The notes below the pieces were generated by a model, which saw only the letters and a program-made list of their open reading frames with translations, ran no database searches and was not told the origin of the DNA. Of a DNA stretch of 39,674 nucleotides, positions 1-39,674 are shown in pieces. The stretch comes from Chloroflexota bacterium (lineage in GTDB: Bacteria; Chloroflexota; Anaerolineae; UBA1429), in contig JAIOAW010000003.1 in the NCBI GenBank assembly GCA_019873625.1, positions 1-39,674 of the forward strand. Direction: 5' to 3'. The position numbers were made by a program, and so were the translations under genes. How positions within the stretch are numbered: position 1 is the stretch's first letter; every line of letters starts with the position of its first letter.

Positions 1-16
1 CGCGCTGTATGGGGTT

Positions 17-43
17 CCCTCTCCCACTTTACGTGGGAGAGGG
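17..43. repeat. intergenic hairpin, CCCTCTCCCAC type
   Basis: A perfect 11-bp inverted repeat (CCCTCTCCCAC / GTGGGAGAGGG) with a 5-nt loop, followed by AGGGTGAGGGGG. This resembles the interspersed CCCTCTCCC...GGGAGAGGG motif common between bacterial genes. No T-tract follows on either strand, so a terminator role is not supported. Confidence 0.6.
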
Positions 44-70
44 TCAGGGTGAGGGGGAGCGCGAGGCTCC

Positions 71-108
71 TGCCTTGCACGCGGGCCGGGAGGCCCGCGT
101 GCAAGGCA
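71..108. repeat. 17-bp perfect hairpin with GGGA loop
   Basis: TGCCTTGCACGCGGGCC pairs perfectly with its complement across a GGGA loop, just beyond the stop codon of the superoxide reductase gene. The core GCGGGCCGGGAGGCCCGC recurs exactly at 9031-9048. No T-run follows, so it may be an mRNA 3' stabiliser or an interspersed palindrome rather than an intrinsic terminator. Confidence 0.65.
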
Positions 109-119
109 ATTCTCTCATC

Positions 120-518
120 CTATTCCACGACCCTGATGGCCTTGGTGCTCTCCCACAGGCCGTGGATGTTGCACAGGGCCACGGCGTAGAGCGTGCCGCC
201 CTTATTCACCTTGAGGGAGGTCGTTACACCGTGGAAGGTGTACACCGGCCCTTCGTTCGGCCCAGCGACGGATTCGCCATGGGCCGAGAATTCATAATGC
301 CCCACCTGGTGGACGAACTTTTCGCCCTCGGGGTGGAAGTAGAGGGTGATATACGAGATGTGGTGCTCCGTGGTGTTGGGGTGGGCGATCTCTTTGCCAA
401 GGCTGACCTTGACATCGAAATACTCGCCCGCCTTGACCTCATCCGGGCACTCGATGACCGGAACGTGCTTTTCCTTTTTCCAATCCGCTTGCTGAAGATG
501 CTCCGCTAAACTGGCCAT
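120..518 (-). CDS. one-iron superoxide reductase (class II, neelaredoxin type)
   Basis: A 132-residue protein of the desulfoferrodoxin/neelaredoxin family, which reduces superoxide to peroxide in the cytoplasm of anaerobes without making oxygen. The visible active site fits an Fe(His)4Cys centre: EKHVP (Glu16, Lys17, His18), His46, His52 and the C-terminal CNIH (Cys116, His119). The N-terminal desulforedoxin Cys4 domain is absent, so this is the single-iron class. Rubredoxin is the usual electron donor, but none is in the window; the ferredoxin at the head of the upstream operon could be one (inference). The ATG is preceded by AGGAG at good spacing. It lies about 100 nt downstream of the DJ-1/PfpI gene in the same direction, so the two may form a stress pair at the end of the sulfur operon. 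Confidence 0.93.
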   Translation of the reverse strand: MASLAEHLQQADWKKEKHVPVIECPDEVKAGEYFDVKVSLGKEIAHPNTTEHHISYITLYFHPEGEKFVHQVGHYEFSAHGESVAGPNEGPVYTFHGVTTSLKVNKGGTLYAVALCNIHGLWESTKAIRVVE

Positions 519-624
519 GTCTTTCCACTCCTATCTGTGAACGGTGTGAACGGATAACGCTTTGCTCTTGGCTGCCTGTTCGGCAGTCAGTGCCCCAATG
601 AAAGCAAACGGTCCATCCCCGCGC

Positions 625-1143
625 CTATTTCTCCAAAAAGCGGATGATGGCCGGCAAAAAGGCCGGCAGGTCTGCCGGGGTGCGGGAGGTGACCAAGTTG
701 CCATCCACCACCACGGGTTCATCCACATAGGCGGCGCCGGCATTGATGACGTCATCTTTGATGGCGCTGACGCACGTGGCCCGCTTGCCCTTGAGGATGC
801 CCGCCGAAATGGGCACCCAGGCCGCGTGGCAAATGGCAGCCACGAGTGCGCCCTTTTCGTAAAGGCCCCTCACCAGGGCGAGGATGGCCGGGTCGCGGCG
901 CAGCCGATCGGGGGCAAACCCGCCGGGGATGACCACGCCGTCGAAATCCTCCGCCGAGACCTCGCTCGCGGCCACCTGCGCCCGCGCCGGGTAGCCATGC
1001 TTGCTTTGATACTCCTTGGCCGCCGGGCCGACGAGGGTCACGTTGGCGCCCTCCTCCAGGAGGCGATAGTACGGGTACCACAGTTCGGGGTCTTCGTATA
1101 GGTCCTCCACCAAAATGGCGATGCGCTTACCTTTGATGCTCAT
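625..1143 (-). CDS. DJ-1/PfpI family protein (glyoxalase/deglycase-like)
   Basis: A 172-residue protein with the PfpI/YhbO fold. The nucleophile elbow reads AAICHAAW with Cys105 followed by His106, and Glu13 near the N-terminus matches the conserved acidic residue that sets the cysteine pKa. PfpI relatives are described as intracellular proteases, methylglyoxal glyoxalases or protein deglycases; sequence alone does not decide which. Length is normal for a single domain. The ATG has AAGGAGGG at good spacing. It sits between the zinc-ribbon gene and the superoxide reductase, which suggests a general oxidative or electrophile stress role. Confidence 0.9.
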   Translation of the reverse strand: MSIKGKRIAILVEDLYEDPELWYPYYRLLEEGANVTLVGPAAKEYQSKHGYPARAQVAASEVSAEDFDGVVIPGGFAPDRLRRDPAILALVRGLYEKGALVAAICHAAWVPISAGILKGKRATCVSAIKDDVINAGAAYVDEPVVVDGNLVTSRTPADLPAFLPAIIRFLEK

Positions 1144-1187
1144 TCGAACCCTCCTTACTCACAATCTATGGGGCGCTCCGGTCTCGG

Positions 1188-1215
1188 CCCCTCCCGCAGG
1201 TTCAAAACTGGCGGA
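1188..1215. repeat. degenerate copy of the CTCCCGCAGG hairpin repeat
   Basis: CCCTCCCGCAGG, the loop TTCAAAA and an imperfect right arm CTGGCGGAAGGG. It lies between the zinc-ribbon and DJ-1 genes. The left arm and loop match the perfect copy at 1484-1510, but the right arm carries mismatches. Confidence 0.5.
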
Positions 1216-1280
1216 AGGGCGGCGCCATTCTCAGGATATCTGAAGCACTTCTACCAGAAGCGCTAAGGGCGCTCCGGTTT

Positions 1281-1457
1281 TCAATAGCGATTATACTCGA
1301 TAAAAAAATTCTTCACGAGGTCCAGCCGGGAAGGTTTGCGCTCCACGCGCAGACTGCCGCAGCGAGGGCAGATCGCATCTCCCCAGGCATTCGTGCGGAG
1401 ATCTTGGGCCTTGCTTTGCAGGCCACATTTCTGGCAACGGTATTGAACGCGATTCAT
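1281..1457 (-). CDS. small zinc-ribbon protein
   Basis: A 58-residue protein with two CxxC pairs, CQKC near residue 8 and CPRC near residue 30, forming a single zinc ribbon followed by a basic/aromatic tail. The reading frame extends upstream to 1589, but that part would overlap the DsrE-like gene and cross a hairpin repeat; the protein-like sequence starts at MNRVQY, so the ATG at 1457 is chosen. The ribosome-binding site there is weak. The family is unrecognised. Its position directly after tusA and the DsrE-like gene suggests it belongs to the sulfur-handling operon, perhaps as a metal or nucleic-acid binding accessory (inference). Confidence 0.7.
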   Translation of the reverse strand: MNRVQYRCQKCGLQSKAQDLRTNAWGDAICPRCGSLRVERKPSRLDLVKNFFIEYNRY

Positions 1458-1483
1458 AGGGTGCTTTCTATTGGCTTCGAACC

Positions 1484-1510
1484 CTCCCGCAGGCTCAAAA
1501 CCTGCGGGAG
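1484..1510. repeat. CTCCCGCAGG hairpin repeat, perfect copy
   Basis: A perfect 10-bp stem (CTCCCGCAGG / CCTGCGGGAG) with loop CTCAAAA, in the gap between the DsrE-like and zinc-ribbon genes. No T-tract follows on the minus strand. It belongs with the copies at 1188, 4328 and 5978. Confidence 0.75.
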
Positions 1511-1518
1511 AGTACCCT

Positions 1519-1938
1519 TTAGACAAACAGCGTAATGGCCGATTCGCGGGCGTCTTTGATATACGAACCCACAGCGCCGTACTCGTCAATCAGGTCCTCC
1601 CGCAGATCCTCCCGTTTGATGCCCATAATCTCCATAGTCATCTCGCAGGCCAAAATCTTGCCCCCCAGGGCCTTGAAATCGCCGATAAGGCGCTCCAGCG
1701 AGGCCACCCGCGCCTTTTCCATACGGCGGCGCACCATCCACTTGCCCAGGCCCAAGAGGTGCATCTTGGAAAGAGGCCCCTTTTCTAGGCCGCCCTTCTT
1801 GAGGCGCTCCAGCCCCCAGAAGGTGAAATAGAGGGAGGCCTCCATACCCATAGCGAGGGCGCCGTTGGCGATGATGAGGGCACTGTAGAGTTTATCCATA
1901 TCTCCGCTCTGCACGACGATGGTCGCCTTTTCAGCCAT
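1519..1938 (-). CDS. DsrE/DsrF-like sulfur carrier family protein (DsrE2 type)
   Basis: A 139-residue protein of the DsrE/F/H-like group, small proteins that carry persulfide sulfur between sulfurtransferases or act as membrane-linked partners of them. The N-terminus (KATIVVQSGDMDK) forms the first strand, and the conserved cysteine Cys98 sits in KILACEMT, where family members hold the reactive thiol. The start has AAGGAGG four to five bases upstream. It follows tusA by 9 bp, a pairing often seen in sulfur relay systems. It is likely to accept or donate sulfur with TusA. Whether the flow is oxidative or towards Fe-S and thio-cofactor synthesis cannot be told here. Confidence 0.88.
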   Translation of the reverse strand: MAEKATIVVQSGDMDKLYSALIIANGALAMGMEASLYFTFWGLERLKKGGLEKGPLSKMHLLGLGKWMVRRRMEKARVASLERLIGDFKALGGKILACEMTMEIMGIKREDLREDLIDEYGAVGSYIKDARESAITLFV

Positions 1939-1947
1939 AGCGCCTCC

Positions 1948-2169
1948 TTAGCGGCGGATGCGGATAACCCAGTCGGTATCGGTGCCCTCGACGGCCAAGA
2001 GTTCGAGTTGGAGGGCCTCCACCGCCATGGGAATCTCTTTTTTCGAGGCGGGGTGCGTCCCGATGATCTCGACGATATCACCTGGCGCGGCGTGCCGCAG
2101 GGCCTTACGCATCTCCACCAAGGGGACGGGGCACGTCTCGCCGCGCACATCCACTTTGATTTCGACCAT
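1948..2169 (-). CDS. tusA: TusA/SirA family sulfurtransferase
   Basis: A 73-residue protein of the TusA family with the signature RGETCPVP; Cys13 of the CPxP motif is the persulfide-carrying residue. TusA normally takes sulfur from a cysteine desulfurase and passes it on for tRNA thiolation, molybdenum cofactor or Dsr/Hdr-type sulfur metabolism. It is flanked by the IscU-like scaffold gene (18 bp upstream) and the DsrE-like gene (9 bp downstream), with strong AGGAGG sites, so it is translated as part of one operon. Because the adjacent IscS-like protein appears unable to bind PLP normally, the sulfur source for this TusA is an open question. Confidence 0.92.
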   Translation of the reverse strand: MVEIKVDVRGETCPVPLVEMRKALRHAAPGDIVEIIGTHPASKKEIPMAVEALQLELLAVEGTDTDWVIRIRR

Positions 2170-2187
2170 ATGGCCACCTCCTCTTTT

Positions 2188-2823
2188 TCAGCCGGTGAAT
2201 TCGACCTCGACGGATTCGACATCCCAAAGCGGCTCGATCTTTTCGCGGATCTCCTCGCGGATGTTGCTGGCAAATTGGTGATCGGGCGGCAGGTCAATGA
2301 CGATGCGCACCTGCCCGTTTTCCAGGCGAATCTCCCGGACGAGTTTCGTGCGCACGAGGTCCAGCCCTACCATAGGGTTCATCACGTGCTTCAAGCGGCG
2401 CCGAATCTCCTCTTCTGTGGTGGGCACGCGCTCTTTGATGAGGCCGTGCTTTTCTTCGTAATTTTGGATGGCGGCGCGCAGGCCATCCACCGCGAGGACG
2501 GAGCAGTGCGCCTTGATGGGGGGCAGGCCGCCCAGGGCCTCCGAGGCCTGCTGCCAGGTGATCTGCTTGGCCTCCTCCAACGTTTTGCCTTTGGCAAGTT
2601 CGGTGATGATCGAACCGGTGGCGATGTTCGAGGCGCACCCGTAAGATTCGAACTTGACATCCTCAATGCGGTGGGTGGCCTCATCTACCTTGAGGTACAC
2701 GGCCACCATATCGCCGCAGGCCGGGCTGCCCTCCACAGCTTTGGCATCCGCATCCTCGATGCGGCCGACGTTGCGCGGGTTGCGGAAATGTTCCATCACG
2801 ATATCGCTATAAGGTAACGGCAT
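2188..2823 (-). CDS. IscU-like Fe-S scaffold fused to a MIP18/DUF59-like domain
   Basis: A 211-residue two-domain protein. Residues 1 to about 125 are an IscU/NifU-N scaffold with the three cluster cysteines in SPACGD (Cys36, with Asp38), YGCASN (Cys63) and KAHCS (Cys107), preceded by LPPIK, which matches the LPPVK chaperone-contact motif of IscU. Residues about 137-211 look like a MIP18/SufT-type DUF59 domain but lack the family's usual cysteine. IscU proteins end near residue 130, and NifU carries a CxxC domain instead, so this C-terminus is unusual. It starts 2 bp after the IscS-like stop; AAGGAGG lies inside that gene's end, implying tight co-expression. It probably assembles and hands on Fe-S clusters with the IscS-like partner. 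Confidence 0.88.
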   Translation of the reverse strand: MPLPYSDIVMEHFRNPRNVGRIEDADAKAVEGSPACGDMVAVYLKVDEATHRIEDVKFESYGCASNIATGSIITELAKGKTLEEAKQITWQQASEALGGLPPIKAHCSVLAVDGLRAAIQNYEEKHGLIKERVPTTEEEIRRRLKHVMNPMVGLDLVRTKLVREIRLENGQVRIVIDLPPDHQFASNIREEIREKIEPLWDVESVEVEFTG

Positions 2824-2825
2824 AA

Positions 2826-3992
2826 TTATTCCTCCTTGCCCAGTGGGCTGATCTTTCTGAGAGTCTCGACCACCTCGCGGAGGGCGGTGGCGATGGCCTC
2901 TACGTCTTCCGGTTCGTTGTAACGCCCAAAGGTGATACGCACGGAACCATGGGCGCGCTCGTGGTTGCCGCCGATGCCCAAGATGACGTGGCTCGCCTCA
3001 AGGGAACGGCTGAAGCACGCTGAGCCAGTGCTCACGGCAAAGCCGCGCATATCCAAATGCAAGAGCACCGATTCCCCTTCGACAAAGCGGAAGGAGACGT
3101 TCACATTATGCGGCAGGCGATGCACCGGGTGGCCGTTCAGGCGGGCGTGGGGAATCTCCAGCAGGCGGGCGATGGCCTCGTCGCGCCAGGTGCGCAGGCG
3201 GGCCGTCTCTTCTTCGGTGATGAGTTCGACGGCCTTGGCGAACCCCACCGCGCCGGGGATATTCTCGACGCCGCCGCGCAGGTTGAACTCCTGAAAGCCC
3301 CCGTCCATCCATTTGGCGATGGGCGTGCCCTCGCGCACGTATAACCCGCCGATGCCCCTGGGGCCGTGGATGAGATGCGCCGTCACGGTGATGAGGTCCA
3401 CGGGCACTTGCTGGGTGTTGATGGGCACGCGCCCAAAGGCGTGCGTGGCATCCGTATGGAAGAGGGTGCCCTTTTCACGGCAGATGGCCCCTATGGCCGC
3501 TACATCCTGCAAGGTGCCGATCTCTTGGTTTGCCGCTTGGATGGAGACGAGGATCGTATCGGGCCGGATGATCTCGCGGAGGTGATCCAGGTCCACGCGG
3601 CCCGTCTCATCCACGCGCACGTAACTCACCTCAAAACCTTGGCGTTCCAAGGCACGGGCGCTGTACAGGACGGGGAAATCCTCGATGGGAGAGGTGACGA
3701 TGTGTTTGCCCTTCTTGGTGCCCAGGGCCAAGGCCACCCCTTTGAGGGCCATATTGCTCGATTCGGCATCCCCCGAGGTAAAGACGAACTCCTCTGGCTT
3801 GGCGCCCAAGGTGGCCGCCAGGCGAGCGCGGGCCTCCTCCAGGGCGTCTTTGGCCTCAATCCCCGGCGAATAGCCAAATTGCGAGGTGGCCACGGCGTAC
3901 GTCTCAAAGAAATAGGGTTTCATCGCCTCCAGCACGCGCTCATCCAGCCGCGTGGCTGCGGCATTATCGAGGTATATAAATCGCTTCGGCAC
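2826..3992 (-). CDS. IscS/NifS-like aminotransferase-fold protein lacking the PLP lysine
   Basis: A 388-residue homologue of class V cysteine desulfurases, full length and collinear. The Schiff-base lysine of the usual SxHK motif is replaced: ITVTAHLIHGPRG has Leu207 (codon CTC, 3372-3374). Other PLP contacts differ too: TSGDAES in place of TSGATES, Asp105 where IscS has the ring-stacking His, and His184 where IscS has Gln in the DATQ motif. Retained are Asn155, Asp181, His206 and the mobile-loop Cys326 in GSACFSRS. It should not catalyse PLP-dependent desulfuration. A lysine-less IscS has been described in Archaeoglobus fulgidus, where it is thought to lend a cysteine ligand to IscU. The start is GTG with AGGAGG upstream, 1 bp after the ferredoxin stop. 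Confidence 0.9.
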   Translation of the reverse strand: MPKRFIYLDNAAATRLDERVLEAMKPYFFETYAVATSQFGYSPGIEAKDALEEARARLAATLGAKPEEFVFTSGDAESSNMALKGVALALGTKKGKHIVTSPIEDFPVLYSARALERQGFEVSYVRVDETGRVDLDHLREIIRPDTILVSIQAANQEIGTLQDVAAIGAICREKGTLFHTDATHAFGRVPINTQQVPVDLITVTAHLIHGPRGIGGLYVREGTPIAKWMDGGFQEFNLRGGVENIPGAVGFAKAVELITEEETARLRTWRDEAIARLLEIPHARLNGHPVHRLPHNVNVSFRFVEGESVLLHLDMRGFAVSTGSACFSRSLEASHVILGIGGNHERAHGSVRITFGRYNEPEDVEAIATALREVVETLRKISPLGKEE

Positions 3993-3993
3993 G

Positions 3994-4233
3994 TTATCCT
4001 CCTGAAGGGGGCGTCTCGCGCGGCGCGCCCCAGGTGATGGTGAAAGAGCAGGAGATAGCCCCTTCGGGGCATACCTCTTCGCACACGCAGCATCCCCCGC
4101 AACGCTCGGGGTGGGCGAGGTACACCGCGCACTCCCCGGCGCTCAGCGCGCCCGGTTCACAGGCCTCCAAGCAGGCTCCGCAGAGTATGCACCGGGCTTC
4201 GATAATTTGGGGCGTTGGCGTCTCGCCATCCAT
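3994..4233 (-). CDS. 2[4Fe-4S] ferredoxin
   Basis: A 79-residue bacterial-type ferredoxin with two cluster motifs: CILCGACLEAC (Cys15, 18, 21, 25, followed by EP rather than P) and CGGCCVCEEVCPE, which has one extra cysteine. The C-terminal 20 residues are a short polar and aromatic tail without cysteines. It is the first gene of the sulfur/Fe-S operon and ends 1 bp before the GTG of the IscS-like gene. It could supply electrons for persulfide reduction or cluster assembly, or serve the downstream superoxide reductase; both are inferences. The ATG at 4233 lacks a clear Shine-Dalgarno sequence, which is unusual for this window. Confidence 0.9.
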   Translation of the reverse strand: MDGETPTPQIIEARCILCGACLEACEPGALSAGECAVYLAHPERCGGCCVCEEVCPEGAISCSFTITWGAPRETPPSGG

Positions 4234-4242
4234 AGGGTTTCA

Positions 4243-4292
4243 CACCGCGCGAAAATTTATTCACTTTTATCATAGGGGCATTTTGCGCGGTG
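4243..4292 (-). promoter_or_regulatory. paired inverted-repeat element around a candidate -10, Fe-S operon
   Basis: CACCGCGCGAAAAT (4243-4256) and ATTTTGCGCGGTG (4280-4292) are inverted copies with one extra base, separated by 23 nt. On the minus strand the spacer holds TATGAT (4274-4269), a good -10 about 35 nt upstream of the ferredoxin start; no clear -35 is visible. A second partial dyad, ATACGAC-AAAA-GTCGCAT, lies at about 4295-4312. The layout suits a dimeric regulator, or RNA pairing, controlling the sulfur/Fe-S operon. The regulator is unknown. Confidence 0.45.
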
Positions 4293-4318
4293 CGATACGA
4301 CAAAAGTCGCATATGCCC

Positions 4319-4356
4319 AAAAACCAACCTCCCGCGCGTTCAAAACGCGCGGGAGG
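4319..4356 (-). terminator. hairpin terminator downstream of the tRNA, repeat-family copy
   Basis: A perfect 11-bp stem (CCTCCCGCGCG / CGCGCGGGAGG) with a 7-nt loop. On the minus strand it is followed by TTGGTTTTT, giving a plausible intrinsic terminator about 40 nt past the tRNA 3' end. It belongs to the CTCCCGC hairpin family of this window but has GCGCG in place of GCAGG. Confidence 0.6.
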
Positions 4357-4398
4357 CTTTGCACAGCGTAGAATCTGTTATTCAAGATGAACCCTCTA

Positions 4399-4471
4399 TG
4401 GGCCCACCAGGATTCGAACCCGGGACCAACCGGTTATGAGCCGGTCGCTCTCACCGCTGAGCTATGGGCCC
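4399..4471 (-). tRNA. tRNA with CAT anticodon (elongator Met or Ile2)
   Basis: A 73-nt cloverleaf is readable on the minus strand. The acceptor stem GGGCCCA pairs with TGGGCCC, followed by discriminator A. The D-arm is GCTC...GAGC, the anticodon stem ACCGG/CCGGT encloses loop CTCATAA, and the T-arm contains GTTCGAAT. CCA is not encoded. It is not the initiator: there is no run of three G-C pairs in the anticodon stem and the first acceptor pair is normal. Met and lysidine-modified Ile2 tRNAs share this anticodon and cannot be separated by eye. Confidence 0.93.
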
Positions 4472-4489
4472 GCGCCATACGGCAAGGCG

Positions 4490-4518
4490 ATTCTACCATA
4501 GCGAAGGGGGCGCGTCAA
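4490..4518 (-). promoter_or_regulatory. promoter of the tRNA gene
   Basis: On the minus strand TTGACG (4518-4513), a 17-bp spacer and TAGAAT (4495-4490) form a near-consensus sigma-70-type promoter. The predicted start lies about 12 nt before the tRNA 5' end. Confidence 0.75.
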
Positions 4519-4787
4519 AAGGATTTGGCGGGGGGGCGTTGAGGGATGATGCGGGCAGGGCGCCCGGGATGTATTCCCTTTTCCGGCGCGGCCTGAGGAT
4601 AAGCCCCTTGGCTGCCAAATCGTCTCTCAAAATGCCTTATCTCTTTGGCCGCCCTACGCGGTGTCGGTTTATGGGGGAGCACGGTATCCGCCCGCGCCAT
4701 TTCGATGGAAAAGCACATCTCCTTGACGTGCGGCTTCATTCGTGCTCATAATGTGCGGTGGTAGCCTAAGGGCGCGCCGGGGGCGAA
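4519..4787. other. intergenic stretch with no supported gene
   Basis: Between the tRNA promoter and the small membrane protein gene the open frames are Arg/Pro/Gly-rich and lack credible ribosome-binding sites or recognisable domains. No strong hairpin or T-tract terminator is seen. Confidence 0.5.
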
Positions 4788-5039
4788 ATGGCTCGCGCAC
4801 TGCGCATTCTGCTGGCCTTTGTTTTACTCTATATAGCGCTGGGGACGGCCTTTCACTGCGCTTGGAAAAGCGCCCAAACGGCCTGCCGGCAGGCAAGGGT
4901 TGCGCGCGGCGAGTTTGTGGAGCCGGAGGTGTTTGGGGGCATCGTGGGGTGGGCCTTTGTTGTGACGTACTGGCCGGTTTATATCTGGGCCAATATGTAT
5001 CATACCGGCACCCCTTTGGCGACGCCGTGTACGCGTTGA
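4788..5039 (+). CDS. small two-helix membrane protein, unrecognised
   Basis: An 83-residue frame beginning MARALRILLAFVLLY. A hydrophobic N-terminal helix (residues 5-25) is followed by a polar stretch rich in Arg/Gln/Ala and a second hydrophobic, aromatic segment (VGWAFVVTYWPVYIWAN). It reads as a small inner-membrane protein with a loop of about 25 residues between two helices. The Shine-Dalgarno is weak (GGGGGCGAA). It ends 61 bp before the esterase gene in the same direction. No family is recognised; it could also be a chance frame, though the hydrophobicity pattern argues for a real protein. Confidence 0.55.
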   Translation: MARALRILLAFVLLYIALGTAFHCAWKSAQTACRQARVARGEFVEPEVFGGIVGWAFVVTYWPVYIWANMYHTGTPLATPCTR

Positions 5040-5100
5040 TCGCGCGGTTCTTCCTGTGCGGCCTAGCCGTGCAGCATTTTATCTCAAGGAGCGTAACATC

Positions 5101-5937
5101 ATGGCACCGTTCGAGATTCCTTTGTGGCCCGAAGGACCGACCTATTCCTTCAAGCCAGGGGGCAAGGAGACGTGGACCGATGACGACGTGATGCCCCGCC
5201 CCGGCGTGGTGAACCGCGTGGTGCGCTATGTGAGCGAGCCGACGCTCACGGTGTACCCCGCCCCGCCGGAAAAGAACACGGGCACGGCGGTGATCATCGC
5301 GCCGGGAGGGGGGTATGTGCTCCTCGCCATTGACAAAGAGGGGTACGACGTGGCCCAATGGCTCAACACCTTCGGCGTCACGGGGGTCGTCCTTAAATAT
5401 CGCGTGCGGCCAGATCCTCAAAAGGGGATGGGCCTGAGGATGGACCCCGGCATCTGGGGGGCCATCTTGAGCGATGGCAAACGCGCCGTACGCACGGTGC
5501 GCGCCCGCGCCGCGGAATGGGGCATCAATCCCAACCGCATCGGGATGATCGGCTTTTCGGCGGGGAGCCACCTGACGGCCTCGGTCACGCTCAACAGCGA
5601 CCCCGGCGATGAATCCTCGCCCGATCCTATCGAACGCGTCTCCTGCCGACCGGATTTCATCGGCCTCCTGTACGGCGCCTTTGGCCAATGGCCCGAGGAA
5701 CTTCCCTCCCTACCGCCTCTCTTTATGATGCAGGCCAACGATGACCGCTTGTTTGCTGACCCCGAGGCGACCTGGGTGCGCTTCGCCAAGGTGTGGACCC
5801 AGGCCGGCGTGCCGTTTGAGGTGCACCATTACGCTAAGGGGGGCCACGGGTTTGGGATGGGCGTCTACGGCGGCGCGGTGGCCGCTTGGCCGGAGGCCTT
5901 CCGACAGTTTATGATGAGCATCGGAATGCTGGGGTAA
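5101..5937 (+). CDS. alpha/beta hydrolase, acetyl-xylan-esterase-like (BD-FAE type)
   Basis: A 278-residue alpha/beta hydrolase related to esterases that remove acetyl or acyl groups from plant polysaccharides. The oxyanion region is IIAPGGGY (residues 65-72), the nucleophile elbow GFSAG holds Ser153, the acid is in the ANDDRLF loop, and the catalytic His is in GGHGFGMG near the C-terminus. An in-frame ATG at 5056 exists, but AAGGAG at 5086-5091 places the start at 5101. There is no signal peptide, so it is probably cytoplasmic and acts on imported oligosaccharides (inference). It fits with the sugar uptake genes at the other end of the window. Confidence 0.88.
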   Translation: MAPFEIPLWPEGPTYSFKPGGKETWTDDDVMPRPGVVNRVVRYVSEPTLTVYPAPPEKNTGTAVIIAPGGGYVLLAIDKEGYDVAQWLNTFGVTGVVLKYRVRPDPQKGMGLRMDPGIWGAILSDGKRAVRTVRARAAEWGINPNRIGMIGFSAGSHLTASVTLNSDPGDESSPDPIERVSCRPDFIGLLYGAFGQWPEELPSLPPLFMMQANDDRLFADPEATWVRFAKVWTQAGVPFEVHHYAKGGHGFGMGVYGGAVAAWPEAFRQFMMSIGMLG

Positions 5938-5977
5938 GCACACAGGCCTTCTGGCCTGAGGCGCCGACGCGGCCTCT

Positions 5978-6010
5978 ATCCTCCCGCAGGTTAGAAGTCT
6001 GCGGGAGGAT
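5978..6010. repeat. CTCCCGCAG hairpin repeat, perfect 12-bp copy
   Basis: ATCCTCCCGCAG and CTGCGGGAGGAT pair perfectly around a 9-nt loop, flanked by GGCGCC on both sides. It lies between the esterase and the HD gene. A smaller AGGCC-TTCT-GGCCT hairpin sits just after the esterase stop. No T-run follows either hairpin. Confidence 0.75.
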
Positions 6011-6060
6011 GGCGCCTTTATGCCGCCAGGCCTTGCGAACTTCTGTGAGAGGAATGCAAT

Positions 6061-7041
6061 TTGGACGGGATATCTCTTTCGGCCCGTATTGAGGCTCTGC
6101 TCCGCGAGACGTACGCCCTCTGGGAGCCGGGCTGGGTTACGTTCAATTGGCGCAATTACACGTATGATCACGTCCAGCGGGTGCGCGGTTTGGCGCTTTC
6201 GCTCTGCCGCGCAGAGGGCGGGGAGGAGCGCATCGTCGAGTGGGCGGCCCTCTTGCACGACCTCACCAAGCCCTACGACGGCGAATACCTTACGGATGCC
6301 GAGGGCAAGCGCTTGGTGGATGAGCGCGGTTTTTGGCGCAATGCCCTGCGCCTGCCCGTGGGGCGCAACCTCGTTACGGATCTCTACGATCGCTTGGGGT
6401 TAGCCGGGTCGCTCCATAACGAATCGGGCGCAGTGCTAGCGGAGGCGCTCCTGACGAGGTGGGGTGTAGAAGAGGTAACGGCTAGGCGCGTCGCCCAGAC
6501 CATTCGCGATCACCTCCTTCCCCCGGAAGGGGCGCCCATCGAGAGCGCCTGCCTGTACGACGCCGATACGATCGATGCGAACATCGGCCTGCCGGCCCTG
6601 GTGCGCAACATCTACATCAACCTGCATTTTTACGACGTGCGGCGCCAGCCCGGTGCGCCTTCCCTCGATGAGGTGCTCCAAGGCGCGCCGCTCGATTTTC
6701 TGCGCCCTTATATCACCGAGAACCTGCCGCGCTGGAATGCCGGCAAACGGCGGGATTTCGTACCCAAACTGCGCACGGAGGCCGGCCGCCGGGTGGCCGA
6801 GGCGCGGTTGGCGCGGCTGGAGGCCATCCTGATGGATCTGGCGCAAGACCTGGAGCGCTTTGATGGAGGCGCGGATCACTCGCCGGTGGATGTGATGCTC
6901 CACTATATGCGGCACCGCGAGGAGCCGAGCATCGCGGAGGAGACGGCGTACCTTGCTCAGGCCTGGCTGGCCGATGGGGCGCCCGAGGCGACGCGGCGCT
7001 TGCTTTTAGCCCTGCAATATGAAATGTGCGGCAAATGGTAG
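6061..7041 (+). CDS. HD-domain phosphohydrolase
   Basis: A 326-residue protein with an HD metal-dependent phosphohydrolase core: His37 in TYDHVQRV, His66-Asp67 in ALLHDLTKP, and later candidate ligands around RDHLLPPEG and DADTIDANIG. The C-terminal third (after about residue 200) is helical and unrecognised. HD proteins hydrolyse nucleotides or other phosphate esters; the substrate is not evident. The best start is TTG at 6061 with GAGAGGA seven bases upstream; the nearby ATG at 6054 is out of frame. Confidence 0.85.
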   Translation: MDGISLSARIEALLRETYALWEPGWVTFNWRNYTYDHVQRVRGLALSLCRAEGGEERIVEWAALLHDLTKPYDGEYLTDAEGKRLVDERGFWRNALRLPVGRNLVTDLYDRLGLAGSLHNESGAVLAEALLTRWGVEEVTARRVAQTIRDHLLPPEGAPIESACLYDADTIDANIGLPALVRNIYINLHFYDVRRQPGAPSLDEVLQGAPLDFLRPYITENLPRWNAGKRRDFVPKLRTEAGRRVAEARLARLEAILMDLAQDLERFDGGADHSPVDVMLHYMRHREEPSIAEETAYLAQAWLADGAPEATRRLLLALQYEMCGKW

Positions 7042-7059
7042 CCGAAGCGCAGGAAGCGC

Positions 7060-7088
7060 TTGCCCAGAGGATAATAGACGAGTATGCT
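7060..7088 (+). promoter_or_regulatory. candidate promoter of the nitroreductase gene
   Basis: TTGCCC, a 17-bp spacer and TATGCT, giving a leader of about 65-70 nt before the nitroreductase ATG. Each box matches four of six consensus bases. Confidence 0.4.
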
Positions 7089-7160
7089 TACCTGTGCCGT
7101 AGTCGGTGAACCCACACCAAGTGCTGGAGGGCCTTACCCTTCGGCCTAGAAAGGAGCCGT

Positions 7161-7691
7161 ATGGAGTTTTTCCACGTGGTGGCGTCTCGGTACAGTTATC
7201 GTGGGGCATACAAAGATCAGCCGGTGCCGCGCGAAGACCTCCAGCGCATCGTGCAGGCGGGCCTGCAGGCCCCCTCGGCGATGAACGCCCAGACGACCTC
7301 GTTCGTCATCGTGGATGATCCGGCAAAACTAGAGCGCCTGGCGGAGATTTTGCCGAACATCGCCTCGCTTAAAACGGCCAAAGCCGTGCTCGTGGTCTGC
7401 GTGGATAAGCACGACCCCGCCTCGGAGCGCCCCGATTTCACGGCGCAGAACTATGCCGCGGCGGTGGAGAACGCCTTTTTGGCGGCCACGGCCTTGGGCT
7501 ATGCCACCTGCTGGCTGGAAGGCTGGCGGCGCGGCGAGGGAGCCATCCAGGCGGTGGCCAAACTGGTGAACCTGCCGGAGACGATGGAGCCGCGCGTGCT
7601 GATGCCCATCGGGGTGCCGGAGCAGCCCGGCCAGCCGCGCGCCAAGCGCCCTTTCAACGAGCGCGCTTGGTGGAACGAGTACAGCGGCTGA
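7161..7691 (+). CDS. nitroreductase family flavoprotein
   Basis: A 176-residue nitroreductase-fold protein. The family signature SRYSYRGAYKDQPV near the N-terminus supplies the FMN phosphate-binding arginine, followed by APSAMNAQ, a typical FMN contact, and the central NAFLAATALGYATCW helix of this family. Members use NAD(P)H to reduce nitroaromatics, quinones or enones; the true substrate is unknown. AAAGGAG lies just upstream of the ATG. A strong terminator follows its stop, so it is a single-gene unit. Confidence 0.9.
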   Translation: MEFFHVVASRYSYRGAYKDQPVPREDLQRIVQAGLQAPSAMNAQTTSFVIVDDPAKLERLAEILPNIASLKTAKAVLVVCVDKHDPASERPDFTAQNYAAAVENAFLAATALGYATCWLEGWRRGEGAIQAVAKLVNLPETMEPRVLMPIGVPEQPGQPRAKRPFNERAWWNEYSG

Positions 7692-7713
7692 CGGCCCGTA
7701 AGTGATCGAGGCC

Positions 7714-7755
7714 CCAAGGCCTCCCTGCGGATAGCAAGGGAGGCCTTGGCTTTTT
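7714..7755 (+). terminator. intrinsic terminator after the nitroreductase gene
   Basis: A perfect 13-bp stem (CCAAGGCCTCCCT / AGGGAGGCCTTGG), 10-nt loop, then CTTTTTG. There is no T-run on the other strand, so it acts mainly on the plus strand. Confidence 0.9.
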
Positions 7756-7761
7756 GCCCGT

Positions 7762-8898
7762 TCAGAGGGGTTTCGTCTCCAGGCCGGAGGCGGCATCGCG
7801 CGCCTCGAGCAGGGCGCGCTTGAGGTCCTCTTCCATCTGCACCATAGCCGCTTCGGCCTCTTGGCGGCGACGTTTGCCCTCTTGGGTAATCTGGATGCTC
7901 TCCTGGATGGTGGCGATGAGGTCGCTGTTGACCTTCTTGATGGCCTCGATATCGAAAATGCCGCGCTCGATCTCTTTGCGGGCCTCGGCGGACCCCATCC
8001 GCAAGAGTTCCGCGTTGCGCTCCAGCATCTCGTTCGTCGTATCCGTCACCTTTTTCTGGGTCTCGAGCGCCTTTTGCTGGTTCCAAAGCGTGATCGCCAT
8101 AGCGATTTGGCTCTTCCAGACGGGGATGGTCGTCAGGATGGAGGATTGAATCTTGTTCACGAGAGATTTGTCCACATCTTGGATGAGCCGAATCTGCGGC
8201 AGGCTTTGGAGGGTTACCTGGCGGGTGAGCATCAAGTCATGCACGCGGCGTTCGAGGTCGTCACGGCGAGCGGTGGCATCTCGCAGGGCCTGGGCATCGA
8301 GCATATCGCCGCTCTCCTCGGCCTTGCGGCGCAGGGCGGGGATGACCTCTTCGTCCAACTCTCTCAGTTTCTCTTGCCCGGCGATGATATACAATTTTAA
8401 TTGGTGGAAATACTGGAGAGTGGCCTCATAGAGCGAATCCAGGCTGGAGACGTCGCGCATCAGCCGCAAGCGATGGGCATTCAGGACGCTCACGAGGTCG
8501 TTGATTTGGCTTTCGATCGTCTCGTAGCGCTGGATGAACTTGGCGATGGGGTTGAGGCGCCGCAAGAAACCGCGCTTGATGCGCCCGTCTTTGCCCACCT
8601 GGAGGTCGTCAATCCCCAAGCCGCGCACGTGGAGCATCATCTCGTTCAACACGTCTCCCACGGGGCCGACGTCTTTATTGCGCACTTTTTGGATCATCTG
8701 GTCGGCGGCGGCGGTTACTTGCTTTTGCGCTTCTACGCCGAAGGTCAGGACGCTTTGCGTATCGGCGGGGTCAAGTTGGGCCATCAAGGTGCGCACTTGT
8801 TCCTGCTGTTCGGCGGGTAGGGCGTTGAGGGGCGCAAGTTCCAGCGCCGTCGAGAGGTTCTGGCGAGAGGCATCGAGGGTCATCGGTTCTTGGGACAT
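7762..8898 (-). CDS. TelA/KlaA-family (toxic anion resistance) protein
   Basis: A 378-residue, mostly helical cytoplasmic protein of the TelA family. It lacks signal peptides and membrane helices and carries long heptad-like coiled-coil stretches, with the family-typical segments GFLRRLNPIAKFIQRYE and TTIPVWKSQIAMAI. TelA was named for tellurite resistance on plasmids, but chromosomal homologues are associated with cell-envelope stress, often next to TerD or von Willebrand-type proteins; none are nearby here. An AAAGGAG site precedes the ATG. It is transcribed convergently with the nitroreductase gene. Confidence 0.92.
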   Translation of the reverse strand: MSQEPMTLDASRQNLSTALELAPLNALPAEQQEQVRTLMAQLDPADTQSVLTFGVEAQKQVTAAADQMIQKVRNKDVGPVGDVLNEMMLHVRGLGIDDLQVGKDGRIKRGFLRRLNPIAKFIQRYETIESQINDLVSVLNAHRLRLMRDVSSLDSLYEATLQYFHQLKLYIIAGQEKLRELDEEVIPALRRKAEESGDMLDAQALRDATARRDDLERRVHDLMLTRQVTLQSLPQIRLIQDVDKSLVNKIQSSILTTIPVWKSQIAMAITLWNQQKALETQKKVTDTTNEMLERNAELLRMGSAEARKEIERGIFDIEAIKKVNSDLIATIQESIQITQEGKRRRQEAEAAMVQMEEDLKRALLEARDAASGLETKPL

Positions 8899-8968
8899 TC
8901 GGAAACTCCTTTACATCACGAGCGGATGCGTAGCGAACGACACGGCGCCTTTAGAGGGCTGCATCCCG

Positions 8969-8996
8969 ATTGTAACGCGAGGCTCATAAAAAGCAA
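8969..8996 (-). promoter_or_regulatory. candidate promoter of the TelA-family gene
   Basis: On the minus strand TTGCTT, a 16-bp spacer and TACAAT, about 65 nt upstream of the TelA start. The -10 matches five of six consensus bases, the -35 only the TTG. Confidence 0.45.
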
Positions 8997-9030
8997 GTCG
9001 TATTGTGCCATACACTCCCTCACCCTGCGT

Positions 9031-9048
9031 GCGGGCCGGGAGGCCCGC
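9031..9048. repeat. second copy of the GCGGGCC-GGGA-GGCCCGC hairpin
   Basis: The 18 bases GCGGGCCGGGAGGCCCGC are identical to those at 81-98, including the loop. Here the outer stem is not extended. It lies in the divergent region between the TelA and ferredoxin-like genes. Confidence 0.6.
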
Positions 9049-9186
9049 GCTCCAGGTATGGAGTACTGAAGCAAGGCTTCAGCATATGAGGCCCGGTTTC
9101 TAGATATATACGCAAGCAGCGCCTTGGGGTTGCGGGGCCCTGGCCCCGGTGGTAGGATGAGCGCGCTACAATCGAAGGAGGTCGCC

Positions 9187-10149
9187 ATGGCCACACAACC
9201 CGGCTGGGCCGCATCCGTCAACAGGGCGTCATCACGGCGGGCCTTTTTTCGCGCTGGGCGCGAAAGGGCCATCTCTTGGTGGCAAAGGATCCATGGGTAC
9301 GTCTATGCGCGCTGGCCGTATGGCTACATTGGCGCGGCCATCGGCGAAAAGCGCATGTTCAAGGCCCTGAGGGTCCTCTTTGGGCCGTGGCTCATCAAGG
9401 CCCTTTGGCCCAAGCGCTGGGCGGAGGGGTATCACGGCAAGGTGCTCCCCACAGGAGAGGCCGCGAAACTCGTGCACATCCGAGAACCCGTAGCCGCTGC
9501 CCTCCCTGAGCGGGTCATCCCCTTTGCGACGGCGCGCGATCTCATCCTTCGCCATCCCGATCACCTCGTCGTGTTGGATTGCCCATGCCGCTTGAGCCGG
9601 GAAACCCCCTGCTTGCCGCTGGATGTGTGCCTCATCGTGGGGGAGCCGTTCGCCAGTTTCGTTTTGAGCCACCATCCCGAGCACGCGCGGGCCATCTCCC
9701 CCGAAGAGGCGGAGGAGATCCTGCGGGCCGAGGCCGCGCGGGGGCACGTGCACCATGCCTTTTTCAAAGAGGGGATGCTGGATCGTTTTTACGCCATTTG
9801 CAACTGCTGTTCATGCTGTTGCGGGGCCATGCAGGCCCACCGGCACGGCACGCCGATGCTCATCTCCTCCGGCTATGTGGCGGCCGTCGAAGAGGCGCTT
9901 TGCCAGGGATGTGGCACGTGCGCAAGGGTCTGCCCATTTGGGGCGCTGGCCTTCGAGGGCTTGCCCAAGGTGGATGCAGCCGCGTGTATGGGCTGCGGCG
10001 TTTGTGTGGGCCACTGCCCGGCCGGCGCGCTCACTTTGCGGCGAGACGAGACCAAACCCGCCCCGTTGGAGGTGGGAGCCTTTTTACGCGGGAGTGAGCA
10101 TCCTGAGCGCGGCAACGATGAGGGCGCCTTCCCCAACCCCCTACGTTGA
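9187..10149 (+). CDS. 4Fe-4S dicluster ferredoxin-like protein with extra cysteine clusters
   Basis: A 320-residue protein. The C-terminal part carries two classical cluster motifs, CQGCGTCARVCPF and CMGCGVCVGHCPA. Before them lie two further cysteine groups: DCPCRL...CLPLDVC in the middle, and the dense CNCCSCCCG. These could hold an additional Fe-S cluster or metal. The N-terminal 90 residues are basic and aromatic with a possible amphipathic or membrane-touching helix (MFKALRVLFGPWLIKALW). AAGGAGG places the start at 9187, although the frame is open further upstream. It is probably an electron-transfer protein of anaerobic metabolism; its partner is unknown and it stands alone. Confidence 0.8.
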   Translation: MATQPGWAASVNRASSRRAFFRAGRERAISWWQRIHGYVYARWPYGYIGAAIGEKRMFKALRVLFGPWLIKALWPKRWAEGYHGKVLPTGEAAKLVHIREPVAAALPERVIPFATARDLILRHPDHLVVLDCPCRLSRETPCLPLDVCLIVGEPFASFVLSHHPEHARAISPEEAEEILRAEAARGHVHHAFFKEGMLDRFYAICNCCSCCCGAMQAHRHGTPMLISSGYVAAVEEALCQGCGTCARVCPFGALAFEGLPKVDAAACMGCGVCVGHCPAGALTLRRDETKPAPLEVGAFLRGSEHPERGNDEGAFPNPLR

Positions 10150-10176
10150 CAGGGCGCCCAGTGCCCTTATTATAAT
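10146..10176 (+). promoter_or_regulatory. consensus promoter with 19-bp spacer and internal dyad
   Basis: TTGACA (10146-10151) and TATAAT (10171-10176) are both perfect, but the spacer is 19 bp and contains the dyad AGGGC-7 nt-GCCCT (10151-10167). The -35 overlaps the stop codon of the preceding gene. A long spacer with a central dyad is the layout of MerR-family activated promoters. No merR-like gene is in the window. Confidence 0.6.
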
Positions 10177-10242
10177 GGCACAGCGGCGAAGGCCCTTGCC
10201 TTTGCACCGCATACGGCAAGCCTAGATGCGGAGAGGGTTCAG

Positions 10243-10800
10243 ATGGCACAGAAGGAACTGGGAGTTTACATCAGCGGTTCCAGCGAAGTGGACGCGGAAT
10301 GCGAACTGGTGGGCCGGCTCCTGGCCGAGATGACGCCCTCTGTGCGGTGGGTCATCAAGCGAACGCCTCGCAGTTTCGAACATATCAACCCTGATTTGGC
10401 GCAATTGCGCCGCAGTCAATTTTACCTCATCCTCTTGGCCGTGGATATCACGGCGCCGATGGGCGTGGAGTGGCAGGCCGCCAAGCAAGGAGGCCTGGCG
10501 ATTATGGCCTACCGCCACAGCGGCGTGATCTCTTCGCCGGCGGCGGCCGTCTTTGCGCGCGAATCGGGCCTGTGCTGGCAGGCCTACCAATCGCCTCAGG
10601 AATTCATCCGCCTCTTTGAACGGGACCTCATCACGCGCCTCATCGAGGGCACGCCGGGGTATGGGCTGGACCTCGCCGATATCGAAGACCTCTCGCGCCG
10701 CCTAAAAGCGCTGGACGAGGCCGAAGAGAAGGCCCGGCGCGAGGCAGAGGAGGAACGCCGGGGCGCCGGGCGCGGCGGCGTCATCCTCCCCGCCGAATAG
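10243..10800 (+). CDS. uncharacterised protein, possible TIR/DUF4062-like N-domain and charged C-tail
   Basis: A 185-residue cytoplasmic protein of no family I can name firmly. Residues 1-110 look like an alpha/beta fold (LGVYISGSSEVDAECELVG, then FYLILLAVDITAPMGVEW) that loosely recalls DUF4062 or TIR-type effector domains, where a strand is followed by Ser/Asp and an acidic helix. The C-terminal 40 residues are a highly charged coiled coil rich in Glu/Arg/Ala. GAGAGGG lies just upstream of the ATG, and a consensus promoter with an unusual 19-bp spacer drives it. It runs convergently into galT with a 2-bp gap. Confidence 0.65.
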   Translation: MAQKELGVYISGSSEVDAECELVGRLLAEMTPSVRWVIKRTPRSFEHINPDLAQLRRSQFYLILLAVDITAPMGVEWQAAKQGGLAIMAYRHSGVISSPAAAVFARESGLCWQAYQSPQEFIRLFERDLITRLIEGTPGYGLDLADIEDLSRRLKALDEAEEKARREAEEERRGAGRGGVILPAE

Positions 10801-10802
10801 CG

Positions 10803-11843
10803 CTAGGCAAAGCGCACCTCCGAAAGGGCCCTCAGCCGCTCCGCGGCTGATTCGGGCGTCAGGTCGCGTTGGGGGTTAGCCAGCATCTCGTACCCCACCA
10901 TAAACTTTTTCACCGTGGCCGACCGCAACAAGGGCGGGTAAAAATGCACGTGAAAGTGCCATTCGGGGTGTGGCGCGCCATCGGTGGGGCACTGGTGCAG
11001 GCCCATCGTATAGGGGAAGGAGACCTCAAACAGGTTATCGTAGCGGATGGTCAGCCGCCGCAGAATGTCAGCCAAGGCGTCGCGTTCGGCCTCGCTGAAA
11101 TCGGCCAGCGACCCCGCGTGGCGCCGGCTGAGGATCATTGTCTCAAAGGGCCAAACGGCCCAAAAGGGCACCAGGGCGATGAACGAACTATTCTCGCACA
11201 CGAGGCGTTCGCCGCGCGCCGCCTCCAACGCGGCATAATCGCATAGGAGGCAGGACCCCTTTTGGGCGAGATAGTGCGCCTGATGGTACTGTTCGAGGGC
11301 AGGCTGCTGGGGGATGCGTTCGTTGCACCAGATTTGGCTGTGAGGGTGGGGGTTGCTGCTCCCCATAATGGCCCCCCGGTTCTCAAAGATCTGCACATAG
11401 TTGATGAAAGGCAGGGCGCCAAGCGTCTCGTATTCCTCCAGCCACGTATCCACTACGCCGCGAATATCCTCCACGGGCATTTGCGAAAGGGTGAGGCTGT
11501 GGTTTGGGGAAAAACAAACGACCCGGCAAATGCCGCGTTCGCTCTCGGCTATGAGGAGATCGCCCACCTGAATGCGGCCCGAAGGGGCATCGGCTAGGAG
11601 CGCGGCAAAATCGTTATCGAAGACGAACGTCTTCTCATAGTTCGGGTTGCGCACGCCGCGGGCGCGCTCGTTGCCGGGGCAGAGATAGCACGTCGGATCA
11701 TACGAAGGGAGTTGCTCCGGCGGGACCCTTTCCACCTGGCCCTGCCAAGGGCGTTTCGTGCGGTGCGGCGAAACGAGGATCCATTCCCCCGTGAGCGGGT
11801 TGAAGCGGCGATGGGGATATTCCTCAAGGTTGAACACAGCCAT
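10803..11843 (-). CDS. galT: galactose-1-phosphate uridylyltransferase
   Basis: A 346-residue GalT of the Leloir pathway, exchanging UDP between UDP-glucose and galactose-1-phosphate. The active-site motif NPHPHSQIW contains the HxH pair whose second His is uridylylated. The zinc-site cysteines of the first domain are present in CYLCPG, and a second HFHVHFYPP motif follows in the C-terminal half. An ATG at 11855 is also possible, but AGGTGAGG is placed correctly only for the ATG at 11843. No galK or galE is next to it, so galactose use would rely on genes elsewhere, perhaps including the epimerase-like genes near 37-39 kb (inference). Confidence 0.93.
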
Positions 11844-11956
11844 CTCATTCCTCACCTGTAAAGGCTTTTGACGGACTGCCCTCCCTGGCCTAAACTGGCC
11901 CTATCGAGGCGCATTGCTCGAATAATACACAATTTTCGCATTTTCAAGGAATTGCC

Positions 11957-12571
11957 ATGCTTTGCCCCGAGTGCCAATCTGCCGCGCCGGGGGGCAGCAT
12001 TTGCCCCCGCTGTGGAAGCCGCGTGCCCGAGCGAGAAATCTTTGGCGGGCAGGGAGGGCATTACCTCGCCGTCCTTTCTGGGCTTTCTGTGGTGCTCTTT
12101 GCGGCATTTTCGCTCATCGTGGGCAAAAAGTTGGGGTTCGCGGCGGCCTTTCGAGCCTTTTACGGCTCGAATTGGTTTTGGGTGTGCTTGATCATCTCGC
12201 TTTTGCCGATGGGCATTGGCTTTTACTACTGGCTCCTCTTGCGCGATGAGGAGATTACCGTAACGGATGAGGGCATTTCTCGCCGTTCCCACTGGGGCCA
12301 TGAAGCGATGACCTGGAGCGATGTGGAGGCCTTTGTGCGGCAGCCCATCCTCTTTCGGCAGACGCGCCTGGGGCGCATCGCAGGCCTCAGCCGCTTCTTC
12401 ACCCAACGGAAGATCGTCGCCAAACTGCCGGCCATTCGCTATGAGTTGGTCAGCCGCCCCGATGCAAATGGCCAACGTACGATGATGAGCCTCGAGCCAG
12501 GCACCATTGACGCGATGGATTGGCTCTTGAAAATCATCGAGGAGCGCATTGGCCCCCCGCGAGAGGCCTAG
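11957..12571 (+). CDS. zinc-ribbon membrane protein with PH-like domain
   Basis: A 204-residue protein. It starts with a short zinc ribbon (CPECQ...CPRC, residues 3-19), continues with two transmembrane helices (about residues 35-58 and 70-92), and ends with a domain that looks like a bacterial PH (YdbT/YdbS-type) fold: ITVTDEGISRRS followed by MTWSDVEAFV. Such proteins are membrane-anchored and of unknown role. AAGGAA lies about eight bases before the ATG. It is divergent from galT and convergent with the M23 peptidase gene. Confidence 0.75.
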   Translation: MLCPECQSAAPGGSICPRCGSRVPEREIFGGQGGHYLAVLSGLSVVLFAAFSLIVGKKLGFAAAFRAFYGSNWFWVCLIISLLPMGIGFYYWLLLRDEEITVTDEGISRRSHWGHEAMTWSDVEAFVRQPILFRQTRLGRIAGLSRFFTQRKIVAKLPAIRYELVSRPDANGQRTMMSLEPGTIDAMDWLLKIIEERIGPPREA

Positions 12572-12581
12572 CCGAAGGCGC

Positions 12582-14159
12582 TTATTCCCCCGGCTGTGTC
12601 GCGGCCACGCGCACGGCGAGGCGCTCCGGCAAGGGGAGCCGCAGGTAAAATCCCCGTTGCCATAGCCCCGCCTCGACGATGCGCCACGTGCCCGTTTGCC
12701 CGTTGAGGGGGGCGCTCAGGCGCAAACGGGTAGCCTCGCCCGGGTCAAGGGGCGCAGAAAGGGAATAGGCCGCTGTGAAAGGCGTTTCGCCGTCGGGCTT
12801 CCAACCCCAGATTTCGAGGCGGCCCGGGCTGGTAGGGTGCGTGCCGATGTTCCGCAAGGTGAGAAAGATGCTCAGAACGCCCGCTGCGGGGTAGACCTCG
12901 ATATCCTCCAAGGAGAGTTCGGGGCCAAAGAGGTAGAAGCGCTGTTCATAGGCCGCAAAGAAAAAGGTCTGCCCCTTATGCCGGTACCCTAGGCGGGTAA
13001 CCGCCCAAACGCCGACCTCTTGAAGGATTTCGTTATTGCGCAGGGTGAGGGTAATCTCCTGGCCAGGGGCGAGCGTGAACGGTTCTCTGGCTGAGGCTTG
13101 CCAGGCCAGGCCATTCGGGCGCAGGCCCTCGGCGATGAAATCCTCAAACGAGGCTGGCTCCTCGCCCACATTGGCTAGGCGCACCTGTAAAGAAAGCCTA
13201 TCCCCCACGTACAGAACGGGCTTGACGATGGCCGCCTCTTGGATGGCCAACGTGGGCGGCGCGATGGTTACCTTGCCTTTGGCCGGCATCCCGCCGCTCA
13301 AGGCATCTGCCTGGTAAACAACGCGCCCCACGTACCAATCTCCGGGCAGGGGCGGGCGCACCGAGACCTCGATAGTGCGCTCTGCCAGGGGTTCGATGGG
13401 CCATTCGCCGTGCACCGTGGCCGCCACCGCAGCGCCCGCAGGAGAAAAGAGCAGGGCCTGTACGGTGATGACCTTGACCAGGCGCGCGCTATCGTTGCGC
13501 AGGGGGATGCTCAGCACGGCCTCTTGGCCGAGGCGAAAGGCCTCTTGCAAAGGGGCGACAGGCCCCACGAGCGAGAGCCTCGGTGCACAACTCCCGTGTA
13601 CGATGAGCGCCCCCTTGACAAAGTTTTGCCGATCCAGCCCGAACAGGCGCCCGAGGCGCGATAGGTCCGGCGCCACCCATTCGGCGCCCTGGCGCGCGAA
13701 CAGTTCCACGTGCAGATGGGCCACCGGCACGCCGGAAGATCCCGAATAACCGACAAGTTCCCCCTGCCGCACGGGGCGCTCGCCCGTCTGCGCATCGCGC
13801 AGGTGGGCCAGACGGACGAGCCAGTTCCCGCTCTCATCTACAATCTCGACATAATGGCCGAGGTTCGTCTCGAGGGGGCGTTCATCCTCCAGAAAATAGG
13901 CCCTGCCCGTGAGAGGTGCGTAAAGGGGCGTGCCTTCGGCCATCGAGAAATCGTAGGCCACCCCACTTGCCTTGCCTTCTGCCCAGTGGTCTTCGGGTTC
14001 CCAGGTGACCTCGTGGCCTGTATCGCACGCCCAGGGGAGGGCCATCTCGGCGGGGATGCGGTAATCCGGCTCGGCGGCGCCTGTTGAAAGGGGGGCCGCC
14101 AGCCAACCCACCAAGAGGCCTATCAGTGCTAGCCCATACCCAAGCCTTTTGACCCTCAC
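12582..14159 (-). CDS. secreted M23-family peptidase-like protein with C-terminal beta domains
   Basis: A 525-residue exported protein. GTG at 14159, with GAGAGGG upstream and just after the preceding stop, starts a clear signal peptide (basic VRVKR, then a hydrophobic core, cleavage near Ala28-Ala29). Residues about 45-165 are an M23/LytM-like domain: Asp70 in GVAYDFS, His119 in LAHL and the HxH pair His148/His150 in AHLHVE. The first zinc ligand is not in the usual HxxxD spacing; His58 is a candidate. The remaining 350 residues look like three or four CARDB/Ig-like beta domains (NVGEEPASF, RNIGTHPTS). It could be a peptidoglycan endopeptidase or an inactive cell-wall anchor. Confidence 0.82.
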   Translation of the reverse strand: MRVKRLGYGLALIGLLVGWLAAPLSTGAAEPDYRIPAEMALPWACDTGHEVTWEPEDHWAEGKASGVAYDFSMAEGTPLYAPLTGRAYFLEDERPLETNLGHYVEIVDESGNWLVRLAHLRDAQTGERPVRQGELVGYSGSSGVPVAHLHVELFARQGAEWVAPDLSRLGRLFGLDRQNFVKGALIVHGSCAPRLSLVGPVAPLQEAFRLGQEAVLSIPLRNDSARLVKVITVQALLFSPAGAAVAATVHGEWPIEPLAERTIEVSVRPPLPGDWYVGRVVYQADALSGGMPAKGKVTIAPPTLAIQEAAIVKPVLYVGDRLSLQVRLANVGEEPASFEDFIAEGLRPNGLAWQASAREPFTLAPGQEITLTLRNNEILQEVGVWAVTRLGYRHKGQTFFFAAYEQRFYLFGPELSLEDIEVYPAAGVLSIFLTLRNIGTHPTSPGRLEIWGWKPDGETPFTAAYSLSAPLDPGEATRLRLSAPLNGQTGTWRIVEAGLWQRGFYLRLPLPERLAVRVAATQPGE

Positions 14160-14170
14160 AGGTTGCCCTC

Positions 14171-15913
14171 TCAGCGGCAGATCAACACGGGGAACCAGGC
14201 CATCCGCAACACGCGATCCACCGTGCTCCCCAAGAAGGCTTTGAGAAGCGGTTGGTAGCCAAACCCGCCCATCAGGAGGAGGTCCACGCCCCTCTCGCCC
14301 ATCTCGCGCAGAATGGCCTCGTGAGGCGCCACGTTTTGCTGGTAGAGCGCCTCCACCTGCACGCCCCCGGCCTCTTCGACGTAACGGCGGGCCGCTTCTA
14401 GCATCTCTTGGCTCGTCGTCGTGCTCTCGACCGTGAGGATGATGCCTTCCATCGCCCAGCAAGTGACGAGGTGCTTGAAGATAAAGAGCGCCTCGCGCGC
14501 CTTGGAACTCCCATCATAGGCGAGCAGGGCCTTCTTGAGGGGGGCCACCTGCGTGCCCGGCACGGCCAAAATCGGGCAGGGGGCGCGGCTGGCGACCGAC
14601 TGGAAGATGGTACCCAAGGGGCGCTCTTCCCAACGGCCGTGGACGCGGCGTTGGTTGATGACCACGAGATCATACCAACGGGAGCGGCGGACGATCTCCT
14701 CGGCCACGTCGTTCGCCTCGACCACCTTGGCCGAGGCGCGCACGCCGAGGGCCTGCACCCGCGCGTCGAACTCGCGCAGGATCTCCTCGGCGTGGGCGGC
14801 GGCCTCGGGCGTGTTTGCGGTCTTGATGTGCAGGCCGTGCAGGGTGCCCTCCTCGCGTCGGGCGAACTCGGCCGCCTGGGTGAGCGCCCGCCAGCCCGTT
14901 TCGGCGCCCGTAAGCGTCACCAAGATATCGTGAAAGAGGTGCCCGGTAACGCGCCTTTCCACACGCTCTTGGCGCCAGGTGCCCGCCGGCGGCCCAGGCT
15001 CCATCGAGGGTGGGATAAAGAGGCTCTGAAATCGCCGCAGCCAGCGCTTGAGCACATAGCGGGGGCTGCGGCCAAAGCGCACCACGAAGTCTTGTGCGGC
15101 CTCCCACGGCTCCATCGGGCGCCCTAGGCTCAGCGAAAGGTAGTAGGTGTGCTCGCTAATCCAAAAATAGAGGTCGCTTTCCGTAAGGCCCGGGAACTCT
15201 TTGAGGAGGCCATCTCGCCGGATGATCTCGATCACGGGGAGGTAGACGTGGTCATACCAATGGGTTACGGCCTCTTCCCAGGTCAACTCGCGGCCCTGTT
15301 CGATTTCGACAAAGTACTTGTGCGTGCGGATGTGCTCGATTAATTTGACGTAATCGCCCGGCATCGTCAGCCGGATGTTTTGGTCTGGGCGGAGCACATC
15401 GAGTTTGGTCTCTTCGAGGAACTGCCTGTAGGCGGCGAGGACATCGAGATCCTCTAACTTGAGGTCGGGGGTAGGGGGTACGCGGCTCTGGACCTCGATT
15501 ACCTCAGCATCAATGAAGGTTTGCCTTTTCTGCCGGGCGACGGATACCCGGTGGTGGCCATCCACCACAAAGTAGAGATCGCCCAATTTGTAGAGCGAGA
15601 CGGGTGGCAGGCTCACGCCCGTCAGGTAGGCCGAATCAATGCTGATCCATTTGCCCTGCGAATGGACTTGGGTGGGGTGGAAGATGCGGTCGAAATCACG
15701 GCTGCGATTCAGGCTGCCCACGATTTTATCCAAAGGCACGGCCTGAAGGCCGCGATACCGTTGGCCCACCAGCCCCATAGACTGGCGCACTTCTTCCAAG
15801 GGCAAAAGGCGCACATCGCGCCCGGTGAGCATAGCCCACAGGCGGTACCAACGCGCCCTGCGTTTGGCCTTGCGAAAATCCTCAAGCGCCCTGGAATGAA
15901 CCCCTTGCTCCAC
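14171..15913 (-). CDS. ParB-like / DUF4032-like / tandem universal stress protein fusion
   Basis: A 580-residue cytoplasmic protein with at least four parts. Residues 1-135 contain a ParB/sulfiredoxin-like segment with VVDGHHRVSVAR (117-127). Residues about 150-290 resemble DUF4032 (WYDHVYLPVIEIIRR, FPGLTESDLYFW). Residues 327-452 form a first universal stress domain with a degenerate nucleotide loop. Residues 459-580 form a second Usp domain whose ATP motif is intact (GGFG, nine residues, GST, residues 549-564). ATP binding may therefore be confined to the last domain. The start is GTG at 15913 with AAGGAG ten bases upstream. The M23 gene begins 11 bp after its stop, so they are co-transcribed. 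Function is unknown; sensing plus DNA or nucleotide binding is a guess. Confidence 0.8.
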   Translation of the reverse strand: MEQGVHSRALEDFRKAKRRARWYRLWAMLTGRDVRLLPLEEVRQSMGLVGQRYRGLQAVPLDKIVGSLNRSRDFDRIFHPTQVHSQGKWISIDSAYLTGVSLPPVSLYKLGDLYFVVDGHHRVSVARQKRQTFIDAEVIEVQSRVPPTPDLKLEDLDVLAAYRQFLEETKLDVLRPDQNIRLTMPGDYVKLIEHIRTHKYFVEIEQGRELTWEEAVTHWYDHVYLPVIEIIRRDGLLKEFPGLTESDLYFWISEHTYYLSLSLGRPMEPWEAAQDFVVRFGRSPRYVLKRWLRRFQSLFIPPSMEPGPPAGTWRQERVERRVTGHLFHDILVTLTGAETGWRALTQAAEFARREEGTLHGLHIKTANTPEAAAHAEEILREFDARVQALGVRASAKVVEANDVAEEIVRRSRWYDLVVINQRRVHGRWEERPLGTIFQSVASRAPCPILAVPGTQVAPLKKALLAYDGSSKAREALFIFKHLVTCWAMEGIILTVESTTTSQEMLEAARRYVEEAGGVQVEALYQQNVAPHEAILREMGERGVDLLLMGGFGYQPLLKAFLGSTVDRVLRMAWFPVLICR

Positions 15914-16014
15914 GATATGGCGACTCCTTATGGCGATTTGAGGCCTACCATCACCCCAGTATATGGGAGGAGCGCCTGTTTGCCAAGCCTGGTGCCTTTC
16001 TAGAGAAGCGCCTT

Positions 16015-16656
16015 TTAGATGAACCGATCTGGGCGGAGAGGCCGTGCGGGAAAATAGTTGCCATGGCCTGGAACGATCAAATCATAGGCCGTTTTCATTT
16101 GCCGGATGGTCTCCGCGGCGAGGGCGAAATCTACCGAGTTGGTATGGCCCTCCTCTTCGCGAAAGTGATCCCAGGTCATCACCGCATCTCCGGCGACGAG
16201 CGTGCGGCCCCAAACGGCATCAAAGGCCAGGCTGTGGTGCGTCAACGTGTGGCCGGGGGTATGGACGAGTTCAATCCCCTCGGGGAGGTGCCCTTCGGCT
16301 GGCTGGAACTGGGCGATGAGCGCCTCTTCTTCCGGCAGGCGAGCGCGCCAGGTCTCCATCTCGGCCGCCGCCATAAAGAGGGGCTTGCCCGGAAAAAGCG
16401 GGATGCCGTAGCGATGATCTCCATGATGGTGCGTTACAAAGATGAGATCTATCGCCTCGGGCTTGAGGCCCGTCGTCTGCAGAAGGAGGCGTTCCAGGGC
16501 TTCGGGGTGGGGAGAGGGATCCACCAATAAGCGCACACCGCCGATTTGGATGAGGGTGCACGTGGCGGCGGCCTGCCGCACGCGTTCCGTCTCTCCCCAG
16601 AACTTGTTGGCGCCCACATAGCCGATGTTGACGATGGTGAATGTGCCTAGGCCCAT
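16015..16656 (-). CDS. metallo-beta-lactamase fold hydrolase
   Basis: A 213-residue MBL-fold protein with the metal motif THHHGDH (HxHxDH), then HTPGHT, GDAVMTWD and the final metal His in VPGHGNYF. It is a single-domain, cytoplasmic enzyme, likely a thioesterase, lactonase or glyoxalase-II-like hydrolase; the substrate cannot be read from sequence. The frame continues upstream into nagB, but GGAGGG nine bases before the ATG at 16656 fixes the start. It follows nagB by 31 bp in the same direction. Confidence 0.88.
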   Translation of the reverse strand: MGLGTFTIVNIGYVGANKFWGETERVRQAAATCTLIQIGGVRLLVDPSPHPEALERLLLQTTGLKPEAIDLIFVTHHHGDHRYGIPLFPGKPLFMAAAEMETWRARLPEEEALIAQFQPAEGHLPEGIELVHTPGHTLTHHSLAFDAVWGRTLVAGDAVMTWDHFREEEGHTNSVDFALAAETIRQMKTAYDLIVPGHGNYFPARPLRPDRFI

Positions 16657-16687
16657 GATGCGTTTCCCTCCGATTCGGATTCTATGG

Positions 16688-17470
16688 CTAGAGCACGTCG
16701 AGCAAGGAGGCCGATTCGAAATCGAGGTACAGCACGGCGTGTGGCTGGCGCCGCAGGATGGAGGCCGGGCATTCGGGCGTGATCGGCCCTTTGAGGGCGG
16801 CCCGCACGGCCTGGGCCTTGCGGCGCTCCGGCACGACGACGAGGAGATGCCTCGGCGCGACGAGCGCCGGGATGGTGAGCGACAGGGCTTGCTTGGGCAC
16901 ATCCTCCAGCGTGGCAAAGTGCCCCTCGCCCACCTGCTGCATACGGCAGGCATAGTCGAGGGTTACGATGTGGATCACTTGATCTGTGGTGAAATCGGCC
17001 GGGGGATCGTTGAAGGCCAAATGGCCGTTCTCGCCGATGCCCATCACGCAGACATCGGGCGGATATTGCTTGAGGAGCGCGGCATAACGGGCCATCTCCG
17101 CCTCGAGATCGGGGGCGTCTCCTTGAATCTCGTAAAAGGCCAGGGGGTGCACCCAGTTCACCAGTTTCTCACGGATGTAGCGGCGAAAACTCGCCGGGTG
17201 ATCGGCCGGCATCCCGCAGTATTCGTCCATATGGAACACGCGCACGCGCCCCCAGGGGATGTCTCGGCGCTGGCGCAGGGCCTCCATAAAGCGGAGTTGG
17301 GAATTCCCTGTAGCCACGATGATGGCCGCCTCGTCCTTTTCGGCAAGGACGCGGTTCAAGATGGCCGCCAGGTCTGCCGCGGCGCTTGCCCCTAGCGAAA
17401 CCCCGTCCGGATAGATGCGCACCGTCAAATCGTCAAAACGCCCCTCCCAACGCGGAGATATGCCCTCCAT
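16688..17470 (-). CDS. nagB: glucosamine-6-phosphate deaminase-like protein
   Basis: A 260-residue sugar-phosphate isomerase/deaminase of the NagB group, which converts glucosamine-6-phosphate to fructose-6-phosphate and ammonia. Visible signatures are the phosphate loop IIVATGNSQLRFMEAL, HMDEYCG with the catalytic Asp, and the NagB hallmark GIGENGHLAFNDP. Three clustered ATG codons (17488, 17476, 17470) are possible; GGAGGG is best spaced for the last. The substrate could be a related amino-sugar phosphate. It is first in a two-gene unit with the MBL hydrolase and suggests amino-sugar catabolism. Confidence 0.9.
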   Translation of the reverse strand: MEGISPRWEGRFDDLTVRIYPDGVSLGASAAADLAAILNRVLAEKDEAAIIVATGNSQLRFMEALRQRRDIPWGRVRVFHMDEYCGMPADHPASFRRYIREKLVNWVHPLAFYEIQGDAPDLEAEMARYAALLKQYPPDVCVMGIGENGHLAFNDPPADFTTDQVIHIVTLDYACRMQQVGEGHFATLEDVPKQALSLTIPALVAPRHLLVVVPERRKAQAVRAALKGPITPECPASILRRQPHAVLYLDFESASLLDVL

Positions 17471-17537
17471 CCTCATCCCTCCTCTCATTTTCCTTGCGCC
17501 CTTTGAGGATAGGAGGGAGGGGGCGCCCTGTCAAACG

Positions 17538-17570
17538 AAAAAGGCGCCCCTCCTACGGGCGAGGGGCGCC
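17538..17570 (-). terminator. intrinsic terminator after the DUF362 gene
   Basis: On the minus strand a 10-bp G+C stem (GGCGCCCCTC / GAGGGGCGCC) with an 8-nt loop is followed immediately by TTTTTCGTTTG. It ends the ParB-DUF362 transcript. Confidence 0.9.
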
Positions 17571-17576
17571 AGGCCC

Positions 17577-18797
17577 TTAGCCCCGCGAGAGGAGGCGGCC
17601 CAACCAGGGCTTGCGCAGTTCCACGGCCGTCTCGGGGCAGAGTTCATGGCAGCAGTAACAGCGGATGCATTTGCTTAAATCCATCACGGCCTTGCGGTTT
17701 ACAATGGTGATGGCATTCACCGGGCAGTGGCGGGCGCAGAACCCGCAGCCGATGCATTTGGGGCCGGCGTGCGGCGCGGCCACCATTTGGTTGCCCAGCC
17801 AACGGCTGAGGCGAGCGCCCAACCCCGGCCGCCGATGCCCTTCGAGGGCCTCGCCCGAAGAAACCCTTTGAAGGATCGCTCGCAATGGCCCTTTGGCCAG
17901 GCCCGGGTCAATGGGCATCTCGATGCCCATCCGAAAGTCGGCGATGCGCACCGCCTCTAATTCCTCGCCCACGATCTCGATATCCTCCAGGCGGCCGCTG
18001 GTGAGGCCACGCGCCACGGCGCGGCGCGTGGTGAGGACGGCGGTCGGCTCCAGGCTGACGAGCGCGGCACAGACGGTATCCATAGCCAGGCCGTCGGGGC
18101 TGGCAAGGAGAAGGCCCATTTCGCGTGGGTCCCCGCCGGAGGGGCCTTCGCCCTCCATCCCGATGATGGCATCCATAATGTTGAGCGCGGGCTTGACGTA
18201 GGTATAGATGTCGAGCAACCCCTCGCAAAAGAGGCTGCGATCTTGCAGTTTGGAGTGATAGGCCACCTTGGTGGTGCCCGGGATGAGGCCGAAGAGGTTC
18301 TTGACGGCAAGCGTCAGCCCCACGAGGTTGTGCGTCTTGAACTTGGGGAGGTTGATAACGACATCGGCCTCGGTAAGGGGATGGACGACGTCCAGCCGGT
18401 GGAGGAGGGCGCCCTCGGGGTGGGGGACGTTCGCACTGCGGAAATCCTCATTGAGGGGCACGCCACTGACTTCCGAGGCCCAGGTCATCCCCGTGGCCTT
18501 GTAGACGGCGCTCATCCAACGCGCGATGAAGGGGCCGCCCGATGACTCTACGACGAAGGGCTGCCCCCCCGCCTCGAACACCAAACGCGCCACGGCCGCG
18601 ACGATGGCCGGATGCGTGGTGGCCGCTTTCTCGGGCGGCACAGCGCGCAAGAGGTTCGGCTTGAGCAGGACGCGCTGGCCCGGCTGGACGAAGGCGCTCA
18701 TCCCCCCAAAGGGTTCTAGGGCCTGGCAGATGGCCGCCTCTACGGCTTCAAGGTCATAGGTGCTGCAACGGACGAGGGAAACGCGGGGCTTACTCAT
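17577..18797 (-). CDS. DUF362 protein with C-terminal 2[4Fe-4S] ferredoxin domain
   Basis: A 406-residue protein. Residues 1-300 are a DUF362 domain (VLLKPNLL near residue 45, VINLPKFKTHNLVGLT, VKNLFGLIPG, MDAIIGMEGEGPSGG), a fold found in anaerobes and of unproven enzymatic role. The C-terminus holds two cluster motifs, CIGCGFCARHCPV and CIRCYCCHELCPE. The ATG at 18797 overlaps the parB TGA by one base (TGATG), indicating translational coupling; a GTG just upstream is an alternative. Coupling with a ParB-family gene is odd, as the two are not known to work together. The transcript ends at a strong intrinsic terminator. Confidence 0.88.
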   Translation of the reverse strand: MSKPRVSLVRCSTYDLEAVEAAICQALEPFGGMSAFVQPGQRVLLKPNLLRAVPPEKAATTHPAIVAAVARLVFEAGGQPFVVESSGGPFIARWMSAVYKATGMTWASEVSGVPLNEDFRSANVPHPEGALLHRLDVVHPLTEADVVINLPKFKTHNLVGLTLAVKNLFGLIPGTTKVAYHSKLQDRSLFCEGLLDIYTYVKPALNIMDAIIGMEGEGPSGGDPREMGLLLASPDGLAMDTVCAALVSLEPTAVLTTRRAVARGLTSGRLEDIEIVGEELEAVRIADFRMGIEMPIDPGLAKGPLRAILQRVSSGEALEGHRRPGLGARLSRWLGNQMVAAPHAGPKCIGCGFCARHCPVNAITIVNRKAVMDLSKCIRCYCCHELCPETAVELRKPWLGRLLSRG

Positions 18798-19906
18798 CAC
18801 GGGGCCTCCTGAACGGGATGGGACGCGGCGCCTTCAAAGGCGCGTTCAAGCGCTGTAACCGCCTCGGCGAGGAAACGCAGTTGGCGCGCCGCGAGCCGTA
18901 GTTTGACGAGGCCCCCCTCGTCCTCTTCGACCTGGCGCTGGAAGTCCCCCTCCTGCACAAAACGGGTCAAGCGCCCGAGTTCGTCCATAAAGGCATCGAG
19001 CGAATGGATCTTGAGGATGCGGTGGCCGTCTCGCGTGGTGGGTTCGAGGTGGGCAAACCCGCCCTCGCCCTCCCCAAGGGCATCCCAAGGCGCTGCCTCG
19101 CCCTGGGGGAACGAGCGGGCACCCTGTTCTTCCTCGGCGGGTTCTTCCCATGGTGCGCCGGTTCCCTCTGGCGCGGGAGATGGTGCCCAGGTGGGGAGCG
19201 GTTCCGGCGCACGATTCTCCACTGTGGGGATGCGTTCGCCCCGCCGCAGGATCTCTAGGGCCGTACGCGGCGAGATATTCGCGTTCTTTTGGAGCGCCGC
19301 CGAGAGGCGCCCGAGTTCCGCTGCCGAAAGGCCCTCTTCGATGAGGAGCGCGGCCACCTCCTCTTGGCGGCTGGCAGGGGAAATCTCTGCCAAGTGTTGG
19401 GCGTGCGTCACGCCGAATTCCCCCTCGAGGATGAGCCTCTGCACACCGGGCGCTAGGTCCAAAAGGCGGATGTAGCGCTGAATCTGCCGCGTGGAGAGGC
19501 CCAGCGTGCGCGCCATCCGATCTAGGGCTTCCGTCTGGCTCAGCCCCTGGGCGGTGAGGCGATTGAGCATCTCTTGGAAGGCGCGCGCCTGGTCGAGATC
19601 GTTCAGGTCGAGCCGTTGGAGGTTCTCGATGGCCTGGTGCACGGCGGCCTCTTCGGCCTCCTCGGCGCCCAGCACCACGCAAGGGACGCGATCCAGCCCC
19701 GCGACGATAGCCGCATCGCGCCGGCGGTGCCCGTAGATTAGGCGATAAGCATCGCCCTCGCGCACCACGCCCAGCGGCTGCAGGATGCCGTGCTCGCGGA
19801 TGGTCTCGGCGAGGCCGGCCAGGTCGCCGGGGTCTGTGCGCACATTGCGGCGGCTCGGTAAGAGGTCCCGGGGGTTGAGGTAAAGTAGGGTTGGTTCGGC
19901 GATCAT
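18797..19906 (-). CDS. ParB/RepB/Spo0J family protein, without an adjacent parA
   Basis: A 369-residue ParB-family protein. Residues 1-95 are the N-terminal CTPase/ParB domain (LLPSRRNVRTD, IREHGILQPLGVV, and GHRRRDAA in the position of the GERRxRAA box). Residues about 100-215 are the helix-turn-helix DNA-binding region (ARTLGLSTRQIQRYIRLL). A Pro/Glu-rich linker and a charged helical C-terminal domain follow. The frame is open to 20344, but AAGGGGG just upstream of 19906 and the protein signature fix that ATG. No parA gene is adjacent, so it may be a transcription factor or nucleoid-occlusion-type protein rather than the chromosomal ParB. Confidence 0.87.
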   Translation of the reverse strand: MIAEPTLLYLNPRDLLPSRRNVRTDPGDLAGLAETIREHGILQPLGVVREGDAYRLIYGHRRRDAAIVAGLDRVPCVVLGAEEAEEAAVHQAIENLQRLDLNDLDQARAFQEMLNRLTAQGLSQTEALDRMARTLGLSTRQIQRYIRLLDLAPGVQRLILEGEFGVTHAQHLAEISPASRQEEVAALLIEEGLSAAELGRLSAALQKNANISPRTALEILRRGERIPTVENRAPEPLPTWAPSPAPEGTGAPWEEPAEEEQGARSFPQGEAAPWDALGEGEGGFAHLEPTTRDGHRILKIHSLDAFMDELGRLTRFVQEGDFQRQVEEDEGGLVKLRLAARQLRFLAEAVTALERAFEGAASHPVQEAP

Positions 19907-20059
19907 TCTGCCCCCTTGAATAAGGTCGTGGATATGATAGACGCAAAAGGGCGCACCACCAAACAAGTGGATGCCGGATAAGGCTTGCCCCCTGGGGGCC
20001 TTTTGTGGTATCGTTCCAACCGTTCGGAGGGCATGCATCTCTAGGAATGAGGCCGAGAA

Positions 20060-21217
20060 ATGAACGCCAAACAACGCTTTTTGACGGCCCTGGATCGCTC
20101 GGGTTTGCCCGATCGCCTGCCCGTAACCACCCATCACCTGATGCGCTATTTTCTGGATACCTATATGGGGGGGATGGATAACGAGGCCTTTTTCGATTAC
20201 TTTGGCCTTGACCCCATCCGCTGGATTTTGCCCTACCGAGCCGATGAGGCGGCGGGGGAGTATCTTGACCCCGAACGCGAGGACCCGCTCCAGCCGTGCG
20301 CCATCTTGACGGCGAATTGGCGCCTTGAACGGGAGACCCTGCAAGAAACCCCGGAGCGCGTGATGCGCTATCGCTTTGTGACGCCGCGCGGAACGCTCTC
20401 GATGGTCATTGCCTCCAACGTCTATACGTCTTGGATTATCGAGCGGCTGATCAAGGAGAAAAGGGATATCGAACTCCTGGCGGACTATTGGCCCGCGCCC
20501 AAGTGCGATGTGGAGGCGGTGAACCGCGAAGCCGAACGCTATGGCGACCGCGGCCTCATCCGTGGCTCCATTGCCTCCTTCCCCATCTTTGGGCAGGGGG
20601 GCTGTTGGCAGGATGCGGCCTGCCTGGTGGGCATCGAGCGCCTCATTATGGAGACGTATGATGACCCCGTCTGGGTTCGGACGTTGCTCGGCATTTTGCA
20701 GAGCCGCAAGGCGGAATTCATCGCCTCACTAGAGGGGGCGCGTTTTGACCTCCTCGAGACGGGCGGCGGCGATGCCTCTTCGACGGTGATCTCGCCGCGC
20801 ATCTTTGACCGTTTCGTCGCGCCCTATGATGCGCCCCTCATCGCCTTGGCCCACGAGAAGGGTCAGCGCATTGTCTACCACACCTGCGGCGGGATGATGC
20901 CCTTCCTAGAGCGCATCGCGGATATGGGGCCGGATGCGATGGAGACCTTCACACCCCCCGGTATGGGCGGAGATGTGGACCTGGCGGAGGCCAAACGGCG
21001 GATTGGGCACCGCGTGTGTATGATCGGCGGATGGGATCAATTCCACTACTTTATCCACTGTTCCGAAGAGGAGACCCGCGCCGAGGTGCGCCGCTGCTTC
21101 CAGGCGGCCGGCGAAGGAGGGGGGTACATCTTGGCGCCCTCCGACCACTTTTTCGATGCGGACCCCCGCCTTATCGCCGCCTTTGCCGACGAGGCGCGGC
21201 GTTGCGTTTATGCCTAG
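20060..21217 (+). CDS. uroporphyrinogen-decarboxylase-family methyltransferase-like protein
   Basis: A 385-residue UroD-superfamily protein. The haem enzyme's conserved N-terminal substrate residues are not seen, while YHTCGG (His and Cys) and the following helix resemble the zinc site of corrinoid methyltransferases such as MtaA/CmuA. The remaining core GGWDQFHYF and the C-terminal APSDHFFDADP fit the wider family. Such proteins move methyl groups between corrinoid proteins and coenzymes, or act in aromatic demethylation; no corrinoid-protein gene is next to it. The start ATG has GAGG upstream. A membrane methyltransferase-like gene follows by 53 bp. Confidence 0.82.
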   Translation: MNAKQRFLTALDRSGLPDRLPVTTHHLMRYFLDTYMGGMDNEAFFDYFGLDPIRWILPYRADEAAGEYLDPEREDPLQPCAILTANWRLERETLQETPERVMRYRFVTPRGTLSMVIASNVYTSWIIERLIKEKRDIELLADYWPAPKCDVEAVNREAERYGDRGLIRGSIASFPIFGQGGCWQDAACLVGIERLIMETYDDPVWVRTLLGILQSRKAEFIASLEGARFDLLETGGGDASSTVISPRIFDRFVAPYDAPLIALAHEKGQRIVYHTCGGMMPFLERIADMGPDAMETFTPPGMGGDVDLAEAKRRIGHRVCMIGGWDQFHYFIHCSEEETRAEVRRCFQAAGEGGGYILAPSDHFFDADPRLIAAFADEARRCVYA

Positions 21218-21270
21218 GCTGTGAGGGGCTTGGATGAAGAGGAACCCCACCATCCCCCCGCGAGGGCGCG

Positions 21271-21954
21271 ATGTCTTTTAGCAAGGCCTTTCAACTCGTG
21301 GCCCTAGGGCTGTTCCTTGCCGTCGTGGTGGGGCATACCATCCACTTGCGCGTCAAAGAGGGCATCAACCCCATCACCTTGCGGCTCAAGGGCAAGGGGT
21401 TGGTGGGGGTGCTCGAACTCTCGCTCTTTCTCTGCGTGAACTTGTGGGCGTTGGCCGTCCTGTGGTACGCCTTGCCCTTCAATCACTGCCCAGTGGCCTG
21501 GCTGTGCGAGGTCTATTGGGTGGATGGCCCGGTGGCGCGCGGCATCGGGCTGGGAATGATCGGCATAGGGCTAATCGTTTTTGTGGTGGCCCAGGCCACC
21601 TTGGGCGATTCGTGGCGACTAGGGATAGACGAGCGCCGCCCCGGCGCTCTGGTTACCCATGGCATTTATCGCCTCTCGCGGCATCCGCTCTACCTCTTTT
21701 TCGAACTCTACTTCTTGGGCACCTTTCTCGTCAATGGCACGGCGATGTTCGGTATCTTTGCCATCCTCGTGGCGGCCAACTTGCACTATCAGATGGTGCA
21801 AGAGGAGCGCTTTCTCCTGCGCGTCTATGGAGAGGCCTACCGGGCCTATCAACAATGCACGGGGCGCTATTTGACGCTGCGTTTGAGACGCCGAGATTGC
21901 CTCAAGGCTCTCGAGAGGCTCTCGGAGGGGGAAGGGCGCGCCGAAAGGTTCTGA
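21271..21954 (+). CDS. isoprenylcysteine methyltransferase-like (ICMT/PEMT) membrane protein
   Basis: A 227-residue integral membrane protein with about five helices. The C-terminal half holds the signature of ICMT/PEMT-like methyltransferases: LVTHGIYRLSRHPLYL, followed by the QEERFLLRVYGEAYRAYQ helix, which in the family forms the SAM-binding region. Bacterial members methylate lipids, quinones or unknown substrates. The ATG at 21271 has GAGGG upstream. Its last 88 bp overlap the end of the convergent AbrB-family gene on the other strand. Confidence 0.85.
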   Translation: MSFSKAFQLVALGLFLAVVVGHTIHLRVKEGINPITLRLKGKGLVGVLELSLFLCVNLWALAVLWYALPFNHCPVAWLCEVYWVDGPVARGIGLGMIGIGLIVFVVAQATLGDSWRLGIDERRPGALVTHGIYRLSRHPLYLFFELYFLGTFLVNGTAMFGIFAILVAANLHYQMVQEERFLLRVYGEAYRAYQQCTGRYLTLRLRRRDCLKALERLSEGEGRAERF

Positions 21955-23057
21955 GGTTGCTCCGAGGCGGGCCGGCCTGCCCCCAGGCGCGCCACAAGGC
22001 GCACGAGCGCGGGCAAGAGGAGCATAATGATGATCATCCGCGAGACGTGCATTGCCGAGACGAGTTGGGCATCGGCGCCCAATTCATCCGCGAGGATGAT
22101 GAGCGTCGTCGCGCCGCCGGGAGAGGCGCCCAAGAGGCAAGTGAGCAGGTCGAGATGCGTGATGAGCGATAGGAACCAACCGAGCGCCATCCCCGCGAGG
22201 ATCAGGAAGGCCGTCATCAGGCCGCCGGCCAAGGCATAGGGCTTGAATTGGCGGAGCGTCTCTCGGGTTACGGAGGCGCCCACGCCGCAGCCGATGATCC
22301 ACTGGGCAAAAAGTTTCCAGGAGAAGGGTAGGTCGCTCAGGTGGAGGAGCGTGGGGTTGAGCGCCGCGGCAATGAGCATACCGGCCAAGAAGTCGCCGGC
22401 CGGGAACTGGCGGCGAGAGGCCCAAAACCCCACGGCAAGCCCTAAGGCGAGGAGTACGGCTAAACGCGCCCAGTGGGGGCCAACGGCGCTGGGCGGAGCG
22501 GCGACGAGCGGCGCGGGAGCGGAGTGGGCCGGCGCGAACGCCGCCGTCGCCAGGATGGGCATCACCAAGAGGACGCTCACCAGGCGCACCAGGTGAAGGC
22601 TGGCCACGGTGGGCGTATCCCCCTTCAAATCGTCGGCCAAGGCCACCATAGCCGATAAAGCGCCTGGCGCGGCGCCGCACAGCGCGGTGGGGAGAGACAT
22701 ATGGGCAAAGCGGTGGAGCGCCCAGGCCGCCGTGAGGCCGATGCCCATCAACGCAAGGACCATCAGCCCCACGGGCAATGCGGCCCTCGCCACGGCATGG
22801 ATCGTCTCCACCGTTACGGCGGCGCCCGTGGTCAACCCTAAAACGATGCGCGCCGTTACGGCAAGCCAACGCGGCGGCTCCTGAAGGTGCAAGCCGCCCA
22901 AGGCCGCCAAAGCGCTCAACAGCATAGCCCCGGTGAAGGCGCCGCCGGGGATGTCAAACGTCCTCCCCAAGAGCGCGCCGGCTAGCCCGCTCCCTAAGGC
23001 GATGACGACGCCCCGCGAAAATCCCGCCCGCCTTAGCCCCTGTAATGCCTTTGCCAA
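21867..23057 (-). CDS. AbrB-family membrane transporter
   Basis: A 396-residue polytopic membrane protein of the AbrB/ammonia-monooxygenase-named family (two repeats of about five helices). The conserved segments PGGAFTGAMLLSALA, LCGAAPGALSAMVALA and the paralogous LLGASPGGATTLIILA mark the repeats. The transported substrate is not established; the old name is misleading and does not imply ammonia oxidation. The start is TTG at 23057 with AGGAG seven bases upstream. The charged C-terminal tail overlaps the antisense end of the ICMT-like gene by 88 bp. Confidence 0.87.
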   Translation of the reverse strand: MAKALQGLRRAGFSRGVVIALGSGLAGALLGRTFDIPGGAFTGAMLLSALAALGGLHLQEPPRWLAVTARIVLGLTTGAAVTVETIHAVARAALPVGLMVLALMGIGLTAAWALHRFAHMSLPTALCGAAPGALSAMVALADDLKGDTPTVASLHLVRLVSVLLVMPILATAAFAPAHSAPAPLVAAPPSAVGPHWARLAVLLALGLAVGFWASRRQFPAGDFLAGMLIAAALNPTLLHLSDLPFSWKLFAQWIIGCGVGASVTRETLRQFKPYALAGGLMTAFLILAGMALGWFLSLITHLDLLTCLLGASPGGATTLIILADELGADAQLVSAMHVSRMIIIMLLLPALVRLVARLGAGRPASEQPQNLSARPSPSESLSRALRQSRRLKRSVK

Positions 23058-23149
23058 GGCCCCTCTCCTACCCAGTCTCCGGCTCTCTGGCGAATGGGTT
23101 TAGGATAGAAGGAAAGGGCGCCTTGTCAAACGCGCAGGGGCGAGATGTA

Positions 23150-23818
23150 TCAAGCGCTCGCTTCGGACGCCTGCGCCACGGCTTGGGCAGCCACCTTGAT
23201 GAGTTCGACGCACTGGTCCGCGCTCAGCCGCGCCGTGTTGACGATAAGGTCATACAGGGTGGGGTCGTCCACGTCCACATGGTGGAACTGGCGCAGATAT
23301 TGGCGCGTCGCCTCGTCATGCTCTTGCAAAAGGCGGCGCGCCTGCGTCGGTGTAACGCCCTGCTCCTGCATAATCCGTCGGACGCGCTGTTCAAAAGGCG
23401 CCACTACGCGCACGTGGAGCACTCCTGGCTTGTTCTCCAAGATGGCCTGCCCGCCCCGGCCGACGATGAGGACGTTGCCGCGTTCGTACGCGGCAAGGAT
23501 GGCCGACCGCACCAAGCGGATGGCATGTTCCTCATCGAGGGTAAGGGTCTGCCTTTCATAGCCCGAAAGGCCTCCGCCCGTCCACGAGGAGACCTCGGTG
23601 ATCGTCCGTGAGCGACGGAAGAGGAGGTCAAAGAATCCCCGTTGTTTGTAATGATCTTCGGAGTAATCTACGATTTCCTGGTCGCTCAGGCCGATTTCGT
23701 GGGCCACTTGGGCGATCAGCCTTTTATCAAAGGCCACCAATCCCAAAACCTGGCAGAGTTTGTTGGCGATTTCCGCGGCGCCGCTCCCGAACTGGCGAGA
23801 CATGGTGATGACGGCCAT
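23150..23818 (-). CDS. cytidylate-kinase-like family protein
   Basis: A 222-residue P-loop protein of the cytidylate-kinase-like family. The loop ITMSRQFGSGAAEIANKL departs from the classic GxxGxGKS/T: it lacks the Lys, as is common in this family, and Arg in SRQ may substitute. Later segments VLIVGRGGQAIL and LHVRVVAPFEQRVRR follow the NMP-kinase plan, with a lid region rich in Arg. It is often found in anaerobes and may not be a true CMP kinase. GAGGAGG precedes the ATG closely. It stands alone between the AbrB and CBM48 genes. Confidence 0.85.
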   Translation of the reverse strand: MAVITMSRQFGSGAAEIANKLCQVLGLVAFDKRLIAQVAHEIGLSDQEIVDYSEDHYKQRGFFDLLFRRSRTITEVSSWTGGGLSGYERQTLTLDEEHAIRLVRSAILAAYERGNVLIVGRGGQAILENKPGVLHVRVVAPFEQRVRRIMQEQGVTPTQARRLLQEHDEATRQYLRQFHHVDVDDPTLYDLIVNTARLSADQCVELIKVAAQAVAQASEASA

Positions 23819-23975
23819 CGTGCCTCCTCTGGCGCTCCTGTGCGCCTTCTTGCGGGCGCATCACCGAAAGATACGGGTGATGATGCACCCCTGATCACCC
23901 CATCCCTCCTCAACCGCTGAAACTGCGCAAGGCGACGCTTGCCCAGAGCGCAGCATATGATGTGCCCCCGATGGG

Positions 23976-24275
23976 CTAGGTGCGCACGACGCTGTTGAAC
24001 GTGCCATAGGGGTCAGGGATGTACGCGTCGGCATTGCAGTCATTGCACCATGTATCGTGATTCACGAGGTAACGGTAGGCGAACGATTGCCCTTCGGGGA
24101 GTTCGAGTTGGATTTCCCAATCGCCTCCGCCGTTATGCCGTGCCATAGGGTGGCGGGTGCGATCCCAGCGGTTAAAGTCGCCCACAAGGTACACCGATTC
24201 GGCCCAGATGACCGACGGGAAGCGAAAGGTCACGCGGACAAAACCCGGGCGATCGCTCGGTTCTTTGATGAGCAT
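23976..24275 (-). CDS. stand-alone CBM48 / glycogen-binding-like domain protein
   Basis: A 99-residue protein consisting of one CBM48 (isoamylase N-terminal/AMPK-beta) domain: VTFRFPSVIWAESVYLVGDFNRWDR, then WEIQLELPEGQSFAYRYLVN and DPYGTFNSVV. GDFNRWD and the aromatic residues form the expected glucan-binding face. There is no catalytic domain, signal peptide or second domain. It may sense or tether glycogen, or regulate glycogen enzymes. The ATG at 24275 follows AAGGAGG; the frame is open upstream to 24320 but that part is unprotein-like. An extended -10 promoter lies 50 bp upstream. Confidence 0.9.
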   Translation of the reverse strand: MLIKEPSDRPGFVRVTFRFPSVIWAESVYLVGDFNRWDRTRHPMARHNGGGDWEIQLELPEGQSFAYRYLVNHDTWCNDCNADAYIPDPYGTFNSVVRT

Positions 24276-24324
24276 GGGGCACCTCCTTGAGACGACACTG
24301 TCTGGAATGCCTCCACCCAAACAT

Positions 24325-24333
24325 ATTATAGCA
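24325..24333 (-). promoter_or_regulatory. extended -10 promoter of the CBM48 gene
   Basis: On the minus strand TGC-TATAAT forms an extended -10 with a perfect hexamer; the -35 region is poor, as expected for this promoter class. The leader would be about 45 nt and contains the AAGGAGG site. Confidence 0.65.
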
Positions 24334-24376
24334 TAGAATCTCGCGCCGGAGACACTTTTTGAGGCCTTATTTCAGG

Positions 24377-24405
24377 TTGACAAGGGGCGAACCTTTCGGT
24401 AGAAA
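24377..24405 (+). promoter_or_regulatory. promoter of the 24.4-kb alpha/beta hydrolase gene
   Basis: A perfect TTGACA, 17-bp spacer and TAGAAA (four of six), with the start codon about 30 nt downstream. It is divergent from the CBM48 promoter. Confidence 0.6.
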
Positions 24406-24438
24406 GGGGTTTATGATCACTATGGGAGGGAAGCAACG

Positions 24439-25101
24439 ATGCAAAGAGCGCGACATTTCGAAGCAGAGATCGTGAAAAAAGTGGCCTACAACTATCTCCT
24501 TTTCCTCCCCGCGGAATACGGCGAGGACCCTGCCAAGCGCTGGCCGCTCATCCTCTTCTTACACGGCGCGGGAGAGCGGGGCAACGATCTGAAGAAACTC
24601 AAAGTGCACGGCATCCCCAAGATCGTCGAAGAACGGCCGGATTTCCCGTTCATCGCCGTCTCTCCACAGTGCCCCGAGGATCATTGGTGGCCGGCTGAGA
24701 CGGAAGGGCTTCTCGCCCTGCTAGATGATGTGATGACCCGCTACCCCGTGGACCCCGACCGCGTGTACCTTACGGGGTTGAGCATGGGCGGGTACGGCAC
24801 CTGGACCCTGGCCGTGGCCGCGCCGGAACGCTTTGCGGCCATCGCGCCCATTTGCGGGGGGTTGTATGGCCCGGCGCGTATGGTCGAGCGCCTCAAAAAA
24901 GTGCCCGTGTGGGCCTTCCATGGCGCCAAAGACCCCGTCGTGCCGCTGGAGCAGAGCGAGCGCCTGGTCAACGTGCTCCGCGAGGTGGGCGGCGAGGTGC
25001 GCTTCACCGTGTACCCCGATGCCGAACATGACTCCTGGACGGAGACCTACGCCAACCCCGAACTATACGCCTGGTTCTTGGCGCATCGGCGCAAGGCATA
25101 A
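24439..25101 (+). CDS. alpha/beta hydrolase (prolyl-oligopeptidase/CE1-like esterase)
   Basis: A 220-residue cytoplasmic hydrolase of the dienelactone/feruloyl-esterase-like group. The oxyanion region is LILFLHGAGERG, the nucleophile elbow GLSMGG has Ser115, the acid is Asp165 in HGAKDPVVP, and the catalytic His is His197 in DAEHDSW. Two-residue spacing and length match compact carbohydrate esterases often annotated as phospholipase/carboxylesterase. The ATG follows GGGAGGGAAGC. It lies 36 bp before yifB but probably has its own promoter. The substrate is unknown; acyl-sugar or polysaccharide esters are likely. Confidence 0.88.
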   Translation: MQRARHFEAEIVKKVAYNYLLFLPAEYGEDPAKRWPLILFLHGAGERGNDLKKLKVHGIPKIVEERPDFPFIAVSPQCPEDHWWPAETEGLLALLDDVMTRYPVDPDRVYLTGLSMGGYGTWTLAVAAPERFAAIAPICGGLYGPARMVERLKKVPVWAFHGAKDPVVPLEQSERLVNVLREVGGEVRFTVYPDAEHDSWTETYANPELYAWFLAHRRKA

Positions 25102-25137
25102 CGCAAGCCCAGCGGAGTTCGGCCAAGGGGAGGGAGG

Positions 25138-26661
<1,524 letters not shown>

Positions 26662-26775
26662 AGCCCTCATTGAGCGAGGAGGCTGGCCTAAAAAAGACCC
26701 TTTGGGCGCTCATAAGGGGTGCAAACGGGCGATGAGGTGGTATCCCCCTCCGAGGTGATGGGCGGGTTGCGGACT

Positions 26776-28026
26776 CTAGCCAGGGAAAGCGCCCTTTTCA
26801 GGTGCCCTCGAAATCTGCATCTTCCTCGGAGGCGGGCAGGCCAAATCCGGAACGAAGACGATGCGCCTCCAGGCATAATAGGCTAGCCAAGCGAGCAGGG
26901 CCGCGCCTAGCGTTCCCGGCGCGGCGGCCCCGATGCGCCCCAAAAGGAAGCCGCCGACGGTGGGTGAGACGACTCGACTGAGGCTCCCCAGCGACGCAGA
27001 AAGACCCAGGGTCCCGCCCACTTCTTCAGGCCAGACCGACTTGGTCAGGGCGCTATTTACGGCAACGCGTAACACGCCCGAGGCCAAAGAAAGGGGCACC
27101 AGGACGACGAGAAGGAGACCGAGTGAGGGCGTAAAGGCCCATGCCAAGATGGAAATGGCCCCCAGAAAGGCGCCTCCGAAGACGAGTTGCTTATCCGAAA
27201 AGCGCTTGAGCAAGAGTCGGATACCAACCCCTTGAACCAGAACGACGAGGATACCCACATACGTCAGAACGTAACTCGTCGTTCGGGCGTCAAGCCTCAG
27301 CCGTTCTTGAGCAAAGAGCGAAAAGATCGTTTCAAAGGTGGAAGAGGCGAGGGAGGAGAGCAATTGTGCTTGCAATAGGGGGCCAACACAGGGCAATTTG
27401 AGCGCCTCTACGAGGGCGCGCGCCGTGAACGAGGCCCGTGGCTCTTTAGCACGTCGTGCTCGTTCCTCCTTGGGGAGCGATTCCGGTAACCCAATGAGCA
27501 CGCCGATAAGATTTAGGAACGCCAGCCCCGCTGCGGCAAAAGCGGGCAAGGCGTAATTTCCACCGCTCGCCAAGGTCCCGCCAAGGGCAGGCCCAACGAT
27601 GAACGCCAAACCGAAAGAAGCGCCGATCAACCCTAGCCCCTTGGTGCGCTCTTTGTTCTCGGTCACATCGGTTACATAGGCCTGCGCCAGGGAGATATTG
27701 CCTCCCAAAAGGCCGTCGAGCAGGCGGCTGACGAAAATCATAGCGAGCGAACGCGCGAACCCCAGCAAGAGAAAACTCGCCACGGTGCTTGCGATGCTGG
27801 CCAGCAAGAAAGGCCTCCGCCCATAACGATCGGATAGGCGCCCCAAGATCGGTGCACTGAGCAATTGGGCTAAGCCGTTTGTCCCTAGCAACAAGCCGAC
27901 GACTTCGGCCTTGGCGCCAAACGTGGCGGCATAGTAAGGCAGAAGGGGAAGAATGAGGCTAAATCCCAAGACGTCCACAAAGACGAACAGGAGGATGAGA
28001 AAAAGGGCGCGTTGAGGGTTTTTCAT
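26776..28026 (-). CDS. MFS-family transporter, TetA/multidrug-efflux-like
   Basis: A 416-residue 12-helix MFS transporter. The motif A loop GRLSDRYGRRPFLL follows the second helix, and LPLLPYYAATFGAKAEVVG in the first external loop is typical of drug:H+ antiporters related to TetA. The substrate cannot be assigned. The frame extends upstream to 28320, overlapping the Rieske gene, but AAGGAA seven bases before the ATG at 28026 and the start of the first helix decide it. It lies 113 bp downstream of the Rieske oxygenase in the same direction. This stretch is somewhat less G+C-rich than its neighbours, so recent acquisition is possible. Confidence 0.9.
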   Translation of the reverse strand: MKNPQRALFLILLFVFVDVLGFSLILPLLPYYAATFGAKAEVVGLLLGTNGLAQLLSAPILGRLSDRYGRRPFLLASIASTVASFLLLGFARSLAMIFVSRLLDGLLGGNISLAQAYVTDVTENKERTKGLGLIGASFGLAFIVGPALGGTLASGGNYALPAFAAAGLAFLNLIGVLIGLPESLPKEERARRAKEPRASFTARALVEALKLPCVGPLLQAQLLSSLASSTFETIFSLFAQERLRLDARTTSYVLTYVGILVVLVQGVGIRLLLKRFSDKQLVFGGAFLGAISILAWAFTPSLGLLLVVLVPLSLASGVLRVAVNSALTKSVWPEEVGGTLGLSASLGSLSRVVSPTVGGFLLGRIGAAAPGTLGAALLAWLAYYAWRRIVFVPDLACPPPRKMQISRAPEKGAFPG

Positions 28027-28139
28027 CGAAGATTCCTTGATCCTGCGTCTCGACCGGCGAACTCTTTCCCCTTGACCCGTATTCGTGGAGGATGGAAAAG
28101 GCATAAGGCCCAAGGAGAAAGGGGCTGGAGCGGCCGGAT

Positions 28140-29111
28140 TTATTCTTTCCCTTCCAAAAGGGCCTGCCGCCGGCGGCGATACTCGAGAATTGGCCGATCT
28201 CCTTGGATGAGTTGTTCGCCCCCACGCAGGGCGCTCGCTTTGGGGCGCTGCGTTTTCACCACGCGCCGGTCTTGATGGGCCACGAGGCGATTGAACGGCA
28301 TAGCCCATTTGGCTATCCAATCTCCTAGTAGGGGGAGCCGCAAGAATCGCTGATAGAAGCGCAAGTAGAGCAACGTGTGGTCATCATCCACGGGCACAAA
28401 GGCAGCCACGACGCGCACATCTTGTGAGATGTGATTCTGCCAAAGGTTCGGGAAAATGAACTCCAGGTAGACGGCACTATTGGAGGCATTCACCTCCTCG
28501 GGCCGCAAAGGAGGGGTTCCGTCATCCACACGGTTGTGGGTATAGACGCGAAACCGGTTCGCGTCCAACCACTCGACCCCAGGTCCGTCCACAAGGGTTC
28601 GGTTGCCGCGCCCAATGGTATTGTGATGCACAAAAGGCAAATGAACGGCATCGAGTTGGTTTTCGATGACGCGCGAATAGTGTGCGAGCCAGGGATCGAT
28701 GACCTGGGCCCAACGGAAATCGTCCAAATCCTCAAAAAACCGGGGCAGGCCGACAGGTTCCTCTTGCCCCCACCATATCCAAATGAACCCGTGAGCCTCA
28801 TAGGTGGGGTAACGCTTCACGTGGAAGCGGGCAGGGACGGGGGCGCTCCTGCCGTTGGCAGGGATAACCCGAACCTCGCCTGAAGAGGCGTACTCGAACC
28901 CATGAAAGGGGCATTGGAGGCAACCATTCTCGAGCACGCGCCCCGCGCTGAGGGCTGCTCCCCGATGAACGCATTGATCGTAGAAACATACCACGTGACC
29001 CTGGGGGTCTCTCCAGAAGACGAGCCTTTGGCCCAGCCGTACTGCGCTGACAGGGCGCCCCTTTTTGACCTCTTGGCTGCTTAGGACGATGTACCATTGG
29101 TTAGGGATCAT
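28140..29111 (-). CDS. Rieske-type aromatic ring-hydroxylating oxygenase alpha subunit
   Basis: A 323-residue oxygenase. The N-terminal Rieske [2Fe-2S] site is complete (CVH with Cys47/His49, CPFH with Cys67/His70). The catalytic mononuclear iron site is visible as ENQLDAVHLPFVHH (Asn151, Asp154, His157, His162). It resembles single-component-type oxygenases (VanA/PaO-like) that need a separate reductase; no reductase or beta subunit is in the window. The enzyme requires oxygen, which contrasts with the anaerobic Fe-S gene set. A good promoter precedes it, and the MFS exporter downstream may handle its substrate or product (inference). Confidence 0.9.
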   Translation of the reverse strand: MIPNQWYIVLSSQEVKKGRPVSAVRLGQRLVFWRDPQGHVVCFYDQCVHRGAALSAGRVLENGCLQCPFHGFEYASSGEVRVIPANGRSAPVPARFHVKRYPTYEAHGFIWIWWGQEEPVGLPRFFEDLDDFRWAQVIDPWLAHYSRVIENQLDAVHLPFVHHNTIGRGNRTLVDGPGVEWLDANRFRVYTHNRVDDGTPPLRPEEVNASNSAVYLEFIFPNLWQNHISQDVRVVAAFVPVDDDHTLLYLRFYQRFLRLPLLGDWIAKWAMPFNRLVAHQDRRVVKTQRPKASALRGGEQLIQGDRPILEYRRRRQALLEGKE

Positions 29112-29159
29112 AGAAACTCCACATCACTCAGTGCATAACATAAAAAAATGATTGGCGGC

Positions 29160-29187
29160 ATTCTAGTCTACTGGGTAAATGCGTCAA
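29160..29187 (-). promoter_or_regulatory. promoter of the Rieske oxygenase gene
   Basis: On the minus strand TTGACG (29187-29182), a 16-bp spacer and TAGAAT (29165-29160); five of six matches in each box. The start codon is about 45 nt downstream. Confidence 0.75.
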
Positions 29188-29212
29188 GACGTCGTTGGTA
29201 AAAAGGTCGTTT

Positions 29213-30052
29213 TTAGGGCTTGTGGGCCGGTGTGAAGACGCCTTGGCCGAATTCCTGCACCCCGAAGCGGCCGATCTTTTCCTGCGTGGCGGGCGAGATG
29301 AGCCACTCGATGAAGCGATTGGCCAAATCCGCCCGGATGTGCGCCCCTTTGGCGGGATTCACGGCGATGACGCTGTACGGGTTAAAGAGGGCGGGGTCCC
29401 CCTCGACGAGGGGGACGAGTTCGAGGCCCTGGGCGCGGCGCGCCAGGTAGGTCGCCCGATCGGTGAGGGTGTAGGCCTTCTTCTCGTTTGCGATGGTGAG
29501 CACGGCGCCCATCCCTTGCCCCGCGGAGAGGTACCAATCACCGCTAGGCGTGATTCCGGCCGCCTGCCACAGGGCCAATTCCTTGGCATGCGTGCCCGAT
29601 GCGTCTCCACGGGAGATGAACGGCGCCCTCTTTTCGGCGATCTGAGCCAAAGCCTGGGCGGCGGAGGATAGGCCCCGAACGCCGGCCGGGTCTTCCGCCG
29701 GGCCTACGAGGAGAAAATCGCTATACATCACCGCCTCGCGGCGAGCGCCGTGGCCGGCTTGCATAAAGGCCTCCTCTTGGGCGGGGTCATGCACAAAGAG
29801 CACGTCCGCGTTCCCGTCTTGCCCCAGGCGGAGCGCCTGACCCGTGCCGACGGCGATGACGTGCACGCGAATGCCCGTTTCGGCCTCGAAATCGGGGAGG
29901 AGGGCAGCGAGAAGCCCCGAGTTCTCCAGGCTTGTCGTGGTGGCGAGGGTTATCTCTGGCGCCCCCGGCGTAGGCGGGTGAATCGCGCGAGAGGGTCGGC
30001 ACGCAGTCGCCGCAAGGAGCGCCAAGAGCGCGCAGAATACCAGACGCCTCAC
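29213..30052 (-). CDS. tupA: tungstate-type ABC transporter substrate-binding lipoprotein
   Basis: A 279-residue lipoprotein of the TupA type: signal MRRLVFCALLALLAATAC with lipobox Cys18, then the mature start ITLATTTSLENSGLLAALLPDF, a hallmark of TupA-like tungstate/molybdate binders. The motif FISRGDASGTHAKE is the classic oxyanion-binding segment of these proteins. It is the third gene of tupB-tupC-tupA. Tungstate uptake suits an anaerobe with aldehyde:ferredoxin oxidoreductases or W-formate dehydrogenases, but molybdate cannot be excluded from sequence alone. Confidence 0.92.
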   Translation of the reverse strand: MRRLVFCALLALLAATACRPSRAIHPPTPGAPEITLATTTSLENSGLLAALLPDFEAETGIRVHVIAVGTGQALRLGQDGNADVLFVHDPAQEEAFMQAGHGARREAVMYSDFLLVGPAEDPAGVRGLSSAAQALAQIAEKRAPFISRGDASGTHAKELALWQAAGITPSGDWYLSAGQGMGAVLTIANEKKAYTLTDRATYLARRAQGLELVPLVEGDPALFNPYSVIAVNPAKGAHIRADLANRFIEWLISPATQEKIGRFGVQEFGQGVFTPAHKP

Positions 30053-30061
30053 AGATTCCTC

Positions 30062-30793
30062 CTAGTAGATCATCTCACCGCGCACAAAGGCCGCCGTGCG
30101 CGGGTCTTGGGGAGATTCGAAAAAGCGTTCCGTCTCGCCGACCTCGATGAGGTAGCCCTCTAGGAGGAGGCCCACCGTGCGGGCCAGGCGCCGCGCCTGA
30201 AAGATGTTATGCGTCACGAGGATAATCGTGGTGCCTCGGGTGCGGTTGAGCGCGGAGACGATTTCCTCAATAAGGCGGGCGTTGTAGGGGTCCAGGTTGG
30301 CGGTGGGTTCATCCAATAGGAGTACCTCCGGCTCGAGGACGATGGCGCGCGCCAAGGCCACGCGCTGGGCCTCTCCGCCGGAAAGGTGGCGCGCCGGCCG
30401 GTGGGCGAGGTTCGCTAACCCCACTTGCTCCAGGGCGCGCTGGACCTTTTCTGGCCACCGATCTTGGCCGCGCAAGCGCAAGCCATAGGCCACGTTGGCC
30501 CGCACCGAACGATCGAGCAGGATGGGTCGCTGGAAGACGGTCGTTACCTCGCGGCGCAGGGCCAAAGGCGCCGCGTTGCGAGGTCCCACGGCATACCCCT
30601 TGTAGCGCAAGGTCCCCTCGCTGGGCGGTTCGATAAAGTTGAGGAGCCGCAGCAAGGTGCTCTTGCCGGCGCCATTGGGGCCGACCAGGGCGACGAAATC
30701 TCCCTGGGCGATCTGCCACTGATCAATCGAAAGGACGGTGCGGTTGCCGTAACGGCGTTTTACGCCGTCGAGTTCATAGAGGGGGGCGCTCAT
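30062..30793 (-). CDS. tupC: tungstate/molybdate ABC transporter ATP-binding protein
   Basis: A 243-residue ABC ATPase with Walker A GPNGAGKST, signature LSGGEAQRVALARA and Walker B VLLLDEPTANLD, and the switch His in VTHNIFQARRLA. It lacks the C-terminal molybdate-sensing Mop domain seen in ModC and matches the short TupC/WtpC form. Its ATG overlaps the tupB stop (ATGA), and tupA follows by 9 bp, so the three are translationally linked. Confidence 0.92.
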   Translation of the reverse strand: MSAPLYELDGVKRRYGNRTVLSIDQWQIAQGDFVALVGPNGAGKSTLLRLLNFIEPPSEGTLRYKGYAVGPRNAAPLALRREVTTVFQRPILLDRSVRANVAYGLRLRGQDRWPEKVQRALEQVGLANLAHRPARHLSGGEAQRVALARAIVLEPEVLLLDEPTANLDPYNARLIEEIVSALNRTRGTTIILVTHNIFQARRLARTVGLLLEGYLIEVGETERFFESPQDPRTAAFVRGEMIY

Positions 30794-31494
30794 TCGCGAA
30801 TGGCCCTCCCTTGAAGGTACACCAGGGCCACATTGACGAGGAACGACAGCCCCAATAGGATGATGCCCAGGGCCATAGCCAATTCAAAATTGCCCTTGCT
30901 CGTCTCAAGGACGATGGCCGTCGTCAAGACGCGCGTGCGGTGCTCGATGTTGCCGCCCACGAGCATCACGGCGCCCACCTCGGAGATGATGCTCCCAAAC
31001 CCGGCGATGAGGGCGATGATCACGCCGGTGCGGGCCTCGCTCAGGATGGCCTTCACCGCCTGGCCCTGCGTGGCCCCTAGGGCGAGCACTTGCTGGCGAA
31101 GGAGGGGGTCTACGCCCATCACGGCGGCCATCGTAAAGCCAGCCACGAGCGGGAGAGAGATGATCGTCTGGGCGAGGATCATAGCCGAAGGGGTGAAGAG
31201 GCGCGGGATGAACGGGGCCTCCCACTGGCCGAGGGGGCCGTTATGCGAGAGGAGGAGGTACACGATGAGGCCGATGACCACGGGGGGGAAGCCCATCCCC
31301 GTATAGAGGAGCGAGACGAGCAATCGCCGCCCGGCAAAGCGGCGCAGGCCGAGCGCGGCCCCTAGGGGGATGCCCACTGCGGCGCTGATGAGCAGGGCTA
31401 TTCCGGAGACGCGGAAGGTCAGGGCGACGATCTCCGCCAGCGCCGGGTCGGCCTTGAGGATGAGATGGAGCGCTTGAATAAGGCTTTCTCGCAC
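30790..31494 (-). CDS. tupB: tungstate/molybdate ABC transporter permease
   Basis: A permease with about six membrane helices and an EAA-like loop (VLALGATQGQAVKAILSEA). The frame is open to an ATG at 31524 that has no Shine-Dalgarno and lies within the divergent sugar-operon promoter; GTG at 31494 has AAGGGTGAG upstream and gives a 234-residue protein starting VRESLIQALHL. GTG is preferred, though the ATG remains possible. It is first in the tupBCA operon, driven by a promoter facing that of the first sugar-binding protein gene. Confidence 0.88.
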   Translation of the reverse strand: MRESLIQALHLILKADPALAEIVALTFRVSGIALLISAAVGIPLGAALGLRRFAGRRLLVSLLYTGMGFPPVVIGLIVYLLLSHNGPLGQWEAPFIPRLFTPSAMILAQTIISLPLVAGFTMAAVMGVDPLLRQQVLALGATQGQAVKAILSEARTGVIIALIAGFGSIISEVGAVMLVGGNIEHRTRVLTTAIVLETSKGNFELAMALGIILLGLSFLVNVALVYLQGRAIRE

Positions 31495-31517
31495 GGTGCC
31501 GTGCTCACCCTTCGAAA

Positions 31518-31546
31518 TTGACATATCGGGGCAATTGGGCTATATT
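31518..31546 (+). promoter_or_regulatory. promoter of the first solute-binding protein gene
   Basis: A perfect TTGACA, 17-bp spacer and TATATT (five of six). The start of transcription near 31553 would give a leader of about 370 nt before the ATG at 31922. Confidence 0.75.
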
Positions 31547-31549
31547 TGC

Positions 31550-31578
31550 ATTGTACTTACGGTCGTGGTGCATTCCAA
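31550..31578 (-). promoter_or_regulatory. promoter of tupBCA
   Basis: On the minus strand TTGGAA (31578-31573), 17-bp spacer and TACAAT (31555-31550). It lies face to face with the divergent sugar-operon promoter, the two -10 boxes being 3 bp apart, so RNA polymerase can use only one at a time. Confidence 0.65.
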
Positions 31579-31699
31579 ACGCTGAGTTTGGCTACATCTC
31601 GTGTAGCAAGGCCCTTGGCCGCCAAGGGAACGCGAGAGTTGATATGGGCTGGGATATTGACTCTCAAGGCGCACGAGATTTCGCTCTCGGCGAGTCAGC

Positions 31700-31766
31700 A
31701 AAAGCACACTCTCGAACGTTTGCTTCGGCTTGGAGAGCCGAAGGGGCGTTTGTGGTGTGCTTTTTT
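31700..31766 (+). terminator. terminator-like hairpin inside the leader
   Basis: An outer stem AAAAGCACAC/GTGTGCTTTT ends in a run of six T; an inner 7-bp stem TTCGGCT/AGCCGAA closes the apex, with an unpaired middle. It sits about 155 nt before the start codon, so it could cut transcription short before the gene. Confidence 0.55.
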
Positions 31767-31827
31767 GCGTTCTTTGCCCCGTCTATGGTTCCCTTGCGCA
31801 GCCTTGGGCCGGGTAGGCAGTGATAGG

Positions 31828-31858
31828 AAAGGGGGTGAGACCCTTCAGGGGCAGGTGA
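31828..31858 (+). promoter_or_regulatory. shared leader element with 7-codon mini-ORF (copy 1)
   Basis: AAAGGGGGTGAGA, 94 nt before the ATG of the first binding-protein gene. Its GTG (31835) opens a frame of seven codons (MRPFRGR) ending at TGA 31858. The same element lies before the other two binding-protein genes at 33847 and 39575. Confidence 0.5.
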
Positions 31859-31921
31859 TTTCAAGGCAAGGGGTGGTTCCGTTTGTGCTACGTTTGGCGA
31901 GTTTCCTAAGGAGGAGGAACG

Positions 31922-33355
31922 ATGGCTACGAATGGGATTTCGCGTCGTCAATTCTTGACTGGCGTTGCTGCAGCGATGGCGGGTATGGCCTTGGCCGCCT
32001 GCGCGCCCAAGGCGACGCCCACACCCGCGGCCAAGCCCGCTCAGCAGCCTACGGCTGCGCCCGCTCAGCCCACAGCGGCACCCACACCCGCGCCCGCCAA
32101 GAAGGAGCAGGTTACCCTGCGGTATATGTGCCGCTTCGGGGCGGACTACCTGCCCGGCGTCGTCAAAAACCTGGATGAGGATTTCACCGCAGCCCGCTTC
32201 CCGCACATCAAGGTGCAAGTCGAGCCGGCGCCCGACGGCTGGGTGGAAAAACTCCTAGCCCAGATGGTGGCTGGGACGGCGGTGGACGTCTTCGAGGCCT
32301 GGGGCAATATCTTTTACAACTGGACGGAGCGCGACCTCCTCTTGGACCTCCAGCCCTATGTGGATGCCAAGATGACGGATGCCGAAATCTCCGATTATAC
32401 GGAGTTTCAATGGCAGGGCCTCTTTATGAGGGGCAAACGCATCGGCATGCCCAAATACATCAATATTATGACCCTGACCATCAACAAGGATATGTTCGAC
32501 AAGTACGGCGTGGACTATCCGCCGGAGAACGGCGAATGGAACCACGACGACTACACGAACCTGCTGGCCACGCTCACGGAGAAGGCCCGCTCGAAGGGCG
32601 ACAAGAACGTGTGGGCGGGGTGGCTGCCGGCTTGGTCTTGGGACCGCTTCTGGAACCACATCCATATGTTTGAGGGCAAGATTGTGGACCAGAAGTATGG
32701 CAAAGTCTGTATGATGGACCAGCCGGAGGCGCAGGCGGCGCTAAAGTGGATGTACGATATGGAGTGGACGTGGAACTATCATGCGCAGCCGGCGCAGGTA
32801 GAGAACAAGTGGCCTGGGGATACGATAGCGGCGGGGCTGGTGATGACGGCGGAGGATGGGACGTATCCGATCAGCCGGAACAAGTTGTTCCGGTTGGAGA
32901 AGGGGATTCGTTGGGATATGCGGCATGTGCCGAAGGGGCCGACGGGGAAGCGGAGCGTCTTGGGTACGACGGACGCCTATTCCGTAACCAAGCAGACCAA
33001 ACACCCCGATGAATCCTGGGAACTGGTCCACTTTATGTCCGGCCCCGTCCACCAGGAGAAGGTCATCGTAGGCGTGGGCGGCATCATCCCCGTGCTCAAG
33101 TCGCTCATCAAGCGGTTCATCCAGATGGTACGTGAGATCGAACCCACCTTGAACGATGTGCGGCTGGAGACGATTGACGAGATCCTGACCTGGGGCTATG
33201 CCGAGGATACGCCGTGGTTCTGCAACCAGGTGGCGGCGACGGACATCATCATCCCGGCCTTGCAGAAGGTGTTCACGGACGGCAGCGCCGACCACACCTA
33301 CTTTATCGAGATCGCCAAGCAGGTCACGGAGAGCCAAAAGGATTGCAAAGCCTAA
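31922..33355 (+). CDS. ABC sugar-type substrate-binding lipoprotein, paralogue 1
   Basis: A 477-residue family-1 extracellular solute-binding protein. It begins with a twin-arginine-like lipoprotein signal (SRRQFLTGVAAAMAGMALAAC), lipobox Cys, then an Ala/Pro/Thr linker of about 35 residues and the periplasmic-binding-protein-like domain. Cys residues in the C-terminal region (CNQVAA, SQKDCKA) are conserved in the paralogue. The ligand is likely an oligosaccharide or sugar derivative, but no specific substrate can be read. AAGGAGGAGG lies just before the ATG. The gene ends at its own strong terminator, so its transcript is separate from that of the next paralogue. Confidence 0.9.
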   Translation: MATNGISRRQFLTGVAAAMAGMALAACAPKATPTPAAKPAQQPTAAPAQPTAAPTPAPAKKEQVTLRYMCRFGADYLPGVVKNLDEDFTAARFPHIKVQVEPAPDGWVEKLLAQMVAGTAVDVFEAWGNIFYNWTERDLLLDLQPYVDAKMTDAEISDYTEFQWQGLFMRGKRIGMPKYINIMTLTINKDMFDKYGVDYPPENGEWNHDDYTNLLATLTEKARSKGDKNVWAGWLPAWSWDRFWNHIHMFEGKIVDQKYGKVCMMDQPEAQAALKWMYDMEWTWNYHAQPAQVENKWPGDTIAAGLVMTAEDGTYPISRNKLFRLEKGIRWDMRHVPKGPTGKRSVLGTTDAYSVTKQTKHPDESWELVHFMSGPVHQEKVIVGVGGIIPVLKSLIKRFIQMVREIEPTLNDVRLETIDEILTWGYAEDTPWFCNQVAATDIIIPALQKVFTDGSADHTYFIEIAKQVTESQKDCKA

Positions 33356-33391
33356 CGAGGCTTGCCGAGCGATCCTTCAACCGAGATTGAT

Positions 33392-33424
33392 AGCCATGGG
33401 CCTTCGCCCATGGCTTTTTCTTTT
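33392..33424 (+). terminator. intrinsic terminator after the first binding-protein gene
   Basis: A perfect 10-bp stem (AGCCATGGGC / GCCCATGGCT) with loop CTTC, followed by TTTTTCTTTT. It is nested inside longer complementary arms GATCCTTC/GAAGGATC and CTTGCCGA/TCGGCAAG (about 33362-33446), so the RNA can form one long stem. Confidence 0.93.
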
Positions 33425-33454
33425 CGAAGGATCCTTCGGCAAGGCTTGCCAAGA

Positions 33455-33468
33455 CGTGAACGTTCACG
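33455..33468 (+). promoter_or_regulatory. palindromic operator, LacI-type candidate
   Basis: CGTGAACGTTCACG is a perfect 14-bp palindrome with a central CG, the layout of LacI/GalR-family operators. It lies 11 bp upstream of the -35 of the second binding-protein gene. No such regulator gene is in the window. Confidence 0.6.
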
Positions 33469-33479
33469 CGAAAAAGGGC

Positions 33480-33508
33480 TTGACATTTTGGAGAAAGATG
33501 GTTATACT
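33480..33508 (+). promoter_or_regulatory. promoter of the second binding-protein gene
   Basis: A perfect TTGACA, 17-bp spacer and TATACT (five of six), about 420 nt before the ATG at 33935. Confidence 0.8.
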
Positions 33509-33934
33509 AGAGGTGCTTTACAAGGGTGCGTAAGCCATAGGCCATACCCATATCGAAAATCCTCTTAGCGCTTTTCGTATCCGCCAAGCCCTTCATCGCC
33601 GGAAAGGGAGCATAGGAGAGTCGAGATGCGAGGCAGCATCGGCTCTCGGGGCGTTCGATGCGACACTCAGTGCCGCTGGTTCGGCCCGAACGGCGGGCGT
33701 TCTCCTCTGCATCTTCGCCAAACCGCCTTCCATTTTGCGCGCCTCCTGATCCCCTTGCGTTTGCCCTTTGATGTGTGGTATGATCCTTCTCGTTCCCCAA
33801 GTGGTATCGCGTCTGTGCGGTGTGCGACCGTGGGCAGATTCGTGAGAAAGGGGGTGAGGCCTATCGCGCATTCTTAATGTCTCCGCGGTGTGGTGTCGAG
33901 TGTACGCGTTTCACAGTTCCTGAGGAGGAGTATC
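33509..33934 (+). promoter_or_regulatory. long 5' leader of the second binding-protein gene
   Basis: About 420 nt with no supported gene. It contains a nested hairpin GAGAG(GATGC/GCATC)CTCTC at about 33612-33643, a GTTCGG/CCGAAC hairpin near 33680, a possible secondary promoter (TTGCGT, 18 bp, TATGAT, 33755-33784) and the shared SD-like element at 33847. Overall sequence is unlike the first leader apart from the final 90 nt. Confidence 0.5.
33847..33877 (+). promoter_or_regulatory. shared leader element with 7-codon mini-ORF (copy 2)
   Basis: AAAGGGGGTGAGGCCTATCG, 88 nt before the ATG of the second binding-protein gene. The GTG at 33854 opens a seven-codon frame (MRPIAHS) ending in TAA at 33877, the same length as in copy 1. 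Confidence 0.5.
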
Positions 33935-35356
33935 ATGTTTTCTGACAAATTGTCGCGTCGTCATTTCCTTTCTGGCGTTGCCGTGGCCGCCGCAGGGATG
34001 GCCCTTGCCGCCTGCGCGCCCAAGGCGACGCCCACACCCGCGGCCAAGCCCGCTCAGCAGCCCACGGCTGCCCCGGCCCAGCCGACCGCTGCCCCCGCCA
34101 AGAAGGAGCAGGTTACCCTGCGGTATATGTGCCGTTCAGGTGCTGATTACCTGCCCGGCGTCATCAAGAACATTGATGAAGATTTCACCGCGGCCCAGTT
34201 CCCACACATCAAAGTGAACGTCGAGCCGGCGCCCGACGGCTGGGTGGAGAAACTCCTGGCCCAGATGGTGGCTGGGACGGCGGTGGACGTCTTCGAGGCC
34301 TGGGGCAACATCTTTTACAACTGGACGGAGCGCGATCTCCTCTTGGACCTCCAACCCTATGTGGATGCCAAGATGACGGACGCCGAAATCTCCGACTACA
34401 ACGAGTTCCAGTGGGAAGGCCTCTTTATGAAGGGCAAGCGCATCGGCATGCCCAAGTACATCAACCTGATGACCCTGACCATCAACAAAGATATGTTCGA
34501 CAAGTACGGCGTGGACTATCCGCCGGAGAACGGCGAATGGAACCACGACGACTATACGAACCTGCTGGCCACGCTCACGGAGAAGGCCCGCTCGAAGGGC
34601 GACAAGAACGTGTGGGCGGGGTGGCTGCCGGGCTGGTCTTGGGACCGCTTCTGGAACCACATCCATATGTTTGAGGGCAAGATTGTGGACCAGAAGTACG
34701 GCAAAGTCTGTATGATGGACCAGCCGGAGGCGCAGGCGGCGCTGAAGTGGATGTACGATATGGAGTGGACGTGGAACTATCATGCGCAGCCGGCGCAGGT
34801 AGAGAACAAGTGGCCTGGGGATACGATAGCGGCGGGGCTGGTGATGACGGCGGAGGATGGGACGTATCCGATCAGCCGGAACAAGTTGTTCCGGTTGGAG
34901 AAGGGGATTCGTTGGGATATGCGGCATGTGCCGAAGGGGCCGACGGGGAAGCGGAGCGTCTTGGGTACGACGGATGCCTTCTCTGGCACCAAGCAGACCA
35001 AGCACCCCGACGAGACCTGGGAACTTTTGCACTTCCTCTCTGGGCCGATTCACCAGGAGAAGGTGATCGTCAAGAACAACGGCATCATCCCCGTGCTCAA
35101 GTCGCTCATCAAGAAGTTCATCCAGATTGTGCGCGAGGTCGAGCCGACACTTCAGGATGTGCGGCTGGAGACGATTGACGAGATCCTGGCCTGGGGTTAT
35201 GCCGAGGATACGCCGTGGTTCTGCAACCAGGTGGCGGCGACGGACATCATCAACCCGGCCTTGCAGAAGGTGTTCACGGATGGTGGTGCCGACCACACCT
35301 ACTTCATCGAGATCGCCAAGCAGGTCACGGAGAGCCAGAAGGATTGCACGGCCTAA
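33935..35356 (+). CDS. ABC sugar-type substrate-binding lipoprotein, paralogue 2
   Basis: A 473-residue paralogue of the preceding gene, differing mainly in the signal peptide (MFSDKLSRRHFLSGVAVA), a linker shorter by a few residues, and the last 120 residues. The twin-arginine motif, lipobox (LAAC) and binding domain are kept. Positions 34745-34974 are identical to 32744-32973 in the first copy, while flanking regions differ at synonymous sites. The start is ATG 33935 with GAGGAGGAG upstream; a frame open from 33890 is not used. It is followed within about 90 bp by two permease genes, so it is the copy physically joined to a transporter. Confidence 0.92.
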   Translation: MFSDKLSRRHFLSGVAVAAAGMALAACAPKATPTPAAKPAQQPTAAPAQPTAAPAKKEQVTLRYMCRSGADYLPGVIKNIDEDFTAAQFPHIKVNVEPAPDGWVEKLLAQMVAGTAVDVFEAWGNIFYNWTERDLLLDLQPYVDAKMTDAEISDYNEFQWEGLFMKGKRIGMPKYINLMTLTINKDMFDKYGVDYPPENGEWNHDDYTNLLATLTEKARSKGDKNVWAGWLPGWSWDRFWNHIHMFEGKIVDQKYGKVCMMDQPEAQAALKWMYDMEWTWNYHAQPAQVENKWPGDTIAAGLVMTAEDGTYPISRNKLFRLEKGIRWDMRHVPKGPTGKRSVLGTTDAFSGTKQTKHPDETWELLHFLSGPIHQEKVIVKNNGIIPVLKSLIKKFIQIVREVEPTLQDVRLETIDEILAWGYAEDTPWFCNQVAATDIINPALQKVFTDGGADHTYFIEIAKQVTESQKDCTA

Positions 35357-35373
35357 CAAGGCCGTTCTTGTGC

Positions 35374-35404
35374 GGTGGTGCAGGGCGCCCAGCCCTGCAC
35401 CACC
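35374..35404 (+). repeat. intercistronic 13-bp hairpin after the second binding-protein gene
   Basis: GGTGGTGCAGGGC pairs perfectly with GCCCTGCACCACC across a 5-nt loop, with no T-run. It lies between the binding-protein and permease genes. Such hairpins commonly protect the upstream mRNA and raise binding-protein levels over permease levels. Confidence 0.7.
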
Positions 35405-35446
35405 CGCCCTATGATGTATCGCGCTTTTCTGCCAAGGAGGCAGGGT

Positions 35447-36385
35447 ATGACCGAACAGGTGTTGGAAACGCTCCCCAAGCGCTCGCGATTGACGCCTCGC
35501 GCGCGCAATACGATCGCCGGGTATCTCTTTATCCTCCCGTGGCTGGTTCACTTCTTTATGCTCATCTTGGGGGCAATGCTCGCTTCGCTCGTCATCAGTT
35601 TCACCAAGACGGACCTCCTGACGGGCTTTAAGTGGGTGGGCCTCCAGAATTACCGCGATCTCTTTAAGGATCCCCTGTTTATCAAGAGTCTGCGCGTTAC
35701 AGCAATTTATACGTTTACTGTGGTGCCTTTAGGTGTGTGTGTAGCGCTTTCTATCGCCCTTCTTCTTAACCAAAAGGTTGCCTTCCTGGGCTTTTGGCGG
35801 CTTATTTACTATCTCCCCTCCGTCGTCTCGGGGGTGGCCGTGGCGGTGCTTTGGACTTGGGTGCTCAACCCGCGTTTTGGCCTTTTGAACGTGGGGTTGA
35901 TGCGCCTGGGCATCCCGCAAGATAGCCTGCCCCGCTGGATTTATTCGGAGAAATGGGCGGTGCCCAGTTTCGTCTTGATGGGTTTGTGGGGCGCCGGTGG
36001 GGCTATGCTCTTGTATTTGGCGGGGTTACAGGGCATCCCAACCCATCTCTATGAGGCGGCGATGATTGACGGGGCCAACGCCTGGCAAAAGTTCTGGCAT
36101 GTAACCATCCCGATGCTCACGCCCACCATCTTTTTCAATATGCTGATGAGCATTATCGGGTCGTTCCAAGTGTTCACCCAGGTCTATGTGATGACGGGCG
36201 GAGGGCCGAACAACGCCTCGTTGACCATCGTGCTCTATTTGTATCAACGGGGGTTCGTGAACTTGCGTTTTGGGTATGCCTCAGCCATCGCTTGGATTTT
36301 GTTCTTTATCATCCTCTTCTTCACGATGCTGGTGATCCGTTCCTCCAGTATGTGGGTTTACTATGAGGGAGAGTTGAAGAAATGA
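35447..36385 (+). CDS. carbohydrate ABC transporter permease 1 (MalF-like)
   Basis: A 312-residue membrane protein with six helices of the MalF/UgpA type. The coupling (EAA) loop reads EAAMIDGANAWQKFWHVTIPMLTP, and the first helix is NTIAGYLFILPWLVHFFML. AAGGAGG at 35434-35440 fixes the ATG at 35447. It overlaps the next permease gene by ATGA. The partner ATPase is not in the window; a shared MsiK/UgpC-type ATPase elsewhere is likely (inference). Confidence 0.93.
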   Translation: MTEQVLETLPKRSRLTPRARNTIAGYLFILPWLVHFFMLILGAMLASLVISFTKTDLLTGFKWVGLQNYRDLFKDPLFIKSLRVTAIYTFTVVPLGVCVALSIALLLNQKVAFLGFWRLIYYLPSVVSGVAVAVLWTWVLNPRFGLLNVGLMRLGIPQDSLPRWIYSEKWAVPSFVLMGLWGAGGAMLLYLAGLQGIPTHLYEAAMIDGANAWQKFWHVTIPMLTPTIFFNMLMSIIGSFQVFTQVYVMTGGGPNNASLTIVLYLYQRGFVNLRFGYASAIAWILFFIILFFTMLVIRSSSMWVYYEGELKK

Positions 36386-37272
36386 CGAGTACAGCGCGTG
36401 TCACGCCGAGACCTCAAGTGCGCGATTGGCCGCTCTTTTGGTCCAAGGTGGGCCGCATCGTCGGCAAGGTGATCTTGTACGCGGTGCTGGCCTTCGGGGC
36501 GTACATCTTTTTCCTGCCCTTTGCCTGGATGGTTACGACCTCGCTCAAGCCGGCGGCATACGCCTATGAAGTGCCCATCCAGTGGTTCCCGAAAAAGATC
36601 ACACTGGACGCCTATTTTTACGGTTGGAAAACCCTGCCCTTCCCGCTCTTTTACCGCAATACAATCATCATCACGGCGGCGAATATCGTGGGGCTGGTGC
36701 TTTCCAGTTCGCTCGTGGCTTTTGCCTTCGCGCGCATTCCCTTTGCCGGGCGAGACGCTTGGTTCCTCATCCTCCTCTCCACGATGATGCTCCCGGCCCA
36801 GGTTACGCTCATCCCCATCTACCTCTTTTGGTCGAAACTCAGGGCCGTGAACACCTTCTGGCCGCTCATCGTGCCGGAATGGCTCACCAACGCGTACAAC
36901 GTCTTTCTCTTGCGGCAGTTCTTTATGACCATCCCCCTCGATTACGACGACGCCGCGCGCATTGACGGGGCGAGTTGGTTCCGCATCTATTCGCAGATCA
37001 TCGTACCGATGTCCAAACCGGCCCTGGGCGTCATCGCCATTCAGGCTTTCGCCTGGAACTGGAACAACTTTTTGGGGCCGCTCATTTACCTGAACGAGAC
37101 GCGCAAGTTCACCATTTCCATCGGCTTGCGGCTCTTCCAGAACCAGCAATCCTCCAAGATGCCCGAGACCATGGCGATGAGCGTGGTGGCGCTTATCCCA
37201 ACGTTGATCGTCTTCTTTATCGCCCAGAGGTACTTTATCCAGGGTATCGTCATCACGGGGGTCAAGGGCTAG
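36382..37272 (+). CDS. carbohydrate ABC transporter permease 2 (MalG-like)
   Basis: A 296-residue permease of the MalG/UgpE type with six helices. Its coupling loop is DDAARIDGASWFRIYSQIIVPMSKP, and the conserved FFLPFAWMVTTSLKP follows the first helix. The start overlaps the previous stop by four bases (ATGA), indicating translational coupling. A terminator follows at 37292, so the two epimerase genes may be expressed by read-through or by their own promoter. Confidence 0.94.
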   Translation: MTSTARVTPRPQVRDWPLFWSKVGRIVGKVILYAVLAFGAYIFFLPFAWMVTTSLKPAAYAYEVPIQWFPKKITLDAYFYGWKTLPFPLFYRNTIIITAANIVGLVLSSSLVAFAFARIPFAGRDAWFLILLSTMMLPAQVTLIPIYLFWSKLRAVNTFWPLIVPEWLTNAYNVFLLRQFFMTIPLDYDDAARIDGASWFRIYSQIIVPMSKPALGVIAIQAFAWNWNNFLGPLIYLNETRKFTISIGLRLFQNQQSSKMPETMAMSVVALIPTLIVFFIAQRYFIQGIVITGVKG

Positions 37273-37291
37273 CGAACCACCCTTTGGAGAG

Positions 37292-37318
37292 AAAGGCGCC
37301 GCTTTCCCGGCGCCTTTT
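37292..37318 (+). terminator. intrinsic terminator after the permease genes
   Basis: A 9-bp stem AAAGGCGCC/GGCGCCTTT with an 8-nt loop and a short T-run (TTTTGTTTG). It lies 32 nt before the start of the first epimerase gene, so it may be partial. Confidence 0.75.
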
Positions 37319-37349
37319 GTTTGCAATGATGCCTTGAAAGGAGAAGGTG

Positions 37350-38252
37350 ATGAAAGTCCTTGTGACGGGTGCCAGTGGGCGCTTTGCCGAGTATATGGTC
37401 AAAGCGCTGCGCGGAGATTATGAGATCGTCCTCTTTGCCAGGCGCCAACCGCCGGAGGATCGTGCGGATTTGCCGTGGATTCAGGGCGACCTCAACAACT
37501 ATGAGGATTGCCTTCGGGCGGTGCAGGGGGTGGATGCCATCCAGCACCTGGGCGCGGTGCCCTGGCCGAGCGATGATCCGCGTTCACGCGAACGCGTGCA
37601 GGCCATGGGCCGCGAACTGCCCCCGTGGGATGCGACGATGCGCACGAACATCATCGGCACATACTATCTGATGCGGGCCGCCGTGGAGGTGGGCGTCAAA
37701 ACCGTGGTGATGACCGGCTCCAACTGCGCCTTTGGGCACTGCGGGCGCGTGCCCGGGCACGAGTTCCCCTTCCGGTATCTGCCCCTCGATGAGGAGCACC
37801 CCTCGGATATCGAATCCTCCTACAGTTACACGAAACTCGTGGGCGAGGAGTTATTGGCCTGGTTCACGCGGGCCTATGGCATCCGCACTTATGTGACGCG
37901 CCCGGCCGGCATTTGCCCGCCGGAACGGCTGGAGAATATGGCGCTCACGGCCAAGCCAGCCGCGGATTGGAGCGCGGGCTTTTGGGGCTATGTGGCGAGC
38001 GAGGATTTGGCGGAGATGCAGCGCCTCCTCATGGAAAAGGCCGAATCTCTGCCGCCGCACGATGTCTACGTGGCCAATGCGCTCGATACGAGCGCCCTCG
38101 AGCCGACGCTCGAACTCATCGAAAAATTCCGGCCGAACTTGCTCCCCTTGGCCGAGGGCAAGTTGAGCGGCCACCAGGCCTTTTTCTCGATGGCCAAGGC
38201 GAAGCGGATGTTGGGTTGGCAGCCCAAGCGCTCTTGGCGCGAGTATCTCTAA
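37350..38252 (+). CDS. NAD-dependent epimerase/dehydratase family protein, paralogue 1
   Basis: A 300-residue extended SDR-fold protein. The nucleotide loop reads VTGASGRFAEYM, GxxGxxA rather than GxxGxxG. The catalytic pair is in SYSYTKLVGEE (YxxxK), and a TGSNCAFGH segment holds the nearby Ser. It resembles sugar-nucleotide epimerases and uronate-dehydrogenase-like oxidoreductases; the substrate is probably the sugar taken up by the linked transporter. AAAGGAG lies before the ATG at 37350; a GTG just upstream is an alternative. Confidence 0.88.
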   Translation: MKVLVTGASGRFAEYMVKALRGDYEIVLFARRQPPEDRADLPWIQGDLNNYEDCLRAVQGVDAIQHLGAVPWPSDDPRSRERVQAMGRELPPWDATMRTNIIGTYYLMRAAVEVGVKTVVMTGSNCAFGHCGRVPGHEFPFRYLPLDEEHPSDIESSYSYTKLVGEELLAWFTRAYGIRTYVTRPAGICPPERLENMALTAKPAADWSAGFWGYVASEDLAEMQRLLMEKAESLPPHDVYVANALDTSALEPTLELIEKFRPNLLPLAEGKLSGHQAFFSMAKAKRMLGWQPKRSWREYL

Positions 38253-38303
38253 CGGGCATCACACGGCCCTTGTGGGCCATTGCGGGATCATAGGAGGTAG
38301 GAT

Positions 38304-39209
38304 ATGACAAAGGTTCTGATTACTGGAGGAAGCGGCCATTTGGCCGAGTTCGTCGTCAAGGCGTTGCGCAAGGATTACGAGATCGTGCTCTTTTCGCGCA
38401 ACCGCCCGCCGGAGGATCGGGCGGATTTGCCGTGGGTCCAGGGCGACCTTCTGAACTATGAGGATTGCCTCAAGGCCGTGCAGGGGGTGGAGGTCATCCA
38501 GCACCTGGGCGCAGTGCCCTGGCCGAGCGATGACCAACCCACGCGGGAGCGCATCGCCGCTATGGGGCGCTCCTTGCCTCCGTGGGATGCGACGATGAAG
38601 ACGAACATCATCGGCACGTACTATTTGATGCGGGCCGCCGTGGAGGCGGGGGTGAAAGTGGTGGTGATGGCCGGCTCCAACTGCGCCTTTGGGCATTGCT
38701 GGCGCGTGCCGGGGCACGAATTCCCCTTTAAGTATCTCCCGCTCGATGAGGAGCACCCCTCGGATGTGGAATCCTCTTACAGTTATACGAAACTGGTGGG
38801 CGAGGAATTGCTGGCCTGGTTCAGCCGGGCCTACGGCATCCGCACGTACGTCACGCGGCCGGCGTGGATCCGCCCGCCGGAGACCTTGGCCGAGCACGCC
38901 CGCACCATGAAGCCCGCCACCGGCTGGAGCGAGAGTTTCTGGGGCTATGTGGCGAGCGAGGATATGGCCGATTTGCACCGCACCTTGCAAGAAAAGGCCG
39001 AATCGCTCCCCGTGCACGATGTGTTCGTGGCCAACGCGCCGGATACGCTCGCGTTGGAGCCGACGCTGGAACTCATTGAGAAATTCCGGCCGCACCTCCT
39101 GCCCCTGGCGCAGGGCAAATTGAGCGGCTATGACCCCTTCTTCTCCACGGCCAAGGCGACGCGCCTGCTGGGCTGGCGGCCCAAGCATTCGTGGAGGGAT
39201 TACCGGTAA
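38304..39209 (+). CDS. NAD-dependent epimerase/dehydratase family protein, paralogue 2
   Basis: A 301-residue tandem paralogue of the preceding gene; most blocks are shared, including HLGAVPWPSDD, PPWDAT and SSYSYTKLVGEELLAWF. The nucleotide loop is ITGGSGHLAEFV, again GxxGxxA. The copies differ mostly in the C-terminal half (WIRPPETLAEHARTMKP against GICPPERLENMALTAKP), which may change substrate specificity. GGAGG precedes the ATG. The gene ends before a strong terminator at 39230. Confidence 0.89.
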   Translation: MTKVLITGGSGHLAEFVVKALRKDYEIVLFSRNRPPEDRADLPWVQGDLLNYEDCLKAVQGVEVIQHLGAVPWPSDDQPTRERIAAMGRSLPPWDATMKTNIIGTYYLMRAAVEAGVKVVVMAGSNCAFGHCWRVPGHEFPFKYLPLDEEHPSDVESSYSYTKLVGEELLAWFSRAYGIRTYVTRPAWIRPPETLAEHARTMKPATGWSESFWGYVASEDMADLHRTLQEKAESLPVHDVFVANAPDTLALEPTLELIEKFRPHLLPLAQGKLSGYDPFFSTAKATRLLGWRPKHSWRDYR

Positions 39210-39229
39210 TTTCAAGTTGGGGGAACGCG

Positions 39230-39260
39230 GGGGCGGCTTACAAAGCCGCCCCTTTCGTTT
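39230..39260 (+). terminator. intrinsic terminator after the second epimerase gene
   Basis: A perfect 10-bp stem (GGGGCGGCTT / AAGCCGCCCC) with a 3-nt loop, then TTTCGTTT. It closes the two-epimerase transcript. Confidence 0.85.
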
Positions 39261-39326
39261 GGCTTGCGCGCACTGATCTCACCTTGTGATTTGAAACGAC
39301 GTGATAAGTTTCCCCTGAAAAACCCC

Positions 39327-39356
39327 TTGACAAAGCAAGAGAATGTTTGTTATAAT
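39327..39356 (+). promoter_or_regulatory. promoter of the third binding-protein gene
   Basis: Perfect TTGACA and TATAAT with an 18-bp spacer, the best promoter in the window, about 300 nt before the partial gene at 39657. Confidence 0.85.
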
Positions 39357-39388
39357 GTACGTGTCCGAAACGTACGAGTTCGAAACGT
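39357..39388 (+). promoter_or_regulatory. operator-like repeats just downstream of the -10
   Basis: GTACGT-7 nt-ACGTAC (39357-39375) is a perfect inverted repeat covering the transcription start, and CCGAAACGT/TCGAAACGT direct repeats start 15 bp apart (39366 and 39381). A repressor bound here would block the promoter. The regulator is not in the window. Confidence 0.55.
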
Positions 39389-39656
39389 TTTTTTCCCCTG
39401 CTTCATCGAAACCTCATCACTCTCCTCAGCAAGGGGTTTCCTCCTCGCGTGCGATGGCGCCGCCGTATGAATCGTATTCCTTTCTTCAATCCCTAGTAGG
39501 CTGATGTGTGTGACTGGAGGCAAGGGCCATTTGAGAAGTGGCCTGCCGATACATAGGGGCCGACGTGTTTTGGGAAAGGAGGTGAGGCCTATCGAGGTGG
39601 TGCCCGATCATCCTCGTATTCGGTCATTGGCATGCGATTCTGAGGAGGGTGAAATA
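39389..39656 (+). promoter_or_regulatory. leader of the third binding-protein gene, with shared element (copy 3)
   Basis: No supported gene. AAAGGAGGTGAGGCCTATCG starts at 39575, 82 nt before the start codon. The GTG at 39582 opens a frame that runs on past the start of the third gene without a stop, so the short peptide of the other two leaders is not conserved here. GAGGAGGG precedes the ATG. Confidence 0.55.
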
Positions 39657-39674
39657 TGTTTTCGAGCAAACTCT
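39657..39674 (+). CDS. third substrate-binding lipoprotein gene, cut by the window end
   Basis: The first six codons, MFSSKL, match the start of the second paralogue (MFSDKL) and are preceded by the same GAGGAGGG site, a long leader with the shared element and a strong promoter. This supports a third member of the family. Only the first residues are visible, so the rest is inference. Confidence 0.7.

Follow-up and report, generated by a model that had tools for sequence, protein, structure and literature searches.

Lysine-less IscS-type proteins encoded with TusA, DsrE and an IscU scaffold: a candidate PLP-independent Fe-S cluster assembly module in Chloroflexota and methanogens

In E. coli, sulfur flows from the cysteine desulfurase IscS to the carrier TusA, and sulfur oxidisers have TusA/DsrE2 sulfur-carrier cassettes in which the two persulfide carriers are adjacent. 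How Fe-S clusters are supplied with sulfur without cysteine in anaerobes is an open question. IscS proteins without the Schiff-base lysine are already known from A. fulgidus and M. acetivorans. A. fulgidus IscS is described as having no desulfurase activity, with its Cys ligating the [2Fe-2S] cluster on IscU (PMC7585200). In 2020, the lysine was reported absent from M. acetivorans IscS1 (MA0808), which carries the motif STGSACFS; its IscU1 (MA0807) has a mass of 24.2 kDa, and iscSU1 is clustered with four more genes whose function was given as unknown (PMC7585200). Deletion of SufBC in M. acetivorans was without effect, and Methanococcus maripaludis, in which no desulfurase is known, takes its sulfur from sulfide (PMC7585200, PMC10500019). 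Moreover, in E. coli lacking iscS, Fe-S clusters can be assembled on IscU from sulfide (PMC13015791), and E. coli TusA and IscU dock at adjacent, overlapping sites on IscS, both reaching the catalytic Cys (PMC11302665).

Here, we analysed a window of 39,674 nt, contig JAIOAW010000003.1 of assembly GCA_019873625.1, from a member of the Chloroflexota (Anaerolineae; UBA1429). It carries an operon with intergenic distances of 1 to 18 bases and the following features:

3994..4233, minus strand: 2[4Fe-4S] ferredoxin, 1 bp upstream of the lysine-less IscS gene, found upstream in some Anaerolineae only
2826..3992, minus strand: lysine-less IscS/NifS-fold protein of 388 aa, with Leu207 for the PLP lysine and Cys326 kept
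3372..3374, minus strand: codon 207, CTC (Leu), at the position of the Schiff-base lysine, read from the window DNA and the alignment
3015..3017, minus strand: codon 326, TGC (Cys), the mobile-loop cysteine in GSACFSRS, Cys in 73/73 lysine-less representatives
2188..2823, minus strand: IscU scaffold fused to a MIP18/DUF59 domain, 211 aa, with three ligand Cys and an LPPIK motif (Pfam NifU_N, 1.8e-43; FeS_assembly_P, 2.5e-16)
1948..2169, minus strand: TusA-like sulfur carrier, 73 aa, with a CPVP cysteine motif (Pfam TusA, 1.1e-19)
1519..1938, minus strand: DsrE2-like sulfur carrier, 139 aa, with a conserved Cys (ILACEMTMEIMGI) (Pfam DrsE_2, 1.2e-34)

The frame of the lysine-less IscS runs on the minus strand from a GTG start at 3992 to a stop at 2826. 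Its class V aminotransferase domain is complete (Pfam PF00266, E 2.5e-68), and the NCBIfam NifS/IscS equivalog models matched it over the full length yet under their cut-offs (426/531 and 356/643 bits). In E. coli IscS, H104 stacks on the PLP ring, Q183 binds O3', T243 binds the phosphate, D180 binds the ring nitrogen and R354 is the substrate-carboxylate Arg. Alignment with E. coli IscS placed Leu207 at K206, and four of the six other PLP contacts (H104, Q183, N155, T243, D180 and H205) were replaced, namely H104 by D105, Q183 by H184, N155 by Q156 and T243 by V242; Y208 was also replaced, by H209. D180 (D181), H205 (H206), R354 (R352) and C328 (C326) were retained. The preliminary description, made from the sequence alone, had thus been right about the loss of the Schiff-base lysine and about Asp for the ring-stacking His and His for Gln. 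It had also pointed to TSGDAES for TSGATES; the change of T76 to A76 is present in this protein, but it does not characterise the clade, since Thr is found in 39/44 representatives. An AlphaFold2 model (pLDDT 91.4) showed the IscS fold with a disordered Cys loop at 325-330, and the closest solved structures were NFS1, E. coli IscS (Z 54) and A. fulgidus IscS (Z ~52), in agreement with the earlier claim that the rest of the fold is intact.

We then surveyed the relatives of this protein. In a class sample of 298 genomes of the window's class, 39, its own included, encode it at 59-82% identity, and 38/38 relatives are without the lysine. The lysine was likewise missing in 80/80 of the best 80 matches among named GTDB contigs (64-81% identity), a set that has some contigs in common with the class sample. 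Therefore, a sequencing error at codon 207 was ruled out. Homologues with the same operon and a Lys, which had been named as a possible refutation, did not occur among the best 80 GTDB matches. The commonest residue at the lysine position is Thr, otherwise Leu, Val, Met or Arg, and we refer to these proteins as the Thr/Leu clade. Its signature comprises D105, H184, H209 and GSACFSR together with a four-gene module, and Cys326 is invariant across it. By record title, the best 80 matches comprised 48 Chloroflexota, at least 16 archaea (mostly methanogens), 8 Bacillota and small numbers of Thermodesulfobacteriota, Deltaproteobacteria and Atribacterota; Methanolobus and Methanohalophilus encode close relatives. 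The setting "in a bacterium" given in the preliminary description is therefore true of the window, but the clade is wide and spans bacteria and methanogens. In even samples the family was rare (5/299 in Bacillota, 1/198 in Desulfobacterota). For close pairs (dS < 0.6), dN/dS was 0.02-0.18, and selection on the protein is purifying.

The neighbours described earlier as IscU-like, TusA and DsrE-like were confirmed by Pfam, and TusA, DsrE2, the lysine-less IscS and the IscU::MIP18 fusion were grouped in nearly all Thr/Leu-clade loci, in the order IscS-IscU-TusA-DsrE2 in Anaerolineae, window included, and TusA-DsrE2-IscS-IscU in most others. Beyond these four, no fifth gene recurred at the loci, the ferredoxin being confined to Anaerolineae. 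The carrier Cys was present in 119/120 module TusA proteins and in the DsrE2 of 73/73 Thr/Leu-clade members; the scaffold has the NifU_N domain, and its three ligand cysteines are nearly invariant. Canonical IscS-IscU (E. coli ISC) and NifS-NifU share with the module the fold, the mobile-loop Cys, the IscU cysteines, the LPP[IV]K motif and, in some loci, a ferredoxin nearby. Unlike them, the module has no Schiff-base lysine, has lost other PLP contacts, falls under the NifS/IscS equivalog cut-offs, has MIP18 fused to IscU and TusA plus DsrE2 in the operon, and is without HscA/HscB/IscA. In contrast to the TusA/DsrE2 cassettes of sulfur oxidisers, the carriers here are tied to the lysine-less IscS and IscU, with no other recurring gene.

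Lysine-less IscS proteins formed three clades, each with SH-aLRT 98-100. The A. fulgidus protein, which in genome G798 matched the PDB sequence at 100%, lies in an archaeal clade in which Asp (once Glu, at locus L228) takes the place of Lys and whose members adjoin IscU and TusA/DsrE. Asp180 is changed to Asn in one A. fulgidus-type branch (archaeal L227, L234, L235, L239 and L228). A third clade, in Chloroflexota, has Gln (once Ala) for Lys and the order IscS-IscU-zinc ribbon-DsrE2-TusA, so that gene order varies between the clades; its loci L148, L156, L158, L159, L163 and L266-L268 show AANQFYGPK, an unfused IscU and a small zinc-ribbon protein. Common to the three clades are the loss of Lys206 and Gln183 and the retention of the Cys (73/73 representatives), and a basic residue three positions past the Cys was found in 71/73 lysine-less representatives and less commonly in lysine-bearing IscS. 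The Thr/Leu clade retains Arg354 and His205 and loses His104 and Thr243, whereas the Asp and Gln clades show the reverse; with Q183 changed to H/A/A and N155 to Q/N,D,G/G across the three clades, the contacts were lost in differing combinations. The best tree requires three state changes and separates the Thr/Leu clade from that of A. fulgidus. However, neither a single joint lysine-less clade (AU p 0.24) nor a joint grouping of these two (AU p 0.32) was rejected, and we discarded the reading that independent lysine losses are proven. By the former value, the lysine may have been lost once or three times, and the evidence from the three clades may be partly interdependent.

The preliminary description had likened the protein to that of A. 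fulgidus. A. fulgidus IscS2 (PDB 4eb5, 4eb7, 4hvk; D199) indeed shares with it the absence of the lysine, the Cys, the adjoining IscU and the fold; DsrE also adjoins, and the second A. fulgidus copy has TusA as well, as does the module. But it is ~44% identical and falls into another clade in the best tree, so that the likeness is probably not orthology. Lys is replaced by Asp rather than Thr/Leu, His104 and Thr243 are kept, Arg354 is lost, Gln183 is Ala, IscU is unfused and the carrier is DsrE (best Pfam PF02635) instead of DsrE2. M. acetivorans IscS1 and IscU1, placed by their published description, very probably belong to the Thr/Leu clade, because IscS1 shares STGSACFS with the clade signature and its partner of 24.2 kDa has the size of the IscU::MIP18 fusion. 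The paper on these proteins draws no link from the four neighbouring genes to TusA/DsrE (PMC7585200).

To compare the neighbourhoods, 198 IscS-type ORFs were scored for a same-strand TusA and/or DsrE gene no more than 5 kb away; the loci had been selected via IscS or IscU, and neither carrier gene was used in the selection. A carrier gene was nearby in 77/86 Thr/Leu, 38/39 Asp and 9/11 Gln/Ala loci, 124 of the 136 lysine-less proteins in total, versus only 2/62 lysine-bearing IscS, both of which (L092 and L268) share a contig with a lysine-less module. Several of the exceptions sit at contig ends. After dereplication the counts were 67/72 for lysine-less versus 2/31 for lysine-bearing IscS (Fisher p 3e-18, with shared ancestry ignored). 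Whether lysine loss also tracks with the IscU-MIP18 fusion, a question raised earlier, was answered for the Thr/Leu clade, where 81/81 complete IscU proteins carry the fusion versus 0/97 of the IscU beside other IscS. As a general rule for lysine loss the fusion was rejected, since IscU is unfused in the Asp (0/39) and Gln (0/11) clades. These results indicate that the TusA/DsrE pair, and not the MIP18 fusion, is the general correlate of lysine loss.

We further studied which other desulfurases the same cells encode. A SufS profile search identified thirteen genomes without a lysine-bearing IscS/SufS: A. fulgidus, ten further Asp-clade archaea, and a Methanothrix and a Methanofastidiosum MAG, both of which may be incomplete. 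In all of these the best match was the lysine-less protein itself, with other matches < 50 bits. The A. fulgidus genome, one contig of 2.18 Mb, has two lysine-less copies. Two other archaea (G778 and G872) each had a further match > 150 bits in a PF00266 search. The window's genome and most others encode a lysine-bearing IscS, usually elsewhere in the genome, so the module is an additional system there, and it could draw sulfur from that enzyme in cells having both.

Given the published work on A. fulgidus and E. coli and the TusA/DsrE association, the most economical reading is that these carriers, or sulfide, replace cysteine and that the lysine-less IscS serves as a platform offering Cys326 to IscU. 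We consider it rather probable that the locus is a PLP-independent Fe-S assembly module in which a TusA/DsrE persulfide (or sulfide) takes the place of cysteine and Cys326 relays the sulfur or ligates the cluster. The first proposal, a PLP-independent cluster-assembly module, is supported by the absence of Lys in homologues with the operon, by the strict distribution of the fusion and by purifying selection. In the proposed mechanism, the protein would keep the IscS fold and the mobile-loop Cys but could form no PLP aldimine, and hence would not be a cysteine desulfurase. TusA and DsrE2 would carry sulfide- or sulfane-derived sulfur as persulfide to Cys326, or sulfide might be used directly; Cys326 would then swing to IscU, to hand over sulfur and/or to complete the ligation of the forming [2Fe-2S] cluster as its fourth ligand, a role seen in the crystal of A. 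fulgidus IscS-IscU. The fused MIP18 domain may aid cluster hand-over to client proteins, and the ferredoxin next to the IscS gene is a possible electron donor. Our data show the lost residues, the conserved Cys, the make-up of the module, the link to TusA/DsrE in three clades, purifying selection and the lack of another IscS/SufS in thirteen genomes, whereas we infer the absence of PLP, the binding of IscU and TusA in the manner known from E. coli, the direction of sulfur flow, the ligand role of Cys326 and the roles of MIP18 and ferredoxin. Apart from the lysine-bearing IscS of most genomes, two observations count against this reading: gene order varies between the clades, and D181, H206 and R352 of the former cofactor/substrate site are retained in the Thr/Leu clade, which may therefore still have a ligand pocket.

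A narrower explanation is that the protein only donates a ligand, as in A. fulgidus, with Cys326 as the fourth cluster ligand on IscU, free sulfide as the source, and TusA/DsrE serving another step or sulfane scavenging. It agrees with the picture of A. fulgidus IscS, also suggested for M. acetivorans IscS1, in PMC7585200, with the Cys conserved in three lysine-less clades and with organisms without any lysine-bearing IscS/SufS. We regard it as unlikely, as it does not account for the presence of TusA and DsrE, carrier cysteines included, in the operons of three lysine-less clades, nor for their absence next to lysine-bearing IscS. Less probable again, at a low level, is a regulatory or delivery pseudo-enzyme that acts as acceptor, competitor or heterodimer partner of lysine-bearing IscS and channels cysteine-derived sulfur to IscU::MIP18. 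The host and most other genomes do encode such an IscS, and both kinds lie on one contig in L092 and L268, but the lysine-bearing gene is usually elsewhere in the genome, and the thirteen genomes found by the profile search, A. fulgidus included, have none.

In the sugar dehydratase ColD, a His replaces the Schiff-base Lys, and the protein might similarly be a PLP- or PMP-enzyme with catalysis via H184, H209 or D105. These three ionisable residues are newly fixed and lie within or beside the former pocket, and the substrate-carboxylate Arg (R352, in 44/44 representatives) is retained along with D181 and H206. However, the ring-stacking His, the O3'-binding Gln and the phosphate-binding Thr are gone too, and in the other two lysine-less clades it is R354 that is lost, which makes this reading quite improbable. 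Finally, a pseudogene being lost would account for the missing catalytic residue, but we give decay hardly any weight: the frames are uninterrupted, the close pairs show the low dN/dS given above, the new residues are fixed across bacteria and archaea, and the module is conserved, all in line with the early view that decay was unlikely. Returning to the assembly module with carriers in place of cysteine, a bolder version appears doubtful but conceivable. It holds that this is a widespread extra Fe-S route without cysteine desulfurase or SufBC drive, in which TusA/DsrE2 would supply sulfane sulfur, a catalytically dead desulfurase fold would act as relay and cluster ligand on IscU::MIP18, and the PLP pocket of the Thr/Leu clade would have been rebuilt (D105, H184, H209 and the kept R352) for something else, perhaps a metal ion.

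No report linking TusA/DsrE to lysine-less IscS was found in the open-access literature, and as far as that literature shows, the clade with its signature, the four-gene IscU::MIP18 module and the linkage of lysine loss with TusA/DsrE in three clades are new. Since the cofactor lysine is lost and the gene belongs to a fixed set with sulfur carriers and a scaffold, our results suggest that anaerobic bacteria and methanogens with the module can build Fe-S clusters without cysteine. The association points to TusA/DsrE as possible sulfur donors for lysine-less IscS-IscU and is testable in tractable hosts (M. acetivorans with iscSU1, Acetobacterium). Moreover, the annotation "cysteine desulfurase" for lysine-less proteins exaggerates the extent of cysteine-based assembly in Chloroflexota, Archaeoglobi and methanogens.

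Some minor features surround the operon in the window. A small zinc-ribbon ORF follows DsrE2 (1281-1589); a zinc-ribbon gene is also part of the Gln-clade module. Further downstream (120-1143) lie genes for a PfpI-type deglycase and for a superoxide reductase with a desulfoferrodoxin iron domain, a pair that also occurs close to the module in L066, L075 and L081. A tRNA-Met (CAT) is located just upstream of the operon (4399-4471, minus strand). Elsewhere in the host genome (G000), a TusA domain lies within an 844-residue open frame (contig C1:262894-263100). Around the operon, an inverted-repeat-like element, TTTTGA(A/G)C..GCGGGAGG, is found in intergenic DNA three times on the minus strand (1190-1207, 1483-1500 and 4328-4345), where 0.01 would be expected by chance in the window.
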